64,000 nucleotides of DNA. Origin: Burkholderiaceae bacterium (lineage in GTDB: Bacteria > Pseudomonadota > Gammaproteobacteria > Burkholderiales > Burkholderiaceae_C). Positions 1 to 64,000 of the stretch are shown in pieces. Numbering within the stretch: the stretch's first letter is position 1; every line of letters begins with the position of its first letter. Where the stretch lies: assembly GCA_026125795.1 (NCBI GenBank), contig JAHCKM010000002.1:1240001-1304000 (forward strand), read 5' to 3'. The notes under the pieces were generated by a model. It made no database searches. It saw nothing but the letters and a program-made list of their open reading frames with translations, and was not told the origin of the DNA. The translations under genes were made by a program, and so were the position numbers.

Positions 1-2
1 CG

Positions 3-1058
3 CATGCGCTCTCGACCATCGGCTACACGTCGGGGACCACCGGGCATCCGAAGGGAGCGATGCAGTCGCACCGCGCGGTCCTGCTCAACGGGGCCATGAC
101 GGCGCAGATGCACCTCAAGTCGCCGCTGGACACGGTGGTCACGGCGCTGCCTTGTCCGCACGTCTACGGCAGCGTCGTCTTCAACGGGGCGCTGCTCTAC
201 GGCCTGAAGCTGGTGCTTCACGCGCGTTTCGATCCGCTGGATACGCTCACGAGCATCCAGGAACACCGGGCCACGATGTTCGAGGGCGTGCCCACCATGT
301 ACATGGTCATGCTGGCGCACCCGGAGCTCCCGCGCTTCGATCTGTCCTCGCTGACCCGCTGCACCGTCGGCGGGCAGACGATGCCGGTCATCAAGATGCA
401 GGAGGTGGAGAAGCGCTTCGGTTGTCCGCTGATCGAGCTCTGGGGCATGACCGAGCTGGCCGGGCTGGGCACGACATTTCCGTCCAACGGCCCGCACAAG
501 CTCGGCTCGATCGGCATCGCGCTGCCGCACGTGGAGGCACGCATCGCCGACGTGAAGGATGCCACCAGGACCATGCCGCGCGGCGAGGTGGGCGAGCTGA
601 TGATCCGCGGCCCGATCGTGATGCAGGGCTACTACGGCAACGAGAAGGCGACCCGCGAAACCATCGAGCCCGACGGCTGGCTGCACACCGGCGATCTGGC
701 CCAAATGGACGACGACGGCACCATCTTCATCGTGGACCGCAAGAAAGACATGATCAACACCGCCGGCTTCAAGGTGTTCCCGGCCGAGATCGAGCGCGTG
801 GTGGCGCAGCATCCGAGCGTGGCCATGGTGGCCGTGGGCCCCCAGCCCGACGAGCTCAAGGGCGAGATCGCCAAGGCCTATGTCGTGCTGAAGCCCGGCG
901 CCACGCCCGACGCGGACGCAATCCTTGCGTTATGCCGGGAACAGCTGGCCGCGTACAAGGCGCCGCGGGCCGTGCAGTTCGTGGCCGACCTGCCGAAGAC
1001 TTCCACCGGCAAGATCATGCGCCGCGAACTCAAGACGCTCGACGCCGGCACGAGATAG
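3..1058 (+). CDS. AMP-dependent acyl-CoA synthetase/ligase (5' truncated by window)
   Basis: Adenylate-forming enzyme that activates a carboxylic acid (probably a fatty or aromatic acid) with ATP and transfers it to CoA. The reading frame is open from base 3, so the start lies outside the window. The first visible residues hold the phosphate-binding signature (YTSGTTGHPKGAM). Further along are the aromatic-rich WGMTE adenine motif, the GWLHTGD hinge-region motif and DRKKDMI. The C-terminus carries the catalytic lysine in STGKIMRREL. About 350 residues are visible of the usual 500-560. The substrate cannot be told from the sequence. An internal ATG at base 60 lies inside the ATP-binding motif and is not a plausible start. 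Confidence 0.93.
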   Translation, partial: HALSTIGYTSGTTGHPKGAMQSHRAVLLNGAMTAQMHLKSPLDTVVTALPCPHVYGSVVFNGALLYGLKLVLHARFDPLDTLTSIQEHRATMFEGVPTMYMVMLAHPELPRFDLSSLTRCTVGGQTMPVIKMQEVEKRFGCPLIELWGMTELAGLGTTFPSNGPHKLGSIGIALPHVEARIADVKDATRTMPRGEVGELMIRGPIVMQGYYGNEKATRETIEPDGWLHTGDLAQMDDDGTIFIVDRKKDMINTAGFKVFPAEIERVVAQHPSVAMVAVGPQPDELKGEIAKAYVVLKPGATPDADAILALCREQLAAYKAPRAVQFVADLPKTSTGKIMRRELKTLDAGTR

Positions 1059-1206
1059 GCCAAACGGGTGATGGACCTCGAGGTCGCTGCGATGCAGCCA
1101 TGACCCTGTCGCTCGCGGTTGCGGTTGATCGAATGTCCGAGTGCGGTGTGACCGCCGAGCAGGGCACGCGAGCCCGCGGGACGCGGGCGCAGAAATAATC
1201 CGCCCC

Positions 1207-4200
1207 ATGGCCGACAGTGCGCTGCTCTTCACCGACGTGGTGGACAGCACGCTGCGCGTGGAGCAGATCGGCGACACGGCTGCGGCACAACTCTGGACCG
1301 AGCACGATCGGCGCGCGCGCGACCTGCTGGCGCGTCATCACGGGCGCGAGATCGATCGCACCGACGGCTTCTTCCTGCTGTTCGACGCACCGCTCGATGC
1401 GCTGCGTTATGCGCTGGACTATCACGCCGCGCTCGCCGAGCTGCAGCTGCGCGCCCGCGTCGGCCTGCACGTGGGCCCGGTCGTGCTGCGCGAGAACCGC
1501 GCGCAGGACATCGCCCGCGGCGCCAAGCCGGTCGAGGTCGAGGGTCTGGCCAAGCCGTTCGCCGCGCGCGTGATGGCGCTCGCGGCGGGCGGGCAGACGC
1601 TGCTCAGCGCCGCGGCGCGCACCGCGCTCGGCGACGCACTGCCCGACGGCACCGTGGTAGAGAGCCATGGGCACTATCGCGTCAAGGGCGTGGAGGCGCC
1701 GATCGAGATCTTCGAGGTCGGCGTGCAGGGTTTCAGCGGTTTCGCGCCGCCGCCCGACACCGACAAGGCGTACCGCGTGGTGCAGCTGGGTGACCACTGG
1801 TCGCCGCTGCGCGCGATCCGCAACAACCTGCCGGGCGAGCCCGATGCCTTCGTCGGCCGCGCGTCGGAGTTGCGCATGGTGGCGCAGCGGCTCGATGCCG
1901 GCGCGCGGCTGCTCACGGTTCTCGGCCCGGGCGGCACCGGCAAGACGCGCCTGGTGCGCCGCTACGGCCTCACCTGGCTGGGCGACTGGCCGGGCGGGGT
2001 CTACTTCTGCGACCTGAGCGACGCCCACTCGATCGACGACATCCACTCCGCGGTGGCGGTCGCGCTGGGCATCCCGCTCGGCCGGGCCGAGCCGGGGCTG
2101 CAGCTCGGGCATGCCATCGCCGGCCGTGGGCGCTGTCTGCTTATCCTCGACAACTTCGAGCAGGTGGTGGAGCACGCGGTGGCGTCGCTCGGCCGCTGGC
2201 TCGGCCGCGCCACCGAGGCCGCGTTCATCGTCACCTCGCGCGCGCGGCTGCAGTTGCCCGGCGAGGCGGTGGTCGCGCTCGACCCGCTGCCGGTGGGCAG
2301 CGATGCGATCGAGCTGTTCGTGCAGCGCGCGCGGGCGCAGCAGGCCGACTTCATGCTGGGCGAGGGCAACCGCGCGGCGGTGGCCGAGGTGGTGCGGCTG
2401 CTCGATGGCCTGCCGCTGGCGATCGAGCTGGCGGCGGCGCGCACGCGCGTGTTGTCGCCGGCGCAACTGGTCGAGCGGCTGAGCGATCGTTTCAGGGTGC
2501 TCGCCGGCGCCCGCGGCGCTGCCGCGCGCCAGGCCACGCTGCGGGCCGCGATCGACTGGTCGTGGAATCTGCTGGCGCCGTGGGAGCAGGCCGCCTTCGC
2601 ACAGTGCTCGGTGTTCGAACACCGCTTCACGCTGCAGGCGGCCGAGCGCGTGCTCGACCTGCGGGCCTGGCCTGACGCACCTGAGACGATCGACGCGATC
2701 CAGGCGCTGGTTGACAAGAGCCTGCTGCGCTCCTGGGTCCCGGCTGAACAGGCGCGCCACGGCATCGAGGAACCGTGTTTCGGCATGCTGCTGAACCTGC
2801 GCGAGTACGCGGCCGAGAAGCTCCCGGCCAGCGGACCCGCGGCGCGTGATGCGGCCGAGCAGCGGCACGAGCGCTACTTTGCCGGCTTTGGCACCGACGA
2901 CGCGATCGAATCGTTGTACCGCCATGGCGGCATCCGCAAGCGGCGCTTGCTCGCGCTCGAGCTCGAGAATCTGGTCGCCGCCTGCCGCCGGGCAGCCGGC
3001 CGCGGCCATGGCGACACCGCGGTGGCCGCCTTCCGCGCGGCGTGGGAGGTGCTGGACTTGCAGGGCCCGTACGCGCTCGGCGCGGCGTTGGGCGACCCGG
3101 TGCTGGCGCTCGATGCCCTCACGCCGCCGCTGCGCGTGAAGGCGTTGTGGACTCGCGCCCAGGCCGCATGGCGCGCCGGACGCATGGACGACGCGGCCGC
3201 AGGGCTCGCGCAGGCGCAGGCGCTTGCGCGCGACTTGCGCGACCGCCGGCACGAGGGCCTGGTGCTGTACAGCCTGGGCAACTTGAACGGCGAGCAGGGC
3301 CGCATGGACGAGGCGCAGCGGTGCTACGAGGCGGCGCTGGCGATCCAGCGCGAGGTCGGCCAGGTTCGTTTGCAGGGCATGATCCTCGCCAACCTCGGCA
3401 ACGTGCACGGCGAGCAGAGCCGCGCCGAGGCGGCGCGGTCGTGCTACGACGCCGCACTCGCGATCCACCGCGAGATCGGCAACCGCAGCAGCGAAGGCAC
3501 AGTCCTCGGCAACTTGGGCAATCTGCTGTGCGACCAGGGTCGCATGGACGAGGCGCGGGCCAGTTACCTGCAGGCCCTGGCGATTGCCCGCGAGGTGGGC
3601 AGCCGCACCCGCGAGGGCAGCGTGCTCGGCAACCTCGGCATCCTCAATTACGAGCAGGGGCGCCTGGATGAAGCGCGGGCGCATCTCGAGGCGGCGCTCG
3701 CGATCCACCGCGAGGTCGGCAACCGGCCGGTCGAGGCGATCGTGCTGGCCAACATCGGCGTGGCGAACCGCGATCAGGGCCGCATGGACGAGGCGCTCGC
3801 CCATCTGGAGGCCGCGCTGGCGATCCACCGCGAAGTCGGCAACCGCCGCGACGAGGGCTTTGTGCTCGGCAACCTCGGCCTGCTGCACGCCGAGCAAGGT
3901 CGGCGCGACGACGCGCAGCAGCACCTGCAAGCCGCCCTGGCGGCGCACCGCGAGGTGGGAAACAGACGTCACGAAGCGGCGGCGATCGGCGCCCTCGCGG
4001 ATCTGCAGGTGCAGCAAGGGCACGTCGCACGAGCCGTGGCGATGCTGGCCGAGGGCGAGTCGATCCTGCGCGAGGTGGCCGACCCGATGGAACTCGGCAA
4101 GCTGCTGTGCATTCGCGGGCATGCGGAGTTGAAGCGCGGCGCCGTGGACGCAGCGCAACGTGCGCTCCACGAGGCCGAGTCGTTGGCCACGACGACCGGC

Positions 4201-4260
4201 GCCGGCCCGGGCTCCGCATTGCGCCGCGCGATCGCCGGGCTGCGCGCAGCGTTGCAGTAG
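1207..4260 (+). CDS. Class III cyclase-domain / NB-ARC-like ATPase / TPR regulator (copy 1)
   Basis: 1017-residue multidomain signalling protein. Residues 1-180 are an adenylate/guanylate cyclase catalytic domain: FTDVVDST supplies the two metal aspartates (D10 is the first), and D53 lies in the TDGFFLLF strand where the family usually has GD. A STAND-type ATPase follows, with Walker A GPGGTGKT (240-247) and Walker B LLILD (D315). The C-terminal third is tetratricopeptide repeats in a strict 40-residue period (about 659-938). The ATG at 1207 is chosen because the cyclase fold begins directly after it; a GTG 22 codons upstream would add low-complexity sequence. Whether the cyclase makes cNMP is uncertain, since these domains often act only as sensors. 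A second protein of the same plan lies at 5504-8842. Confidence 0.88.
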   Translation: MADSALLFTDVVDSTLRVEQIGDTAAAQLWTEHDRRARDLLARHHGREIDRTDGFFLLFDAPLDALRYALDYHAALAELQLRARVGLHVGPVVLRENRAQDIARGAKPVEVEGLAKPFAARVMALAAGGQTLLSAAARTALGDALPDGTVVESHGHYRVKGVEAPIEIFEVGVQGFSGFAPPPDTDKAYRVVQLGDHWSPLRAIRNNLPGEPDAFVGRASELRMVAQRLDAGARLLTVLGPGGTGKTRLVRRYGLTWLGDWPGGVYFCDLSDAHSIDDIHSAVAVALGIPLGRAEPGLQLGHAIAGRGRCLLILDNFEQVVEHAVASLGRWLGRATEAAFIVTSRARLQLPGEAVVALDPLPVGSDAIELFVQRARAQQADFMLGEGNRAAVAEVVRLLDGLPLAIELAAARTRVLSPAQLVERLSDRFRVLAGARGAAARQATLRAAIDWSWNLLAPWEQAAFAQCSVFEHRFTLQAAERVLDLRAWPDAPETIDAIQALVDKSLLRSWVPAEQARHGIEEPCFGMLLNLREYAAEKLPASGPAARDAAEQRHERYFAGFGTDDAIESLYRHGGIRKRRLLALELENLVAACRRAAGRGHGDTAVAAFRAAWEVLDLQGPYALGAALGDPVLALDALTPPLRVKALWTRAQAAWRAGRMDDAAAGLAQAQALARDLRDRRHEGLVLYSLGNLNGEQGRMDEAQRCYEAALAIQREVGQVRLQGMILANLGNVHGEQSRAEAARSCYDAALAIHREIGNRSSEGTVLGNLGNLLCDQGRMDEARASYLQALAIAREVGSRTREGSVLGNLGILNYEQGRLDEARAHLEAALAIHREVGNRPVEAIVLANIGVANRDQGRMDEALAHLEAALAIHREVGNRRDEGFVLGNLGLLHAEQGRRDDAQQHLQAALAAHREVGNRRHEAAAIGALADLQVQQGHVARAVAMLAEGESILREVADPMELGKLLCIRGHAELKRGAVDAAQRALHEAESLATTTGAGPGSALRRAIAGLRAALQ
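3181..4020 (+). repeat. Seven tandem 120-bp units encoding TPRs
   Basis: Units begin at 3181, 3301, 3421, 3541, 3661, 3781 and 3901, with exactly 120 bp between them. Most open with a version of CGCATGGACGAGGCG (RMDEA). Each unit encodes one 40-residue TPR with the recurring words AALAIxRE, VGNR and LGNL. The lack of any length drift shows the repeat is held in register by protein structure. Similarity at DNA level suggests fairly recent unit duplication. Confidence 0.9.
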
Positions 4261-4336
4261 CGGTCGCGCCTCCCTTGGGCGGCTGAAGCGATCGTCGCTC
4301 TGGCCCTCGCACTCGATGGACACAGACACGGTCGAG

Positions 4337-4541
4337 TACAATCCCGGCTTCTTGCCGCGGTTGCTCACCCACGCGGCAGTTGTCGACTGACACGGCCACG
4401 GCATCACACTTGCCGTCTGCCACGCCCCTTTGATCGGGCCCATCCGATCGCCTGCGGCAGTCAGCTTCTCCATTCGGCGAGCTCTTGATTCCGGTCTTCA
4501 GCGACCGGCCCGCCTCTTTTTCGCGCGAGGCGGCCCTGCAC
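4337..4541 (+). promoter_or_regulatory. Promoter -10 box and structured 5' leader of the small protein/IF-1 cassette (copy A)
   Basis: A TACAAT -10 box lies at 4337-4342; no good -35 is visible. Helices that can form: P1 4352-4359 with 4372-4379; P2 CTGAC 4387-4391 with GTCAG 4460-4464, enclosing P3 (CGGC 4399-4402 with GCCG 4412-4415) and P4 (GATCGGG 4432-4438 with TCCGATC 4443-4449); P5 CCGGTC 4491-4496 with GACCGG 4503-4508; P6 CCGCCTC 4510-4516 with GAGGCGG 4527-4533. P6 covers the GAGG at 4527-4530, the best ribosome-binding candidate for the next gene. The same order of helices P1-P5 recurs at 18502-18712. I do not recognise it as a named RNA family. Confidence 0.65.
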
Positions 4542-4784
4542 ATGATCAACAGTCCAGACACCGTCATCGCGGTGGGCCAATTCGTGGTCTCACCGCTCGT
4601 CACCGCCACCGAAAGCGGCCGCTTTGCCGCGTCGGCGGTCATCCGCAGCGGCAGGGGTCACTCCACGCACCACCGCGTGTTGCGCTTCGTGCCGCGTTTC
4701 AACTCGCGCGAAAGCGCGCGGCGCTATGCCGTGGAGCACGGCGTGGCGCACGCCAGCGCGCTCGTCCAACCCCAGGAGAACTGA
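4542..4784 (+). CDS. Conserved small protein upstream of IF-1 (copy A)
   Basis: 80-residue protein of unknown function. It is mostly short predicted strands followed by a helix: core VGQFVVSPLVTATESGRFAA, then THHRVLRFVPRF and SARRYAVEHGVAHA. No catalytic motif, signal peptide or membrane segment is visible. It is closely similar to the product of 18713-18958. The ATG at 4542 is chosen because similarity to the paralogue starts there; an upstream in-frame codon at 4485 lies within the RNA leader. Its TGA stop is followed at once by the TTG start of the IF-1 gene, so the two are probably translationally coupled. From memory, small proteins of this look occur beside cold-shock genes in Betaproteobacteria; I cannot verify that here. 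Confidence 0.8.
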   Translation: MINSPDTVIAVGQFVVSPLVTATESGRFAASAVIRSGRGHSTHHRVLRFVPRFNSRESARRYAVEHGVAHASALVQPQEN

Positions 4785-5051
4785 TTGGCCAAGGAAGACT
4801 TGATCGAGATGCGCGGCAAGGTCGCCGAAGTGCTGCCCGACTCGCGTTTCCGCGTCACGCTCGACAACGGGCACACGCTGGTCGCCTACACCGCGGGCCG
4901 CATGCGCCGCCACTCGATCCGCATCCTCGCGGGAGACCAGGTGTCGCTCGAGCTCTCGCCGTACGACCTGAGCAAGGGCCGTATCACGTTCCGCCACCTC
5001 GACCAGCGCGGCACAGGGCCGCGGCCGCAGGCGCGTCGCAGTTTTCGTTGA
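4785..5051 (+). CDS. infA: Translation initiation factor IF-1 paralogue (copy A)
   Basis: 88-residue S1/OB-fold protein that binds the 30S A site during initiation. It opens with [13 protein letters not shown] and carries the IF-1 core [22 protein letters not shown] and [13 protein letters not shown]. The C-terminus is a basic tail about 15 residues longer than in standard IF-1 (about 72). The start is TTG at 4785, directly after the upstream TGA; an AGGAG lies at 4772-4776 inside the upstream gene. It is not in a ribosomal-protein operon, which argues for an accessory, perhaps cold- or stress-induced, copy. It differs at only a handful of positions from the product of 18959-19225. Confidence 0.92.
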
Positions 5052-5140
5052 GCGGCGCGCGTTCGCGCGTGCTGCTCATTTTCTCGCGTCGCAAGCCGAT
5101 CTCGGCCTCTGTGCACGCATTTCGTTGAAAGGAGCCCTCC

Positions 5141-5461
5141 GTGGGCAACAAACTTTACGTCGGCAACCTCGCCTATTCGATGACCGACGGCTCGCTGCAA
5201 GAGCGCTTTGCCGAGTTCGGCGCCGTGCAATCCGCCAAGGTGATGATGGACCGCGACAGCGGCCGCTCCAAGGGCTTCGGCTTCGTCGAGATGGACACCT
5301 CCGATGCGGCCCAGGCGGCGATCCGCGGCCTCAACGGCAAGATCGTCGAGGGCCGCGACATGGTGGTCAACGAGGCGCGTCCCCGGGAGTCCAACGGCTT
5401 CGGCGGCGGCGAGCGCAGAGACGCCGGTGGTGGCGGCTACCGCGGCGGCTTCCGCCGCTGA
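5141..5461 (+). CDS. Small RRM RNA-binding protein with Gly-rich tail
   Basis: 106-residue single-RRM protein of the bacterial cold-inducible RNA-binding type. RNP2 is LYVGNL (residues 5-10) and RNP1 is KGFGFVEM (44-51), both with the aromatic residues that stack on RNA. After about residue 80 it becomes Gly/Arg-rich (GGGERR, GGGGYRGGFRR), typical of RNA chaperones. Start is GTG at 5141 with AAGGAG about 7 bases upstream. It lies 89 bp after the IF-1 paralogue on the same strand. Proximity suggests a shared role in RNA handling or cold adaptation, which is inference. Confidence 0.93.
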   Translation: MGNKLYVGNLAYSMTDGSLQERFAEFGAVQSAKVMMDRDSGRSKGFGFVEMDTSDAAQAAIRGLNGKIVEGRDMVVNEARPRESNGFGGGERRDAGGGGYRGGFRR

Positions 5462-5503
5462 CGCAGACGCACACGCGGGGCCGGCGCGATATGCTCGTCG
5501 CCG

Positions 5504-8500
5504 ATGTCCCCCGAGCAGCAGCAGCTCGAAGCGGCGATCACCGCCCTGGAGGGCCTGCGGGCCACCTTGGGCGATACCGCCGTCGAGCCTCTGCTCGCCG
5601 CCGCGCGCGCCAAGCTCGCGGCCCTGCACGGCCCTGCTGAGCCCGAGCCGGCGCAAGCGCTCAAGCAGGTCAGCATCCTGTTCCTCGACGTGGTGGGTTC
5701 CACCACGCTCGGCCAGCAGCTGGATCCCGAGGAGATCAGCGCCGTGATGGACGGTGCGCTGGCGCGTGCGTCCCGGCTGGTCGAGGCGCACCACGGCAAG
5801 GTGCTGCAGTACGCCGGCGACAACTTGCTGGCCGTGTTCGGCGCCGGCGACGTGCGCGAAGACGATGCCGAGCGGGCGGTTCGTTGCGGCCTCGCGTTGC
5901 TGGAGCTCGGCCGCGCGCTCGGCGACGAGGTGCAGGCCAGCCACGGCCACGCGGGCTTCGACGTGCGCGTGGGGATCCATACCGGCGGCGTGCTGCTCGG
6001 CGGCGGTGTCGATGCCGAGGGCACCATCCGCGGCAGCGCGGTCAACATCGCGGCGCGCATGGAGCAGGCCGCGCCGGCCGGCGGGCTGCGCATCAGCCAC
6101 GACACCTATGCGCTGGTGCGCGGCATGTTCGATGTGGAGTCGCCACCGCCGCTGGCGGTCAAGGGCCTCGCCGAGCCGCTGCAAACGCACCTGGTCGTGC
6201 GTGCCAAGCCGCGCTCGTTCCACATCGGCACGCGCGGCATCGAGGGCGTGGCCACGCGCATGGTGGGGCGCGATGCCGAGCTCGGGCTGCTGCAACAAGC
6301 GTTTGAGCGGCTGTACGCCGACGGCCGGTTCGCGATGGTCACCGTCGTCGGCGAGGCCGGCCTCGGCAAGAGCCGGTTGTTGTACGAGTTCGAGGCCTGG
6401 TCCGAGGCGCGACCCGAGAGCTTCTACATCTTTCGCGGCCGTGCCACGCCGCAGACGCAGAGCCAGCCGCTGGGGCTGCTGCGCGACATGCTGGCCTGGC
6501 GATTCCAGATCGCCGACGACGACACGCTCGAGGTGGCGAGGGCCAAGTTCGAGCAGGCCATCGTGCCGTTGTTCGAGCCTGACGATGGCGCCGACCTCGC
6601 GCAGGCGCATGCCCACGTGCTGGGTCACCTGCTCGGCATCGACTGGAGCCACAGCCGCCACGTGAAGGGCATCGTCGACGACCCGCGGCAGATCCGCCAT
6701 CGCGGGCTGCATTCGGCGGCGCTGGTGTTTCGCCGGCTCGCGCAAGCGGGCCGCCTGCCCGTGGTGCTGCAGCTCGAAGACCTTCACTGGGCTGACGAAG
6801 GCACGCTCGACTTCCTGCAGCAGTTGGCGGTGGCGAACGCCGACGTGCCGATGCTGCTGATCGTGCTGACGCGGCCCGAGCTGTTCGAGCGGCGCCCCGG
6901 TTGGGGAGCCGACGTGCACCAGCGCATCGATCTGAAACCGCTGGACGCCGCGGTGAGCCGGCAACTGGCCGACGAACTGCTGAAGAGCCTGTCCGATGCG
7001 CGCAGCGCATTGAGCGAGCTCGTTTCCGCGCGGGCCGAGGGCAACCCGTTCTTCATGGAAGAACTGGTGAAGATGCTGGTCGACCGGGGCGCCATCGCCA
7101 CCGCCGGCGACCAGTGGACGCTGCGCCCCGACAAGTTGCTCGCCACGCAGGTGCCGGCGTCGTTGACCGGGGTGCTGCAAGCGCGCCTCGACGGGCTGCC
7201 GGCGCCCGAGCGGCAGGCGCTGCAATGCGCCAGCGTGATCGGCCCGGTGTTTTGGGATCAGGCGTTGGCCGCGCTCGACGCGCAGGCGCCGGCGGCGCTG
7301 CCCGCGCTGGTGCACCACGGGCTGACGCCGCCACGGCCCAACGCCGCGCTGGAGGGCATGCGCGAGTACGCGTTCAGCCACCAGATCCTGCACGAGGTCA
7401 CCTATGCCACGGTGCTCAAGCGCACCAAGCGTGCACTGCACGCGCGAGCGGCCGCGTGGCTGGCCGGCCTCAGCGGCGCGCGCGCGGGCGACTTTCTCGG
7501 TGCCATCGCCGAGCACCATGAGCTGGCCGGCGACGATGCGCAGGCCTGCGAGTACCTGGCGCGAGCCGCCGAGCACGCCAGGGCGCGCTACGACCACGAC
7601 CTCGCGTTGCGCCACGTGGCCCGCGCGATGTCGCTGCTCGACCACGCCGCCGCGACGCCGGGACCCGATGCGCTCGCGCTGCGCTGGCGGCTGCTCCACG
7701 TGCGCGAGATCGTGCTGAACCTGCTGGGCCAGCGTGCCGAGCAGCAGGAGGCGCTCGAGGGCCTGCGGCAGGTGGCCGACGCGCTGGACGACGACGGCCG
7801 GCGTGCCTATGCCGCACGGCGGCGCAGCTCGCTGGCGATGCGCATGGCCGACCATCGTGCGCAGGAGGCCGAGGCGCGCCGCGCGTTGGCGTTCGCGCAG
7901 CGTGCCGGCGATGTGAGCAACCGGCTCGAGGCGCAACGCCTGCTGGCCGACGCGCTGGCCTCATTGGGCGAGCTGGCAGCCGGCGAGGCGCTGGCCCGCG
8001 ACGGCCTGGCCGAGGCTCGTGCCCACGGCTTGCGCCGCGCCGAGGGGGTGTTCCTCAACGCGCTGTCGTACATCGCGTCGTTGCGCGACGACCAGGTCAC
8101 GGGCCTCGGCCTGGACCTGCAGGATCTGGAGATCTGGCGCGGGCTGGGCGATCTGCAGGGCGAAGCGATCGCGCTGGCCAACGTGGGCGGCGACTGGCTC
8201 TGGTTTGGCGAGCTGGCCCGGGCGCGCCAATGTCTGGAAGGCTCGTTGGCGCTGTATCGCAGCGCGGGTGCGCGGTCCATGGAATGCGGGACGCTGACGG
8301 ACCTGTCGCAGACCCTGCGGCGCCAGGGCGACGCCGCGCAGGCGCTGGCCGTGGCCCGCACGTCGCTCGAGATCGCGCAGCACGTGCATGCGCGCGACTA
8401 CGAAGCGCAGAGCCTCTTGTGCGTCGGCCAGGCCGAGCTGGCGCTGCGCCACCTGCCGGCCGCGGCCGCGGCGTTTGAACGCGCCGCGGCGGTGGCCGCC

Positions 8501-8842
8501 GAGATCGGCCACCGCATGCAGCACGACGCGCTGGCCGGTCGAGCCAGGGCGGCGCTGGCAGCCTCCGACATCGAAGGCGCGATGGCCCTGGTGGAACGGC
8601 TGCTGGCCGTGCTGGATACCGGCGCGCAGGATGGCGCCGATCTCAAGCCGATCCTGCTCACGTGCCACCAGGTGCTGCGCTCGGCGGGCGACCCGCGTGC
8701 CCGCGCAGTGATCGATCGGGCGCACGCCTTGCTGCAGAGCAAGGCCGGCACGATCAACGACGCCGCATTGCGCGAGAGCTTCCTGACGCGGATCGAGGAG
8801 CATCGCGAGATCGTTGCGGCGTGGCAGGGCGAGCCGGGTTAG
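5504..8842 (+). CDS. Class III cyclase-domain / AAA ATPase / TPR-like regulator (copy 2)
   Basis: 1112-residue protein. After about 50 residues comes an adenylate/guanylate cyclase domain with the metal-binding D62 in FLDVVGST, the second aspartate D106 in YAGDN, and GSAVNIAARME, all close to consensus, so this copy looks catalytically competent. An AAA-type ATPase follows: Walker A GEAGLGKS (283-290) and Walker B LQLEDLHW (D426). Residues beyond about 640 are a helical TPR-like scaffold without the strict 40-residue period of the protein at 1207-4260. It begins 42 bp after the RRM gene. The last 89 bp overlap a small convergent gene. The class is common in Actinobacteria and Proteobacteria, but ligands are mostly unknown. 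Confidence 0.9.
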   Translation: MSPEQQQLEAAITALEGLRATLGDTAVEPLLAAARAKLAALHGPAEPEPAQALKQVSILFLDVVGSTTLGQQLDPEEISAVMDGALARASRLVEAHHGKVLQYAGDNLLAVFGAGDVREDDAERAVRCGLALLELGRALGDEVQASHGHAGFDVRVGIHTGGVLLGGGVDAEGTIRGSAVNIAARMEQAAPAGGLRISHDTYALVRGMFDVESPPPLAVKGLAEPLQTHLVVRAKPRSFHIGTRGIEGVATRMVGRDAELGLLQQAFERLYADGRFAMVTVVGEAGLGKSRLLYEFEAWSEARPESFYIFRGRATPQTQSQPLGLLRDMLAWRFQIADDDTLEVARAKFEQAIVPLFEPDDGADLAQAHAHVLGHLLGIDWSHSRHVKGIVDDPRQIRHRGLHSAALVFRRLAQAGRLPVVLQLEDLHWADEGTLDFLQQLAVANADVPMLLIVLTRPELFERRPGWGADVHQRIDLKPLDAAVSRQLADELLKSLSDARSALSELVSARAEGNPFFMEELVKMLVDRGAIATAGDQWTLRPDKLLATQVPASLTGVLQARLDGLPAPERQALQCASVIGPVFWDQALAALDAQAPAALPALVHHGLTPPRPNAALEGMREYAFSHQILHEVTYATVLKRTKRALHARAAAWLAGLSGARAGDFLGAIAEHHELAGDDAQACEYLARAAEHARARYDHDLALRHVARAMSLLDHAAATPGPDALALRWRLLHVREIVLNLLGQRAEQQEALEGLRQVADALDDDGRRAYAARRRSSLAMRMADHRAQEAEARRALAFAQRAGDVSNRLEAQRLLADALASLGELAAGEALARDGLAEARAHGLRRAEGVFLNALSYIASLRDDQVTGLGLDLQDLEIWRGLGDLQGEAIALANVGGDWLWFGELARARQCLEGSLALYRSAGARSMECGTLTDLSQTLRRQGDAAQALAVARTSLEIAQHVHARDYEAQSLLCVGQAELALRHLPAAAAAFERAAAVAAEIGHRMQHDALAGRARAALAASDIEGAMALVERLLAVLDTGAQDGADLKPILLTCHQVLRSAGDPRARAVIDRAHALLQSKAGTINDAALRESFLTRIEEHREIVAAWQGEPG

Positions 8843-9011
8843 CGGCAAAGCGGTGCCCGGCTGGCCAGGCGTTCAGCCAGTACGCCATCAGCGCATCGAC
8901 GTTGAGCCGGTGCTCGCGCTCGAGGCATCCCAGCGCAAAACACGCGGCGCGTTGCCACCGCAGCGCGTCCTCGAGCAGGGCCTCGGACCATGGAATGAAG
9001 CCGTTCTTCAT
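8754..9011 (-). CDS. Small protein translationally coupled to the universal stress protein
   Basis: 85 residues, unknown function. The N-terminal half looks genuine: IPWSEALLEDALRWQRA and REHRLNVDALMAYWLNAW suggest two amphipathic helices. The C-terminal 35 residues are Arg/Ser-rich and antisense to the end of the cyclase gene. The start ATG overlaps the TGA of the upstream gene as ATGA, and a GGGAG sits about 6 bases before it, which supports real translation. The convergent 89-bp overlap with 5504-8842 is unusual and lowers confidence in the C-terminus. Confidence 0.5.
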   Translation of the reverse strand: MKNGFIPWSEALLEDALRWQRAACFALGCLEREHRLNVDALMAYWLNAWPAGHRFAANPARPATPQRSRDAPRSASGSSRAMRRR

Positions 9012-9970
9012 GTCACGCTCCCGGGTTGTTCAACGGCGGCCGTGAAGTGGCCTTGCGCAAACGGCGACCGGCGAACCGGCCACAGCACACGCGTGGCGCG
9101 CGGCACGATCAGCGTGTCGCAATCGGCCTTGGCGAGCAGGCGGCGGCTCACGCTGCCCAACAGGAAATCGGCCACGGCCGACTCGCCGTGCTTGCCGACC
9201 ACCACGAGGTCGGCCCCCAACGCGCGCAGCTTGTGCAGCGTGGAAGGCACCGGCGTGCCATGTGTCAGCGAGAACTTGACGCGTCCGCCATCGAGGCCCA
9301 CGCGCGCCACGCTGCGGCGCATGCGCGCGTGGACGCGCGCTTCATCCCGCGCCCTGGCCTGGCGCAGGATCGCCTGGGTCACGTCGGCCTCGCGCAGCAC
9401 GGCTTCGCGCGCCGAATCGAGGCCGTGAAACACCTCGATCACCGCATTTGGCGCCACGGCGGCGGCCACCTGCACCGCGGCGTCGCCGTGCGGCGTGAGG
9501 TCCACCGGCACCAGGGCGCGCCGGTAGAACCCATCGGCGTTGCGCTTGACCACCAGCACGGGCGTGCGGCTGGTGCGCAGCATGCGGTCGGTCGTGCCGC
9601 CGATCACCAGGCTCTTCAACGGGTTGCGGCCGCGTTGGCCGAGCACCAGCAAGTCGGCCTTCGCAGACGCGGCGAGCAACTGCTCGTGCGGATCGCCCAC
9701 GCGCACCTCCACCGTGCAACTCACGTCGTGCCGGCCCGCAATCTCGGCGCAGAACCGGCGCAGCGTGGCGCGCGCCTGCGCCGCCTTGAGGTCGATGTCG
9801 AGCGGGCGCGAGAACCACTCGCGCAGCGGCTTGAAGCCGGCCGCGTCCACCACGTGCAGCAGCGTCAGGCGGGCGTCGAGTTGGCGCGCCAGCAGCGCGG
9901 CGCGGCGCAGGGCGTTGTTGCCATCGGGCGAGAAATCGGTGGCCACCAGGATCGTGGCGATCGGCATCAT
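9008..9970 (-). CDS. Universal stress protein, two UspA domains
   Basis: 320-residue cytoplasmic stress protein made of two fused UspA domains (about 1-150 and 155-305). The first starts MPIATILVATDFS and has the nucleotide-binding pattern GQRGRNP...IGGTTDRML. The second has GKHGE...LLGSVSRRLL, so both sites look able to bind ATP. Family members help cells survive stasis, oxidative or envelope stress. Start is the ATG at 9970, with GGAGAG just upstream. It lies downstream of rnk on the same strand and is coupled by ATGA to a small gene. Confidence 0.92.
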   Translation of the reverse strand: MMPIATILVATDFSPDGNNALRRAALLARQLDARLTLLHVVDAAGFKPLREWFSRPLDIDLKAAQARATLRRFCAEIAGRHDVSCTVEVRVGDPHEQLLAASAKADLLVLGQRGRNPLKSLVIGGTTDRMLRTSRTPVLVVKRNADGFYRRALVPVDLTPHGDAAVQVAAAVAPNAVIEVFHGLDSAREAVLREADVTQAILRQARARDEARVHARMRRSVARVGLDGGRVKFSLTHGTPVPSTLHKLRALGADLVVVGKHGESAVADFLLGSVSRRLLAKADCDTLIVPRATRVLWPVRRSPFAQGHFTAAVEQPGSVT

Positions 9971-10096
9971 GGGTCTCTCCTCAATCGGTTGCTGCGCGGA
10001 AGCTGCGGCGCGTGCGGGCAGGCGCTCGCGGCCGCCGTCATCGGGCAGGTGCTGGGGCCGCAGGGCTGCGGCCGAGTGGTGCAGCGGGAACGACGA

Positions 10097-10522
10097 CTAG
10101 ATCGAGAAGTCGCCGCTGGCCTCGGGCTGGAACAGGATCGCCAGCACCTCGGCCGAGCGCTCGCCGCCGGTGGGCGTGGACCAGCGTGCCACTTGGCCTG
10201 CGTGCAGGCCGAGCAGGCTCCAGCCCAGCGGTGACAGCACCGAGATGAAGCCCTCGGCCGGTTCGGCGTCGGCCGGGTAGCACAGCGTCACCTGGTTGCG
10301 CTCGCCACTGGCTCGGTCGAGCAGCAGCACCCGCGAATGCATCGTCACCACGTCGGGCGACACATGGCGCGCGGGCACCACGGCGCAGGCATCGAGCGTG
10401 TTCTCGATCTGCTGCGTTCTCGACGAGGGCAGGCGCTCGCGTTGGTCGCGACGGATCAGGCTCTTGAGTCGCACGTGGTCCAGATCGGTGAGCGTGCGAT
10501 CGAAATCCAACACGGAAGACAT
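10097..10522 (-). CDS. rnk: Rnk-type nucleoside diphosphate kinase regulator (GreA/GreB C-terminal fold)
   Basis: 141 residues. The C-terminal half matches the GreA/GreB FKBP-like domain, with the pattern VTLCYPADAEP, GFISVLSPLGWSLLGL and G-E-rSAEVLAILFQPEA. The N-terminal half is a short helical region rather than the long coiled coil of GreA. Family members bind RNA polymerase or affect nucleotide pools. The ATG at 10522 is preceded by a purine-rich stretch. It reads towards the universal stress protein gene about 126 bp away. Confidence 0.85.
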   Translation of the reverse strand: MSSVLDFDRTLTDLDHVRLKSLIRRDQRERLPSSRTQQIENTLDACAVVPARHVSPDVVTMHSRVLLLDRASGERNQVTLCYPADAEPAEGFISVLSPLGWSLLGLHAGQVARWSTPTGGERSAEVLAILFQPEASGDFSI

Positions 10523-10959
10523 GGTTCAACCTTCAGGCGGTGCGGCGCGCGCGGCGGCGGGCCGGGCGCACCCAAGCGCAGGCTCGAGGCCCGGCGATCT
10601 GAGGTCTTGCGCGAATGGGGTGGAAAGGGGGATCGCCGGGCTCAGGAATGTGCGGCCGGCTGGCGGGGCGCTGTCCCCGTGGCGGCCCACGACCCAAGCA
10701 CGCGCGGACAACCGCCAAGCACGCGCGGACAACCGGTGACCATGGCGGTCACGCGGGCCGTGCGCGGAGCAGTGATGGCGATCGAACGCATGGCCGCAAT
10801 GCTAGCGGAGCCGGCGCGACAAGGCAACGAACGGACCACAAGGCCGCACGAACGCTGGGCGTATCGATGACCAGCCCGCCACCCGTGGTCAACATTCCAA
10901 GGCGTTAGGCATGCAGTGCCATACCGGCGGAGAACCCGCCGCGCGGACTTCGCCGCCGG
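10523..10959. other. 437-bp intergenic region between rnk and the H1-like gene
   Basis: No convincing gene. Short frames here lack ribosome-binding sites and family-like sequence. It holds a perfect 21-bp tandem duplication at 10694-10735. The promoter of rnk should lie in the part next to 10522, but I see no clear -35/-10 pair. Confidence 0.5.
10694..10735. repeat. Perfect 21-bp tandem direct repeat, two copies
   Basis: Two identical adjacent units, 10694-10714 and 10715-10735, each beginning CCAAGCACGCGCGG and ending ACAACCG. It is the only perfect non-coding tandem repeat I noticed in the window. It lies about 170-210 bp upstream of rnk. Confidence 0.9.
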
Positions 10960-11310
10960 CTATTTCTTCGCCGGCCCGGCTTTCTTGGCTGCGCTCTTCT
11001 TCGCCGCGGCGGATGGATAGCGCTTCTCCGCCTGCCGCACCGCGCTGTCGAGCGCCTTCTGCGCCTTGGCGATCAACTTGTGCAGCCGATCCTCGGCCTT
11101 GTTCAGCACCGACTCGACCTTCTCCTGTGCGGCGCCGGTCGTCTTGAGCGCCGAGGCCTTCACCCGGGCCAGCTCGGCGGTGGCGGCGCCTCGCACCTCG
11201 CCGATGCTGCCTTGCACGGCGTTGCGCACGTGCTGGGCAGCTTCTTTCACGCTGTCGACGGCCTGGGCCAGTTCCGGGCGCTTGCCCGTTTTCGATGCTC
11301 GTTGGGACAT
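10960..11310 (-). CDS. Histone H1-like / phasin-like basic helical protein
   Basis: 116 residues. The first 95 are a long Ala/Glu/Lys-rich helix (VDSVKEAAQHVRNAVQGS, KASALKTTGAAQEKVESV). The end is a histone-H1-like tail with repeats of AAKKSAAKKAGPAKK. Such proteins either compact DNA or, in the phasin group, coat storage granules; the Lys/Ala/Pro tail favours nucleic-acid binding. The ATG at 11310 is chosen because a clear AAGGAGG lies just upstream of it, inside what would be the coding part of the alternative ATG at 11325. Confidence 0.75.
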   Translation of the reverse strand: MSQRASKTGKRPELAQAVDSVKEAAQHVRNAVQGSIGEVRGAATAELARVKASALKTTGAAQEKVESVLNKAEDRLHKLIAKAQKALDSAVRQAEKRYPSAAAKKSAAKKAGPAKK

Positions 11311-11627
11311 GTGGACCTCCTTCATGGGTTGATGTTCATCGGTTCGGCGCAGCCGGATGGATCACCAGATGACCCGTGCTTTCTAGATCTCGCAGGGCCG
11401 CTGACGATTGCGCTGGCTCAAGGCGCGATCGCAATGGACATGGACCTCAACCATGCGCTTGCGCCTGCTCGATTGCCTCATGTCGTCAAGCCTTTTGGCG
11501 CGCTGCGAACAAGCGATGTCGCACGGCCGCAACGACCGTTGCGCCGTTTGCTGCAGCGCAACAGCCGGACGACAGCGGCCGCCTTCAATGGGGCAGTTTT
11601 CTCAACGACCCCTAAGAAGGAGTGAAC
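11311..11627. other. 317-bp divergent promoter region (H1-like gene / ompW)
   Basis: No gene seen. The region must carry the promoters of both flanking genes. A weak FNR-like palindrome, TTGCGCTGGCTCAA, lies at 11408-11421 (7 of 10 half-site positions match TTGAT-N4-ATCAA). The ompW ribosome-binding site AAGGAG is at 11615-11620. Confidence 0.45.
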
Positions 11628-12239
11628 ATGAAAGTGCTGCGAATTCATCGTTTGGCCGCCGTGGCGGTCGCCTTGGCCGGCATGCCGTTGCTGGCGCAGG
11701 CCCAGGCGGTGAAGGCGGGCGACCTGCTGGTGCGTGGCCGCGTCGTGTACCTCGACACGGCCAACAAGGACGACATCGCAGGCCTGGACATCGGCGTCAG
11801 CAACAAGACGATCCCGGAAGTCGACATCACGTATTTCTTCTCGCCCAGTCTTGCGGCCGAGCTGGTGTTGACCTATCCACAGAAGCATGACGTGAGTGCC
11901 AATGGCAGCAACATCGGCTCGCTGAAGCACCTGCCGCCGACGCTGTCGGTGCAGTACCACTTCGGCAACTTCGGCGCGATCAAGCCGTACGTCGGCGTGG
12001 GCCTGAACTACACGCGCTTCTCGAGCGTCAACCTGCCCGCGGGCCTGTCGATCGAGAAGGACAGCTTCGGCCTGTCGGTCGGAGGCGGTGTCGACTACGC
12101 CATCGACAGCAAGTGGTCGGTCAACGCCGATATCAAGAAGGTGCAGATCCGCACCGACCTGTCGTCCGGCGGAACCAACCTTGGCACGATCAAGGTCGAT
12201 CCTTGGCTGATCGGTGTGGGCGTGGGCTACAAGTTCTGA
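11628..12239 (+). CDS. ompW: OmpW-family outer membrane protein
   Basis: 203 residues. A signal peptide of about 25 residues (AVAVALAGMPLLAQAQA) is followed by an eight-stranded beta barrel of the OmpW family: GDLLVRGRVVYLDT, ITYFFSPSLAAELVLTYPQKH, LPPTLSVQYHF, KPYVGVGLNYT and WSVNADIKKVQI. It ends VGVGYKF with the terminal aromatic residue needed for barrel assembly. OmpW proteins form a narrow hydrophobic channel for small molecules. The ATG at 11628 is favoured over a GTG two codons earlier because of spacing to AAGGAG. Confidence 0.95.
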   Translation: MKVLRIHRLAAVAVALAGMPLLAQAQAVKAGDLLVRGRVVYLDTANKDDIAGLDIGVSNKTIPEVDITYFFSPSLAAELVLTYPQKHDVSANGSNIGSLKHLPPTLSVQYHFGNFGAIKPYVGVGLNYTRFSSVNLPAGLSIEKDSFGLSVGGGVDYAIDSKWSVNADIKKVQIRTDLSSGGTNLGTIKVDPWLIGVGVGYKF

Positions 12240-12247
12240 TCGAAGAA

Positions 12248-12277
12248 GAGGCGGGTCGGCGTCTGCTCGCCCGCCTC
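12248..12277 (+). terminator. Possible terminator after ompW
   Basis: GAGGCGGG (12248-12255) can pair with CCCGCCTC (12270-12277) across a 14-base loop, starting 8 bp after the ompW stop. There is no T tract, so it is a weak intrinsic-terminator candidate. Confidence 0.4.
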
Positions 12278-12535
12278 GCACCACCGTGATTGTCTGATGG
12301 GGTCGTGGCGGCGCGGCTGCCACGGCGCGACGGCCTGATCGCTCGGGCCGATCGTGAAGGCGATGCGCGACTGGCACGAAGAACGCATGAGACGATGCCG
12401 GCGCCGCGCCGGCGTGTGCCGGGTGCAGAGCGGCGTCGCGCGGGTGACGGAGTTGGCACCGCGCGCAGTGGCGGCGCTTGCGCCGTGCCGACGGGCGGTC
12501 GATAGTGCGCAGGCGCCCACGCGCGCTCCGCCGCA

Positions 12536-13996
12536 ATGACACTTCCTTCCACGCCCGCGCACGCAGAAACGCCGTCCGATTCGACCGCCGTGCCGCACAC
12601 GTCACCATCCGACGCATCGGCCACGACGATCCAGCATCCCACGCTGACGCACTTTGACTGGCTCGACACGAGCATCGAGCAGGCGGCCGCCCGCACCGAT
12701 CTGCAGGCGGCGCGGCACGTGTCGGCGCTGCCCGAGGTGGCCACGGCCGGGGCGGCCACGGCGTTTGCCATGGGCCACGACGGCAGCCGCGTGTTGAGCC
12801 AGGTGATCCTCGGCTACGCGCCGGTGATTGACCGCTCGGCCGGCGTGATCGCCACGCGGCTCACCGTGGTGCCGTTGCGCATCGGCGTCACGCCCGATGC
12901 GCATGAGCTGCTGCAGGCCATCGGCGAGATCTGGCCCGAAGCGGGCGGGCCGGTGGTTCTCAATGTGTCGTCGGAGCTGCTGCTGGCCGAGCTGCTGCGC
13001 GCGCAGCCCAACCGCAACGTGATGGTCGAGATTCCGTGGTTCATGGCCATCGAGCCCGCCAACACGTTTGCGCTGCGCGAGCTGGCGGCGCGCGGCAACC
13101 TGTTGCTGCTGAAAGGACGGCCGGCGCGCGAGCTGCCGCGTGAGGTGCTGCCGTGCTTCAAGTGGTCGCTGATCGACTACGCCGACGACCGGCGCCTGCA
13201 TGCACCCGCGGCTGACGCGGCGCCGCGCGGGCTGCGCGGCATCCCGCACATCCAGAGCGGCGTGCGCACGATGGCGCAGCTGCAGCACAGCTTCGAGCGC
13301 GGCGCTCTTGCCGTGATCGGCTGGCCGCTGCAGGAGCCGCCGGCCGCAGCTGGGCAGGCGCGGCCCGATGCGCAGGTGGTGCTCGAGCTGATCGAGCACC
13401 TGGACCAGGGCCGGCGCAGCCGAGCGCTTGACGACACGCTGATGCGCGACCCGCTGCTCGCGTTCGAGCTGTTGCGTCACGTGCAGGCGTCGGCACCCGG
13501 GCGGCTGCAGGTGGAGATGGGCTCGTTCCGCCAGGCGATCTCGCTGCTCGGCGAGCAGCCGCTGCGCCGCTGGCTCGGCGGCATGCTGGCGCGCACGGGT
13601 GACGACATGCGCCAGCGGCCGGTGAACTTCGCCGCGCTGCGTCGCGGCCTGCTGATGCGCGAACTGGCCTCGAGCACCAGCGCCGCCGATGCGCGCGGCG
13701 AGTTCTTCATGTGCGGCGTGTTCTCGCTGCTCGACCGCATGCTCGGCCGGCCGGTGGGCGAGGCGCTGTCAACCTTGGTGGTGCCCGAACATGTGCGCGC
13801 CGCGCTCGTCGATGGCACCGGCCCTTACCACGCGCTGCTGGAGCTGGTGCGCACGATCGAGTCGGAGAGCGCACCGGAGATCCGTGCCGCCGCCGATGCG
13901 GCGTACGTCGAGCCGCTCGAGATCAACCGCGCGCTTCTGAAGACGCTGTTCTTCGCGGCTTCGCTCGATCGAGCACGCTCGACGGCGCGGTACTGA
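12536..13996 (+). CDS. Degenerate EAL plus HDOD domain signalling protein
   Basis: 486 residues. After a disordered Ser/Thr/Pro-rich N-terminus (1-60), residues about 80-240 resemble an EAL fold: VLSQVILGYAPVIDR, VLNVSSELLL, VMVEIPW, LLLLKGRP, FKWSLIDY. It lacks the EAL, DDFGTG and other metal and catalytic motifs, so it should not hydrolyse c-di-GMP. The C-terminal half is an HDOD domain: RALDDTLMRDPLLAFELLRHV and FRQAISLLGEQPLRRWLGGML. Proteins of this YuxH-like plan act as scaffolds in signalling. ATG at 12536; 296 bp upstream are non-coding. Confidence 0.85.
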   Translation: MTLPSTPAHAETPSDSTAVPHTSPSDASATTIQHPTLTHFDWLDTSIEQAAARTDLQAARHVSALPEVATAGAATAFAMGHDGSRVLSQVILGYAPVIDRSAGVIATRLTVVPLRIGVTPDAHELLQAIGEIWPEAGGPVVLNVSSELLLAELLRAQPNRNVMVEIPWFMAIEPANTFALRELAARGNLLLLKGRPARELPREVLPCFKWSLIDYADDRRLHAPAADAAPRGLRGIPHIQSGVRTMAQLQHSFERGALAVIGWPLQEPPAAAGQARPDAQVVLELIEHLDQGRRSRALDDTLMRDPLLAFELLRHVQASAPGRLQVEMGSFRQAISLLGEQPLRRWLGGMLARTGDDMRQRPVNFAALRRGLLMRELASSTSAADARGEFFMCGVFSLLDRMLGRPVGEALSTLVVPEHVRAALVDGTGPYHALLELVRTIESESAPEIRAAADAAYVEPLEINRALLKTLFFAASLDRARSTARY

Positions 13997-14125
13997 GCGA
14001 TGCGTACTGTCTTCGGCGCCTGACGGAGCGGCGGCGGGGCACAAGGTGCGCTCTTCGCGCTCGATGAGCGTCGATCTGTCCGCGTGCCATCGGCACCAGC
14101 AGCGTGAGCAGCAGCTGATCGCTCG

Positions 14126-14290
14126 CTACGGATGCGCTGCGCGGTACTCGGCGCGCTTGGTGCGGTGGGCGGTCACGCGTTCCGCGGCTCCCGTCAACCC
14201 GCGCTTGGCGTCGCGCAGGGCGTTCTTCAGGCGATCGCGCAGCACGTGGAGCCGGGCGCGGTGCTTGTGAGCCTTGATCGTCTTGGACAT
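14126..14290 (-). CDS. 54-residue highly basic protein
   Basis: Starts ATG at 14290 with GAAGG a few bases upstream and ends TAG at 14126-14128. It opens MSKTIKAHKHRARLHVLRD and continues RLKNALRDAKR, then ERVTAHRTKRAEYRAAHP. About one third of the residues are Lys, Arg or His and the pattern is helical, so it may bind nucleic acid or ribosomes. No family recognised. It sits between the EAL/HDOD gene (convergent) and the amidohydrolase gene upstream on the same strand. Confidence 0.6.
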   Translation of the reverse strand: MSKTIKAHKHRARLHVLRDRLKNALRDAKRGLTGAAERVTAHRTKRAEYRAAHP

Positions 14291-14366
14291 CGGGAGCCTT
14301 CAATGGGTTGTGATGTCGCCGCGTATACCCGATGCGCCGCTGTTTGTCTGTGGGTTGCTCCACGTG

Positions 14367-16040
14367 TCAGCCCGCGATGACGACGCCACCCAGCGCGGCG
14401 TCCGGCCGCACGCCCGTGGCATCGGCAACCTGTTGGCCGTTGACCCACACGCCCTTCACGCCCAGCGCGTCGGTGTGCAGCCGCGGCGCCCCGCCGGGCA
14501 GATCAAAGACCCGCCGGCTCTTCGAGCGCCCCACCGTGGCCGGATCGAACAACAGCAGATCCGCGGCATAACCCTCGCGCAGCAGCCCGCGCCCGGGCAG
14601 CCCGAAGATCTGCGCGCTCTGCTGCGTCAGCCGCCGCACCGCATCCTGCAGCCGCATCACGCCGCGCTCGCGCACCCAGTGCCCCAGCAGGTGCAGGCCG
14701 AACCCGGCGTCGTTGAAGAACGTGAGATGCGCGCCGGCGTCGCTGAGCGAGATCAGGCTGTGCGGATGGTTGAGCAGCCGCGCCACGGCGGACTCGTCGC
14801 TGTTGAGCAACTGGGCGGTGAAGATCGTGGCCAGGTCTTCGTCGAGCGCCAGGTCGAGCATCGCATCGAGCGGGTCCTTGCCGGCCTTGTGCGCGATCTC
14901 GTGCACGCTGCGCTGCTCCAGCTCGCGGTGTCGCGGCTGCGCCACCTCCACCACGTGCACCTTGTCCCACTCGCCGTTGAAGAGCCGAAAGGTCGACGGC
15001 TTGGCCAGCTCGTCGCGCACGCCCTGGCGGAACGCCGGGTTGGCCAGCACGGCGCACAGCTGCTTGCCCTGCAAACCGAGCGCGGGCTTCCAGCTCGCCA
15101 GGCCTTCCACCGGATACGGCGAGGCCATGGTGAACTCCATCGTCAGCGCGCAACACGACACCTGCCCGATCAGCCGGTGGCCGCGAGTGTTGGCGGCGCT
15201 GATCGCGTCGAGGTCTGCAAACACAGCGTCGGGGTTGGTGCCGTTGTGCAGCAGCGCCGCGATCATCACCGGGCGGCCCGAGCGCGCGGCCATCTCCTCG
15301 AGCAGCGCGATCTTCGTCTCTGCGCCCTTGGTCACCATGTACACGCCGCGGCCGCTCGCGCCCATGGCCTCGATGAGCGCCAGGTGCTCTTGATCGCTGG
15401 CCAGGCGCGACGGCATCGGCGCGCCGCCGGCGCCGTTGTGCGCCGGGCTGGTGGAGCTGGCCAGACCCACCGCGCCGGCCGCCATGGCCTCGCGCACCAG
15501 CGCTGCCATCTGTGCGATCTCGTCTTCGGTGGCGGCGCGCTGGTTGGCGGCCGGGCCCATCACCCAGGTGCGCAGCGACGAGTGGCCCACGTAGGCGGCC
15601 ACGTTGATCGCGCAGCCGCTGCGGCGCAGCTGCGCCAGGTATTCGGCAAAGGTCTGGAACTCCCAGCGCACGCCGCGCTGCAGCACCTCGAACGACATGC
15701 CCTCCACCTGCGTGAGGTTGCGCATCGTCAGCTCCCGATCCTGCGGCCGGCACGGCGCGATGGTGAAGCCGCAGTTGCCGATCACCGCCGTGGTCACGCC
15801 GAGCGCCGGCGACGGACGCACGTGGGGGTCCCAGGTGATCTGCGCGTCGTAGTGCGTGTGGCTGTCGATGATTCCGGGCATCAGCGCCAGGCCGTCGGCG
15901 TCGATGACCTGTCGCGCGTCTTTGGACAGCGCTGGGCCGATGGCGCGGATGCGGCCGGCGCGCACGGCGAGGTCGGCGCGCATCGGGTCGGCGCCGCTGC
16001 CGTCGCAGAGGATGGCCTGTCGGATCAAGAGGTCGTCCAT
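14367..16040 (-). CDS. N-acyl-D-amino-acid deacylase / D-aminoacylase-type amidohydrolase
   Basis: 557-residue metal-dependent hydrolase of the amidohydrolase superfamily. The N-terminal metal motif is DSHTHYDAQITWDP, preceded by the beta-sandwich segment MDDLLIRQAILCDGSG. The D-aminoacylase words GVTTAVIGNCGFTIAPC and, later, SLSDAGAHLTFFNDAGF supply the conserved Cys and Asp. The C-terminus returns to the sandwich (GYAADLLLFDPATVG). Members remove N-acyl groups from D-amino acids or act on related amides; the substrate is not predictable. ATG at 16040 has AGGAG upstream; longer frames lack family similarity. Confidence 0.9.
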   Translation of the reverse strand: MDDLLIRQAILCDGSGADPMRADLAVRAGRIRAIGPALSKDARQVIDADGLALMPGIIDSHTHYDAQITWDPHVRPSPALGVTTAVIGNCGFTIAPCRPQDRELTMRNLTQVEGMSFEVLQRGVRWEFQTFAEYLAQLRRSGCAINVAAYVGHSSLRTWVMGPAANQRAATEDEIAQMAALVREAMAAGAVGLASSTSPAHNGAGGAPMPSRLASDQEHLALIEAMGASGRGVYMVTKGAETKIALLEEMAARSGRPVMIAALLHNGTNPDAVFADLDAISAANTRGHRLIGQVSCCALTMEFTMASPYPVEGLASWKPALGLQGKQLCAVLANPAFRQGVRDELAKPSTFRLFNGEWDKVHVVEVAQPRHRELEQRSVHEIAHKAGKDPLDAMLDLALDEDLATIFTAQLLNSDESAVARLLNHPHSLISLSDAGAHLTFFNDAGFGLHLLGHWVRERGVMRLQDAVRRLTQQSAQIFGLPGRGLLREGYAADLLLFDPATVGRSKSRRVFDLPGGAPRLHTDALGVKGVWVNGQQVADATGVRPDAALGGVVIAG

Positions 16041-16325
16041 GGCGCTCCTCGGCGCAGTGGGCTGGTGCACAAGCCTACTGCGATCCGGCCGGCGCGGCTT
16101 CGCGCAGCGCGGAACCGACTGATCCGCGCGCGTACCGTCGCAACAGCCCCGGGCCGATCGCAAACGCCCTGCGGGATTGGGGCACCAGGCACGGTTGAAG
16201 CCGGGCCGGCGCGATGCCCCTGCTGCCAGCAGTCGCGTCGATTGATACGCCACCCGCGATGGGTTCAAACTGTGTCCGGGTGCGGCGCGCTAGGCGCAGT
16301 GACCCGATGCCGCAATGGGGGCCCC

Positions 16326-16802
16326 ATGATTCCCATACGCCTGTCCCGATACTTTGCGCAGCAAGGCGTGCAGTACGAGGTGAGCGAGCACCGCCTGAGC
16401 CACAACAGCGCGCAGACCGCGCGCATCGCCCACGTGCCGCCGCGGCTGGTGGCCAAGTCGGTGATCCTCGAAGACGATGGCGGCATCGTGATGGCGGTGA
16501 TCCCGGCCGACCGCTACGTGATGCTGGGACGCCTGTCCGGCCTGCTCGGCCGCCGCGATCTGCATCTGGCCGACGAAGAACGCATCGCCGCGGTATTCGA
16601 CGATTGTGATCGCGGCGCCGTGCCGCCGGTGGGCATGGCGTGGGGCATCGAGACGGTGGTCGACCAAGAGCTCGAGGTGCACGACGTGGTCTACCTCGAG
16701 GGCGGCGACCACCGGCGTCTGCTGAAGATGCCCGCACGGCAGTTCGCCGAGCTGATGCGCGCCGCGTGGCACGGGCGTTTCAGCAAGTCGCCCTTGCACT
16801 AG
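16326..16802 (+). CDS. YbaK/ProX-type aminoacyl-tRNA deacylase domain protein
   Basis: 158 residues of the YbaK/EbsC editing-domain family, which clears mischarged tRNA. Visible features are the opening SRYFAQQGVQYEVSEH, a conserved Lys in RLVAKSVILEDD, then MAVIPADRYVMLGRL, and GAVPPVGMAWGIETVVDQ near the end, the usual substrate-pocket loop. The ATG at 16326 follows a GGGGGCCCC run. The 285-bp region upstream, divergent from the amidohydrolase gene, contains no gene I can support. Confidence 0.85.
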   Translation: MIPIRLSRYFAQQGVQYEVSEHRLSHNSAQTARIAHVPPRLVAKSVILEDDGGIVMAVIPADRYVMLGRLSGLLGRRDLHLADEERIAAVFDDCDRGAVPPVGMAWGIETVVDQELEVHDVVYLEGGDHRRLLKMPARQFAELMRAAWHGRFSKSPLH

Positions 16803-16928
16803 ACGCTGGCGCGCCGGCCTGCAGGACACGCCGGCGGCGGACAGCACGAGGTGCGCTTCTCCTACACGGCGCGCGCAACGGCGCCTCTACGCTCTGGGCC
16901 GTTCATCGACATCGCGTGGGAGCGCACC

Positions 16929-17267
16929 ATGGTCACCGAACGAGCCGCTGATCGCATCGCCATCGACGGCCAGATCCACTGCCGCAGCGCCGACGGGGGC
17001 GATCGCATCGTCCTGCGCTGGTGCCGCCAGGTCGACGAGGCCGGGCGGGACGAGCCGGCGCGCTGGGTGGCCGCGGGCACGGCGGTGTTCACGCTGCTCG
17101 ATGCGTCGGCGGTGATCCAGATCGGCGGCTCCATGCTGCAGGTGGTGGCCACCGGCGAGGTGCTGCACGTGGTCGACGACGCCGAAGACGGTGTCGGCGC
17201 GCTGCCGGTGCCGGTGAGGGCCGGCGCCGCAGCAGACCACGCGCGGCCGGCCGCATCGATGAACTGA
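16929..17267 (+). CDS. Hypothetical protein
   Basis: 112 residues, no recognised family. Residues 10-85 alternate as short strands (DGQIHCRSADGGDRIVLRW, WVAAGTAVFTLLDASAVIQI, LQVVATGEVLHVVDD) and look like a small beta barrel; the C-terminus is Ala/Pro-rich. The ATG at 16929 with GGGAG about 8 bases upstream is preferred to a frame opening at 16851. It precedes 17306-17566 by 38 bp, so the two may be co-transcribed. Confidence 0.5.
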   Translation: MVTERAADRIAIDGQIHCRSADGGDRIVLRWCRQVDEAGRDEPARWVAAGTAVFTLLDASAVIQIGGSMLQVVATGEVLHVVDDAEDGVGALPVPVRAGAAADHARPAASMN

Positions 17268-17305
17268 AGCCCGATAGAGCGGGCACGTCGACAGGAGACA
17301 TAGCG

Positions 17306-17566
17306 ATGACCGCACGATCCAACCCCCGATCGACCACGCATCCGACGCGGCCGGCCAAGCAGCGCGAGGACTTGCTCGATTCCGAACGCGAGGCCAACCG
17401 CGACGAGCCGCGCAACTTCAAGGAAGACGCGCTGACCGACAAGATCATCAGCGTGGAGCCCGACGGCACCGGCCCCACCGCCACCGAGACGTTCGACCCC
17501 GAGCAGGACCGCAAGGGCAAGCCCAACCCGGCGGGCGATCGGGCGGGCCGGCCACGCAAGCCCTGA
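17306..17566 (+). CDS. Small hydrophilic, probably disordered protein
   Basis: 86 residues with hardly any hydrophobic residues: KQREDLLDSEREANRDEP, FKEDALTDKIISVEPDGT, FDPEQDRKGKPNPAG. Start ATG at 17306 has AGGAGA about 8 bases upstream. The composition resembles desiccation- or stress-related hydrophilins. Similar small hydrophilic genes occur at 40539-40736 and 40739-40930. It precedes the YihY gene by 26 bp. Confidence 0.7.
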   Translation: MTARSNPRSTTHPTRPAKQREDLLDSEREANRDEPRNFKEDALTDKIISVEPDGTGPTATETFDPEQDRKGKPNPAGDRAGRPRKP

Positions 17567-17592
17567 AAGCCCTCGGGTTCACGCGCGGCTTC

Positions 17593-18438
17593 GTGCTGCG
17601 CACGCTCAAGTCGTTTCGCGCCAACCAGGGATTGCTGCTGGCCGGCGCGGTGGCGTACTACTCGCTGCTGTCGATCGTGCCGCTGCTGATCCTGATCGTG
17701 ATCGTGCTGTCGCACGTGATCGATCCGGCGCTGCTGCTGAGCACGATCGGCCGTTATCTGGCCTGGCTCCTGCCAGGACAATCCCAGGCCATCGTCGCCG
17801 AGCTGGCCAAGTTCGTGGACCACCGCGACGTGATCGGCTGGGTGCTGCTGGTGACGATGCTGTTCTTCAGCTCGTTGGCCTTCACGGTGCTGGAGAACGC
17901 CATGTCGGTGATCTTCCTGCATCGCGTGGCAGTGCGGCGCCGGCACTTCATCGTCTCGGCGTTGATCCCGTACGGCTACATCCTGACGTTGGGCGTCGGA
18001 CTGTTGCTGGTGACGCTGGTGGCCGGAAGCCTGCAGGCGATGGGCGACGAGAGCTTTGAGTTGCTCGGTCGCGAATGGTCGCTGCGCGGCGTGTCGGGCC
18101 TGATGCTGTACCTGCTTGGCTTCGTCGGCGAGGTGTTCGTGCTGACCTCGGTCTACCTGGTCATGCCGGTGGGCCGGCTCGCGCTGCGCCACGCGCTGGT
18201 GGGCGCCGTCACGGCGGCGGTTCTGTGGGAGCTGACCCGGCACTCGCTGGTTTGGTACTTCAGCACGCTGTCGCAGGTGAGCGTGGTCTACGGCTCGCTC
18301 ACCACGGCGATCGTGGTGCTGCTCAGCCTGGAGATCGCCGCCACGCTGCTGCTGTTGGGCGCGCAGGTAATCTCCGAGTACGAGCGGCTCGATCGCGGGC
18401 GCACGGCGCGTGCGGATCGGCCGTTCCACACCGGATGA
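17593..18438 (+). CDS. YihY/BrkB-family inner membrane protein
   Basis: 281-residue polytopic membrane protein with about six helices. The family signature AGAVAYYSLLSIVPLLIL is at the N-terminus, with later helices at VIGWVLLVTMLFFSSLAFTV, LIPYGYILTLGVGLLLVTL, ALVGAVTAAVLWELTRH and YGSLTTAIVVLLSLEIAA, and the conserved VYGSL loop. Function is unknown despite the historic name of ribonuclease BN. The GTG at 17593 is the only normal start near the first helix; the N-terminus is about 15-20 residues shorter than usual. Confidence 0.88.
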   Translation: MLRTLKSFRANQGLLLAGAVAYYSLLSIVPLLILIVIVLSHVIDPALLLSTIGRYLAWLLPGQSQAIVAELAKFVDHRDVIGWVLLVTMLFFSSLAFTVLENAMSVIFLHRVAVRRRHFIVSALIPYGYILTLGVGLLLVTLVAGSLQAMGDESFELLGREWSLRGVSGLMLYLLGFVGEVFVLTSVYLVMPVGRLALRHALVGAVTAAVLWELTRHSLVWYFSTLSQVSVVYGSLTTAIVVLLSLEIAATLLLLGAQVISEYERLDRGRTARADRPFHTG

Positions 18439-18501
18439 AGCGGCCGGTGCATCGCGGAGTCCGGCATGGACGCCACCGTGTCCTCGCGCGTTGCGGTCGC
18501 G

Positions 18502-18712
18502 TACAATGCGCCCATCTTGTCGCGGTTGCTCACCCACGCGGCAACCGTCGACTGACACGGCCGCGGCATCACACTTGCCGCCGCCAAGCGCCACGATCGG
18601 GCCTGACCCGATCCCTTCGCGGCAGTCAGCTTCCTTCAGCGGCGAGCTCCATTCCGGTCGGCGGATCGTTCCGTTCTGACCGGCCATCGTGCTGCCACAC
18701 GGCAGCTTTCAA
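18502..18712 (+). promoter_or_regulatory. Promoter -10 box and structured 5' leader (copy B)
   Basis: TACAAT at 18502-18507 lies the same distance from the first helix as in copy A. Helices: P1 18517-18524 with 18537-18544; P2 CTGAC 18552-18556 with GTCAG 18625-18629, enclosing P3 (18564-18567 with 18577-18580) and P4 (GATCGGG 18595-18601 with CCCGATC 18607-18613); P5 CCGGTC 18654-18659 with GACCGG 18678-18683; and a start-proximal hairpin GCTGCC 18691-18696 with GGCAGC 18701-18706. Compared with 4337-4541, P1 and P4 change a base on one side while keeping the pair (for example C-G versus T-G in P1, G-T versus G-C in P4). Loop and linker lengths vary, mainly around P5. Confidence 0.65.
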
Positions 18713-18958
18713 ATGATCACCACCCACGAAACTTCCATCGTGGTGGGCAAATTCGTTGTCTCACCACTTGTCACCGCCACCGACTCCGGCCGTTATGCCG
18801 CGTCCGCGGTCATCTGCAGCGGCCAGGGCCGCGGCACGCACCACCGTGTGCTGCGCTTCGTGCCGCGTTTCGATTCACACGACAGCGCGCGGCGCTATGC
18901 CGTGGACCACGGCGTGGCCCACGCCTCGGCGCTGCATCAACAACGACAGGAGAACTGA
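18713..18958 (+). CDS. Conserved small protein upstream of IF-1 (copy B)
   Basis: 81 residues, unknown function, clearly paralogous to 4542-4784: shares VVSPLVTAT, GRYAASAVI, THHRVLRFVPRF, SARRYAV and GVAHASAL. Differences cluster in the first eight residues and the C-terminal end. No motif or transmembrane segment. ATG at 18713 lies 6 bases after a stable hairpin; no strong ribosome-binding site is visible. The stop is followed immediately by the TTG start of the IF-1 gene. Confidence 0.8.
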   Translation: MITTHETSIVVGKFVVSPLVTATDSGRYAASAVICSGQGRGTHHRVLRFVPRFDSHDSARRYAVDHGVAHASALHQQRQEN

Positions 18959-19225
18959 TTGGCCAAAGAAGACTTGATCGAGATGCGCGGCAAGGTCGAC
19001 GAGGTGCTGCCCGACTCGCGTTTTCGCGTCACCCTCGACAACGGGCACTCGCTGGTCGCGTACACGGCGGGGCGCATGCGCAGGCACTCGATCCGCATCC
19101 TGGCGGGCGACCAGGTGTCGCTGGAGTTGTCCCCGTACGACCTGTCCAAGGGCCGCATCACGTTCCGCCACCTCGAGCAGCGCGCCGCCGGTCCGCGGCC
19201 ACCGGCGCGGCGCAACTTCCGTTGA
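18959..19225 (+). CDS. infA: Translation initiation factor IF-1 paralogue (copy B)
   Basis: 88 residues, nearly identical to the product of 4785-5051; changes include A14D, T31S and a few in the basic tail. The OB-fold core ([40 protein letters not shown]) is intact. The TTG at 18959 touches the upstream stop, with AGGAG about 8 bases before. Unlike copy A, no RRM gene follows; the next gene is convergent. Neither copy is near ribosomal protein genes, so the genome should also hold a standard infA elsewhere. Confidence 0.92.
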
Positions 19226-19253
19226 GCCGCGCGCAGCGGCCGCGCGAACACGA

Positions 19254-20342
19254 TCAGCGCCGCGCTTCCAGCACGATGTTGAACGGTGTCTCCGCGGCAC
19301 GCCGGCAGCGGCCGAAACCGCCTTCGGTCACCACCTGGCGCAGCCGCGCCTCGCCGGCCTGCGCGCCGAGTGCCAGGCCCACCTCCTGCGCCAGCGAGCA
19401 CGGCGTGCACACCATCGTCGAAGCGGCGTAATACACGCGGCCCACCGGGTTGAGATTGCCGCGCAGGCTGTCGGTGGCGTTGGGTTCCACGATCATCCAG
19501 GTGCCGTCGGGGTTGAGCGACTCGCGCACGTGCGCGGCCGCGCCCACCGGGTCGCCCATGTCGTGCAGGCAGTCGAAGAACGCCACCAGGTCATAACGAC
19601 CGGCAAAGTTCTTGGCGTGGGCCACCTCGAAGCGCACATTGGTCACGCCCGCGTTGCGGGCGGCCTGGGTGGCGGCTTCCACCGACGGCGCGTGGTAGTC
19701 GAAGCCGACGAACTGTGATTGCGGGAACGCACGCGCCATCACGATCGTGGAGGCGCCATGGCCGCAGCCCACGTCGGCCACGGTGGCGCCGCGTTCCAGC
19801 TTGGCCACCACGCCGTCGAGCGCCGGCAGCCAGGACGACACGAGGTTGGCGTTGTAGCCGGGGCGGAAGAAACGTTCGGTGCCGCGGAACAAGCAGGGGC
19901 TGTGCTCGTGCCAGCCCAGGCCACGACCGTGGCGGAACGCGTCGGCCACCTTAGGCTCGTCGAGCCACAGGCTCGACAGCACCTCGAACGCGCCGGCCAT
20001 CGACGCGGGGCTGTCGTCGTCGGCAAATACCGCGGCCTGCTCGGGGTTGAGATTGAAGGTGCCGGCCGTGTCGTCGCAGTCCACGTAGCCGGCGGCGGCC
20101 TGTGCCGACAGCCACTCGCGCACATAGCGCTCGTGCGTGCCGGTGCGCTGCGCCAGATCGTCGGGCGTGATCGGTTCGCCCGAGCGCATCGCGCGGTACA
20201 GGCCGAGCCGATCGCCCAGCAGCACCAGCGCGCCGGTGGCAATGGCGCCGAGGTCGCCGACCATGCGGCCGAGAAAGGCGTTCAACTTGTCCGGGTCCGC
20301 GGGTTGCGTGGCCGGGGCGGGTTCAACCATGCGTGCGCTCAT
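19254..20342 (-). CDS. Class I SAM-dependent methyltransferase with N-terminal winged helix
   Basis: 362 residues. The N-terminal third is a helix-turn-helix dimerisation-type domain (GDRLGLYRAM, TPDDLAQRTGTHERYVREWL). The Rossmann methyltransferase has motif I VADVGCGHGAS near residue 190, then FVGFDYHAPSVEAA and DLVAFFDCLHDMGDP. Similar proteins are annotated as mycobacterial-type methyltransferases of unknown substrate. The ATG at 20342 has AGGAG upstream and replaces a longer frame starting in non-coding sequence. A 22-bp inverted repeat lies about 105 bp upstream. Confidence 0.87.
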   Translation of the reverse strand: MSARMVEPAPATQPADPDKLNAFLGRMVGDLGAIATGALVLLGDRLGLYRAMRSGEPITPDDLAQRTGTHERYVREWLSAQAAAGYVDCDDTAGTFNLNPEQAAVFADDDSPASMAGAFEVLSSLWLDEPKVADAFRHGRGLGWHEHSPCLFRGTERFFRPGYNANLVSSWLPALDGVVAKLERGATVADVGCGHGASTIVMARAFPQSQFVGFDYHAPSVEAATQAARNAGVTNVRFEVAHAKNFAGRYDLVAFFDCLHDMGDPVGAAAHVRESLNPDGTWMIVEPNATDSLRGNLNPVGRVYYAASTMVCTPCSLAQEVGLALGAQAGEARLRQVVTEGGFGRCRRAAETPFNIVLEARR

Positions 20343-20446
20343 GACGGTCTCCTGTGGTTGCAGTGTCTGAAGGGGCCTGCGTTCCCCGTTGGGGGATCGC
20401 ATGCCTGAGTCATTCGAGCAGCGCAGGCCTGACAGCGCCGTTCAAG

Positions 20447-20468
20447 AGTGAACAGTGGGCCGTTCACT
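20447..20468. promoter_or_regulatory. Inverted repeat, possible operator of the methyltransferase gene
   Basis: AGTGAAC (20447-20453) and GTTCACT (20462-20468) form a perfect 7-bp inverted repeat with an 8-bp spacer. It lies between two genes of the same strand, about 105 bp before the methyltransferase start and about 40 bp after the end of the metallo-beta-lactamase-fold gene. It could be an operator or a weak terminator hairpin without a T tract. Confidence 0.4.
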
Positions 20469-20506
20469 GGTGCACCATCGCGCGCCGGGGGCGCGCGATG
20501 GGCGTG

Positions 20507-21232
20507 CTAGGCGCTGACCGCTTCGGCCAGGTGGCGCAGCAGCCGCGCGCCGTCGCCGCGCCAGGCGCTGCCGTGCATGCACGCCAGCGTGCGCGGCTGC
20601 GCGGCGGCCAGCTTGTGCAGCACGTCGCGCGTGTGCGGCGCGTGCGCGTAGTAGTCCATCTGCTGCCGGAACGCTTCGCTCGGCCCCAGGATGTCGGCTT
20701 CGGTCAGCGGGAGCGTGCCTTCGCCGCCCTGCGTGAACAGGTCGCCGCAGAAGAGGGTGCTCGTGCGGGTGTCCATCAGGAAGCCGCACTCCCAGCCGTG
20801 CGGCACGTGCGGCGCGTCAAACCACTGCACCTCGTGGCGGCCGAGCACGATCCGTTCACCGTCGGCCAGCGCGCGCGGCGCGCGGTCGGCCAGATCGTTC
20901 ATCGACACCATCGCCGCCACCTGGCCGCACAGCGGCTGGGCCGCGGGCGCCGCAGCGAGAAACGGATTGATGGAGCCGCACTCGTCAGCCTCCACATGCG
21001 AGAAACCCACGTAGCGCAGCCGCTCGATCGGCATCACCGATTCGATGGCCCTTCGCACCTGTGGGAACAGCTGGCGCGGCCCGGTGTGAAACAGCAGCGG
21101 CGCATCGTCGAGCAGCAGGTACTGGTTGAAGTTGAAGGCTGTCGCGCCGGGCAGCACGATCGGCGTGTTGATGCGATAGATGCCGTCGGCGACCTCGTGC
21201 ACGTTGGTGCCGGTCTGTGGATCGGTGACCAT
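20507..21232 (-). CDS. Diiron-type metallo-beta-lactamase-fold protein
   Basis: 241 residues with the fold and metal pattern of the oxygen-binding diiron family rather than true lactamases. The usual HxHxDH is HVEADE (His-x-Glu-x-Asp), as in flavodiiron proteins. Further ligands appear in DAPHVPHGW, LFCGDLFTQGG and ACMHGSAW. It lacks a flavodoxin domain. Related proteins bind O2, NO or peroxide. ATG at 21232 is preceded by AGGAGAG. It is divergent from the sigma factor gene with 94 bp between. Confidence 0.85.
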   Translation of the reverse strand: MVTDPQTGTNVHEVADGIYRINTPIVLPGATAFNFNQYLLLDDAPLLFHTGPRQLFPQVRRAIESVMPIERLRYVGFSHVEADECGSINPFLAAAPAAQPLCGQVAAMVSMNDLADRAPRALADGERIVLGRHEVQWFDAPHVPHGWECGFLMDTRTSTLFCGDLFTQGGEGTLPLTEADILGPSEAFRQQMDYYAHAPHTRDVLHKLAAAQPRTLACMHGSAWRGDGARLLRHLAEAVSA

Positions 21233-21326
21233 GGGGCTCTCCTCAAGGGTTGGAAGCCGGTTGTGTCGCCAGCCGAGTCGGCGTTACAGCATTTTCTTGT
21301 GCGCGACGCTTCGTTATGCTTGACTG

Positions 21327-21914
21327 ATGGAAGCCGCCGTCGTCAACCTGTCGGACACGCGCGAGGCGAAGCTGGCTCTGCGCATCGCCGGCGCGCCCGC
21401 GGGAGCGGCGCGCGCCGACGCCGAGGCCCAGCTTTATCGCCTGCTGGCACCGCGCGTGCGCCGCTATGGCCAGCGCCACCTGCGCGACGACCACCTCGCC
21501 GAAGACCTGATGCAGCATGTGATGGCGCTCGCGCTGGAGAAGCTGCGCGCCAATGCGATCGATGAGCCCCAGCGCATCGTGTCGTTCGTGCTCGGCGCCT
21601 GCCGCATGACGGTGACCGATCTGCAACGCAGTCAGCGCCGGCGCGACGAGATCCTGCAGCGCCATGCCGACGAGCTGCCGATGGCCGACATACACGTGGC
21701 GCCGCGGCTCGACCACGAGCGCGTGGCGCGTTGCCTGGAGCGCCTGTCCGAGCGCGAGCGCGCGGTGCTGGTGCTGAGCTTCTACGACGAGCAGCCGGCC
21801 GACGAGGTGGGCCGCTCGCTCGGCTTGAGCGCCGGCAACGTGCGCGTGATCCGCCACCGCGGCCTGCACAACCTGCGCCGCTGCGTCGACGGCGGGCGGA
21901 GGGTCGCGGCATGA
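21327..21914 (+). CDS. ECF-type RNA polymerase sigma factor
   Basis: 195 residues. Region 2 includes LAPRVRRYGQRHLRDDHLAEDLMQHVM and region 4 contains LERLSERERAVLVLSFYDEQ followed by the helix-turn-helix GRSLGLSAGNVRVIRHRGLHNLRR that reads the -35 element. The length and two-region layout are those of group IV sigma factors. The stop overlaps the start of the anti-sigma gene as ATGA, the classic arrangement of a sigma/anti-sigma pair. Regulon unknown. Confidence 0.93.
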   Translation: MEAAVVNLSDTREAKLALRIAGAPAGAARADAEAQLYRLLAPRVRRYGQRHLRDDHLAEDLMQHVMALALEKLRANAIDEPQRIVSFVLGACRMTVTDLQRSQRRRDEILQRHADELPMADIHVAPRLDHERVARCLERLSERERAVLVLSFYDEQPADEVGRSLGLSAGNVRVIRHRGLHNLRRCVDGGRRVAA

Positions 21915-22489
21915 GCAGCAGCACGGCACCGGCGCCGGAGCATCTCGGAATGGACGCGCTGCTCGACTACTGGCTCGGCGACGCCGATGCCGCGGCCACC
22001 GAATCCATCGATGCGCACCTGATGCAGTGCGACGACTGCGGCGCCGCGCTCGACGAGATGGTGGCGCTTGCACGCGGCGTGAAAGAGGCGTTTCACCGCG
22101 GCCTGGTGCCGTCGATGCTGAGCGCGCGCTTCGTCGAGCGGCTCAAGGCCGCGGGCCGGCGCGTGCGCGAGTATCGCGTGTCGCACAACGGCAGCGTGTC
22201 GTGCAGCGTGGGGCCCGACGACGACATGCTGGTGGCGCGCCTGGTGGCGCCGCTGCAGGGCGTGACGCGGCTCGACGCGGCGTTCAAGGCCCCGTTCATC
22301 GCCGGCGGCGAGGAGCGCTTGAGCGACATCCCGTTCGATGCCGCGAGCGGCGAGGTGCTGTTCACGCCGAACATGGCCGAGGTGCGCCGCTACCCCGCCC
22401 ACCAGATGGTGGTGCGCCTGCTGGCGGTGGACGCGGCCGGCGAGCGCGAGCTCGGGCGCTACACGTTCAACCACCAAGCCAGCGGCTGA
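21911..22489 (+). CDS. Zinc-containing anti-sigma factor with cupin-like C-terminal domain
   Basis: 192 residues. The N-terminus has the ZAS zinc motif H-x3-C-x2-C (HLMQCDDC, about residues 37-44), which clamps the cognate sigma factor in redox- or zinc-responsive pairs. After a helical linker, residues 85-190 form a beta-rich domain (SVSCSVGPDDDMLVARL, MVVRLLAVDAAGERELGRY). No transmembrane helix, so it is a soluble anti-sigma factor. ATG at 21911 overlaps the sigma stop by 4 bases. Confidence 0.88.
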   Translation: MSSSTAPAPEHLGMDALLDYWLGDADAAATESIDAHLMQCDDCGAALDEMVALARGVKEAFHRGLVPSMLSARFVERLKAAGRRVREYRVSHNGSVSCSVGPDDDMLVARLVAPLQGVTRLDAAFKAPFIAGGEERLSDIPFDAASGEVLFTPNMAEVRRYPAHQMVVRLLAVDAAGERELGRYTFNHQASG

Positions 22490-22524
22490 TCGCTTGGCGC
22501 CGGGTCGCGTGACTCGCGGCGGTG

Positions 22525-24108
22525 TCACCGCTCCGCGATGTAGTGCTGCATCGTGATCGTTTCGCCGTCCGGCACGAACGCGCGCACGCGCCCCTCGAGC
22601 TCCAGATCGGCCAGCGTGGCGCGGCTGCGCTGGTGCAGGTAGTCGGCCCAGCTGGTGACGATGAAGCGCTCGCAATAGCGCGACGGATCGCCAAGGTCGC
22701 GGTAGATGCGCCAGAAGGTGGCGCCATCGCGCCGTCGCGGCGCGCGCAGCTGGCTCAGCGCGTCGAGAAACGCCGATGCGTCTTCAGCGCGGATGCGGTA
22801 GGCGATCTCCACCGCCACCGGGCCGGCCTGCGGGTCGGGCTCGTGCGCCACGAACAGGTCTTTCCACGGCGCCGGGCTGACCTCCTGCTCCTGCCCCATG
22901 CGCAGCGGAAACGGCTTGGCCAGCAGCATGCCGGCCAGCATCGCGAGCGTGGCCAGCGTCAGCGCCGCCTGCAGACCGAACGCGCTCGACACCGCGCCCC
23001 AGAACGCCGAACCGAACGCGAACGCGCCGAGCGCCGAGAGGGCGTGCAACGCCGCTGCGCGGGAGCGCACCCATGGCGGCGCGCTGGTCTGCGTGGCGGT
23101 GTTGAAGGTCGACATCACGCTCATCCAGGCCGCGCCGCCGGCCACCAGCGCCACGTACACCAGCGCATGCATGCGCGACCACGCCGCAATGGCCATCGAG
23201 GCGGCGAACACCACACAACCCACGTGCACGAGGCGCTCGAGGCCGAGCTCGGTGCGCGCGCGTCCCACGATCAGCCCGGCACCGACCGCGCCGATGCCCA
23301 GGCAGCCGATCAGCACGCCGAATCCGGCCGCGCCGGTGCCGAGTTGCTGCTGGCCGATGATCGGCAGCAGCGCCCACAGCGCGGAGCCGGCGCCGCCGTA
23401 GGCCATGGTGCGCAGCAGCTGCGCGAGGATCAGGTCGGAGTGGCGCGCAAAACGCAGCGCCGCCAGCGTGCCGCCCCACAGGCGCTCGGCCGGCAGGCGG
23501 GTGGGCGGGTGCGGCTTGGGCGGCCAGCGCCGGATCGACTCCCACATCACCAGCGTGGTGAGCACCGCGATGGCAAACACCCAGTCGCTGCCGACGTAGG
23601 CGAACACGACGCCGGCCAGCGTGGGGCCGAGCGCACGTGCGGCGTTGTAGGCCACCGACACCACGGTGATGGCCTGCGGCAGCTCGGCACGCGGCACGCT
23701 GTCGGCCACCGTGGTGTTCCACGCCGGCGACAGCAGCGCCGTGCAGCAACCGGCGGCAAAGGTGAAGAACAGCAGCGCAGCCGGCCCGGCCGCGTTGGCC
23801 AGCAGCAGCACGGTGAGCAAGGCCACCAGCACGGTCTGGGTCAGCAGCGCCGCCACGAGCAGTCGGCGCCGATCGGTGACGTCGGCCAGCACGCCGGCCG
23901 GCAGCGACAGCAGGAACATCGGCAGGAACACCGCCGTCTGCACCAGCGCCGTCAGGATGGCCGATCCGGTGAGCTCCACCATCAGCCACGCGGTGGCCAT
24001 CACCTGCATCGCGTTGCCGATGAAGTAGACCAGCCCGCCGGCGCACAGCCCGCGAAAGGTGGCGTTGGCGCGCAAGGTGGCGCGGATGGAGGCGCTGGCC
24101 GTCGTCAT
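22525..24108 (-). CDS. MFS exporter of the EntS-like (MFS_3) group
   Basis: About 527 residues: 12 transmembrane helices followed by a soluble C-terminal domain of about 110 residues (AVEIAYRIRAEDASAFLDAL, FWRIYRDLGDPSRY, ITMQHYIAER). The first helices contain FRGLCAGGLVYFIGNAMQ and the cytoplasmic A-motif-like loop LADVTDRRRLLVAA. The family exports siderophores and drugs; the substrate here is unknown. ATG at 24108 is used; a GTG at 24132 is possible. It is convergent with the anti-sigma gene. Confidence 0.88.
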   Translation of the reverse strand: MTTASASIRATLRANATFRGLCAGGLVYFIGNAMQVMATAWLMVELTGSAILTALVQTAVFLPMFLLSLPAGVLADVTDRRRLLVAALLTQTVLVALLTVLLLANAAGPAALLFFTFAAGCCTALLSPAWNTTVADSVPRAELPQAITVVSVAYNAARALGPTLAGVVFAYVGSDWVFAIAVLTTLVMWESIRRWPPKPHPPTRLPAERLWGGTLAALRFARHSDLILAQLLRTMAYGGAGSALWALLPIIGQQQLGTGAAGFGVLIGCLGIGAVGAGLIVGRARTELGLERLVHVGCVVFAASMAIAAWSRMHALVYVALVAGGAAWMSVMSTFNTATQTSAPPWVRSRAAALHALSALGAFAFGSAFWGAVSSAFGLQAALTLATLAMLAGMLLAKPFPLRMGQEQEVSPAPWKDLFVAHEPDPQAGPVAVEIAYRIRAEDASAFLDALSQLRAPRRRDGATFWRIYRDLGDPSRYCERFIVTSWADYLHQRSRATLADLELEGRVRAFVPDGETITMQHYIAER

Positions 24109-24283
24109 CGAAGCGCGTGATTGTCCACGCACGGGCGTCGAAGTTCTTTACAGCGCTCCCATCCCCGTCTTTGAGGGGGAGGCTGAAAACATCTCACGAA
24201 TCAACCGCTTGGAGAGGTTCTCCGGGCTGGCATGAGGGCTGCTTTTGATGTCGTCACAGCCATGTCGGCTGATGGAGTGGCAA

Positions 24284-24955
24284 TTGGTTCTCAAGAAGTT
24301 CTTAGCATCGACGGCGTTGGCTGTTGCTGCTGTGCTGGGTACGAGCCCCGCAGCCGCAGCACCGGTGTCGATCGACTCGACCAGCGACGATTTCGTCGTC
24401 AACTGGAGCCAGGTCTTCAACGGCGTCACGGTGCGCGGCTCGGCGTCTTTTGACGTGACCTTCGTCAGCGACACGCGCATCGATATGACCGTGTCGCTCA
24501 ACAACCTGGCGGACCTGGGTGCACCGGTCGGCTACAACGGCGGCTGGTCGTCGATCGGCTGGTCGTCCACGCCCAACTTCACTGCCGGTGCGTTCACCGA
24601 CACGGGGACGTACTTCAACGCTGGCGTGTTCGACAACATCCCCAGCCTGAACGCCGTGGAGATCTGCATCTACGCGGCCAACAACTGCAACGGCGGTGCA
24701 CAGGGCGCGCTGCTGCCCGAAGGCGCCAGCGACAGCTTTGGTCTGGCGCTGTTCAGCAACCCGAACGGGTCGAACCTCTGGGTCTTCGATCACTTCGGCG
24801 TGAAGTTCCAGACCAGCAAGGGTTCCTACGAGTTCTACGGCACGCCGGGCGACACGCCCCCTTCGCAGGTGCCGGAGCCGGCTTCCTTGGCGCTGCTGGG
24901 CATCGGGCTCGTCGGTTTGGGCACCGCCACCCGGCGTCGCCGTCGTTCGAACTGA
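24284..24955 (+). CDS. PEP-CTERM exported protein
   Basis: 223 residues. A signal peptide (VLKKFLASTALAVAAVLG) leads a beta-rich, Thr/Ser/Asn-rich body (IDMTVSLNNLADLG, IGWSSTPNF). The C-terminus is a textbook sorting signal: PEPASLALLGIGLVGLG then RRRRR. Exosortase/EPS systems process such signals; no exosortase gene is in the window. The start is uncertain: TTG at 24284 has GGAG 5 bases upstream and gives a normal signal peptide, while ATGs at 24248 and 24272 lack a ribosome-binding site. Confidence 0.88.
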   Translation: MVLKKFLASTALAVAAVLGTSPAAAAPVSIDSTSDDFVVNWSQVFNGVTVRGSASFDVTFVSDTRIDMTVSLNNLADLGAPVGYNGGWSSIGWSSTPNFTAGAFTDTGTYFNAGVFDNIPSLNAVEICIYAANNCNGGAQGALLPEGASDSFGLALFSNPNGSNLWVFDHFGVKFQTSKGSYEFYGTPGDTPPSQVPEPASLALLGIGLVGLGTATRRRRRSN

Positions 24956-24976
24956 TCGCGCGTCGTCCGAACCAAG

Positions 24977-25002
24977 AGAACACCGCCGCGAGGCGGTGTT
25001 CT
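24977..25002 (+). terminator. Strong hairpin terminator after the PEP-CTERM gene
   Basis: AGAACACCGCC (24977-24987) pairs perfectly with GGCGGTGTTCT (24992-25002) around a GCGA tetraloop, 22 bp after the stop codon. The downstream side reads TTGCTT, a short U-rich tail. This is the clearest intrinsic terminator in the window. Confidence 0.8.
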
Positions 25003-25209
25003 TGCTTCGGAGGCCCGAACGTCTTCTGAACTAGGGGTGGATGGTTGGCATCGCCGCGGGCGACGCGCACGATGCCGTGCCCGCACCAAGCCAGCCCCCG
25101 ATGCGATGCGGCCGTCGCGATTGTCCGGAGCGGCTCGCGCAATGCGTGGTGCACGTCACCGGGGCACGCCGTGCGCCGGACTTGTCCCCCTGCCATCAGG
25201 AGCTCACCC

Positions 25210-25779
25210 ATGACCACTTCCCAAGCCCAGACTGCCGACAACGGCGTCAACGTCGCTGCCCTGCTCGGTGCGCGCGAGGCGCTGACCGCCACCCCGGAGG
25301 CAGCCCAGTTCAAGTGGCGCGCCACCAGCGAGTGGCTGCGCGGGACGCACAGCCGCGCCACCGTCGACAAGTTCTTCGGGCTCGGCGCCGAGCAGAAGCA
25401 CCGGCAGGCCTACAACTACGAATCGGACCACCCGGAGATCTTTGCGTCGCCCGACAACGGCGCCACGCCGGTGGAGTTTGTGCTCGTCGGCCTGGCCGGC
25501 TGCCTCACCGCGGGCATTGCTGCGGTGGCACAGAACCGCAACATCCAGCTGCGCTCGGTCAAGGCCACGCTGGAAGCCGGCATGGACCTGCAGGGCATCC
25601 TCGGCATCGACGAGCACGTGCGCAACGGCTTCGACGGCATCAAGGTGCACTACGAGATCGACGCCGACGCCACGCCGGAGCAGATCGCCGCGCTGGTGGC
25701 GCAATCGCAGAAGCGCTCGGCGGTGTTCGACATCGTCACCAATCCGACCGACGTGACCGTCTCCACACAAAAGGTCTAG
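25210..25779 (+). CDS. OsmC-family peroxide/redox protein
   Basis: 189 residues of the OsmC/Ohr superfamily. After a flexible N-terminus the core has FKWRATSEWLRGTHSRATVD, SDHPEIFASPDNGATPVEFVL, then LAGCLTAGIAAVA with the resolving Cys. A second thiol in the usual position is not obvious, so full peroxidase activity is uncertain. ATG at 25210 has AGGAG 9 bases before. It ends 1 bp before the flavin monooxygenase gene, suggesting an operon. Confidence 0.88.
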   Translation: MTTSQAQTADNGVNVAALLGAREALTATPEAAQFKWRATSEWLRGTHSRATVDKFFGLGAEQKHRQAYNYESDHPEIFASPDNGATPVEFVLVGLAGCLTAGIAAVAQNRNIQLRSVKATLEAGMDLQGILGIDEHVRNGFDGIKVHYEIDADATPEQIAALVAQSQKRSAVFDIVTNPTDVTVSTQKV

Positions 25780-25780
25780 C

Positions 25781-27040
25781 GTGCGCGGCGCCGCGGCCCG
25801 CACCGACGTGGTGGTGATCGGGGCCGGGCACAACGGCCTGGCGATGAGCCACGAACTCGCGCGGCGCGGCGTTGACCACGTCGTGCTCGAGCGCGGGGAG
25901 GTCGCCCACGCGTGGCGCACCGAGCGTTGGGACTCGATGCGCCTGCTCACGCCCAACTGGATGTGTCGGCTGCCGGGTCGCGCCTATGCGGGAGACGATC
26001 CGGACGGCTTCATGCGCGCCGGCGAGGTGGCTGACTTCGTGTGCGACTACGCGCGCGAGCTGTCGGCACCGGTGCTGACGCACACGCCGGTGACACGCGT
26101 GTTCGCCGACGACCGCGGCTATCGCGTGCGCACGCCGCGCGGCGATTGGCGCTGCCGCGCGGTGGTGCTGGCCAGCGGCGCATTCAACCTTCCGACCTTG
26201 CCGCGCATCGCCCAAGCCGTGCCGCCCGGCGTGGCGCAGTGGCAGGCGAACGACTATCGCCATCCGCAGCAGCTTCAAGCGGGCGGCGTGCTCGTGGTGG
26301 GCGCGTCGGCCACCGGCGTGCAGCTGGCGCAGGAGATCCGGCGCAGCGGCCGCCCGGTGACGCTGGCGGTGGGTGAGCACGTGCGCCTGCCGCGCACCTA
26401 CCGAGGCCGCGACATCCAGTGGTGGATGCTCGCCTCGGGCCTGCTGGATCAACGCATCGAGGAGGTCGACGATCCGGCGCGCGCGCGCCGCGTGCCGTCG
26501 CCGCAGCTCGCGGGCACGCCCGAGCGCGCCACGCTGGACCTCAACGCGCTGCGCGCCGAAGGCGTGGAACTGGTGGGCCGCCTGGCCGGCATCCGCGACG
26601 GCCTGGCGCAGTTCTCAGGCTCGCTGCGCAATGTGTGCACGCTGGCCGATCTGAAGATGAATCGCCTGCTCGATGCGATCGACGCGTGGATCGAGCAGCA
26701 CGAGGTCGCCGGCGGCATCGGCGGTGCCGAACGATTTGCACCCACCGACGTCGGTACCGCGCCGCGCCTGAAGCTCAAGCTCGGCGAAGAGGTGCGCACC
26801 ATCGTGTGGGCCACGGGATTCCGGCCGGATCACTCGTGGCTCGACACCCCGGTGTTCGACCGCAAGGGCGCGCTGCGGCACGATCGCGGCATCGTCGACG
26901 CGCCCGGGCTCTACGTGCTGGGCCTGCCGTTCCTGCGCCGCCGCAAGTCGAGCTTCATGCACGGTGCCGAGGACGACGTGCGCGAGATCGGCACGCACCT
27001 GGCGGCGCACCTCGAGGCCACGGCGCTGGCGCTGAACTGA
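25781..27040 (+). CDS. FAD-dependent NAD(P)-binding monooxygenase-like protein
   Basis: 419 residues. The FAD-binding GxGxxG is VVVIGAGHNGLAMS at the N-terminus; the NAD(P)H-binding motif is VVGASATGVQLAQEI around residue 170. IVWATGFRPDHSWL near the end matches the ATG motif of flavin monooxygenases. WRTERWDSMRLLTPNWM is typical of the YczL/CzcO-like branch, often linked to metal or sulfur stress. GTG start at 25781, one base after the OsmC stop. Substrate unknown. Confidence 0.88.
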   Translation: MRGAAARTDVVVIGAGHNGLAMSHELARRGVDHVVLERGEVAHAWRTERWDSMRLLTPNWMCRLPGRAYAGDDPDGFMRAGEVADFVCDYARELSAPVLTHTPVTRVFADDRGYRVRTPRGDWRCRAVVLASGAFNLPTLPRIAQAVPPGVAQWQANDYRHPQQLQAGGVLVVGASATGVQLAQEIRRSGRPVTLAVGEHVRLPRTYRGRDIQWWMLASGLLDQRIEEVDDPARARRVPSPQLAGTPERATLDLNALRAEGVELVGRLAGIRDGLAQFSGSLRNVCTLADLKMNRLLDAIDAWIEQHEVAGGIGGAERFAPTDVGTAPRLKLKLGEEVRTIVWATGFRPDHSWLDTPVFDRKGALRHDRGIVDAPGLYVLGLPFLRRRKSSFMHGAEDDVREIGTHLAAHLEATALALN

Positions 27041-27134
27041 AGCGCGCCCGGGGCGCTCGAGTGACGCCTTGAACAGGGGATTTCCCCCGCGTCGTCCATT
27101 GCGCGCGGGCGGTGTGCCGGTGCAAGCTGTGCCC

Positions 27135-27638
27135 ATGGTTTGGTGCCCATGGACGCTCAAGCGCGCGGCCGCGATGGTCGCGCTGCTGAGCTTGTGGGTC
27201 GCTCCCGCATCGGCACAGCAACGCTTTGCCTACGCCGACCTGATCGAAGACGCGCTGATCGGTTGCCACGACGGGCAACACGCGATCATCGATGCTGAAG
27301 TCGAGCACCAGGCGCTGTGGTTTCGCGCCGGCCCGCGCGAGGTGCGCGTGTTCTTCGGCAGCGTGGGCGTGCACCACGCGCCGCAGGGCTCGGCGGGCCG
27401 CACCCACCGGACCGAGGCGCGCCTCACGCTCACCTGCGCCAACACGCTGGCCTGCGCCTGGAGCGGCCCGTGGGATGCCGAGCTGGACGCGGCGCGCGCG
27501 CAGCACGGCATCGTGCTGCTCTCGGCGCTGCAGATGAGCAACCAGGCCACCGTGCTGTACTGCCCCGATCTCGGCAAGGCCAAGGCGCTGCACCGCGCGC
27601 TGCAGGCGTTTCAGCGCGCGTCGGCCCCCGCGCCCTGA
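27135..27638 (+). CDS. Secreted hypothetical protein
   Basis: 167 residues. Signal peptide LKRAAAMVALLSLWVAPASA then QQRFAYADLIEDALIGC; the mature part is beta-rich with four scattered cysteines (for example LTCANTLACAW) that could form disulfides in the periplasm. No family recognised. ATG at 27135 is chosen because it places the charged residues just ahead of the hydrophobic core; a frame from 27069 would add 22 residues. It ends 50 bp before the umuD-like gene. Confidence 0.65.
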   Translation: MVWCPWTLKRAAAMVALLSLWVAPASAQQRFAYADLIEDALIGCHDGQHAIIDAEVEHQALWFRAGPREVRVFFGSVGVHHAPQGSAGRTHRTEARLTLTCANTLACAWSGPWDAELDAARAQHGIVLLSALQMSNQATVLYCPDLGKAKALHRALQAFQRASAPAP

Positions 27639-27652
27639 CGGGCGCGGTTGCG

Positions 27653-27670
27653 GGTGCCCGATCGGGCACC
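27653..27670. promoter_or_regulatory. 18-bp perfect palindrome upstream of umuD-like gene
   Basis: GGTGCCCGATCGGGCACC is its own reverse complement. It lies 15 bp after the preceding stop and 7 bp before a TATACT -10 box (27677-27682), so it could be an operator, or a hairpin terminator of the upstream gene (no T tract). Confidence 0.55.
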
Positions 27671-27680
27671 GCTGACTATA

Positions 27681-27696
27681 CTGGATGCATGTCCAG
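27681..27696. promoter_or_regulatory. LexA-like (SOS) box over the umuD-like start codon
   Basis: CTGGATGCATGTCCAG fits the CTG-N10-CAG form of LexA operators and is fully symmetric in its arms (CTGG/CCAG). It overlaps the -10 box TATACT at one end and contains the ATG (27689-27691). SOS control of umuDC is established in other bacteria. Confidence 0.6.
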
Positions 27697-28126
27697 TCAT
27701 GAAGGTCCGGCGCAGATTGTTCGCCCGCTTGCGGATGAAGCCGCGCGCAAGCCGCGGTCCAGCGTGGCGTTCACCTTCGGCTCACCGGCCGACGACAGCG
27801 GCATCGGCCGCATCGACCTCAACGACGTCCTGATTCGTCATGCGCAGGCCACGTTCGTGATGCGCGTGGCCGGTGGCGCGATGCGCGCGGCCGGCATCGA
27901 CGATGGCGATCTCGTGCTGGTCGATCGTGCCGTCCATCCGACGCATGGCCACGTGGTGATCGCGATCATCGAAGAGGCCTTCGTCTGCCGCCGCCTGGTG
28001 CGCGAGCCATGCGAGCTCCGACTGCGCGCCGCCGATGCGTCGGTGCCCGACCTCGTGTTCGACGAGAGCGCCGGGCTCCAGGTCTGGGGCGTGGTCACGC
28101 ACGCGATCAAGTCGATGCCGGTCTGA
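27689..28126 (+). CDS. umuD: UmuD-like protein with lost catalytic dyad and cleavage site
   Basis: 145 residues with the S24-peptidase beta fold of UmuD/LexA: SPADD, RIDLNDVLI, AGIDDGDLVLVDRA, THGHVVIAI and WGVVTHAIKSM align end to end with E. coli UmuD. The nucleophile Ser60 in GDSM is Ala64 here (GGAM), the general base Lys97 is Arg101 (FVCRRL), and the Cys24-Gly25 cleavage site reads Phe-Thr. It therefore should not cleave itself and may act only as a structural partner. umuC follows 17 bp downstream. Functional consequence is inference from family knowledge. Confidence 0.88.
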   Translation: MSSHEGPAQIVRPLADEAARKPRSSVAFTFGSPADDSGIGRIDLNDVLIRHAQATFVMRVAGGAMRAAGIDDGDLVLVDRAVHPTHGHVVIAIIEEAFVCRRLVREPCELRLRAADASVPDLVFDESAGLQVWGVVTHAIKSMPV

Positions 28127-28143
28127 GCGGGTCGCAGAGGTCC

Positions 28144-29466
28144 ATGCTGGCGCTGGTCGACGTCAACAACATGTACGTCAGCTGCGAGCGCGTGTTCCGC
28201 CCCGCGCTGCTCGGCCGGCCGGTGGTCGTGCTCTCGCACAACGACGGCATCTGCATCGCGCGCAGCAACGAGGCCAAGGACCTCGGCGTTCAGATGGCGC
28301 AGCCGTGGTTCCAGGTGCGGCATCTGCAGCGCCGGGCCGGGCTGCTGGCGCTGTCGGCCAACTTCGAGCTGTATGGCGACATGTCCAACCGCATGATGAC
28401 GCTGGCTGCCGCGCACGCGCCTCGGCAGGAGATCTACAGCATCGACGAGTGTTTTCTCGACTTTGCCGGCGTGCGCGGTGATCTGTCGGAGCAGGGGCGA
28501 CGGCTGCGCGCGCAGGTGCTGCAGTGGACCGGCCTGCCCACCAGCGTGGGATTCGCTGCCACCAAGACGCTGGCCAAACTCGCCAATCACGTGGCCAAGA
28601 CGGCCGAGCGCAAGCCCGGCATTTATGCACGCGGGCTGGCCCAGGTGTGCAACTTCGCCGAGCTGCCGGCGGCCGCGCTCGAGGCGGTGCTGCGCGCCAC
28701 CGATGTCGGCGCGGTGTGGGGGATCGGCCGCCGCACCGGGGCACGGCTGCACCAGGGGGGCGTGCATTCGGTGTTCGAGCTGATGCATGCCGATCCGGTG
28801 CTGCTGCGCCGGCAGTTCAACGTGGTGCTGGAGCGCACGGTGCGCGAGCTGCGCGGCGAGCCGTGTTTCGGCGTGGACGACGCGCCCGCGGCCAACCAGC
28901 AGATCATGTGCTCGCGCAGTTTCGGCGAACCGGTGATGGACCTCGCGCGCCTGACCGAGTCGGTGAACGCTTTTGCCTCGCGCGTGGCGCAGAAGCTGCG
29001 CAGCCAGCGCAGCGTGGCCGGCGCGGTGCAGGTGTTCCTGTCCACCAGCCCGTTTCGGCGGCAGGACCGCCAGCACAGTCCGAGCGTCACGCTGGCGCTC
29101 AGGCCGCCCACCGCCGACACGCGGCTGCTCGCGGCGGCGGCCACGCGCGCGCTGCACGGGATGTTCAGGCCCGAGCATCGTTACGTGAAGGCCGGCGTGG
29201 TGCTGGTCGATCTGCAGCCGCAAGCGCCGGGCGCCAACGAGCCCGATCTCTTCGCGGACGACGACACGCCGCAGCCCGTGCCGCGCCGCGATCGCACGCG
29301 GTTGATGATCGCGGTGGATGCGCTGAACCAGCGCTTCGGCCGGGGCGCCATTGACGTGGCCAGTGCGGCGCGCCGATCGCATCGGGCGCCCTCGGTCGGC
29401 GCGCCGGGCCTGCGCTCGCCGCGTTGCACCACGCGGCTCGACGAGGTGATCCGCGTGCGCGCGTGA
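28144..29466 (+). CDS. umuC: UmuC, Y-family DNA polymerase V catalytic subunit
   Basis: 440 residues. Palm-domain metal motifs are LVDVNNMYVSCE (first Asp) and SIDECFLDF (Asp-Glu); GFAATKTLAKLANHVAK and VWGIGRRTGARL are the HhH region, and the little-finger domain follows. The final 25 residues are an Arg/Ser-rich extension, making it about 18 longer than E. coli UmuC. It performs error-prone translesion synthesis. The ATG at 28144 directly starts the catalytic motif. Expected to be co-regulated with the umuD-like gene. Confidence 0.94.
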   Translation: MLALVDVNNMYVSCERVFRPALLGRPVVVLSHNDGICIARSNEAKDLGVQMAQPWFQVRHLQRRAGLLALSANFELYGDMSNRMMTLAAAHAPRQEIYSIDECFLDFAGVRGDLSEQGRRLRAQVLQWTGLPTSVGFAATKTLAKLANHVAKTAERKPGIYARGLAQVCNFAELPAAALEAVLRATDVGAVWGIGRRTGARLHQGGVHSVFELMHADPVLLRRQFNVVLERTVRELRGEPCFGVDDAPAANQQIMCSRSFGEPVMDLARLTESVNAFASRVAQKLRSQRSVAGAVQVFLSTSPFRRQDRQHSPSVTLALRPPTADTRLLAAAATRALHGMFRPEHRYVKAGVVLVDLQPQAPGANEPDLFADDDTPQPVPRRDRTRLMIAVDALNQRFGRGAIDVASAARRSHRAPSVGAPGLRSPRCTTRLDEVIRVRA

Positions 29467-29488
29467 GATTCACCGTGGTCTGCGCGGC

Positions 29489-29504
29489 GCGCAAGGGCTT
29501 GCGC
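29489..29504 (+). terminator. Small hairpin after umuC
   Basis: GCGCAA (29489-29494) pairs with TTGCGC (29499-29504) around GGGC, 22 bp after the umuC stop. No T tract; weak candidate terminator. Confidence 0.3.
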
Positions 29505-29560
29505 CCGGCGGACCGCTTCAACGAAGATGTGCTTGCCTGCAGAGGCGAGAAAGGCCCTCG

Positions 29561-30055
29561 ATGCACACGGTGACCATGGGTTTGTTGCAGCAGATGCCGA
29601 TCTTCGGCGCCATCGACGACGAGGCGCTGCGGTTCCTGCTCGACCCGGTGCCGTCGATCACGGTGCGCCAGGGCGACTACTTCTTTCGCGAGAACGATCC
29701 GGCCGACTGCATGTACGTGCTGGAGTCGGGGCGCGTCGCGGTGCTCAAGGAATGGGCCGGGCGCGAACTGCTGCTGCGCCATCTCGATGCGGGCGATTGT
29801 TTCGGCGAGATGGCCCTGCTCGACCTGTTCCCGCGCAGCGCGTCGGTGCGCGCCGAGAGCGAGTGCCATGCGATCGCGCTGACGCCGGAGCACCTGTACC
29901 GTCTGTTCGAGCACGACGCGCGCCAGTTCGCGGTGATCCAGATGAACATCGGCCGCGAGATGAGCCGCCGGCTGCGCGAAGCCGACGAGCAATTGTTCCG
30001 TGCCACGATGGGCGAGAAGCAGTCGGCGCCGGAGACGGCGTTCCAGTCGATCTGA
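29561..30055 (+). CDS. Cyclic-nucleotide-binding (CRP-like sensor) domain protein
   Basis: 164 residues: a single cNMP-binding domain without a DNA-binding helix-turn-helix. The phosphate-binding cassette FGEMALLDLFPRSASVRAES contains the Glu and Arg that hold cAMP or cGMP, so ligand binding is likely. The end is a short helix. Such stand-alone domains often regulate partners by interaction. The window also encodes two proteins with cyclase domains, but a link is speculative. Alternative ATG at 29576. Confidence 0.88.
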   Translation: MHTVTMGLLQQMPIFGAIDDEALRFLLDPVPSITVRQGDYFFRENDPADCMYVLESGRVAVLKEWAGRELLLRHLDAGDCFGEMALLDLFPRSASVRAESECHAIALTPEHLYRLFEHDARQFAVIQMNIGREMSRRLREADEQLFRATMGEKQSAPETAFQSI

Positions 30056-30078
30056 GCGGGCATGCCGGTCGACGGCGC

Positions 30079-30107
30079 TTGACACGCTAGGACACTTGAC
30101 CTAGTCT
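30079..30107 (+). promoter_or_regulatory. Promoter and palindromic operator of the tetR-type gene
   Basis: A TTGACA -35 box (30079-30084) is 17 bp before a weak -10, TAGTCT (30102-30107). Between and over them lies CTAGGACACTTGACCTAG (30087-30104), symmetric at 14 of 18 positions. An operator in this position would block RNA polymerase, fitting autorepression by the TetR-family protein starting at 30142. Confidence 0.6.
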
Positions 30108-30141
30108 GCCGGTCATTCACGGGACAATCGTCCTGACCGTC

Positions 30142-30741
30142 GTGCACGACAGATCCACCCGCGAGCACATCATCGAAGCCGCCGACCGGCTGTTCTATCG
30201 GCAGGGTTATGCGCACACTTCGTTCGCGCACATTGCCGATGCGGTGCAGCTCTCGCGCGGCAACTTCTACCATCACTTCAAGAGCAAGGACCGGATCCTC
30301 GACGCAGTGATCGGCGCGCGCCTGGCCGACACGCAGAACATGCTCGAGCAGTGGGAGGCCGAGGTGCCGCACCCGGCCGATCGCATCCGCAAGTTCATCC
30401 ACATCCTGCTCGCCAACAAGGCCGACATCCAGCAATACGGCTGTCCGGTGGGCACGTTGTGCAACGAGCTGGCCAAGCTCGGCCATGCCGCGTTGCCCGA
30501 GGCGGCGATGCTGTTCACGCTGTTCCGACAATGGCTGCGCGAGCAGTTCACGCGGCTGGGGCGCGGCGCCGATGCCGATGCGCTGGCCATGCACCTGCTG
30601 GCGCGCAGCCAGGGCGTGGCGGCGCTGGCCACGGCGTTCCAGGACGACAACTTCATGCGCCACGAGGTGAGGCTGATGGACGGCTGGCTCGACACGATCG
30701 CCGGCAGCCCCGCCGGCGATCCTGGCCTGAGGGCACGATGA
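30142..30741 (+). CDS. TetR-family transcriptional regulator
   Basis: 199 residues. The N-terminal DNA-binding domain is typical: IIEAADRLFYRQGYAHTSFA then IADAVQLSRGNFYHHFKSK. The ligand-binding C-terminal domain has the pattern GCPVGTLCNELAKL, similar to AcuR/YcdC-like regulators. GTG start at 30142, 35 bp after the putative -10. It overlaps tag by ATGA, so tag is probably in the same transcript. Confidence 0.92.
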   Translation: MHDRSTREHIIEAADRLFYRQGYAHTSFAHIADAVQLSRGNFYHHFKSKDRILDAVIGARLADTQNMLEQWEAEVPHPADRIRKFIHILLANKADIQQYGCPVGTLCNELAKLGHAALPEAAMLFTLFRQWLREQFTRLGRGADADALAMHLLARSQGVAALATAFQDDNFMRHEVRLMDGWLDTIAGSPAGDPGLRAR

Positions 30742-31343
30742 GCGCCACGATCGCCGGTCCCGATGGCCTGCCGCGCTGCCGCTGGTGCGCCGCGGCACCG
30801 GAGTTCCTGCACTACCACGACACCGAATGGGGCTTCCCGGTCGGCGACGACCGCCGCCTGTTCGAGAAGCTGTGCCTCGAGGGTTTCCAGTCGGGCCTGA
30901 GCTGGCGCACGATCCTGGCCAAGCGCGAGAACTTCCGCGCCGCGTTCCACGGGTTCGATGTTGAGCGCGTGGCGCGCTTCGGCGCGCGCGACGTGACGCG
31001 ACTGCTGAAAGATGAGGGCATCGTGCGCCACCGCGGCAAGATCGAGGCGGTGATCAACAACGCGAAGCGCGCGCGCGAGCTGGTGCAGCGCGAAGGCTCG
31101 TTGGCCGCATACGTCTGGCGCTACGAGTCCAAGGCGCCGACCGGGCCGGCCGCGGCGTCGACCTCCGAGCAGTCGATCGCGTTGTCCAAGGACCTCAAGA
31201 AGCAGGGCTGGCAGTTCGTCGGCCCCACGACGGTGTATGCCTTCATGCAGGCGATGGGCCTGGTCAACGACCATGCGCAAGACTGCATCGTGCGCGAGCG
31301 CGTCGAACGCGAGCGCAAACGCTTTCGCCGTCCCGGCGATTGA
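30738..31343 (+). CDS. tag: DNA-3-methyladenine glycosylase I
   Basis: 201 residues. Base-excision repair enzyme that removes 3-methyladenine from alkylated DNA. Matches Tag: PRCRWC at the start, YHDTEWGFPVGDDRRLFE, GFQSGLSWRTIL with the catalytic-pocket Glu/Trp, and GPTTVYAFMQAMGLVNDH. The Zn site (Cys/His near the N-terminus, H-x3-C in HAQDC near the end) is intact. The ATG overlaps the tetR-type stop. The umuDC genes lie 1.3 kb upstream, so this is a small DNA-repair neighbourhood. Confidence 0.95.
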   Translation: MSATIAGPDGLPRCRWCAAAPEFLHYHDTEWGFPVGDDRRLFEKLCLEGFQSGLSWRTILAKRENFRAAFHGFDVERVARFGARDVTRLLKDEGIVRHRGKIEAVINNAKRARELVQREGSLAAYVWRYESKAPTGPAAASTSEQSIALSKDLKKQGWQFVGPTTVYAFMQAMGLVNDHAQDCIVRERVERERKRFRRPGD

Positions 31344-31373
31344 CCACTGAACCGCGGCGACCTCGACCGCGCT

Positions 31374-32495
31374 TCAGTCGTCGCGCGCTGCACCCATGCG
31401 CGCCAGGCAGCGCCGCTGCCGGTCGTCGACGCGATTGGCAAACCACTCGGTGGTGAGCTTGCGCGTGAACTTGGGGCTCTTCAGGTCGATGCGCGGCACC
31501 GCGGCGCGCGGCAGCGTGCGGCGGTCGAGCCGCTCCGCATAGGCAAACACGCGCTGGTGGAGCTCGGTCTTCTCGAAGCCCGGTTCTTCACCGCGCTCGA
31601 GGTCGCGCCGGATCGCCGACTCGCTGAGGCCGAGGCGGCCGGCCAACGTGAGCGCCGCGCGCTCGGTTTCGCCGCGTGGTGCGCCGGGCGCGTGCGGCAG
31701 CAGGTCACCGTCGGGCTCGACCCCGAGCCCGGAGGCCACCGCGAGCGCCTGCTGGAAGCCCGCGTTGCGGCTGGCGTACTGGCCGGCGTTGAAATCGGCG
31801 TAGCGGTACAGCAGCTTGTCGTACGGCGCGTCGTAGCCCAACAGGTGCGCCACGCCGAAGTACAGGCCGCCGCGGCGCGTGAACACCTCAGCACGGATCG
31901 AATCCGCGATCGGGTACGGGTACGGGCGTGACTTGGCGTGCTGCTCGGCGAACGCGATGCCCACCTGCATCGGTCCGCCGGTGCGCACCGGGTTGCGGCT
32001 GGCGAACAAGGTCTTGCCGAACGGCACGATGCCGATGAAGTCCTCGAAGATCTCGCTCAACTGCCGCTCGGTCTTCACCCCATCGATGCGCTCGGCGTAG
32101 CTGCGGCCATCGGAGGAGCGCAGCGCCAGCGCGGCGCTGACCGCCATCCGAGGTATGCCGGCGCTTTCGGCTCGGGCGTGGATCTCCTTGCGTGCGATCG
32201 CAGGCAACCCCGGCACCGGCGGGTCGACGCGGAAGCTCGACTCCTGGTCGATCACCGCGATCACGGCGCAAAGGTACTCCGGCGTCGACGGCAGCTCCAG
32301 AGTCGCCAGCGCGGCATGGATGTCGGTGGCCCAGCCGGTGCGGTCTTGAACGTTGGCAGGGAGCACGCGCAGGATCGCTTCACGCGCCGCGGTGGGGCCG
32401 AGCCCCTTGGGTTCGGCCATGCGGCCGGGTTGGGCGCAGCCGACGAGCCACGCCACGACCAAGAGCAACGTGACGGCGCGCGCGAGCCTGGGCAT
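31374..32495 (-). CDS. DUF1615 lipoprotein
   Basis: 373 residues. The N-terminus is a lipoprotein signal peptide ending in LVGCAQ (lipobox LVGC). The body is DUF1615: CAVIAVIDQESSFRVDPPV, PMQVGIAFAEQH, GLYFGVAHLLGYD and YADFNAGQYASRNAGFQ, resembling a lysozyme-like fold (the QESSF and FNAGQYASRN segments recall lytic transglycosylases). Enzyme activity is not proven for the family. ATG at 32495; the 90 bp upstream are shared with the divergent Bug receptor. Confidence 0.9.
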   Translation of the reverse strand: MPRLARAVTLLLVVAWLVGCAQPGRMAEPKGLGPTAAREAILRVLPANVQDRTGWATDIHAALATLELPSTPEYLCAVIAVIDQESSFRVDPPVPGLPAIARKEIHARAESAGIPRMAVSAALALRSSDGRSYAERIDGVKTERQLSEIFEDFIGIVPFGKTLFASRNPVRTGGPMQVGIAFAEQHAKSRPYPYPIADSIRAEVFTRRGGLYFGVAHLLGYDAPYDKLLYRYADFNAGQYASRNAGFQQALAVASGLGVEPDGDLLPHAPGAPRGETERAALTLAGRLGLSESAIRRDLERGEEPGFEKTELHQRVFAYAERLDRRTLPRAAVPRIDLKSPKFTRKLTTEWFANRVDDRQRRCLARMGAARDD

Positions 32496-32585
32496 GCATG
32501 CATTCTGCCGGCTTGGATCGGAAGGCAATGTGGGCAACGCGGCGGCATTACAGTGCCGCAAAGACCGCACCCCTGGAGACACACC

Positions 32586-33575
32586 ATGTCGCTTCGCACC
32601 GCGTGGCTGCCGCGTGCCGCCGCTCTGACCGGCGCACTCGTGCTTGCGCTCGCGCCGCCCGCGCATGCGCAAGCCGACTATCCGAACAAGCCGATCCGCA
32701 TCGTGGTCACCTTTCCGCCCGGCGGCAGTGCCGACGGCGTGGTGCGTATGCTGCTGCCGCGCCTCACCAACAAGCTCGGCCAGCAGGTTTTGGTGGACAA
32801 CCGGCCCGGCGCCGGCGGCAACATCGGCCTGGCCGTGGTGGCCAAGGCGCCGCCCGATGGCTACACGCTGGGGGTGGGCGCGGCCGGCGCGCTGGCGGCC
32901 AATGCGAGCCTGTACGCGCAGATGCCGTTCGATCCGCTCAAGGACTTCAAGCCGGTGACGATGCTGGCCGCGATTCCGTTCGTCATCGTCGGCAATCCTT
33001 CGGTCGGCGCCAGGACGCTCGGCGAGCTGATCGCGCTGGCCAAGGCGCAACCGGGCAAGCTGTCGATCGCGCACGGCGGCAACGGCACCGCGATGCACCT
33101 GTCGTCGCAGTTGTTCGCGCAGACGGCCGACGTGAAGCTCACCGAGGTGCCGTACAAAGGCTCGGGTCCCGCGGCGCTCGACGTGCTCGGCGGCCAGGTG
33201 CCGCTGGCGGTGGTCGACCTGCCGTCGGCGTTGCAGCACGTGCGTGCCGGCAAGCTGATCGCTTTCGCGGTTACCAGCCCCCAGCGGCTGCCGCAGCTGC
33301 CTGACGTGCCCACGGTCGCCGAAGCCGGGATCGCGGGTTATGACTCCACCGGCTGGTTCGGGATGGTCGCACCGGCCGGCACGCCGGGCCCGGTGATCGA
33401 CCGGCTCAACGCCGAGATCACCGCCGCGCTGCGCGACGACGCCGTCCAGGCCAGCATGCGCGCGCAGGGTGTGGAGCCTGCACCGACGACAGCGGAGGCC
33501 TTCGAGTCATACATCCGCAGCGAGACGGCGAAGTGGGCCAAGGTCATCAAGGCCGCCAACATCAAGCTCGATTGA
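32586..33575 (+). CDS. Bug (TctC-like) periplasmic solute receptor 1
   Basis: 329 residues with signal peptide ending PPAHAQA. Family motifs: YPNKPIRIVVTFPPGGSADG, VDNRPGAGGNIGLAVVA, PPDGYTLG, VPYKGSGPAALDVLGGQV and GWFGMVAPAGTP. These proteins bind carboxylates or other small metabolites for tripartite tricarboxylate transporters. No tctAB membrane genes are nearby, as is usual for the expanded Bug family in this order. It is 2 bp from the following flavoprotein gene, suggesting the ligand is an aromatic compound (inference). Confidence 0.93.
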   Translation: MSLRTAWLPRAAALTGALVLALAPPAHAQADYPNKPIRIVVTFPPGGSADGVVRMLLPRLTNKLGQQVLVDNRPGAGGNIGLAVVAKAPPDGYTLGVGAAGALAANASLYAQMPFDPLKDFKPVTMLAAIPFVIVGNPSVGARTLGELIALAKAQPGKLSIAHGGNGTAMHLSSQLFAQTADVKLTEVPYKGSGPAALDVLGGQVPLAVVDLPSALQHVRAGKLIAFAVTSPQRLPQLPDVPTVAEAGIAGYDSTGWFGMVAPAGTPGPVIDRLNAEITAALRDDAVQASMRAQGVEPAPTTAEAFESYIRSETAKWAKVIKAANIKLD

Positions 33576-33577
33576 CG

Positions 33578-35224
33578 ATGCCGTTGGACACCGACGTGTT
33601 CATCGCCGGGGCCGGTCCGGTGGGGCTGACCGCGGCGATGGACCTGCAGCAGCGCGGCCTGCGCGTGATGCTGGCCGAGCCGCGCCACTTTGCCGAGCCG
33701 CCCAACGTCAAGTGCAACCACGTCAGCGCGCGCAGCATGGAGATCTTCCGGCGCCTCGGCGTCGTGCGTACGCTGCGCGATGCGGGGCTGCCGGCCGATT
33801 ACCCCAACGACGTGGTGTTCCGCACCAGCGTCATCGGCATCGAGCTCGCGCGCATACCCATTCCGTGCCGGCGCGATCGCTACACCGACACCAGCGGTCC
33901 CGACGGCTGGTGGCCCACGCCCGAGCCGCCGCACCGCATCAACCAGACCTATCTCGAGCCGATCCTGCTGCGCCACGCCGCCGCGCTGCCCGGCGTGACG
34001 CTGCACAACCGCACGCAGCTCGTGGGCTTCGAGCAGGACGCCGAGGGCGTCACCGTGCAGCTGCGCGAGCTCGATGGCGGCGCCGCGAAATCGGTGCGTG
34101 CGCGCTACCTGATCGGCTGCGACGGCGGCAGCTCCACGGTGCGCAAGCAGATGGGCGCGCAGCTCGAAGGCACCGCGGTGATCCAGCGCGTGCAGAGCAG
34201 CTTCATCCGCGCGCCGGCGCTGCGCGGGCTCATCAAGCACAAGCCGGCGTGGTCGCACTACAGCGTGAACCCGCGGCGCTGCGGCACGGTATTCGCCATC
34301 GACGGGCACGAGACCTGGCTGGTGCACAACCACCTGAACCCTGACGAACCGGATTTTGATTCGGTCGACCGCGACTGGGCGATCCGGCAGATCCTCGGCG
34401 TGGACGAGAGGTTTCAGTACGAGATCCTGACGCGCGAAGACTGGGTGGGTCGCCGCCTCGTCGCCAACCGCTTTCGCAACGGCCGCGTCTTCATCGCAGG
34501 CGATGCCGCGCACCTGTGGGTGCCTTATGCAGGCTACGGCATGAACGCCGGCATCGCCGACGCCGTCAACCTCACGTGGCTGCTGGCGGCCTGCGTGCAG
34601 GGCTGGGCCGATCCGCGCATCCTCGACGCCTACGAGGCCGAGCGCCAGCCGATCACCCAGCAGGTGTCGCACTTCGCGATGGACCATGCGGCCAAGATGA
34701 TCCAGGCGCGCAGCGCGGTGCCGCCCAATATCGAAGCCGACGATGCGGCCGCGGCGGCCGAGCGCGCGCGCATCGGGGCTGAGGCCTACGCGCTCAACGT
34801 GCAGCAGTTCTGCTGCGCCGGACTGAACTTCGGCTACTTCTATGACCGCTCGCCGATCCTGGTGCCCGACGACGAGATGGCGCCGGCCTACACGATGGGC
34901 AGCTTCACCGAGTCGACCGTGCCGGGCTGCCGGCTGCCGCATTGCTGGCTGGCCGACGGCCGCTCGCTGTTCGATGCACTCGGGCCGGGCTACACGCTGT
35001 TGCGCCGCGACGCGCGCGCCGACGTGTCGGCGCTGTTGCATGCAGCGCAGTCGCAGGGTGTGCCGCTGACGGTGCTCGATGCGCAGCCGCGCGACGGCTG
35101 GCCGGCGGCCTACCGCCACGCGCTGCTGCTGGTGCGCGCCGACACCCACGTGGCGTGGCGCGGCGACGCGCTGCCGCCGCGCTGCGATGCGCTGGTGAGG
35201 CGCCTGCGCGGCGTGCCGGCGTGA
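33578..35224 (+). CDS. FAD-dependent aromatic hydroxylase-like monooxygenase
   Basis: 548 residues of the PheA/TfdB/MhpA flavin hydroxylase group. FAD motifs: VFIAGAGPVGLTAAMDLQ at residue 7, the DG motif YLIGCDGGSSTVRK near 180, and the GD motif GRVFIAGDAAHLWVPYAGYG near 305. The C-terminal thioredoxin-like domain of about 100 residues is present. Such enzymes hydroxylate phenols or phenylpropionates with NAD(P)H and O2. It follows the Bug receptor closely and is probably in the same operon. Confidence 0.9.
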   Translation: MPLDTDVFIAGAGPVGLTAAMDLQQRGLRVMLAEPRHFAEPPNVKCNHVSARSMEIFRRLGVVRTLRDAGLPADYPNDVVFRTSVIGIELARIPIPCRRDRYTDTSGPDGWWPTPEPPHRINQTYLEPILLRHAAALPGVTLHNRTQLVGFEQDAEGVTVQLRELDGGAAKSVRARYLIGCDGGSSTVRKQMGAQLEGTAVIQRVQSSFIRAPALRGLIKHKPAWSHYSVNPRRCGTVFAIDGHETWLVHNHLNPDEPDFDSVDRDWAIRQILGVDERFQYEILTREDWVGRRLVANRFRNGRVFIAGDAAHLWVPYAGYGMNAGIADAVNLTWLLAACVQGWADPRILDAYEAERQPITQQVSHFAMDHAAKMIQARSAVPPNIEADDAAAAAERARIGAEAYALNVQQFCCAGLNFGYFYDRSPILVPDDEMAPAYTMGSFTESTVPGCRLPHCWLADGRSLFDALGPGYTLLRRDARADVSALLHAAQSQGVPLTVLDAQPRDGWPAAYRHALLLVRADTHVAWRGDALPPRCDALVRRLRGVPA

Positions 35225-35358
35225 TCCACGCGGCAGCCCGCTGAGGCTGCAACGGCGCGTTTTCCCGGATCCGTGGCGCGCGCCGCGCGGGGTGAACCGC
35301 GAACTGGCCGGTCATACCGGGCTGTTCGACGGATCGAACCCCGAGCGCGTTCGGGAAG

Positions 35359-36900
35359 ATGGGGCACTTCCTGCGCCCTAGAACCATGCCCGCCTCCAGC
35401 CCCACGACCTTTGGCCCGCTCACCTGGGCCTTGTTGATCGCCGTTGCCGCGCTCGTCGCCGGCGTCGCGTGGGCGCTGCGCGGTCGCTTGCGCAGCGCGC
35501 CCAGCCCGCGGCGTGCGGACCACGGTACGATCGACCCGGTCACCGGTCTGATGTCACGCGCCGCCTTCGAGGTCGCGCTGGCGCAGGCGCTCGACACCGA
35601 GCGCGGCGAGGGCCGCAGCGGCGGCCTGCTCTACGTGGGACTCGATGGCTTCCGCCTGGTCAACGAAGGGCATGGCCACGCGCAGGGCGACAAGGTGCTG
35701 GTTGCCACGGCCGGCACGCTGCGCCAGGTGTGCGGCGAGCGCGTGCCGATGTGCCGCTGCGCGGGCGACGAGTTCGCGATCTGGCTCAATGCCGACACGT
35801 CGGCCTGTGAGCTGCTGGCGCGCCGTGTCGCCGAGGCGCTGGCCGGCGGTGTGGAGCTCGACGGGCAGCGCTTCACGGCCGGAGCGTCCATCGGCTTGGC
35901 GCTGTTTCCCAGGCACGGCACCAGCGCGCAGCTGGTGCTGCGTGCTGCCACCGCCATGCGCGCGGTCAAGCGCGCGGGCGGCGGCACGCACGCGCTGTTC
36001 GATCCGCGCATCGAGACCGAGCAGCGCGAGGAACTGAAGATCGCGCAGGACCTGCGCCTGGCGGTGTCGCGCAAGGAGCTCGAGCTGGTTTACCAGCCGA
36101 AGATCGAAGCGGCGAGCCTGCAGGTCACGGCGGTGGAGGCGCTGCTGCGCTGGAAACATCCGCAACTGGGCATGGTGAGCCCGACGCGCTTCATCCCGAT
36201 TGCGGAGAAGCACGGCCTGATCGAGGCCATCGGCAACTGGGTGCTGGAAGCCGCGCTCACGCAGGCCGCGGTGTGGCGCAAGGCCGGCCTGCGCATGCGC
36301 GTGGCGATCAACGTGTCGGGCTTCCAGATGCGGCAGGACGACTTTGCCAAGCGCCTGCAAAGCGGCTTGCGTGCACACGGCCTGCAGCCCAACCGCTTCA
36401 CCTGCGAGATCACCGAATCGGTGGCGATGGAAGACACGCAGGTGACGCGCAGCGCCTTCGATCGCCTGCGCGAGCTCGGCGTTCACGTGTCGATCGACGA
36501 CTTCGGCACCGGGCATTCCAGCCTCGCGACGCTGCGCCGCCTGCCGGCGCAGGAGATCAAGATCGATCGCGCCTTCGTCGCCGACATGGCCACCGATGCC
36601 GATGCCAAGGCCATCGTGGCCGCGGTGCTGACGATGGCGCGCGCGCTCGGCCTGCGCGTGGTCGCCGAAGGCGTGGAGACGCCGGCGCAGCGCGACCTGC
36701 TGGTGCAGATGGGCTGCGACGAGCTGCAGGGTTATCTGTTCGCCAAGCCGATGAGCGCACGCGCCATCGCGTTGTGGGCGATGGACGCGCCCACCTCGCT
36801 GGCCCAGACCTTCAGCCCGTCGTTGTTCAAGGACACGGCAATCACCGACGCGCGATCCACCGAGATCATGCCGTCGCGGCCGGCATCGCTGCCGCGATAG
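35359..36900 (+). CDS. GGDEF-EAL c-di-GMP signalling protein, membrane anchored
   Basis: 513 residues. One transmembrane helix (LTWALLIAVAALVAGVAWAL) leads to a GGDEF domain with the active-site variant AGDEF in CRCAGDEFAIW, then an EAL domain with AVEALLRWKHP, EITESVAMED, DDFGTGHSSL, IKIDRAFV and AEGVET. All EAL metal and catalytic residues look present, so phosphodiesterase activity is likely; the GGDEF half may be active or regulatory. ATG at 35359; a second ATG at 35386 is possible. Confidence 0.92.
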   Translation: MGHFLRPRTMPASSPTTFGPLTWALLIAVAALVAGVAWALRGRLRSAPSPRRADHGTIDPVTGLMSRAAFEVALAQALDTERGEGRSGGLLYVGLDGFRLVNEGHGHAQGDKVLVATAGTLRQVCGERVPMCRCAGDEFAIWLNADTSACELLARRVAEALAGGVELDGQRFTAGASIGLALFPRHGTSAQLVLRAATAMRAVKRAGGGTHALFDPRIETEQREELKIAQDLRLAVSRKELELVYQPKIEAASLQVTAVEALLRWKHPQLGMVSPTRFIPIAEKHGLIEAIGNWVLEAALTQAAVWRKAGLRMRVAINVSGFQMRQDDFAKRLQSGLRAHGLQPNRFTCEITESVAMEDTQVTRSAFDRLRELGVHVSIDDFGTGHSSLATLRRLPAQEIKIDRAFVADMATDADAKAIVAAVLTMARALGLRVVAEGVETPAQRDLLVQMGCDELQGYLFAKPMSARAIALWAMDAPTSLAQTFSPSLFKDTAITDARSTEIMPSRPASLPR

Positions 36901-37053
36901 CAGCGCGCGCCGGCACGGCGCCGGCATGCACCTTGCCGCGTGACGGGTCCGTGTTCTCCGCAGCGCGAGAACCGTCGATGTGCGTGCGAAAGCTTTCGAT
37001 CGTGCCGCAGAAATTGCGGCTCTCGCGCTGCCCATCCCTTCAGGAGTTGGACC

Positions 37054-37500
37054 ATGAAAGTCAGTGAAGCCATGACCCGCGACGTCTCGATCGCCAGCCC
37101 CGATGACACCTTGCAGCAGGCCGCCTCCAAGATGGCCGAGCTCGATGCCGGCGTGCTGCCGGTGGGCGCCGGCGACCGGCTGGTCGGCATGCTGACCGAC
37201 CGCGACATCGCCGTGCGCGCGGTGGCCCAAGGCAAGGGTCCGCAGACCCCGGTGCGCGACGTGATGAGCGAAGAGGTCAAGTACTGCTTCGAAGATGAGG
37301 AGCTCACCGATGTCACCGCGAACATGGGCGACATCCAGCTGCGCCGCCTGCCGGTGCTCAACCGCGACAAGCGGCTGGTGGGCATCGTGTCGCTCGGCGA
37401 TATCGTCACCACCGGCGGCGACTCGCGCCAGGCAGGCCAGGCGCTGGCCGGCATCTCGCAGCCCGGCGGCGAGCACTCGCAAGCCACGCAGACGCACTGA
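37054..37500 (+). CDS. Two-CBS-domain protein
   Basis: 148 residues with a tandem CBS pair: MKVSEAMTRDVSIASPDDTL...GMLTDRDIAVR and PVRDVMSEEVKYCFEDEEL...GIVSLGDIV. Such stand-alone pairs bind adenine nucleotides and sense energy state. The end is a polar tail. ATG at 37054 with CAGGAG about 8 bases upstream. It lies 153 bp after the GGDEF-EAL gene. Confidence 0.92.
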   Translation: MKVSEAMTRDVSIASPDDTLQQAASKMAELDAGVLPVGAGDRLVGMLTDRDIAVRAVAQGKGPQTPVRDVMSEEVKYCFEDEELTDVTANMGDIQLRRLPVLNRDKRLVGIVSLGDIVTTGGDSRQAGQALAGISQPGGEHSQATQTH

Positions 37501-37688
37501 AGAGACGGGCGACAAGCCGGCCAACGCGGGGCAGATGCCGGCGTAGCGAAGAAGGAAACGCCACCCTGGTCGCGAGGCAGACTTCTCGCGGACGCGGGTG
37601 AGCGGCGGAATTGCGCCTGCCTCCCGGGGAGGCCGCGACGCAGTGCCACTACACTGCCGCGGCGCAACACGAAGGGAGCGGGGTCCGC

Positions 37689-38504
37689 ATGGAGTTCACG
37701 AATCGGGTGGCCGCCATCACCGGCGGCGGCAGCGGCATCGGCCGCGCAGTGGCGGCCGCGATGGCCAGGCGCGACGTGGCGGCCGTGGCGCTGGTCGACG
37801 TCAACGAGTCAATCGACGAGGTGGCCGCCGCGCTCAATGCCGAGGCCGGCCGCGCGTTCGCGGTGCCGTTCTGCGGCGACACCACCGACGAGGCCTTTCG
37901 CGCAGCGGTATTCGACACGATGGGCACGAAGCACGGCCCGGTGTCGTTGTGCGTGCCGGCCGCCGGGATCACGCGCGACGACCTGGCGGTGCGCGTCGAC
38001 AAGCTCACCGGCAAGGCGCGCATCTACCCGCTCGAGCAGTTTCGTCTGGTGGTCGAGGTGAACCTGATCGCGCCGGTGTATTGGGCGCTCGAGATGATCG
38101 GCCGCATCGCCGAGAACCGCGCCGCGCAGGGCCTCAAGCGCTGGAGCCCGCAGGAAGGCATCCAGGGCTCGGTGGTGTTCATCGGCTCGATCTCGTCGCA
38201 GGGCAACCGCGGCCAGATTTCGTACGCCAGCACCAAGGCCGGACTCGAAGGCGCGGCCGCCACGATCATGAAGGAGGCGATGTTCCACGGCGTGCGCTGC
38301 AGCGTGATCCATCCCGGCTTCACCGACACGCCGATGGTGCGCGCAATGGGTGCCGACTACGTGAACAAGAACATCCTGCCGTTCACCCAGCTCGGCCGCC
38401 TGATCAAGCCCGACGAGATCGCCGACGCGATCTGCTTCATGCTGGCCAACTCGGCGGTCAGCGGCGAGTTGTGGGTCGATGCCGGATGGCACGCGCCGGC
38501 CTGA
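37689..38504 (+). CDS. Short-chain dehydrogenase/reductase
   Basis: 271 residues. NAD(P)-binding TGxxxGxG is AITGGGSGIGRAV; an Asp-containing VDVN follows the second strand, suggesting NAD preference. The catalytic residues are Ser in FIGSISSQG and the Tyr/Lys pair in ISYASTKAGL. IHPGFTDTPMV is the usual PG motif. Reaction unknown. ATG at 37689 was chosen over an upstream frame that carries no family sequence. Confidence 0.9.
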   Translation: MEFTNRVAAITGGGSGIGRAVAAAMARRDVAAVALVDVNESIDEVAAALNAEAGRAFAVPFCGDTTDEAFRAAVFDTMGTKHGPVSLCVPAAGITRDDLAVRVDKLTGKARIYPLEQFRLVVEVNLIAPVYWALEMIGRIAENRAAQGLKRWSPQEGIQGSVVFIGSISSQGNRGQISYASTKAGLEGAAATIMKEAMFHGVRCSVIHPGFTDTPMVRAMGADYVNKNILPFTQLGRLIKPDEIADAICFMLANSAVSGELWVDAGWHAPA

Positions 38505-38523
38505 GCCGGCTCCAAGCCGTTCC

Positions 38524-39432
38524 TCAGCGGCGCCCGAGCGCGTCGAGCGCGCGCAGCGTGTCGGTGTCGAGCTTGCCGGTCTGCGTCAGCTGCTGCTGCT
38601 GCTGAAAGGTGCGCAGCGCGGCGCGCGTGCGTGGGCCCAGGATGCCGTCGATCGGTCCCACGTCGATACCGTTCTTCTCCAAAGTCTGCTGGGCGGCGCG
38701 CACCGCGTCGCTGACCACGCAGGCCTGCAGCTCCGGTGCGCTGCGCAGCCAGCCTTGCACGTCGGCCGGGTTGAAGTCGGGCGCCGGCCGGGCGCGCGGA
38801 TTGTTGGCCTTGACCGCCGCCAGCCGTGCGGGCAGGGTATCGCGAAACGCGCGCGGCATGCCTTGCACGAACGCCGACTTGAGGTTGTCGGCCACGGCGC
38901 CCCGTCCGGCGCCGGCCTTGCGCGCGAACAGGCGACCGGCGCCCACGGTGGTGCGCGCGCCTGTGCTGGTGGTGACGGCGTCGCCCTGTTCGACGAAGAA
39001 CTCGCTGCCATCGCTGGCGGCGCGCAACGCGACCACCCCCGCCGGCGTCGACAGCTCGACGTGCGGGGTCATGATCTGGTAGCGTGGAGCCTTGTCGCGC
39101 TTGGGCACGGTGACCTTGGCCCAGCCCGAGATCAGGAAGTGCGGCCCGACCACGCCCTCGCCGCCGCTCGGAAGGTCAACGACGAACAGGCTGTCGGGGC
39201 CGATCAGGATCTGGACGCCGTCGTCGTCTTCGAGCTGCACGATCGCCTGCGCACCGGTACGCACGATGTCGCAGGTTTGCAGGCGCATGCCCGGTGCGGT
39301 GAGGTACGCGGCGGCGCCCGAGACGATGCTGGCCGGGCCTTCGGTGATGGTTACGGTCGGCGCGGCGTGTGCGGCGATCGACGCCAGCAGCGCGGCCGCG
39401 CCGATGGCACCCCGAGCGGTGCAGCGGGTCAT
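38524..39432 (-). CDS. FecR-domain / peptidoglycan-binding exported protein
   Basis: 302 residues. Signal peptide GAAALLASIAAHAA, then a FecR-like beta domain (DIVRTGAQAIVQLEDDDGVQ, FLISGWAKVTVP, STPAGVVALRA), then a Pro/Ala-rich linker. The C-terminus is a PG_binding_1 motif (VGPIDGILGPRTRAALRTFQ). The architecture suggests an envelope protein that attaches to the cell wall, not a TonB-linked FecR regulator. It starts 4 bp after the peroxiredoxin stop, so the two form an operon. Confidence 0.85.
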   Translation of the reverse strand: MTRCTARGAIGAAALLASIAAHAAPTVTITEGPASIVSGAAAYLTAPGMRLQTCDIVRTGAQAIVQLEDDDGVQILIGPDSLFVVDLPSGGEGVVGPHFLISGWAKVTVPKRDKAPRYQIMTPHVELSTPAGVVALRAASDGSEFFVEQGDAVTTSTGARTTVGAGRLFARKAGAGRGAVADNLKSAFVQGMPRAFRDTLPARLAAVKANNPRARPAPDFNPADVQGWLRSAPELQACVVSDAVRAAQQTLEKNGIDVGPIDGILGPRTRAALRTFQQQQQLTQTGKLDTDTLRALDALGRR

Positions 39433-39436
39433 CACG

Positions 39437-40096
39437 TCAGCGCGGCTGCTTGATGATGCGCAGATAGGGCTTGGGCGCCTTCCAGCCGTCGGGGAACAGC
39501 TTCTTGGCGTCGTCGTCGCTCACCGAGCCGGCGATGATCACGTCCTCGCCGTGCTTCCAGTTCACCGGTGTGGCCACCTTGTACTTGGCCGTCATCTGCA
39601 TCGAGTCGAGCGAGCGCAGGATCTCGTCGAAGTTGCGGCCGGTGGTCATCGGGTAGGTCATCATCAGCTTGATCCTCTTGTCGGGGCCGATCACGAACAC
39701 CGAGCGCACGGTGGCGTTGGTGGCCGCGGTGCGTCCCTCGCTGGTGCCCGGCTCGTCGGCCGGCAGCATGTTGTAGAGCTTGGCCACCTTGAGATCGGGG
39801 TCGCCGATCATCGGGTACTTCACCTTGGCGCCTTGTGTCTCTTCGATGTCGTCGGCCCACTTGGCATGGTTGTCGACCGGGTCGACCGACAGGCCGATCA
39901 GCTTGGTGTTGCGCTTGGTGAACTCCGGCTCGATCTTCGCCATGTAGCCGAGCTCGGTGGTGCACACCGGGGTGAAGTCCTTCGGGTGCGAGAAGAGGAT
40001 CGCCCAGCTGTCGCCGATCCACTGGTGGAACTTGATCGGACCCTGGGTGGTCTGGGCGTCGAAGTCGGGGGCGATGTCGTTGATGCGCAGGGACAT
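39437..40096 (-). CDS. 1-Cys peroxiredoxin (Prx6 type)
   Basis: 219 residues. Opens MSLRINDIAPDFDA; the peroxidatic Cys is in DFTPVCTTELGYM, and Thr in the PxxxTxxC motif is present. YPMTTGRNFDEILRSLDSMQ and TPVNWKHGEDVII are Prx6-specific. No resolving Cys is visible, so turnover needs an external thiol. It reduces peroxides in the cytosol. ATG at 40096; upstream is the 442-bp non-coding region. Confidence 0.95.
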   Translation of the reverse strand: MSLRINDIAPDFDAQTTQGPIKFHQWIGDSWAILFSHPKDFTPVCTTELGYMAKIEPEFTKRNTKLIGLSVDPVDNHAKWADDIEETQGAKVKYPMIGDPDLKVAKLYNMLPADEPGTSEGRTAATNATVRSVFVIGPDKRIKLMMTYPMTTGRNFDEILRSLDSMQMTAKYKVATPVNWKHGEDVIIAGSVSDDDAKKLFPDGWKAPKPYLRIIKQPR

Positions 40097-40538
40097 GGTC
40101 TACTCCAGACGGCGCGCGGGTGAGTGATCAGCGACCGCCCGGCGCGTCGACAGACACGCGGTCGCTGGAATATGCAAGCGTAGCGTTTCTGGCGCCGCAG
40201 ATGCACCCCCATGATCGGCTCAGGCCGCAGCGCACCTGCCCGCTCGGCGGAGCGCTTGAGCGAGCCTGCGATGTGGCGCGGCTCCGATTGTTCGAACGCG
40301 TCGGGCTGCAGGTCCGTCGCGTTGCGGGTCGCGGTGACCGTGGCCGACCAGCGACCCGACTTGGCTGCGGACTTGCACGTGGGGTGCGGCAGAGGCATGG
40401 TGCCGCCGGTGAATACACGGCTTGACAAGGCCGCAAATGCCGTGCCGCCGTGCGTGTAGGGAGCGGAACGCGCCGATTCGGATCGGCGCGTGGCACGACA
40501 CTTGCCGCTGCGGGTTGTGTTCTTCAAGGAGAGTCACC
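40097..40538. other. 442-bp divergent intergenic region
   Basis: No convincing gene. Several short frames have no ribosome-binding site or recognisable sequence. It should carry the promoters of the peroxiredoxin gene (leftward) and of the small gene pair from 40539 (rightward). A very stable hairpin lies at 40468-40491. Confidence 0.5.
40468..40491 (+). promoter_or_regulatory. Stable hairpin in the leader of the small gene pair
   Basis: ACGCGCCGAT (40468-40477) pairs perfectly with ATCGGCGCGT (40482-40491) around a TCGG loop, 47 bases before the GTG start at 40539. It could be a leader hairpin, an operator or a leftward terminator; there is no T tract. Confidence 0.45.
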
Positions 40539-40736
40539 GTGCCTGACGCCAGACGTCCCGCCAGCCCCGGTCAACCGCGGCGTGAGCGTCGCGACGCCGT
40601 CACGCAGCAGGAGGAGTTCGACGAGCTTGCAGCCGAGCAACGAGCGCCGGTGCAGCCCGATGCCACCATCGACGCGCGCCACGCCGAGCGGCGCGCACAC
40701 ACGCCGCGCGACCGCGACCCGCAGCGCCGCCGCTGA
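40539..40736 (+). CDS. Small hydrophilic Arg/Gln-rich protein
   Basis: 65 residues, probably disordered: PDARRPASPGQPRRERRDAV, QQEEFDELAAEQRAPVQPDA, then an Arg-rich end. Start GTG at 40539 has AAGGAG 8 bases upstream, the main evidence that it is translated. It ends 2 bp before the next small gene. No family recognised. Confidence 0.6.
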   Translation: MPDARRPASPGQPRRERRDAVTQQEEFDELAAEQRAPVQPDATIDARHAERRAHTPRDRDPQRRR

Positions 40737-40738
40737 CC

Positions 40739-40930
40739 ATGAGCGACCACGACATCACGCCCGATCGCGCGCCGCGCAAGCCCGATCCGGACGAGCATCC
40801 TGGCGAGGACGGCCAGTACGTCGACCCGGCGCGCACGCGCGTGAAGCGGCGCGATCCCGAAGGAGAGCGGCTGCACGAGCAGCACGTGCCGGACCAGTCC
40901 GATCCCGACGAGCACCAGGGCGACGTCTGA
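40739..40930 (+). CDS. Small hydrophilic Asp/Pro-rich protein
   Basis: 63 residues with almost no hydrophobic side chains: DHDITPDRAPRKPDPDEHPG, QYVDPARTRVKRRDP, LHEQHVPDQSDPDEHQGDV. The near-repeat PDPDEHPG / SDPDEHQG is notable. Starts at ATG 40739, immediately after the previous stop. Probably disordered, perhaps a stress hydrophilin. Confidence 0.6.
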   Translation: MSDHDITPDRAPRKPDPDEHPGEDGQYVDPARTRVKRRDPEGERLHEQHVPDQSDPDEHQGDV

Positions 40931-41036
40931 TCCACACGCGCAGGCCTCGGCACGGCCGCGCCCGGCAACGCACGTCGTTTGCCCGTCAGACGGTCCCGCG
41001 AGACGGCTCGCGGTCACCATCCGCATACACCGCACC

Positions 41037-41924
41037 ATGATCCAGTTTGTCGACACGCCTGCCCTGCGCATCGCCTATCGCACTGGAGGAGACCCGCATG
41101 CCACGCCGCTGTTGCTGCTGCACGGCTGGCCTGACGACGCCAGCGCCTTCGACGCCGTCGCACCGGCGCTGCAGCAGGCCGGCTGGCGCACGTTCGCACC
41201 CTGGCAACGCGGCTGCGGGTCCACCGAGTTCCGCACCGGCAGCACGCTGCGCTCGGGCGAGACCGCCGCGCTGGTGCAGGACGCGCTCGACTTTGCCAGC
41301 GCGCTTCAGCTGCAGCGCTTTGCCGTCGTGGGTCACGACTGGGGCGCGCGCGTCGCCTACTTGCTCGCGGCGGTGGAGCCGCAGCGCGTGATGGCGTGTG
41401 CGGCGCTGTCGGTGCCGTTCGAGCCCGGCGTGCCGGCCACGCCGCCGCTGCGCCAGGCGCAGGCGTTCTGGTACCAATGGTTCCTCACCACCGAGCGCGG
41501 CGCCGAGGTGTTGCGGCGCGGCGGCAAGGCTTTCGCGCGCTTTCAGTGGCACTCGTGGAGCCCGCCCGGTTGGTTCGACGACGTGGCGTTCGACCAGGTG
41601 GCGCGTTCGTTCGAGAACCCTGACTGGGTCGCTGTCACGCTGCACGCGTGCCGCGAGCGCTGGGGCGAGGCCGAACCCGATCCGACCCACGCCGACCTGG
41701 CACGCCGCCTTCGCGAGGCGCGCCGTATCGCGGTTCCGACACTGATGGTGCAGGGCGGCAGCGATCGTGTGGTGCTGCCGCACAGCAGTGAGAGCAAGGA
41801 GGTGCACTTCAGCGGGCCTTACCAGCGCCACCTGCTCGAAGGCGTGGGGCACTTTCCGACGCGCGAGGCGCCGCACCAGACGGCCGGTCTGCTCACGTCA
41901 TTTCTCGGTCAGCATCCGCGCTGA
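41037..41924 (+). CDS. Epoxide hydrolase / haloalkane dehalogenase-like alpha/beta hydrolase
   Basis: 295 residues. The oxyanion loop is HGWP (LLLLHGWPDDASAFD), the nucleophile elbow is GHDWGARVAY with Asp as nucleophile, and the catalytic His is in EGVGHFPTRE; SDRVVLP supplies the acid region. An Asp nucleophile points to epoxide hydrolase or dehalogenase activity rather than esterase. ATG at 41037. It is convergent with the gene ending at 42004. Confidence 0.88.
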   Translation: MIQFVDTPALRIAYRTGGDPHATPLLLLHGWPDDASAFDAVAPALQQAGWRTFAPWQRGCGSTEFRTGSTLRSGETAALVQDALDFASALQLQRFAVVGHDWGARVAYLLAAVEPQRVMACAALSVPFEPGVPATPPLRQAQAFWYQWFLTTERGAEVLRRGGKAFARFQWHSWSPPGWFDDVAFDQVARSFENPDWVAVTLHACRERWGEAEPDPTHADLARRLREARRIAVPTLMVQGGSDRVVLPHSSESKEVHFSGPYQRHLLEGVGHFPTREAPHQTAGLLTSFLGQHPR

Positions 41925-42003
41925 CGGCGGCATGGCAATTGCCGCCCGCGCAGCCGTGCCGCAAGCCCGAACCACGAGGCATATACCGGCGTCGCGCAGC
42001 GGG

Positions 42004-42738
42004 TCAGTCCGCGCGCACCGCGGTGCGCTCGCACCAGGGCAGCCACCGCCCGCGCGGGTTCCACTCCCACACGATGCGTTGGGTGCGGCCGTCGGCGCTG
42101 AAGTCGATGAGCGCGCGTTCGGTCGCGCCGTCGAAGGTCCAGCGCCGGCCGTCGACGTTGAGCTCGTAGCGGCGCTCATGACCGCGGTTGTCGAAGCAAC
42201 GGGCGAACAGTCGGCCGGTCGACCCGTCGACGCCCATCACGCCCATGGTTTCGATCGGGTCGGCGCCGACGTAAGCCTTTTCGTCAAGCAACAGGAAAAA
42301 GCGCCCGGTGTGCCAGTGCGCCGTGTGGGTGCTCTTCCAGCGCTGCGGGTCGCCCTTGGGGTTGGCGATCGATTGGTGCGGGCTGCCGTAGTTCAGCCCT
42401 TCGGCGCGCCACTGGCCGACGAACATCTCCAGCGCCTCGTGTAGCAGGGAGCGCACCGGCTGCACCGCGGCCGCCGGCCGCTGCGGCGCCGGCGTTGTCC
42501 TGACCGCGCCCTGGGCGTCGATGGTCTTGACGATCGCATCGTGCACCGCCTTGTCGGCCAGCGCCGCCACCGCGGGTGATGTGATCGGGATCGTGCCGGT
42601 GATCACGCGCGGCGGCTCCGATGCGTGGGTCACGGTGGCACTCCATGTGATCGCGTTGTCGCTGACGTCGAAGTCCCCCTCGTAGCTGTAGACCTTCGCC
42701 GTCAGGCCGTGCTCGTGCGTCGTCGGCTCGATATGCAT
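42004..42738 (-). CDS. DUF1579-like lipocalin-fold protein
   Basis: 244 residues. The C-terminal 150 residues resemble DUF1579: EALEMFVGQWRAEGLNYG, FFLLLDEKAYVGADPIETM, RLFARCFDNRGHERRYEL, WTFDGATERALIDF. The N-terminal 90 residues have a separate strand-rich pattern and may be another small domain. Cytoplasmic, no signal. Function unknown. ATG at 42738; divergent from the AsmA-type gene with 164 bp between. Confidence 0.65.
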   Translation of the reverse strand: MHIEPTTHEHGLTAKVYSYEGDFDVSDNAITWSATVTHASEPPRVITGTIPITSPAVAALADKAVHDAIVKTIDAQGAVRTTPAPQRPAAAVQPVRSLLHEALEMFVGQWRAEGLNYGSPHQSIANPKGDPQRWKSTHTAHWHTGRFFLLLDEKAYVGADPIETMGVMGVDGSTGRLFARCFDNRGHERRYELNVDGRRWTFDGATERALIDFSADGRTQRIVWEWNPRGRWLPWCERTAVRAD

Positions 42739-42902
42739 CGCGTGGCTCCTGCTGAGCGATGCATGCAGCCTAGGGCGGTGGTGACGCCGCGCGCTAGCGG
42801 CCTGCGCCGCCCAGGTCCGTAGGCCATCGCCTACGCCCCGGCGCCGCTGCTGTGGGCGCGCCGCTTGCTAGGGTGCCACCACAAACGCCAATCGGGTCTG
42901 CC

Positions 42903-44330
42903 ATGCCGCGTGCTTCGCGCCTTGCCGTCCGCTTCGCGCTCGGTTTCGTGGCGCTGCTGGGCATCGCATGGCTGCTTGCGGTGCTGCTGCTCGACCCCAC
43001 GGCGCACAAGGAGCGCATCGAGCAGGCGGCGTCGCGCCGGCTGGGAATGGAGGTCCACATCGACGGGCCGCTGGCGCTGCGTTGGAGACCCGGCGCGGTG
43101 CTGGTGCTGCGCGACGTGCGCGCGCGCAAGCATGGAGCCGACATCGTGGTGGCGCGTGAGGCAGTGCTCGGCCTCGAGCTCGTGTCGCTGTTTCGCCGCG
43201 ACGTGCGCGTGCACAGCGTGGCGCTGCACGACGGGGTGTTGGCGGTCGAGCGTTTGCGCGACGGCCGGTTCAACTTTCAAAAAGATCCGGAACCGGGCCC
43301 GCGACCCGAGCGCAGCGGGCCGGACATCTCGTTCTCGGAGGCCACGATCACCTATGCCGACCCACGCCTGCCGCACCGCATCGAAGGCCGCCGGTGCCGC
43401 GGCGACATCCGGCGCCTGCACCTGGACGCCGGCGACAGGCGCCTGCTGGCGCGCCTGTCGTTCCAGGGCCAGGCCGACTGCGCCGAGGTGCACGCCGGGG
43501 CCATATCGCTCAGCGCCGTGAGCACCGTCGTTGTTGCGCGGCAAGGGGTGATCGAGCTGACCCCCCTCAACGCGCGCTGGTTCGATGCGCATGCCAACGG
43601 CCGCGTGCGCGCAGACTTCAGCGGCCCGGTTCCGGCCTACCGGCTGCAGCAGTCGCTGCAGCAGGTTCCCACGCAGCAGCTGCTGAAGGCGCTGTCACTG
43701 CGCGAGCTGGCCTCGGGGCGCGTGAATCTCGGCGCGACGCTTGAAATGCGGGGTCGCAGTGCCCAGGAGCTGCAGCAGTCAGCCAGCGGCACCGTGTCGC
43801 TGCGCGGCCAGGGTCTTGCCTATCACGGCATCGATCTTGACGAACAATTCGATCGCTTCGAGTCGACGCAGAACTTCAATCTGTTCGACATGGGCGCGGT
43901 GCTGCTCGCCGGACCGGCCGGGCTGCTCGTCACCAAGGGAGTCGACTTCGCCAGCGCGGCCCAGGGCGCGCAGGGCAAGACCGAGATCCGTTCGCTGGTG
44001 TCCGACTGGGTGATCGGGCGCGGCGTCGCACGCACGCAAGACGTGGCACTGGCCACGCCGGGGCACCGCGTGGCGCTCAAGGGCAGCATCGACCTCGTGA
44101 ACGAGCGCTTCCAGGACATGACGGTCGCCCTGGTCGACCCCAAGGGTTGTGCCAAGGTGCGGCAGCAGGTGCGCGGCACGCTGCAAAAGCCGGTGGTCGA
44201 CAAGCCGAGCCCGATCGAGACCATCGCCGGCCCGGCGGTGCGTCTGCTGAAGAAGGGCGCCGAGCTGATCGGCGCCGACTCGTGCGAGGTGTTCTACGCC
44301 GGCGCCGTGCCGGCACCTTCGCCCAAATGA
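42903..44330 (+). CDS. AsmA-family inner membrane/periplasmic protein 1
   Basis: 475 residues. One N-terminal transmembrane helix (FALGFVALLGIAWLLAVLLL) then the AsmA N-domain signature RIEQAASRRLGMEVHIDGPL and LALRWRPGAVLVLRDV. The long body is the repeating-groove beta structure, with the C-terminal AsmA region (GRVNLGATLEMRGRS, LVNERFQDMTVALVDPKG). Relatives move phospholipids between membranes. A second, larger member is at 55684-58029. ATG at 42903. Confidence 0.85.
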   Translation: MPRASRLAVRFALGFVALLGIAWLLAVLLLDPTAHKERIEQAASRRLGMEVHIDGPLALRWRPGAVLVLRDVRARKHGADIVVAREAVLGLELVSLFRRDVRVHSVALHDGVLAVERLRDGRFNFQKDPEPGPRPERSGPDISFSEATITYADPRLPHRIEGRRCRGDIRRLHLDAGDRRLLARLSFQGQADCAEVHAGAISLSAVSTVVVARQGVIELTPLNARWFDAHANGRVRADFSGPVPAYRLQQSLQQVPTQQLLKALSLRELASGRVNLGATLEMRGRSAQELQQSASGTVSLRGQGLAYHGIDLDEQFDRFESTQNFNLFDMGAVLLAGPAGLLVTKGVDFASAAQGAQGKTEIRSLVSDWVIGRGVARTQDVALATPGHRVALKGSIDLVNERFQDMTVALVDPKGCAKVRQQVRGTLQKPVVDKPSPIETIAGPAVRLLKKGAELIGADSCEVFYAGAVPAPSPK

Positions 44331-44379
44331 CCGGGGCACGGTGATTGCCGCAGCGGCGGTTTCCAGGAGAGCGAAGCCA

Positions 44380-44712
44380 ATGCCCGAAACCGTCCCGACG
44401 CTGACCGACGTGGTGGTGGAAACCGACCGGTCGCTCCCTTCAACCGCGCCCGTGGCGCGCATGCCCGAGCAACGCGTCGCACGCGCGCCAAGCGCGCCGC
44501 TTCGGCGGGCGGTGCCACGTGCGATGCCGCGCGCCTCGACGGCCAGCATGGCGGTCGGTGCGCTGGCGTTCGGGGCGTTGGCCCTGGGTGCACTGATGAT
44601 CGGACGGCTGGCGATCCATCGCTTGGCGGTCGGACGCGCGCGCATCGGGCGGCTTCAGGTCGACGAGCTCGACATTCGCCGCATCCGCGTGCGTGAAGGC
44701 CCGCTGCGATGA
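44380..44712 (+). CDS. Small membrane protein with nine tandem pentapeptide repeats
   Basis: 110 residues. A disordered Pro/Arg-rich N-terminus (1-58) leads into nine consecutive five-residue units (44557-44691): GALAF GALAL GALMI GRLAI and then HRLAV GRARI GRLQV DELDI RRIRV. The centre residue is mostly Leu, as in pentapeptide-repeat quadrilateral helices. The first units are hydrophobic enough for a membrane segment and later ones are charged. ATG at 44380 with AGGAGAG upstream; it follows the AsmA-type gene by 49 bp. Function unknown. Confidence 0.7.
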   Translation: MPETVPTLTDVVVETDRSLPSTAPVARMPEQRVARAPSAPLRRAVPRAMPRASTASMAVGALAFGALALGALMIGRLAIHRLAVGRARIGRLQVDELDIRRIRVREGPLR

Positions 44713-44744
44713 GGCGCGGCTTCATGAGCGCTCGAGGGGAGGGC

Positions 44745-45029
44745 TCAGGAGTGCGCCGCCAGCGCGAGTGCCGCACCCACCACGGCCATGGCCAGCAGCA
44801 CCACGCCGATCAGTCCGGCGCGGCGGCGCACGCCGTGCTTGCGGTAGGCCTGCACACGGTGCATCGAGCGGCCGGGCTCGTCGAAGGTCGAATGTTGGCT
44901 CACGTTCCACGCCGCGGTGGTTGACAACGCAGCGACGCCCGAGTGACCGAAGTTGGTTTCGCCGAAGCCCGTGGGACGTTCGTTCGCGGGCTCGTTGTCG
45001 TAACGATAGATGTACGGCCGGGGTCGCAT
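44745..45029 (-). CDS. Small single-pass membrane protein
   Basis: 94 residues. The N-terminal 65 are polar (RPYIYRYDNEPANERP, GFGETNFGHSGVAAL) and the C-terminal 25 form a transmembrane helix (AGLIGVVLLAMAVVGAALALA), giving a tail-anchored layout. No family recognised. ATG at 45029. It is convergent with the pentapeptide gene and downstream of nothing obvious. Confidence 0.5.
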   Translation of the reverse strand: MRPRPYIYRYDNEPANERPTGFGETNFGHSGVAALSTTAAWNVSQHSTFDEPGRSMHRVQAYRKHGVRRRAGLIGVVLLAMAVVGAALALAAHS

Positions 45030-45147
45030 GGTCCGGAAATTTTCGCGCCGCCGTGGCGCGCCGGCATCCTTCGGACCCGGGGGTGCGGTCGACGCGCCGG
45101 TGGCGACCGTGACGGACCTGACAGCGGCGACAGCCGGCGGCGGCGCG

Positions 45148-47490
45148 TCATCCGCAGCCGAGCAGACGGTTCAGCTCGGCCATGTCCACCGGCTTGACCG
45201 CATGGGCGTCGAAGCCGGCCGCCGTGCTCATCATCTTGTCGCGAGCCTCCCCGTAGCCGGTGAGCGCCACCACGCGCATCGATCGATGGTCGCGTTTGAT
45301 GCGGCGCGCCACTTCAAAGCCGTCGATGCCCGGCAGCCCGAGGTCGAGCAGCACCACGTCGGGCGCAAAGTCGTCCACCGCCTGCAGTGCTGCCTCGGCG
45401 CTGTAAACGGTTTGCGTGGCGTGGCCGTGCGCCTGGAGCCACAGCGCCAGCGTGTCGGCGGCGTCGCGGTTGTCGTCGACGACCAGCACGCGCTTGGGTT
45501 GCGGCGCGCTCGAGATCGGGGCCGACGCCGGGTTGTTCGTCGGGTGCGCCAGCGGCAGGCGCAGCGTGAACGTGGCGCCGCGTCCCACGCCCTCGCTGGC
45601 GCAGCTCATGCGCCCGCCGTGCAGCTCGATGAGCTGGCGGCAGATCGCCAGGCCGAGGCCGAGTCCGCCTTGCGAGCGGTCGATCGAACGTGCGCCTTGG
45701 GAGAACAGGTCGAAGACATGCGGCAGAAACGCCGGCGCGATGCCGACGCCGTTGTCGCGCACGTCGATGACGGCATCGCCGCCGTCGGTGCGCACCTGCA
45801 CGCTGATCTCGCCGCGTGCGTCGGTGAATTTGGCGGCATTGGTGAGCAGGTGGGTCAAGCACTGCTCGAGCCGCCCGCGATCCGCACGCACGTGCAGCGT
45901 CTCGTTCGCATGTGTCACGTCGACACGATGCCCCTTGTCGCGCATCAGCGGCGCGGTGCTCTGCAGCGCGGCCTCCACGCAGCCGGCGACCGGCACCACC
46001 TCGCGCTGCAGCTCGATGCGGCCTTGCGTGATGCGCGCCACGTCGAGCAGGTCGTCGAGGATGCGTGCCAGCGTGCCCGACTGGCGCTCGATCACCTCGA
46101 CGAGCGAGCGCTTGCGCGCATCGCCGTTGGGCAACATCGTCAGCGCGGCAGCGGCGGTTCGGATCGGCGCCACCGGGTTCCGCAATTCATGCGCCAGCAT
46201 GGCGAGAAACTCGTCCTTACGCCGATCGGCCTCCTCGAGTGCGGACTTCAGTGCCTTCAGCTCGGTGATGTCGGTGTTGGTGCCAAACCATTGCAGCACG
46301 CGGCCGGCCGCATCGCGGATCGGCACCGCGCGCGACAGAAACCAGTGGTACTGCCCATCCTTGCCGCGCAGCGGGAAGGTGTCTTCCCAAGCCTCGCCGG
46401 CGGCGAGGCAGCGGCGCAGCGACGCCATGACGCGATCGAGGTGCGCCGGATCGACCACTGCCTTCCAGCCGTCGCCTGCCATCTGCGCTGCGCTGGTGCC
46501 GGTGTAGTCGTACCAGCGCTCGTTGTACCAGTTGGCGTGGCCCAGCTCGTCGCAGGTCCAGGCCAGCTGGTCGATGTTGTTGGCCAGCGTGCGAAAGCGC
46601 GCCTCGCTGGCACGCATCGCCTCTTCTGCGGCCTTGCGCTCGGTGATGTCGGTGGCGATCACCACGCGCAGAAGCGGCCGGCCGTCGTCGCCGTGCTCGA
46701 AGTTGCCGAACAGCTGCACCCACACCGTGCTGCCGTCTTTGCGCACGAAACGCTTGTCGAGCGTGTAGTGCGGCAGCAGCCCGCCGAGCACCTGCTGCGT
46801 CAATGACTGCTCGGCCGCCACGTCGTCGGCGTGCGTGGTGTCCTGCCAAGTGCATTGCCGCAGCTCGTCGGCTGCGCGACCCACCAGCGCACAGAACGAC
46901 CGGTTCGCGTAGACGAACTTGTCGTCCAGCGCGATGTGGGCCACACCGATCGGCGCCTCTTCGATCAGCGCGCGCTGGCGCCGTTCTTGTTCAAACAACC
47001 CGCGGCGACGCGCCGACTCGAGCTCGCGATTCAACGATTCCAGCTCGCTGCGCTTGCGGTGCATCTCAACCAGCACCGCCACCTTGCTGCGCAGCACCTC
47101 GGGCGCTGCCGGCATCGAAAGGTAGTCGATGGCGCCCAGCTGGTAGCCCTTGAGCAGCTCCACGTCGGTGGCGGGCGCGGCGGTGACGAAGATGATCGGC
47201 GTGCCTGCGTAGCGCGGATGCTGGCGCACCAGGCGCGCGACCTCGAAGCCGTCCATATCCGGCATGTTCACGTCGAGCAGGATCACGGCGAACGTCTGCT
47301 CGAGCACGCGCTCGAGCGCCTTGGATCCGGAGTCGGCCGTGACACAGGCGACACCCAGCCCCTCGAGCATCGCCTCGTACGCCAGCAGGCGGCCGCGTTG
47401 GTCGTCAACCAGCAACACGCGCGGCAACGGTTGCGTGCCGGCGGGTTGGGCCTCGGCGGTGGTGGCCGAGGGCTGGGTGTGGGTGGTCAT
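45148..47490 (-). CDS. Hybrid sensor histidine kinase (REC-PAS-PAS-HK-REC)
   Basis: 780 residues. Order: receiver 1 ([18 protein letters not shown], phospho-Asp in [12 protein letters not shown]), PAS 1 ([19 protein letters not shown]), PAS 2 ([18 protein letters not shown]), HisKA with the phospho-His in [16 protein letters not shown], ATPase ([30 protein letters not shown]), receiver 2 ([33 protein letters not shown]). No transmembrane segment, so it senses a cytoplasmic signal, perhaps via PAS. ATG at 47490 begins before receiver 1; no partner regulator gene is adjacent. Confidence 0.94.
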
Positions 47491-47850
47491 CCGTCCGTTC
47501 TGGCGGCCGGTCAGAGCAACGTGTGCCGCATTCAGGAGGCGACAACGCCTCCGCGGGCATACGGCGTGCCCGAATTTCGAGCCGGCGTGCGGTGCGGGAA
47601 TCTCCCGGGTCACCGCGCCTTCAGCTCATGCGGACGATTCCCTCTGATGGCCACACGACGCGAGGCGGCCGGCTCGGCGCGTCGGCCAAAACCGGCAATG
47701 CCTCGGCGGCGCTGCACGAAGTGCCACCCCGGCCGAAAGGTGCACGCCTTTTTGCTGTCGTTGAGCGATCGGCTGGCGGCGCCGTCCTGGCCGTCCGGCG
47801 TGAGGACGAACGCGCCGTGCCGCGTCAGCCCGGGAGGCCGGAGTCCGTCG
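47491..47850. other. 360-bp intergenic region
   Basis: No gene supported. A perfect 6-bp hairpin, GGAGGC (47535-47540) with GCCTCC (47547-47552), lies about 45 bp upstream of the kinase start. A rightward frame from 47647 has a CTKCH motif, but it has no ribosome-binding site and runs antisense through the CHRD gene. Confidence 0.5.
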
Positions 47851-48375
47851 TCAATGGTGGTGACCGCCGCGGCCCGTGCCGATCTGCCCGCGGATCTCCC
47901 CGCCCGGCCAGCGCGTGGTGTGCACGTTCACATAGGTCAGCCGTTCGCGCAGCGCCTCGACGAACGCATCGATCTCGCCGGCCGCGATGCCTTGGGGGTC
48001 GGGCCCGAGCACCGAACTGGCGGTGATCACGCCGCTGACCGTGCCGCTGCGCAGCGGGCAGGCCTGGGTGCCGGCGGGCCCGTTGTCGAGGTTGGTGCAC
48101 AAGAACACCGAAATGCCGCCGTTGACCGACAGCTGCCCGAAGTGGATGTGCGCCTGCGTCGCATCCGCCTCCAGACCGGAGTAGCTGAGCTCGTAGGCGA
48201 TCGTGCTGCGGTCCGGGTAGATGAACAGGCGCATCTGCCCCTTGCCGGGGGTGGACACCGGCATCACTTCCTCGAAGCCGGTGAGGTCAGCGCGCAACTG
48301 ACGCGGGCCTGTGGCAAGGGCGGCGCTGGCGGCCGCGGCAAGAACCAGCAGCAGCCACGGTGAACGGTGCTTCAT
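47851..48375 (-). CDS. Secreted CHRD-domain protein
   Basis: 174 residues. Signal peptide LLLVLAAAASAALATG; the rest is a CHRD domain: LRADLTGFEEVMPVSTPGKG, FIYPDRSTIAYELSYSGL, TQAHIHFGQ and TRWPGGEIRGQIG. Ends GGHHH. The HIHFG and PGGEIRGQI words are family hallmarks. Function in bacteria unknown. ATG at 48375; 95 bp follow the esterase-like gene on the same strand. Confidence 0.9.
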   Translation of the reverse strand: MKHRSPWLLLVLAAAASAALATGPRQLRADLTGFEEVMPVSTPGKGQMRLFIYPDRSTIAYELSYSGLEADATQAHIHFGQLSVNGGISVFLCTNLDNGPAGTQACPLRSGTVSGVITASSVLGPDPQGIAAGEIDAFVEALRERLTYVNVHTTRWPGGEIRGQIGTGRGGHHH

Positions 48376-48470
48376 GTGGGCTCCTTCGACGAGGCGTGAA
48401 AGGGACCCTGTGTACGACCTCGGCCGCTGCGAAATTCCGCAGGCCCGATGCTTGCGTCGGCAGCGGCCGC

Positions 48471-49817
48471 TCAGAGCCCGCTGGGATAGGTCTCGGCGGC
48501 TTCGTGCAGCGCCGGCTGTTCGTGTTCGTCGAGCGGCAGCAGCGCGCTGCTGTGGTCGATGTGGATCACGGCATCGAACTGCATCGGCAGGCAGGCGTGG
48601 TAGTAGTGGCTGTGCAGTTCGGTGTCGGGCCGGTAGATCACGCCGATCGCACGCTCGCGACGCGGCGCCATCAGCAGGCGCTGTGCGTCGGAGGCCTCGC
48701 GCAGCGGCAGCATGAAGTTGTTCAGACCGGTGGCATGCAGCAACCGCTCGTAGCTGTCGGCGCGCGACGGCTGCACGGCCTTGCGCTCGTGCGGACCGTC
48801 CCAGTCGCTGGCGGCCATCACGTCGCCGTGGTGCGTGGTGAAACCCACCAGCACGCACTCGGCGCCATGACGCTGGCGCACCAGCTGGCCGAGGCTGAGC
48901 TCGCCGCGGCGCTGGCCCATCTCGGTGGCGCGTGCGTCGCCGAGGTGCGAGTTGTGCGCCCACACCACGATCCTGGGCGCGCGGCCGTCGCGGCCGATGT
49001 GGCGCTCGACCTCGGCCAGCGTCTCGGCCATGTGGCGATCACGCAGATTCCACGACGATTCGTCGTTGCGGAACACCATCGAGCGGTAGTAGGCCTCGGC
49101 GTTGTTGACCAGGCGCGCGTTCTGCACCGCGTCGAACGCCGCTTCCACGTCATACGGATCGTGCGTGCGACGCGCCGCGTGGCGCCGCATGTCCACCAGC
49201 ATCGCCAGCACTTGTTGCCGGCACGACATCGACACGTCGAGGCCGGCGAGCAGGCTGTAGCGCTGCAAACCACTGTCGTCGAAACCGTCGAAGTGGTCAA
49301 AGCACGCATAACGCTGGCGTGCCTGCTCGGCGGCCGCCGGTTCGGCGCTCGACAGGTAGTCGACCACCGCCGCCATCGAGCTGCGCAGGCTGTACAGGTC
49401 GAGTCCGTAGATGCCGGCGCGGCGGTCCTCGCTGCGCTGAAGGTTGAACGCGCGCAGCCAGTCGACGAAGGCCACAACGTCGGTGTTGCGCCACATCCAG
49501 GTGGGAAAGCGCTGGAAGCCGGCCAGCGCCGCGGCCGCGGCGCGGTCGTCATGGGCGCCGCGCACGAAGCGGTTGAGCTGGTAGGTGTCGGGCCAGTCGC
49601 CCTCGATCGCCACCGCGTCGAAGGCATGTTCCTCGATCAGCCGCCGCGTGATCGCGGCGCGCTCGGCGTAGAACTCGTGCGTGCCGTGTGTGGCCTCGCC
49701 GAGCAGCACGTAGCGCGCATCGCCGATCAGCGACAGCAGCGCGTCGTGGTCGCGTTCATCGCCGCGCAGCGGCTGCGCGCCGCGCCGCAGCGCATCGGTG
49801 GGCGCCAAATGTTCCAT
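48471..49817 (-). CDS. Erythromycin esterase-like hydrolase
   Basis: 448 residues of the EreA/SucA family. Catalytic and conserved motifs: LLGEATHGTHEFYAER (Glu/His), VAIEGDWPDTYQLNRFVRG, YGLDLYSLRSSM and AHNSHLGDARATEMGQR (His). YHACLPMQFDAVIHID lies near the end. Most members in environmental genomes are not proven macrolide esterases. ATG at 49817; alternative upstream frame lacks family sequence. Divergent from the ChaB-like gene. Confidence 0.9.
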   Translation of the reverse strand: MEHLAPTDALRRGAQPLRGDERDHDALLSLIGDARYVLLGEATHGTHEFYAERAAITRRLIEEHAFDAVAIEGDWPDTYQLNRFVRGAHDDRAAAAALAGFQRFPTWMWRNTDVVAFVDWLRAFNLQRSEDRRAGIYGLDLYSLRSSMAAVVDYLSSAEPAAAEQARQRYACFDHFDGFDDSGLQRYSLLAGLDVSMSCRQQVLAMLVDMRRHAARRTHDPYDVEAAFDAVQNARLVNNAEAYYRSMVFRNDESSWNLRDRHMAETLAEVERHIGRDGRAPRIVVWAHNSHLGDARATEMGQRRGELSLGQLVRQRHGAECVLVGFTTHHGDVMAASDWDGPHERKAVQPSRADSYERLLHATGLNNFMLPLREASDAQRLLMAPRRERAIGVIYRPDTELHSHYYHACLPMQFDAVIHIDHSSALLPLDEHEQPALHEAAETYPSGL

Positions 49818-49951
49818 TGCGCACGTTCGGCAATCGCCGTTCCTGTGGCGCACGCCGCCGGTTGTCGACGCTGCACGATTCAGATGCCGTGGCGCCGCCC
49901 AAGGCATCCGATTTGCCGCAAGGAGATGACGCCCAGCGCAGGAGTATCGCC

Positions 49952-50350
49952 ATGCCCGTGAAACCGTCCGACGTCAAGATGCCCGGCACGCTCGAGCGCT
50001 CGCCGAAGAAGGCGCAGCGCACCTACGCCAAGACGCTGGCCGCGGCCGAATCGGAGTACGGTGCCGGCGAGCGCGCGTCGCGCACCGCATACGCGTCGCT
50101 GAAGCACAGTTTCGAGAAGGTCGGCGACCACTGGGAGGCCAAGGGCCACAAGGGGCCATCGGATCCGCAGGCCGCCAAGAGCGGCCGCGCGGCACGCCGA
50201 TCCGATCGGTCCACCTACGGCGGCGTGGATGCGATGGGCCAGTCGCGCGATGCGCTGTACCGGCGCGCACAAGCGCTGGGTATCGAAGGGCGCTCGTCGA
50301 TGCGCAAGGACGAGCTGGCGCAGGCGATCGCGCGCAAGCAGAAGAAGTAG
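49952..50350 (+). CDS. ChaB-like protein with C-terminal Rho-N/SAP-like helix
   Basis: 132 residues. Residues 10-65 match ChaB: PGTLERSPKKAQRTYAKTL, YGAGERASRTAYASLKH, WEAKGHKG. After a Ser/Arg-rich linker, the end (RDALYRRAQALGIEGRSSM, RKDELAQAIARKQ) looks like a Rho N-terminal or SAP helix-extended-helix motif that binds nucleic acid. The ATG at 49952 has GGAG 9 bases upstream. Convergent with the gene ending at 50368. Confidence 0.8.
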   Translation: MPVKPSDVKMPGTLERSPKKAQRTYAKTLAAAESEYGAGERASRTAYASLKHSFEKVGDHWEAKGHKGPSDPQAAKSGRAARRSDRSTYGGVDAMGQSRDALYRRAQALGIEGRSSMRKDELAQAIARKQKK

Positions 50351-50367
50351 TGTGCTGGGCGACAGGC

Positions 50368-50736
50368 TCAACGGCTCGTCGCGGCCCTGATCGATACCAC
50401 GTCGCCGGGCAGGGTGCCCAGCACGTGGCCGAGTTGCTCCCAGATCGACGCCGCATCGGCGTCGGTGAAGGCGAACGCGATCCAGCCGAAGCCCGCGTGC
50501 CGCAGGCCGATGCTGACGCGACCGTCGGCATCGCGCGTCACATAGGCCTCGGGGTCGTCCTGCGCGGTGAACGTCACCGCATCCACCGCGTCTTCCTGTT
50601 GCCGGGGAATCTCGGGTTCCATGGTGGTGCGCACCTCGGCCAGCTGGTGGATCAACCGGTCGAGCTCTTGCGGGCCGAGCCCCACGGCCCGAATGCGCAG
50701 CCGACCGTCTGCGTCGGTCGCGATCTCCATCGGCAT
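50368..50736 (-). CDS. Hypothetical cytoplasmic protein
   Basis: 122 residues, alpha/beta pattern: MPMEIATDADGRLRIRAVGL, LDRLIHQLAEVRTTMEP, FTAQDDPEAYVTRDADGR, GFGWIAFAFTDADAASIWEQ. No known family. ATG at 50736 with GGAG upstream; the longer frame to 50796 adds only low-complexity residues. Confidence 0.6.
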   Translation of the reverse strand: MPMEIATDADGRLRIRAVGLGPQELDRLIHQLAEVRTTMEPEIPRQQEDAVDAVTFTAQDDPEAYVTRDADGRVSIGLRHAGFGWIAFAFTDADAASIWEQLGHVLGTLPGDVVSIRAATSR

Positions 50737-50916
50737 GTCTCCAATCCTTTTCTTGCTGGCCTCACGTGCCGAGGTTAACCGCGGCGGCGCCGGCATGCGC
50801 TTCCGTCGCAGCCAGATCCGGGATGCAGACGCCCGCAGCGATGCGCACGGGGGCCGCGCGGCCGCCCGTGAATCCGATCCGGCTGCGGGGTCTTGTCTGT
50901 GCCCTCGGGTGCCGGC

Positions 50917-51129
50917 TCAGTCGTGCAGCTCGATCGCGCCTCGCGATACGTAGCTGCGAAAGTCCTGGATCGGCATGGCGGCCGAGTTGTGCGTCTCGCC
51001 GTCGCTCCAGCTCAGCGTGGCGTCGGTCAGTGTGGTCTGCACCTCGACCGGGCCCGGACGGATCGTCGCGGTGACGCCGTCGCCCTGGCGGTACTCGACC
51101 TTGCCGGTGATCCGGGCTTGTTGTGGCAT
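50917..51129 (-). CDS. Small hypothetical protein
   Basis: 70 residues, beta-rich: MPQQARITGKVEYRQGDGVT, TIRPGPVEVQTTLTDATLSW, AMPIQDFRSYVSRGAIELHD. The start ATG at 51129 is preceded by GAGGGG. It is 77 bp from the end of the SDR gene on the same strand. It lies inside a longer antisense-like frame but is itself compact and protein-like. Function unknown. Confidence 0.6.
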   Translation of the reverse strand: MPQQARITGKVEYRQGDGVTATIRPGPVEVQTTLTDATLSWSDGETHNSAAMPIQDFRSYVSRGAIELHD

Positions 51130-51206
51130 GGTGCCCCTCTCTTCGTGCGGTGCCCGCCCGCGGAGACCAGCCGGGGCAAGCGGCAGACCTGTGGCGGGGC
51201 GCGCCG

Positions 51207-52022
51207 TCAGCCGCCGCCGATGAAAGCCGGGTACAGCGCCATGCCGCCGTCGACGAACAGGGTGGCGCCGGTGACGTAGTCGGAGGCGTCCGATGCCAGC
51301 CACAGCGCGGCGCGTGCCACGTCGTCGGGTTCGCCGACGCGGCCGTGGGGGATCAGCTTCAGCAGCGCGTCTTCGGCTTCGCGCGTGCGCCAGGCGTCGG
51401 CATTGATCGGCGTGCGGATCGCGCCCGGCGCGATGGCGTTCACGCGGATGCGTTCGGCGGCCAGTTCCTGCGCCATGGTCTGCATCAGCAGCATCACGCC
51501 GGCCTTCGATGCCGCGTAGTTGGCATGGCCGGCCCAGGGGATCTGCTGGTGCACCGAGCTGATGCAGATGATCTTGCCGAGCGCGGCCGATGGGCCCTGG
51601 GGGCCGCGCCGCTTGAACTCGCGCACCGCTCCGCGGGCGCACAGGAACTGTCCGGTGAGGTTGACGGCGATCACGGTGTTCCACTGCTCGAGCGTCATCT
51701 GCTCGAGCGGCGCATCGCGCTGCAGCCCGGCGTTGCACACCACGATGTGCAGCGTGCCGAGCGCGCCGATCGCGCGCTGGAACATCGCATCGACGTCGCC
51801 CTCGCGGCTTACGTCGGCGCGCAACGCCACGGCGCGCCGGCCCATGGTGCGCAGCTCTTGCACCACGGCCTCGGCCCCGTCGGCGTCGCGCACGAAGTTC
51901 ACCGCCACGTCGGCGCCGGCGTGGCCGAACGCCAGCGCCATCGCGCGCCCGATGCCGGAGCTTGCGCCGGTCACCAAGGCGGCCTGGCCTTGCAGCGAAA
52001 GGGACGTGTGGGTCGGTGTCAT
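51207..52022 (-). CDS. Short-chain dehydrogenase, glucose-1-dehydrogenase-like
   Basis: 271 residues. TGxxxGIG is LVTGASSGIGRAMALAF; NAG is VCNAGLQRDAP; catalytic Ser in ICISSVHQQIPW and Tyr-x3-Lys in NYAASKAGVML; IAPGAIRTPIN and GATLFVDGGMALYP close the fold. Classical SDR using NAD(P). The sulfatase gene lies just upstream on the same strand (about 106 bp), so the two may share a pathway (inference). Confidence 0.9.
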   Translation of the reverse strand: MTPTHTSLSLQGQAALVTGASSGIGRAMALAFGHAGADVAVNFVRDADGAEAVVQELRTMGRRAVALRADVSREGDVDAMFQRAIGALGTLHIVVCNAGLQRDAPLEQMTLEQWNTVIAVNLTGQFLCARGAVREFKRRGPQGPSAALGKIICISSVHQQIPWAGHANYAASKAGVMLLMQTMAQELAAERIRVNAIAPGAIRTPINADAWRTREAEDALLKLIPHGRVGEPDDVARAALWLASDASDYVTGATLFVDGGMALYPAFIGGG

Positions 52023-52128
52023 CGGGGTCGTCCGGCATCGAACGTCCCCATCCGAGAGCAAGCCGCGCTCCCGCCGCGACGTCAGCGCTGCTTGAAGCGG
52101 CGGCATCGCTGCGATGCCACGGGCGCCG

Positions 52129-53691
52129 CTACCACTGCCCGAAGAACACGCCCGCCTTCTTGTGCGATGCGGTGCTCGCCGCGATCTGTGCGTCGGTCAG
52201 CGTGGTGCGATGGCGGCGCCGCGCCAGGAAGTCGGCGAGCCGGCCGCGCAGCTCGGCGCGCACCGCGGCGCTGGACGCTTCGCGGCCGAGGTCGTTGAAC
52301 TCCTGCGGATCGGCCTGCAGGTCGAACAGCTGCTCCGGCTCGTCGAGCCAGTACACGTAGCGCCAACGCGCGTCGCGCAGGCTGAACGCGCGGCACTGGT
52401 GCACGTCCTTGCGCAGGATCAGCCGCGCCTGGCGAAAGCTGTAGTCGAGCTCGCTGAAGACAAATTCGCGCCACGGCACCGACAGCGGCTGCTGGTGCAG
52501 CAGCGGCTGCAGGCTGCGGCCCTCGATGCGGTGGCGGTGCTCGGCCGCGTCGATACCGAGCGCGTCGAGCAGCGTGGGCACGACGTCGACGCATTCGACG
52601 AATCGAGACTCCACCGTGCCGCGCGTGGCGTCGGCCGCGCGCCGCGGATCGGCCACGATGAACGGCACGCGCTGCACGGTGTCGTAGAACAGCTCCTTCT
52701 CGCCCAGCCAGTGGTCGCCCAGGAAGTCGCCATGGTCCGAGCACAGAACGATCAGCGTGCGCTCGAGCAGCCCGTTGGCCGCCATGGCATCGAACAGGCG
52801 GCCGAGGTGATGGTCGAGCTGGCTGATCAAGCCCTGGTACACCGGCCGCACGGTGCGGATGCAGGCATCGTCCTGGAAGCTCACGCACTCTTCCTGCTGG
52901 CGGTAGGCGGCCAGCACCGGATGCGGGTGCAGGCGCTCTTCGTCGCGGCGCACCACGGGCAGGCACTGCTCGGGCGTGTACATCGCGTGGTACGGCGACG
53001 GCGCCATGTAGGGCCAATGCGGCTTCACGTAGCTCAGGTGCAGCACCCAGGGCTGGCTGCCCACGTGCCGCATGAAACCGATGGCCTGGTCGGTCATGTA
53101 GGCGGTCTCGGAGTGTTGCTCCTTCACGCGCGCGGGCAGGTGCGCGTGGCGCATCTGCCACCCGCTGAGGATCTGTCCATCCGGTCCGTTGGCGGCGATC
53201 ACGTAGTCGGTCCATGGATCGTCGCTGTCGTAGCCGTGGGCCCGCAGGTAGGCCGGGTAGCCGCTTTCGTCGCCGGGCGTGTGGTGGCCGTCGTAGCGGT
53301 CCACCTCCTCGAAGCCGCCGCGCGCGAGCAGCTCGCCGAGCTCGCTGTGACCGTCGAGCTGCAGGCGCGCCAGGCCGGCGCGGTCGGCCATCACGTGCGT
53401 CTTGCCGGTCAGCGCCAGCGTGAGGCCGGCGCCGCGCAGCATCTCGCCCAGTGTGACCTCACCCACCGACAGCGGCACGCGGTTCCAGGTGGCGCCATGG
53501 CTGATGGCGTAACGCCCGGTGTAGTAGCTCATGCGGCTCGGGCCGCAGACGCCACTGGTGACAAAAGCGTTGCTGAAGCGCACGCCGCGTTGCGCCAGCG
53601 CATCGATGTGGGGCGTCTTCAGGTAGGGATGGCCCGCACAACCGAGGTGATCCCACCGCAGTTGATCGGCCATGATGAAGAGCACGTTCAT
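52129..53691 (-). CDS. Formylglycine-type sulfatase / phosphonate monoester hydrolase-like
   Basis: 520 residues of the alkaline phosphatase superfamily. The active-site motif C-x-P-x-R is CGPSR (Cys49), which would be converted to formylglycine by a separate maturase not seen here. Metal residues lie in NVLFIMADQLRWDH and in LCSDHGDFLGDHWLGEK. SYVKPHWPYMAPSPY is similar to bacterial phosphonate monoester hydrolases and choline sulfatases, so the exact substrate (sulfate versus phosphonate ester) is open. No signal peptide, so cytoplasmic. ATG at 53691; a GTG two codons earlier is possible. Confidence 0.9.
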   Translation of the reverse strand: MNVLFIMADQLRWDHLGCAGHPYLKTPHIDALAQRGVRFSNAFVTSGVCGPSRMSYYTGRYAISHGATWNRVPLSVGEVTLGEMLRGAGLTLALTGKTHVMADRAGLARLQLDGHSELGELLARGGFEEVDRYDGHHTPGDESGYPAYLRAHGYDSDDPWTDYVIAANGPDGQILSGWQMRHAHLPARVKEQHSETAYMTDQAIGFMRHVGSQPWVLHLSYVKPHWPYMAPSPYHAMYTPEQCLPVVRRDEERLHPHPVLAAYRQQEECVSFQDDACIRTVRPVYQGLISQLDHHLGRLFDAMAANGLLERTLIVLCSDHGDFLGDHWLGEKELFYDTVQRVPFIVADPRRAADATRGTVESRFVECVDVVPTLLDALGIDAAEHRHRIEGRSLQPLLHQQPLSVPWREFVFSELDYSFRQARLILRKDVHQCRAFSLRDARWRYVYWLDEPEQLFDLQADPQEFNDLGREASSAAVRAELRGRLADFLARRRHRTTLTDAQIAASTASHKKAGVFFGQW

Positions 53692-53737
53692 CGACACGCG
53701 GCGACATTATCATCGCCGCCCTTTGTTGTTGAACGTG

Positions 53738-54400
53738 ATGCGCACGATGCACAGGTGGTGGGCCGCGCTGCTGGCGGCAGGGTGTTGCGGCGCGTGCTGG
53801 GGCCAGAACGTGCCGCCGCGCGAGGGCGGCATCTATGTCTGCATCGACGATCAGGGCCGCGTCATCACGCGCGACCGCTACATCGCCGAGTGCCGGCACA
53901 AGGAGCAGCGTGTGCTCAACCGCGACGGCTCGCTGCGCAGCGTGCTGCCGCCCACGTTGACGGCCGAGGAGCGTGCCCGCATCGAAGCGGGCGTGCGGGC
54001 GGAGCGCGAGGCCCAGGCGGCGCAGCAGGACGTCATCAAGTACGACCGCCTGCTGAAGACGCGTTATCCCAACGAGGCCGCGCACCAGCGCGCGCGCGAG
54101 GCAGCGCTCGCGGCGTCGCGCAGCGCGATCCAGAGCGCCGAGACGCGGCTGCGCGAGCTGGCCGTCGAGCGCAAGCGGCTGGCCGACGAAGCCGAGTTCT
54201 ATCGCGGCCGCGTGGTGCCGATCGGGCTCAGGCAGCAGATCGACGGCAACGAAGGCCAGGCCGAGGCACAACGCACGTCGATCCGCAACGTGCAGGGCGA
54301 GCAGGAGCGCATCAACAGGCGCTTCGACACCGAGCTGGCGCGGCTGCGCAAGCTGTGGGAGGGCGCCGAGCCGGGCTCGCTCGGGCCGCCGCCGCAATGA
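53738..54400 (+). CDS. DUF4124 exported coiled-coil protein
   Basis: 220 residues. Signal peptide WWAALLAAGCCGACWG (the AAGC is only a poor lipobox), then a short DUF4124 motif GIYVCIDDQGRVITRDRYIA. From residue 80 on it is Arg/Glu/Ala-rich and likely coiled-coil (RAREAALAASRSAIQ, RLRELAVERKRLADEAE). DUF4124 proteins are common and uncharacterised in Betaproteobacteria. ATG at 53738; divergent from the sulfatase gene, convergent with the second Bug receptor. Confidence 0.8.
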   Translation: MRTMHRWWAALLAAGCCGACWGQNVPPREGGIYVCIDDQGRVITRDRYIAECRHKEQRVLNRDGSLRSVLPPTLTAEERARIEAGVRAEREAQAAQQDVIKYDRLLKTRYPNEAAHQRAREAALAASRSAIQSAETRLRELAVERKRLADEAEFYRGRVVPIGLRQQIDGNEGQAEAQRTSIRNVQGEQERINRRFDTELARLRKLWEGAEPGSLGPPPQ

Positions 54401-54416
54401 CGCTGGCGCCTCGCGG

Positions 54417-55394
54417 CTACTGCCCCGGCTTGAAGCCCGACGCGCGGATCACCGGGCCCCAGCGTTCATAGTCGTCGCGCATGATCTTGCCCAGGCGCTC
54501 GGGTGGGTAACCGGTGGGCTCGAGGTGCATGTCGATCAGCCGTTTGTGCGTGGCCGGGTCCTGCACCGCGGCGATCGCGGCCTTGCTCAGGCGCTCGATC
54601 ACCGCCGGCGGCGTGCCGGCCGGTGCGAACAGGGCATACCACGGCTGTGCCACCAGGTCGTAGCCGAGTTCGCGAAACGTCGGCACATCGGGCACGCTGG
54701 GGTCGCGCTTTTCGCCGGCCACCGCGAGCACGCGCGCCTTGCCGGCATCGACGACGCCCTTGATGTCGGCCACCACGGTCGATGCAGCGGCGATCTCGCC
54801 GGACGCCAGCGCCTGCATTGCCGGTGCCGTGCCCTTGTACGGCACGTGCGTCAGGTTGATGCCCGCGCTGCGCGCGAACATCACGCCGAAGAAGTGCGGC
54901 AGGCTGCCGGCGGCGGCCGATGCATAGAAGCCGTACTTCGTGGCGTCGGCCTTCACCAGCGCCACGTATTCGGCCAGGGTCTTGGCCGGTACCTGCGTGT
55001 TCACCGCCAGGCCGAGCTGGAAGTTGCTCAGGTGCGCCACCGGGGCGAAGTCCTTGAATGCGTCGTAGCGCAACTCGCCGGCATACGAGTGCGGAAAGAT
55101 CGACATCGTCGCCACCGGCGTCATCAGCAGCGTGCTGCCGTCGGGCGGCGCGGCCTTCACGAGTTCATTGCCGATGCGGCCACCAGCGCCGACCTTGTTC
55201 TCGACGATCACCGGTTGCTGCAGCGTCTTGGCCATCTGCTCGGCCACCACGCGCGTCAGCGCGTCGGAGGTGGCGCCGGCGGGGTAGCCGACGACGATGC
55301 GCAAGGTGTTGGCTGGCTGCTGCGCCCACGCGCTTGCACCTGCGAGCGGCGCGGTGAACAGGACAAGCGAGACGGTGCGGCGGTGCAAAGCCAT
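54417..55394 (-). CDS. Bug (TctC-like) periplasmic solute receptor 2
   Basis: 325 residues with signal peptide ending ASAWAQQ. Motifs: LRIVVGYPAGATSDALTRVV, VENKVGAGGRIGNELVKAAP, VPYKGTAPAMQALASGEI and PWYALFAPAGTPPAV. No transporter membrane genes adjacent. It differs from receptor 1 (32586) in the ligand-loop words (NFQLGLAV, SLPHFFGVMF), so a different ligand is likely. ATG at 55394. Confidence 0.92.
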   Translation of the reverse strand: MALHRRTVSLVLFTAPLAGASAWAQQPANTLRIVVGYPAGATSDALTRVVAEQMAKTLQQPVIVENKVGAGGRIGNELVKAAPPDGSTLLMTPVATMSIFPHSYAGELRYDAFKDFAPVAHLSNFQLGLAVNTQVPAKTLAEYVALVKADATKYGFYASAAAGSLPHFFGVMFARSAGINLTHVPYKGTAPAMQALASGEIAAASTVVADIKGVVDAGKARVLAVAGEKRDPSVPDVPTFRELGYDLVAQPWYALFAPAGTPPAVIERLSKAAIAAVQDPATHKRLIDMHLEPTGYPPERLGKIMRDDYERWGPVIRASGFKPGQ

Positions 55395-55683
55395 GGCTGA
55401 GACTCCCGGCTGCGTGGATGCGGCGATCTTCGCGGCGTGCGCGGTCGCGGCGTTTCGTGGTCTACCCTAGCGTCGCCGCAGATCGCTTGCGCACGCCGCC
55501 GAAACACGCTGCGCCATCGGAAATAACTGCTCACGTCCGCCGCCCCGCGCGGCGGGCGGGGCCATGCCCGGCGGCGCGGCCGGAGCGTGAATTCGATCCG
55601 CTCGCGCCGCACTTACCAATCGATGCACGGTGTCTGGAACGGCTGCCGCCCGATGATCCGCGTCTGCCTGCCGCGCACCGACC

Positions 55684-58029
55684 ATGCCCAAAGTCGCCGC
55701 ACCCAAGTCCGTTCCGCTGCTGTCAAAAGGTGCGATCGCGCGTTCGATGCTCGGCACGGTCGGCATGGCCGGGTTGCTGGTGTCGGCGGTGGGGCCGCTG
55801 CGCCTGCCGTTTGCCGAGACCCTGGCCAAGACCTACTACCGCGAGGCCGTGATCGGCCTGCTGCTGGTGGTGGCGCTGGTGGCCGGCCTGATCACCGCGG
55901 TGGTCAAGCTGTTCGACCCCAATCAGTTCAAGGACCAGATCGTGCGCTACGTGCACGAGCGCACGCAGCGCGACCTGCTGCTCGACGGCGAGCTGACGAT
56001 GCACTACTTTCCGAAGCTGGGCATCCAGAGCGGCAAGGCGTCGCTGAGCCAGCGGCGCAGCGCGCGCGAGTTTGCATCGATCGACAAGTCGAGCGTCACC
56101 ATCGCCTGGTTGCCGCTGCTGCGCGGGCGCATGCAGGTGGACAGCCTGGAGGTCGAGGGGTTGAAGGCGCAGCTGGTGCGCTTCAAGGATGGCAGCACCA
56201 ATGTCGACGACCTGTGGCGCGACATGGCGGCGCTGGAGGCCGCACGCATCGATCTCGACAGCGTGCGCGTTTTGAACTCGCAGCTGTCGTGGCACGACGA
56301 GCTGTTGTGGCAGCGCGGCGCGCTGCACGAGTTGAGCATCGACGTCGGCCGCCTGGCCGACGGCGTGCCGGCGCCGCTGGTGGCCGCCGCCCGCATCGAC
56401 GCGCCGGCCGCCAACGTCGACGCACGCCTGAACCTGAAGGGTCGGTTGATGTTCGATGCCGGCGCCGGTCGCGCGGAGCTGGCGCGCATCGAGGGCCGGC
56501 TCGAAGGCAAGGCGCTCGGCATCGACAACGTCGTGCTGTCGGCCAAAGGCGATCTCATCGCGTCGCCGCGCGAGCGCACGCTGCAGGTCGAGAACCTGGT
56601 GCTGTCGTCGATGCACAAGTCTGGCCTTGCGGTGCACAGCACCGTGGTTTCGGCGCCCGAGCTCCGGTTCGGCGAATACCGCCTGAGCGGCGCCGCGGTC
56701 CAGGTGGACGCCAGCGTGGCGCACCCCGATCGCAGCACCACGCTGGCCGTCAAGGTGCCGCGCTTCGAATGGGCCGATCGTGCGTTGCGCGAGACCACGG
56801 TGCAGGCGCAGCTCAGCGTCAAGGCGGGCGGCGCGCAACTGCGCGTGCAAGGCGCCAGCCCCCTCGCGCTGGCACTCGACGACCCTGCGCGCATCGAGCT
56901 CGGCGCGATGGAGCTGACGGCGCAGGCCAGCCACCCGGCGCTCGCTGCAGCCGTGCCGGCGCAATTCAAGGGTCGGCTGGAGATCGACTTCAAGCAGCAA
57001 CGGATGCAAGGCGCCTGGAGCGGGCAGCTCGCGGGTCATGCGCTGGAGCTCGATGTCGGTGTCGCGGAGTTCGGCGCGCGTCCGCGCTGGACGGTGAACG
57101 CCGACCTCGCGCGCCTCGATGCCGAGCCGTGGTTGTCCGCCGCGTGGCGGGCGCGTGCGGGCGACGATGCCGCGCCGTTCGATCCATCGGTGCTGCGCGA
57201 CACGCAGGCGCTCGGTCGCATCCGGGTCGACGAGCTCAAGCTCGGCGCACTGACCCTGCGCAAAGCGGTGGCGCGTTTCGAGATCGACAAGTCGATGCTC
57301 GCGCTGGAGCCCGTGGTGGCGCAACTGCACGGTGCCGACGTCGACGCCAGCTTCACGATCGATGCCGCAGCCGCCACGCCGTCGCTGGGCATGAAAGGCA
57401 GCGTGAGCAATCTCGACCTGCGCGGCCTGCTCGCCGACGTGGCGCGCACGCCGTGGCTCGAGGGCCGCGGCGCGCTGACCTGGGACGTCAGTGCCAGCGG
57501 CGCCAGCATCGGCTCCTTGCGCCAGGCGCTGGCCGGCTCGGTCGACGTCCACGTCAAGGGCGGCGCGTTGTCGGGCATTGATCTGCCCGCCGCGTTGCTC
57601 GCGGGCAAGGCCGATCTCGGCAAGAAGGGTTCGGCCGCACCGCGTGAGTTCGACACGCAGGCGGCAACGCCGTTCAGCGACCTGAAGCTGAGCGCAAGGT
57701 TTAAGGAAGGGCGGGCGCACGCCCAGGCGCTGGAAATGCAAGCCAGCGCGGTGCGCAGCGAAGGCGCAGGGGAAATCGTGCTCGACACCGGCACGCTCGA
57801 CCTGCGGCTGCGGGCCACGGTGGCGCCCAAGGCGCCCGCCGAGCTCGCAGCCCTGGCCGGCGTGTCGGTGCCGCTGCACGTGACGGGGCCGTGGCGGACA
57901 CCGCAGTTCGTGCTCGATCCTGGCGCTGCCACGGGTGACAAGGTGCCGCGCGCGATCGATCCCGCTCAAGCCCGTGACGACCGAGCGGTGTCGCACGAGC
58001 CCGCGCCGTTGGCGTTGTCGGCGAGATAG
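55684..58029 (+). CDS. AsmA-family inner membrane/periplasmic protein 2
   Basis: 781 residues. An N-terminal stretch may hold two hydrophobic segments (MLGTVGMAGLLVSAVGPLRL and AVIGLLLVVALVAGLITAVV), followed by the AsmA domain (VRYVHERTQRDLLLDGELTM, FPKLGIQSGKASLSQR, LPLLRGRMQVDSLEVEGL). The C-terminal AsmA_2 part has LEGRGALTWDVSASGASI and GALSGIDLPAALLAGK. The periplasmic groove protein is thought to carry lipids. Longer and more complete than the relative at 42903-44330. ATG at 55684. Confidence 0.9.
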   Translation: MPKVAAPKSVPLLSKGAIARSMLGTVGMAGLLVSAVGPLRLPFAETLAKTYYREAVIGLLLVVALVAGLITAVVKLFDPNQFKDQIVRYVHERTQRDLLLDGELTMHYFPKLGIQSGKASLSQRRSAREFASIDKSSVTIAWLPLLRGRMQVDSLEVEGLKAQLVRFKDGSTNVDDLWRDMAALEAARIDLDSVRVLNSQLSWHDELLWQRGALHELSIDVGRLADGVPAPLVAAARIDAPAANVDARLNLKGRLMFDAGAGRAELARIEGRLEGKALGIDNVVLSAKGDLIASPRERTLQVENLVLSSMHKSGLAVHSTVVSAPELRFGEYRLSGAAVQVDASVAHPDRSTTLAVKVPRFEWADRALRETTVQAQLSVKAGGAQLRVQGASPLALALDDPARIELGAMELTAQASHPALAAAVPAQFKGRLEIDFKQQRMQGAWSGQLAGHALELDVGVAEFGARPRWTVNADLARLDAEPWLSAAWRARAGDDAAPFDPSVLRDTQALGRIRVDELKLGALTLRKAVARFEIDKSMLALEPVVAQLHGADVDASFTIDAAAATPSLGMKGSVSNLDLRGLLADVARTPWLEGRGALTWDVSASGASIGSLRQALAGSVDVHVKGGALSGIDLPAALLAGKADLGKKGSAAPREFDTQAATPFSDLKLSARFKEGRAHAQALEMQASAVRSEGAGEIVLDTGTLDLRLRATVAPKAPAELAALAGVSVPLHVTGPWRTPQFVLDPGAATGDKVPRAIDPAQARDDRAVSHEPAPLALSAR

Positions 58030-58068
58030 CCGCGCCGGCAAGGTCGAGCTGGCTTTCGCCGGGCTGCA

Positions 58069-60138
58069 CTAAGCCCGCTGCGGCGCCTTGCGCAGGGCCT
58101 GCAGCGCCAGCGCGACCGCCACCAAGCCGAGGCCCAGCACATCGGCGCGCCAGCCGGGATAGACCAGCGCGACACCGGCGATCACCAGCATCGCGCGCTC
58201 GATTGCGGTGGTCTTCTTCAGCGCCCAGCCCTGGAACCCGGCAGCCAACGCGGCGATGCCCACCGCCGCGGTCAGGGTGACCTCGGCGATGCCAAGCCAG
58301 TTTGCGTTGCCCAGCGCCTTGACCGAGCCCATCAGCAGCAGGCCGTGGCCGCTGGCATCGAGCACGAACATGAAGGGCACCAGGAACGCCGGCACGGTGT
58401 ACTTCCAGCACTGCAACGTGGTCTTGTACGGATCGCCGCCGGTGATCGCGGCGGCGGCGAACGGCGACAGCGCGGTGGGCGGCGACACTTCCGACAGCAC
58501 GGCGTAGTAGAAGATGAACATGTGTGCCGCGAAGTCCGGTACGCCGAGCTTGATCAGCGCCGGCGCCGCGATCACGGCGCAGATGATGTAGCTCGCCGTC
58601 ACCGGCACCGCGAGGCCGACGATCCACACCACCAGAGCGGTGTAGATCGCCGTCAGAAGCAGCGACCCGCCGGCGTAGTCGATCACGATGGAGCTGAACT
58701 TCAAGCCCAGCCCGGTCAGCGTGACCACGCCGACGATGATGCCGGCGCCGGCGCAGGTGGCGGCCACGTTGAGCACGCCGATCGAGCCGCCCTCCATCGC
58801 CTTGACGAACGGCGACTGGAACAGGTGCTTGACCATCGAGCCCCTGCCGGTAAACAGCTCGTAAGGCAGCAGCGCGGTATCGCGGCGCAGCATGCTCGTG
58901 GCCAGCGACACCACCGTGGCCCAGAACACGCTCAGCACCGGCGAGTATCCGAGCAGCATGAAGGCGACGATCGACACCAGCGAAACGAAGTGGAACCCGT
59001 ACTTGCGCGACAGCGTCCACACCGACTCGAGCTTGCCGAAGTCGACCTCGCGCATGCCGTACTTGCGCGCGTCGATCTCCACCATCAGGAACAGCGCCAG
59101 GTAGAACAGCAGTGTCGGGATCACCGCCATCAACAGCACGTCGAGGTACGAGATCTTGAGGAACTCGGCGATCAGGAACGCCGCCGCACCGAGCACCGGC
59201 GGCGAGATGATGGCGCCCAGCCCGCCGGCCGCGAGCAGGCCACCGGCCGCGTTCTTGTCGTAGCCGACCTTGTTGAGCATCGGGTAGGACACCGCACCCA
59301 ACGTGACGGTGGTGGCCACGCCCGAGCCCGACGGCCCGCCCAGCAGGAAAGACGCCAGCACCACGGTGCGCCCGGCACCGGTGGGCTTGCCGCCCATCGC
59401 CGAGAACGAGAAGTCGATGAAGAACTTGCCGGCGCCCGAGTGCTGTAGGAACGCGCCGAAGATCGTGAACAGGATGATCAGCGACGATGACACGTCGATG
59501 GCGACGCCGAAGATGCCTTCCAGCGTCATGTACATCACGCCCACCAGCCGGCCGACCTCGTAGCCCTTGTGCGTCCAGGGCGCCGGCAGGTAGGGGCCGA
59601 ACAACGCATAGGCGATGAAGGCGGCGGTGATCACCGGCATGATCCAGCCGTTGGTGCGGCGCATCGCCTCGAGCACCAGCACGATCAGCGCGATGCCGAA
59701 GGCGATGTCCCACGGCAGCGGCGAGGTGTTGCGGTCGGTGAAATCGTCGCCGCCGTGGATCGCGTAGGTCACGATGGCGATCGACAGCGCCACCGCCAGC
59801 CAGTCCCACCACATCACGCGGTGGCGGAATCGCTTGCCGATCGGGAACACCAAAAAGGTGAGGCACAGTACAAACGCCACGTGCACCGGACGCAACGTTT
59901 GCGTCGGAACGATGGCATAGGCGGTGTAGAGATGGAACGCCGACATCACGAAGGCGGCGGCCACCACAAAGGGCTGGAGCCAGCCCTTGAGCTTGTTGGC
60001 CGCGCCTTCTTCGGCCTCGACGTAGGCCTCGGCCTTGTGCAGCGCCTCGTCGCTCACGGAGCCGGAAGGCGCCGTGGCAGGGGCCGTGACGGGCGCCGCG
60101 CCGGGCGCCCCCGACTGCCCGGGCGGTGATGCGCTCAA
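58069..60138 (-). CDS. TRAP transporter fused 4TM/12TM permease
   Basis: 689 residues. A Pro/Ala-rich cytoplasmic N-terminus of about 50 residues is followed by about 17 hydrophobic segments, with DctQ-like and DctM-like parts fused, as in TAXI-type systems. Recognisable DctM words: LLGGPSGSGVATTVTLGAVS, GLLAAGGLGAIISPPVLGAA, YYAVLSEVSPPTALSPFAAA, ITGGDPYKT. Imports substrate with the Na+ or H+ gradient. The TAXI receptor gene is upstream with 13 bp between, forming an operon. Confidence 0.94.
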   Translation of the reverse strand: MSASPPGQSGAPGAAPVTAPATAPSGSVSDEALHKAEAYVEAEEGAANKLKGWLQPFVVAAAFVMSAFHLYTAYAIVPTQTLRPVHVAFVLCLTFLVFPIGKRFRHRVMWWDWLAVALSIAIVTYAIHGGDDFTDRNTSPLPWDIAFGIALIVLVLEAMRRTNGWIMPVITAAFIAYALFGPYLPAPWTHKGYEVGRLVGVMYMTLEGIFGVAIDVSSSLIILFTIFGAFLQHSGAGKFFIDFSFSAMGGKPTGAGRTVVLASFLLGGPSGSGVATTVTLGAVSYPMLNKVGYDKNAAGGLLAAGGLGAIISPPVLGAAAFLIAEFLKISYLDVLLMAVIPTLLFYLALFLMVEIDARKYGMREVDFGKLESVWTLSRKYGFHFVSLVSIVAFMLLGYSPVLSVFWATVVSLATSMLRRDTALLPYELFTGRGSMVKHLFQSPFVKAMEGGSIGVLNVAATCAGAGIIVGVVTLTGLGLKFSSIVIDYAGGSLLLTAIYTALVVWIVGLAVPVTASYIICAVIAAPALIKLGVPDFAAHMFIFYYAVLSEVSPPTALSPFAAAAITGGDPYKTTLQCWKYTVPAFLVPFMFVLDASGHGLLLMGSVKALGNANWLGIAEVTLTAAVGIAALAAGFQGWALKKTTAIERAMLVIAGVALVYPGWRADVLGLGLVAVALALQALRKAPQRA

Positions 60139-60151
60139 GGCTGCAGGCGCT

Positions 60152-61111
60152 CTAGTTCAGCTTGATGCCCTTTTCGGCAAAGTACTTCACCGCGCCCGGA
60201 TGGAACGGCACCGGAGAGGCCGCGGCCTTCTGGTTCTCGAGCTTGAAGTTCGCAGCTTCCTTGTGCACGGCGATCAGGTCGTCGCGCTTGTCGAAGATGG
60301 TCTTGACGATGGTGTAGGCCGTCTTCTCGTCCATGCTCTCGTGCGCCACAAGGATGTTCATCACCGTGGCCTGCTTGTTGTCGGCGTCCATGCCCTTGTA
60401 GGTGGACTTCGGGATCGTGTCCTCCACATACAGGTTGCCGTACTTCTGGTTCATCTTGGCCACCGTCTCGGCATGATCGACCAGCTTGACCTTGGTGCCC
60501 GGCGTGTTGGCCAGATCGGTCACCGCGGCCGTGGGCAGGCCGCCGACCCAGAAGAAGGCGTCGATCTTGCCGTCCTTCACCGCATTCACCGACTCGGCCA
60601 CGCCGAGGCGCTCGCGCTTCAAGTCGCTGTCCTTGTCGAGGCCGGCCGCCTCGATGACGCGAAACGCCATCACCTCGGTGGCGCTGCCCGGTGAGCCGGT
60701 GGACACGCGTTTGCCTTTCAGGTCCGACATCTTGTCGATGCCGCGGCCCTCGACGGTCACCACGTGCATGCGGTTCGGATACAGCACCATCAGCGTGCGC
60801 ACCGGCACCTTGTTGCCCTTGAACTTGTCTTCGCCCTTGTAGGCGTCCAGCGTGGCATCCACCATCGACAACGCGATGTACGGCTTGCCGCTGCCGATCA
60901 GCTTGAGGTTGTCGACCGAGCCGCCGGTGACTTCGGCCGTGGCCTGCATGCCCGGCACATGCTTCGACAGCGCCGCGGCGATGCCGCCGCCCAGCGGGTA
61001 GTACACGCCGCCGGTGCCGCCGGTGGCGATGGACAGGTTCTGCGCCTGTGCGCCGATGCCGAACGCCAGGCAGGCCAGGAAAACGATCCACGCGGGTTTG
61101 ATGAAGGTCAT
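60152..61111 (-). CDS. TAXI-family TRAP solute-binding protein
   Basis: 319 residues with signal peptide ending GAQAQNL. Family motifs: SIATGGTGGVYYPLGGGIAA, TAEVTGGSVDNLKLIGSGK, KMSDLKGKRVSTGSPGSATE and DAFFWVGGLPTAAVTDLA. Periplasmic receptor that delivers ligand (often glutamate or other dicarboxylates in the group) to the fused permease. ATG at 61111 with GGAG upstream. Divergent from the antiporter gene across 261 bp. Confidence 0.94.
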   Translation of the reverse strand: MTFIKPAWIVFLACLAFGIGAQAQNLSIATGGTGGVYYPLGGGIAAALSKHVPGMQATAEVTGGSVDNLKLIGSGKPYIALSMVDATLDAYKGEDKFKGNKVPVRTLMVLYPNRMHVVTVEGRGIDKMSDLKGKRVSTGSPGSATEVMAFRVIEAAGLDKDSDLKRERLGVAESVNAVKDGKIDAFFWVGGLPTAAVTDLANTPGTKVKLVDHAETVAKMNQKYGNLYVEDTIPKSTYKGMDADNKQATVMNILVAHESMDEKTAYTIVKTIFDKRDDLIAVHKEAANFKLENQKAAASPVPFHPGAVKYFAEKGIKLN

Positions 61112-61372
61112 CGGGTGAGTCTCCTGAGGTCGATGGCCCTCGTCGTTTCGGGGGCCGTGGGATGGCTTTGATTCTGGCAGTTGAGCGTGCGTTCAGCGCT
61201 CCACACTTTCCAGCAGGGCGGGCAAACCCTGCAAGCCCGGTTCGGTGCGCCGCGCGTGTTGGATCAACCGGGCAGGCAATCGCCGTCGACGGCGGTCAGC
61301 GGCGCGACGGGCCGATGCGCGTCGGCGCGCAATCACGCAGGTCAAAATGGCTGCAGGCCTTTCGCTGCTTCG

Positions 61373-63055
61373 ATGAACCACTCGATCCCGCTCATCACCA
61401 CCATCGCTGCGGCGTTCGGTCTGGCGTTGCTGCTGGGTTTCGTCGCGGCGCGGCTGAAGCTGCCACCGCTCGTCGGCTATCTGCTGGCCGGCATCCTGAT
61501 CGGCCCGAGCACGCCGGGCTTCGTGGCCGACGTCAAGATTGCCGGCGAGCTGGCCGAGATCGGCGTGATGCTGCTGATGTTCGGCGTCGGGCTGCACTTC
61601 TCGGTGGGCGACCTGATGTCGGTGCGCAAGATCGCGCTGCCCGGCGCCATCGTGCAGATCGCGGTGGCCAGCGCGATGGGCGCGGCCGCGGCGCTGTGGT
61701 GGGGCTGGGACCTGCCCGGCGCACTGGTGCTTGGGCTTGCGCTCTCGGTGGCGAGCACCGTGGTACTGCTCAAGGCGCTGGAACGCCAGGGCGTGCTCGA
61801 GTCGCCCAACGGGCGCATCGCGGTCGGCTGGCTGGTGGTCGAGGACCTCGCCATGGTCCTGGTGCTGGTGCTGCTGCCGCCGCTGGGCGGGCTGCTCGGC
61901 ACGGGTGCCTGGGTGCCGCCGCAGGAGCTGTGGGGCACGCTCGCCGTCACCTTGGTCAAGGTGGCGGGGTTCGTCGCGCTGATGCTGCTGGTGGGCCGGC
62001 GCGTGTTCCCGTGGCTGTTGTGGCAGGTCACGCGCACCGGCTCGCGCGAGCTCTTCACGCTGTGCGTGGTGGCCGCGGCGGTGAGCATCGCCTGGGGCTC
62101 GGCGCAGCTGTTCGGCGTTTCTTATGCGCTCGGCGCGTTCTTTGCCGGCATGGTGCTGCGCGAGTCGCAGTTCAGCCAGCGCGCGGCGCACGACACGCTG
62201 CCGCTGCGCGATGCGTTCTCGGTGCTGTTCTTCGTGTCGGTGGGCATGTTGTTCGACCCCCAGGTGCTGGTCGACAAGCCGCTGCGTGTGCTGACGGTGC
62301 TGGCCATCATCGTGTTCGGCAAGTCGGTGGCCGCGGCGCTGCTGGTGCTGGCCATGCGCTATCCGCTGAACACCGCGCTCACCGTGTCGGCCAGCCTGGC
62401 GCAGATCGGCGAGTTCTCCTTCATCCTCGCCGGCCTGGGTGTGGCGCTCGGCATGCTGCCCAAGGAAGGCCAGAGCCTGATCCTGGCCGGTGCGCTGATC
62501 TCGATCGCGCTCAACCCGCTGGTGTTCGCCACCATCGAACCGGCGCAGCAATGGCTGCGCAAGCACTCCAGGCTGGCGCGCCAGCTCGAGCAGCGCGACG
62601 ATCCACTGGCCGAGCTGCCGGTGTCGACCGATCGCAAGTTCCTCGCCAACCAGGTGGTGCTGGTCGGCTACGGCCGGGTCGGCCGGCACATCGCGCAGGC
62701 GATGTACGCGCGCGGCGTGCCGCTGGTGGTGGCCGACCAGAACCGCGAGCTGGTCGAGCGGCTGCGTGGCGAGGGCCGCGCCGCGGTGTTCGGCAACGCC
62801 GTCGATCCCGAGACGCTGGTGCAGGCGCACGTGGCCGATGCACGCATGCTGGTCATCGCCACACCCGAGACGCTCGAGGTGCGGCGGATGGTGGAGACGG
62901 CACGTGCGCTGAACCCCGACATCGACGTGGTGGTGCGCAGCCACAACGTGGAGGAGGCGCAGCTTCTGCAGCGCGACATCAATGGCCGGGTGTTCGTCGG
63001 CGAGAGCGAGCTGGCGCGCTCGATCACCGAGCACGTGCTGCGGCGCGTGACGTAG
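61373..63055 (+). CDS. Kef-type (CPA2) cation/proton antiporter with RCK domain
   Basis: 560 residues, YbaL-like. About 12 transmembrane helices with CPA2 words LKLPPLVGYLLAGILIGPST, LAEIGVMLLMFGVGLHFS, VEDLAMVLVLVLLPPL and LFGVSYALGAFFAGMVLRE. The cytosolic RCK_N domain starts VVLVGYGRVGRHIAQAMYA and binds NAD(H). Exchanges K+ or Na+ for H+. The C-terminal RCK_C is absent or very short, as in YbaL. ATG at 61373. Confidence 0.93.
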   Translation: MNHSIPLITTIAAAFGLALLLGFVAARLKLPPLVGYLLAGILIGPSTPGFVADVKIAGELAEIGVMLLMFGVGLHFSVGDLMSVRKIALPGAIVQIAVASAMGAAAALWWGWDLPGALVLGLALSVASTVVLLKALERQGVLESPNGRIAVGWLVVEDLAMVLVLVLLPPLGGLLGTGAWVPPQELWGTLAVTLVKVAGFVALMLLVGRRVFPWLLWQVTRTGSRELFTLCVVAAAVSIAWGSAQLFGVSYALGAFFAGMVLRESQFSQRAAHDTLPLRDAFSVLFFVSVGMLFDPQVLVDKPLRVLTVLAIIVFGKSVAAALLVLAMRYPLNTALTVSASLAQIGEFSFILAGLGVALGMLPKEGQSLILAGALISIALNPLVFATIEPAQQWLRKHSRLARQLEQRDDPLAELPVSTDRKFLANQVVLVGYGRVGRHIAQAMYARGVPLVVADQNRELVERLRGEGRAAVFGNAVDPETLVQAHVADARMLVIATPETLEVRRMVETARALNPDIDVVVRSHNVEEAQLLQRDINGRVFVGESELARSITEHVLRRVT

Positions 63056-63106
63056 GCGCTCGGTCGCCAGGGCTTTGCGCCGGCGGCACAATGCGCGTTC
63101 GTCCCC

Positions 63107-64000
63107 ATGCCGTCCGCGCAGTCCCAAGCCGTTCCCGCCCCGTCGTCCAGCAGCCAGCAGCTCGCGCTCGCTGCTGGCCTGATCGTGGTGATGGTCTGGG
63201 GTGCCAACTTCTCGGTGCAGAAGGCGCTGTTCGAGCTGCTGCCGCCGGCCGCATTTCTGTTCGCGCGCTACCTGCTGATGCCGCTGTGCGCGGCGCTGCT
63301 GCTGCTGCACGCAAATCGCTGGCGCTGGTTGCGGCTGCCGCGCCGCGATGCGCTGCAGCTGGCGTGGCTCGGCATCCTGGCGCACACCCTGCATGTCAGC
63401 ATGGTGACCTTCGGCATCCACTGGTCGACCGCGTTCTCCAGCGCGCTGATCATGGCCTGCGCGCCGGTGTTCACGCTGTTGATCCTGCACGTGTCGGGCC
63501 ACGAGCGGCTGACGCGCGGGCAGGTGGCGGGCGTGGCGCTGGCGTGCGCCGGCGTGCTGGTGTTCCTGTCCGACAAGCTGCTCGGGCGCCAGTGGGCCGC
63601 GACCGGCGGTGACTTGATGATGCTGTTCTCGGGATCGCTGTTCTCCTACTACACGGTGATGACCAAGCCGCTGATCCAGCGCCATGGCGGCGTGGCGGTG
63701 ATGGCCTATGCCACCTTGGCCGGCAGCCCGCTGCTGGTGCTGCTCGGCCTGCCCACCGCATGGAGCGCGCCCTGGGGCGACATGGGCGCGTGGCACTGGT
63801 TCCTGCTGCTGTGGGCCGCGCTGGTATCGGCGTTCCTCGGCTGGCTGGTATGGGGCTGGGTCAACGAGCGCCGCGGCGTCGCGCGCACCGCGCCGCTGCA
63901 ATACCTGATGCCGCTGGTGGCCGGCGTGGTGGCATGGCTGGCGACCGGCGAGCGCTTCACCGCGGTGAAGATCGGCGGCGCGATCGTCACGCTGGCCGGC
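63107..64000 (+). CDS. EamA/DMT-family transporter (3' truncated by window)
   Basis: 298 residues visible, open at the right edge. Ten-helix drug/metabolite transporter pattern: LIVVMVWGANFSVQKALFEL, FLFARYLLMPLCAALLLLHA, SALIMACAPVFTLLILHV and, near the cut, TAPLQYLMPLVAGVVAW then GGAIVTLAG. The WGxNF opening and the two EamA halves are clear. Probably only a few residues to tens are missing. Substrate unknown. ATG at 63107. Confidence 0.92.
   Translation, partial: MPSAQSQAVPAPSSSSQQLALAAGLIVVMVWGANFSVQKALFELLPPAAFLFARYLLMPLCAALLLLHANRWRWLRLPRRDALQLAWLGILAHTLHVSMVTFGIHWSTAFSSALIMACAPVFTLLILHVSGHERLTRGQVAGVALACAGVLVFLSDKLLGRQWAATGGDLMMLFSGSLFSYYTVMTKPLIQRHGGVAVMAYATLAGSPLLVLLGLPTAWSAPWGDMGAWHWFLLLWAALVSAFLGWLVWGWVNERRGVARTAPLQYLMPLVAGVVAWLATGERFTAVKIGGAIVTLAG

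Follow-up and report, generated by a model that had tools for sequence, protein, structure and literature searches.

An apparently uncatalogued structured leader RNA that probably tunes production of an accessory initiation factor and RNA-binding proteins in Burkholderiales, perhaps in the cold

INTRODUCTION

The leader of the Escherichia coli cspA mRNA is described as adopting two folds, one at 37 °C and the other at 10 °C (PMC4166951). In Cupriavidus metallidurans a second IF-1 and a second housekeeping sigma factor, infA2 and rpoD2, are reported on CHR2 (PMC2864759). Among the RRM proteins described in cyanobacteria, Rbp1 is required for growth at 15 °C, and another, Rbp3, has a role in salt tolerance and not in cold (PMC9333190). 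To these closest known systems we add two further entries, the protein family DUF6566 (PF20204) and CV_2116 (PDB 2kon).

The locus described here lies in a window of 64,000 nucleotides of DNA from a Burkholderiaceae bacterium, and it resembles these systems in part. Like that of cspA, it has a long structured 5′ leader on genes for RNA-binding proteins (an RRM protein and IF-1, by family), in the cspA case a gene for an RNA-binding stress protein. It differs in that the leader precedes a small protein (SP), IF-1, RRM or rpoD2 genes, and in that it matches no Rfam family at the gathering score. In C. metallidurans, too, IF-1 and the sigma factor are present in a second copy, whereas the passage describing that organism (PMC2864759) names no shared leader RNA, SP or RRM partner. 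The Burkholderiales RRM protein and Rbp1 are both short single-RRM proteins with a glycine-rich tail; Rbp3 differs from such a cold-linked role in serving salt tolerance (PMC9333190).

RESULTS

Two copies of a cassette

The preliminary description of this DNA proposed that a cassette at 4337–5051 recurs at 18502–19225 with its parts in the same order and spacing, and this is indeed so. Both copies (A and B respectively, both on the forward strand) comprise a −10 box, a folded leader of ∼140 nt, an SP gene and a gene for an IF-1 paralogue (infA2), and the two units are clearly a duplication. Identity between the copies is 82% for the leaders (171 aligned bases), 68% for the SPs (92 residues) and 91% for the IF-1 paralogues (88 residues). 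The −10 box is TACAAT in each case (4337–4342 and 18502–18507), followed, as had been noted, by 9 bases and then by the first helix, P1, beginning at 4352 and 18517.

In copy A the P1 hairpin (4352–4379) has arms at 4352–4359 and 4372–4379 and a 12-nt loop; its counterpart in copy B occupies 18517–18544. P2 is formed by CUGAC (4387–4391) and GUCAG (4460–4464), spanning 4387–4464 in copy A and 18552–18629 in copy B. The span is fixed as had been described, but the 78 nt include the arms, and P2 encloses 68 nt. Within it are the hairpins P3 (4398–4416 in copy A) and P4 (4432–4449 in copy A, 18595–18613 in copy B). Further downstream are a hairpin P5 (CCGGUC..GACCGG at 4491–4508; 18654–18683 in copy B), recognized from the sequence and lying outside our models, with its covariation left uncounted, and another just ahead of the SP start codon (4508–4536 and 18689–18706). 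Pair-preserving differences between the copies had been claimed for P1 and P4. Those in P1 stand (C-G to U-G, and U-G to U-A), while the arms of P4 differ by a single extra G-C pair. In our numbering there is a pair-preserving change of A-U to G-C in P3, and the mismatch may reflect a different numbering of the helices.

The open reading frame list starts SP at TTG 4485 and GTG 18689. We rejected both as too early, since the conserved protein begins at ATG 4542 and ATG 18713, giving genes at 4542–4784 (80 aa) and 18713–18958 (81 aa). The untranslated leader would therefore be ∼195–200 nt if transcription begins just after the −10 box, a start point suggested solely by the distance from that box to P1. 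IF-1 follows at 4785–5051 and 18959–19225, and in both copies it starts with TTG directly after the SP stop codon (TGA-TTG). After IF-1 of copy A there is a terminator-like hairpin with a T run (5049–5078; two overlapping sites, against 0.7 expected), and then a third gene at 5141–5461 encoding an RRM RNA-binding protein (PF00076, 3.2e-22; NF058537, 1e-32). Copy B has no RRM gene, and a second RRM gene of this genome lies elsewhere (G000:C4:393445-393654). Copy A is flanked by two very large genes (1141–4260 and 5504–8842). Both encode TPR repeats and an AAA domain, and one of them a nucleotide-cyclase domain as well.

The leader has a conserved fold supported by covariation

Two copies alone are little proof of a fold, and we have therefore judged it on 69 related leaders. 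The alignment (A6) contains 69 matches out of 71 loci, 67 of them distinct; two loci (L019 and L255) were left out on failing an E value of 0.003, and the doubtful match L198 discussed below is also not in it. A6 includes close relatives, so its counts are of non-independent events. Like its predecessors A4 and A5 it was fitted to the leader structure, which favors P1–P4 but not the pseudoknot discussed below, the strands of which enter as sequence only. In A6 88.5% of cells are paired, compared with 32–49% for control structures slid along the alignment, and 28 of the 32 pairs have changed on both sides, including all seven model pairs of P1. None of 500 shuffled alignments reached any of the five measures used.

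Since shuffling ignores relatedness, we added a null in which columns evolved independently, with the same number of changes, along a FastTree tree built from the same alignment as the covariation tests. Nine of the 31 testable structure pairs then have E < 0.05, located in P1, P3 and P4. The seven highest scores of all 8385 column pairs belong to structure pairs, of which only two have E < 0.05 when every column pair is counted as a test. For P1, P3 and P4 few if any of the 1000 null runs reach the observed pairing or the observed number of compensatory cells. The pairing of P2 is also above the null, but its compensatory cells are not (68 of 1000 runs were as high); its sequence varies little across A6.

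The covariation in a wider alignment on which the preliminary description had made its reading depend is thus present by both the shuffled and the tree-based nulls. These data show a conserved RNA of ∼140 nt, in which a P1 hairpin directly behind the −10 box is followed by a domain that P2 closes and that contains P3 and P4. The leader RNA itself is well supported. It is highly improbable that the block is not an RNA element at all, and is instead conserved promoter DNA or leftover homology of duplicated operons. The −10 box does fall within the conserved block, and the window copies are clearly duplicated, but the compensatory changes seen across genera in P1, P3 and P4 exceed the tree nulls, which neither duplication nor DNA binding would produce.

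The leader had also not been recognized as a described RNA family. On searching Rfam 15 we obtained no match at the gathering score for any of the 4227 families in the window, and none in six relative loci. Rfam holds a cspA family, and it too gave no match at that score in the window or those six loci. The best sub-threshold match over 4300–5150 was Atu_Ti4, on the opposite strand, at 20.4 bits against 40.

Probable pseudoknot pairing of the P1 loop with the leader's 3′ end

The P1 loop includes GCUCACC (4363–4369 in copy A, 18528–18534 in copy B), and a sequence complementary to it, GGCGAGC, lies at the 3′ end of the conserved block (4476–4482 and 18641–18647). The preliminary description had missed this pairing. 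At least six of the seven pairs can form in 65 of the 69 leaders, and in 65 of the 67 distinct leaders no other stretch downstream of P1 is a better complement than this one; the background rate of a six-of-seven complement at other positions is 0.5%. Variants preserve the pairing, as in GCUUGCC/GGCAAGC, GCUCUCC/GGAGAGC, GCUUGCU/AGCAAGC and ACUCGCC/GGCGAGU.

None of 500 shuffles reached any of the five measures for the pseudoknot. Under the tree-based test no single pair passes (the best has E = 0.054), while the compensatory cells taken together are above the null (3 of 1000 runs as high). For the seven pairs together the paired fraction does not exceed the null (597 of 1000 runs reached it), because the middle pair (columns 28/240) is usually non-standard, being unpaired in 46 of 67 leaders. 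Dropping that pair, a choice made post hoc once it was found mostly unpaired, raises the paired fraction above the null (0 of 1000 as high). In addition, loci on the megaplasmids of Aquabacterium olei and Ideonella dechloratans, used in none of our models, have GCUUACC/GGCAAGC at the expected place. Their leader matches score 22.4 and 16.5 bits respectively, below the whole-genome noise level, and are counted on position alone. Most of the evidence is thus complementarity, and the covariation is modest. We consider it very probable, if not proven, that the pseudoknot forms.

Distribution of the leader

Two covariance models, both trained on the window copies and their relatives, were used in searches. 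The first (R1), made from nine leaders without the pseudoknot, was applied to 100 and a further 29 loci, almost all of which had been collected as the surroundings of SP genes, and revealed additional leaders directly upstream of SP in further genera. The second (R2), made from 19 leaders, was run on whole genomes, with E ≤ 0.01 in the family. It found the leader in 57 of 399 family genomes and 32 of 141 genera; the other 342 genomes gave no match with a search whose filters lose weak matches. Within the same genus, the genome G005, which is 99% complete, gave neither a leader nor an SP match.

In the order, five of 399 genomes matched: that of the window, another family member (G218), two genomes from two other families (G536, where SP and IF-1 follow, and G436, where SP, IF-1 and RRM follow), and G547, a false match inside an open frame. 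At the level of the class six of 185 genomes, including that of the window, matched at E ≤ 0.1. The other five matches are weak, the best reaching 30.6 bits, and we rejected them, as four (L294–L297) fall within a long open frame on the strand that was matched and the fifth (L298, 24.5 bits) in a frame of 157 codons. Two further matches were treated as false positives, L198 (32.9 bits), antisense in a long open frame resembling a chemoreceptor, and L293 (30.5 bits), which like L294 (30.6 bits) is in a long open frame on its own strand. From L198, L293 and L294 we place the whole-genome noise of R2 at ∼31–33 bits. Two matches at 31.4–31.6 bits (L194 and L195) were retained because IF-1 follows. 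Five weak R1 matches elsewhere in the window's genome (E = 0.17–4.5) were taken as chance, and for two of these (L142 and L143) no IF-1, SP or RRM was seen in the lists of open reading frames.

Nine of 80 named loci found via the window IF-1 have a leader match above 31 bits, and named carriers include Curvibacter sp. PAE-UM, Inhella proteolytica, Hylemonella gracilis and Comamonadaceae bacterium 2PF. There was no match in phages, and we found no report of the leader or its expression in the open-access literature, subscription papers being outside that coverage.

SP occurs in 159 of the 299 family genomes searched for it, and 120 of 140 SP loci (repeats of the same place being counted) have no R1 leader. 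Leaders beyond R1 were found at L019, L098 and L117 using R2, and at L023 by eye only. By eye, SP lies directly behind a cspA-like gene at some leaderless loci (L012 and L015).

The proteins of the cassette

The two IF-1 paralogues of the window are secure members of their family, scoring 81.4 and 80.0 bits against PF01176 (cut-off 30.2; E = 3.5e-23 and 9.6e-23) and 104.2 and 102.3 bits against TIGR00008 (cut-off 61.15; 2.6e-30 for copy A). A third infA elsewhere in the genome is diverged, with 53% identity, and the window IF-1s are therefore accessory copies.

For SP, searched as its longer open reading frame, neither Pfam nor NCBIfam gave a match at E ≤ 1. In particular DUF6566 gives no match to the window SPs at E ≤ 1, and its gathering score is not reached; it matches weakly five of 23 members of the A2 set, with a best E of 0.026. 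Comparison with solved structures by sequence gave nothing below E = 0.35. The predicted fold is β-β-β-α (pLDDT 88) and weakly resembles Pur-α (Foldseek E = 0.15), which is a nucleic-acid-binding fold.

The genes behind the leader vary

The whole-genome search of the family with R2 provided 60 leader places for which we tallied the genes that follow. SP, IF-1 and RRM all follow at 36, IF-1 and RRM at six, SP and IF-1 at four, RRM alone at four, IF-1 alone at three (all in one genus) and SP and RRM at one, so that 54 of the 60 lead into at least one of the three. Six lead into none of them. At one of these (L168) the leader lies directly before a sigma-70 gene, and at a place outside the six (L182) it is followed by RRM and then by a sigma-70 gene; the genomes concerned (G095 and G171) have two rpoD-like sigma-70 genes each, one of them behind the leader. 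At three more (L188, L189 and L193, all of genus g31) the leader precedes a small protein with a LLATVDLLKRRRAA motif and then a trypsin-like protein, the second protein of L188 matching Trypsin_2 and those of L189 and L193 resembling it. The remaining two are L185, truncated by a contig end, and L198, which is probably false. On the megaplasmids of A. olei and I. dechloratans, SP lies before infA and an RNA-binding protein gene. SP there (L308 1501–1680 and L309 1501–1710) is absent from the gene table, which is incomplete; the original record may list it.

The RNA is thus the constant part, and the product varies. The preliminary description read the element as an RNA leader controlling an accessory IF-1. 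A structured and probably cis-acting leader is borne out by our analysis, but control specific to IF-1 is not, since the leader also precedes RRM alone, a second rpoD and an unrelated pair of proteins.

The main rival to the reading that we favor below is a feedback leader, to which the RRM protein, IF-1 or SP would bind and repress or protect its own mRNA, the other units being targets in trans. The foremost candidate is the RRM protein, which would affect the other units in trans. The concentration of leader places on SP, IF-1 or RRM would suit such a scheme, as would the weak likeness of the predicted SP fold to Pur-α. Yet the leader persists in the absence of any one of SP, IF-1 and RRM, so no single product is its constant partner, although one may act in trans, and it also occurs before rpoD or the unrelated pair. 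Moreover in two genomes (G032 and G007) it lies on RRM with none matched at their SP-IF1 loci (L008 and L017). Overall we regard feedback as unlikely, while taking it seriously.

Promoter and translation start sites

A −10-like hexamer was found in a 20-nt window before P1 in 68 of the 69 A6 leaders, the 69th being cut by a contig end. Neither a −35 consensus nor a full sigma-70 match was found. Given the covariation and the position behind the −10 box, a cis-acting mRNA leader is by far the likeliest reading of the element.

A scan for terminators between the leader and SP found nothing in either window copy. The 3′ end of the leader lies 64–143 nt upstream of the SP start, so that direct masking of a ribosome site by the leader is not visible. 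We then compared the start sites of the three genes at leader loci, SP starts being taken as the nearest ATG, by which other start codons may be missed. Shine–Dalgarno-like pairing (ΔG ≤ −4.5 kcal/mol) is present for only six of 37 SP genes, compared with 44 of 46 for IF-1 and 11 of 45 for RRM. A 30-nt window beginning at −35 is more folded than its shuffles for SP (mean z = −1.48, n = 37) but not for IF-1 (+0.27, n = 43) or RRM (+0.25, n = 44), these two means being over all such genes behind leaders and not first genes only. RRM has its own dip farther upstream, with mean z = −1.15 at −50. Together the folding and the Shine–Dalgarno counts indicate that a hairpin tends to occupy the Shine–Dalgarno place of SP, a trend over 37 other leader loci, in addition to the hairpins described above for the window copies. 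A masked Shine–Dalgarno sequence or a terminator as a common switch was looked for in the window copies and rejected, with SP mostly having no Shine–Dalgarno sequence.

Such a hairpin might be thought to act as a heat-type RNA thermometer, masking the ribosome site of the first gene and melting in the warm. At many leader loci it ends a few bases upstream of the SP start, and that of copy A contains GAGG. Yet with so few SP genes having a Shine–Dalgarno sequence there is mostly nothing to mask, many of the stems are rich in G + C, the covarying part of the RNA lies upstream, and the starts of IF-1 and RRM have no such hairpin at that place. We consider a thermometer of this kind very unlikely.

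We find it somewhat easier to imagine, but still improbable, that the RNA is a riboswitch for a metabolite or an ion, with a ligand pocket at the junction of P1, P2 and the pseudoknot. A conserved covarying fold in a 5′ leader is what we observe, three unpaired columns of A6 (48, 212 and 213) are conserved as G at 95–98%, and a probable pseudoknot and use before different genes would also be in keeping with a riboswitch. Against this, the genes have no pathway in common that would hint at a ligand, and no common expression platform was seen, given the start sites above and the terminator scan of the two window copies.

DISCUSSION

Our best explanation of these observations, which we hold tentatively, is a common cis-acting control of these units by a cold-responsive leader resembling that of cspA. 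The leader would provide one post-transcriptional control for varied units, in place of feedback from a single constant product. It would switch between the pseudoknotted fold and an alternative one in response to low temperature, or to the RNA chaperones that build up in the cold, and the change of fold would alter the stability of the mRNA and the entry of ribosomes at the first gene. Where that gene is SP, there would mostly be a hairpin in place of a Shine–Dalgarno sequence, and translation of IF-1 would follow through coupling to the SP stop codon together with its own Shine–Dalgarno sequence.

The gene content and the cspA precedent point to a cold shock-like or general stress signal; temperature as that signal is a guess from the gene content. 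A fuller version, in which this class of pseudoknotted leader RNAs defines a Burkholderiales regulon that turns on a second initiation set (the IF-1 paralogue and a second RpoD) and RNA chaperones (RRM and SP) in cold or related stress, with SP starting at a hairpin, is possible but doubtful.

What is well supported is a candidate RNA family that has a clear consensus, probably includes a pseudoknot and has no match in Rfam. It is apparently uncatalogued, and it probably tunes the production of an accessory initiation factor and RNA-binding proteins, perhaps in the cold. Shared use of the leader connects RRM proteins with the accessory IF-1 genes found in Burkholderiales, and in two genomes a second sigma-70 gene is connected with them as well. 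The purpose of the second IF-1 thereby becomes testable through one shared control element.
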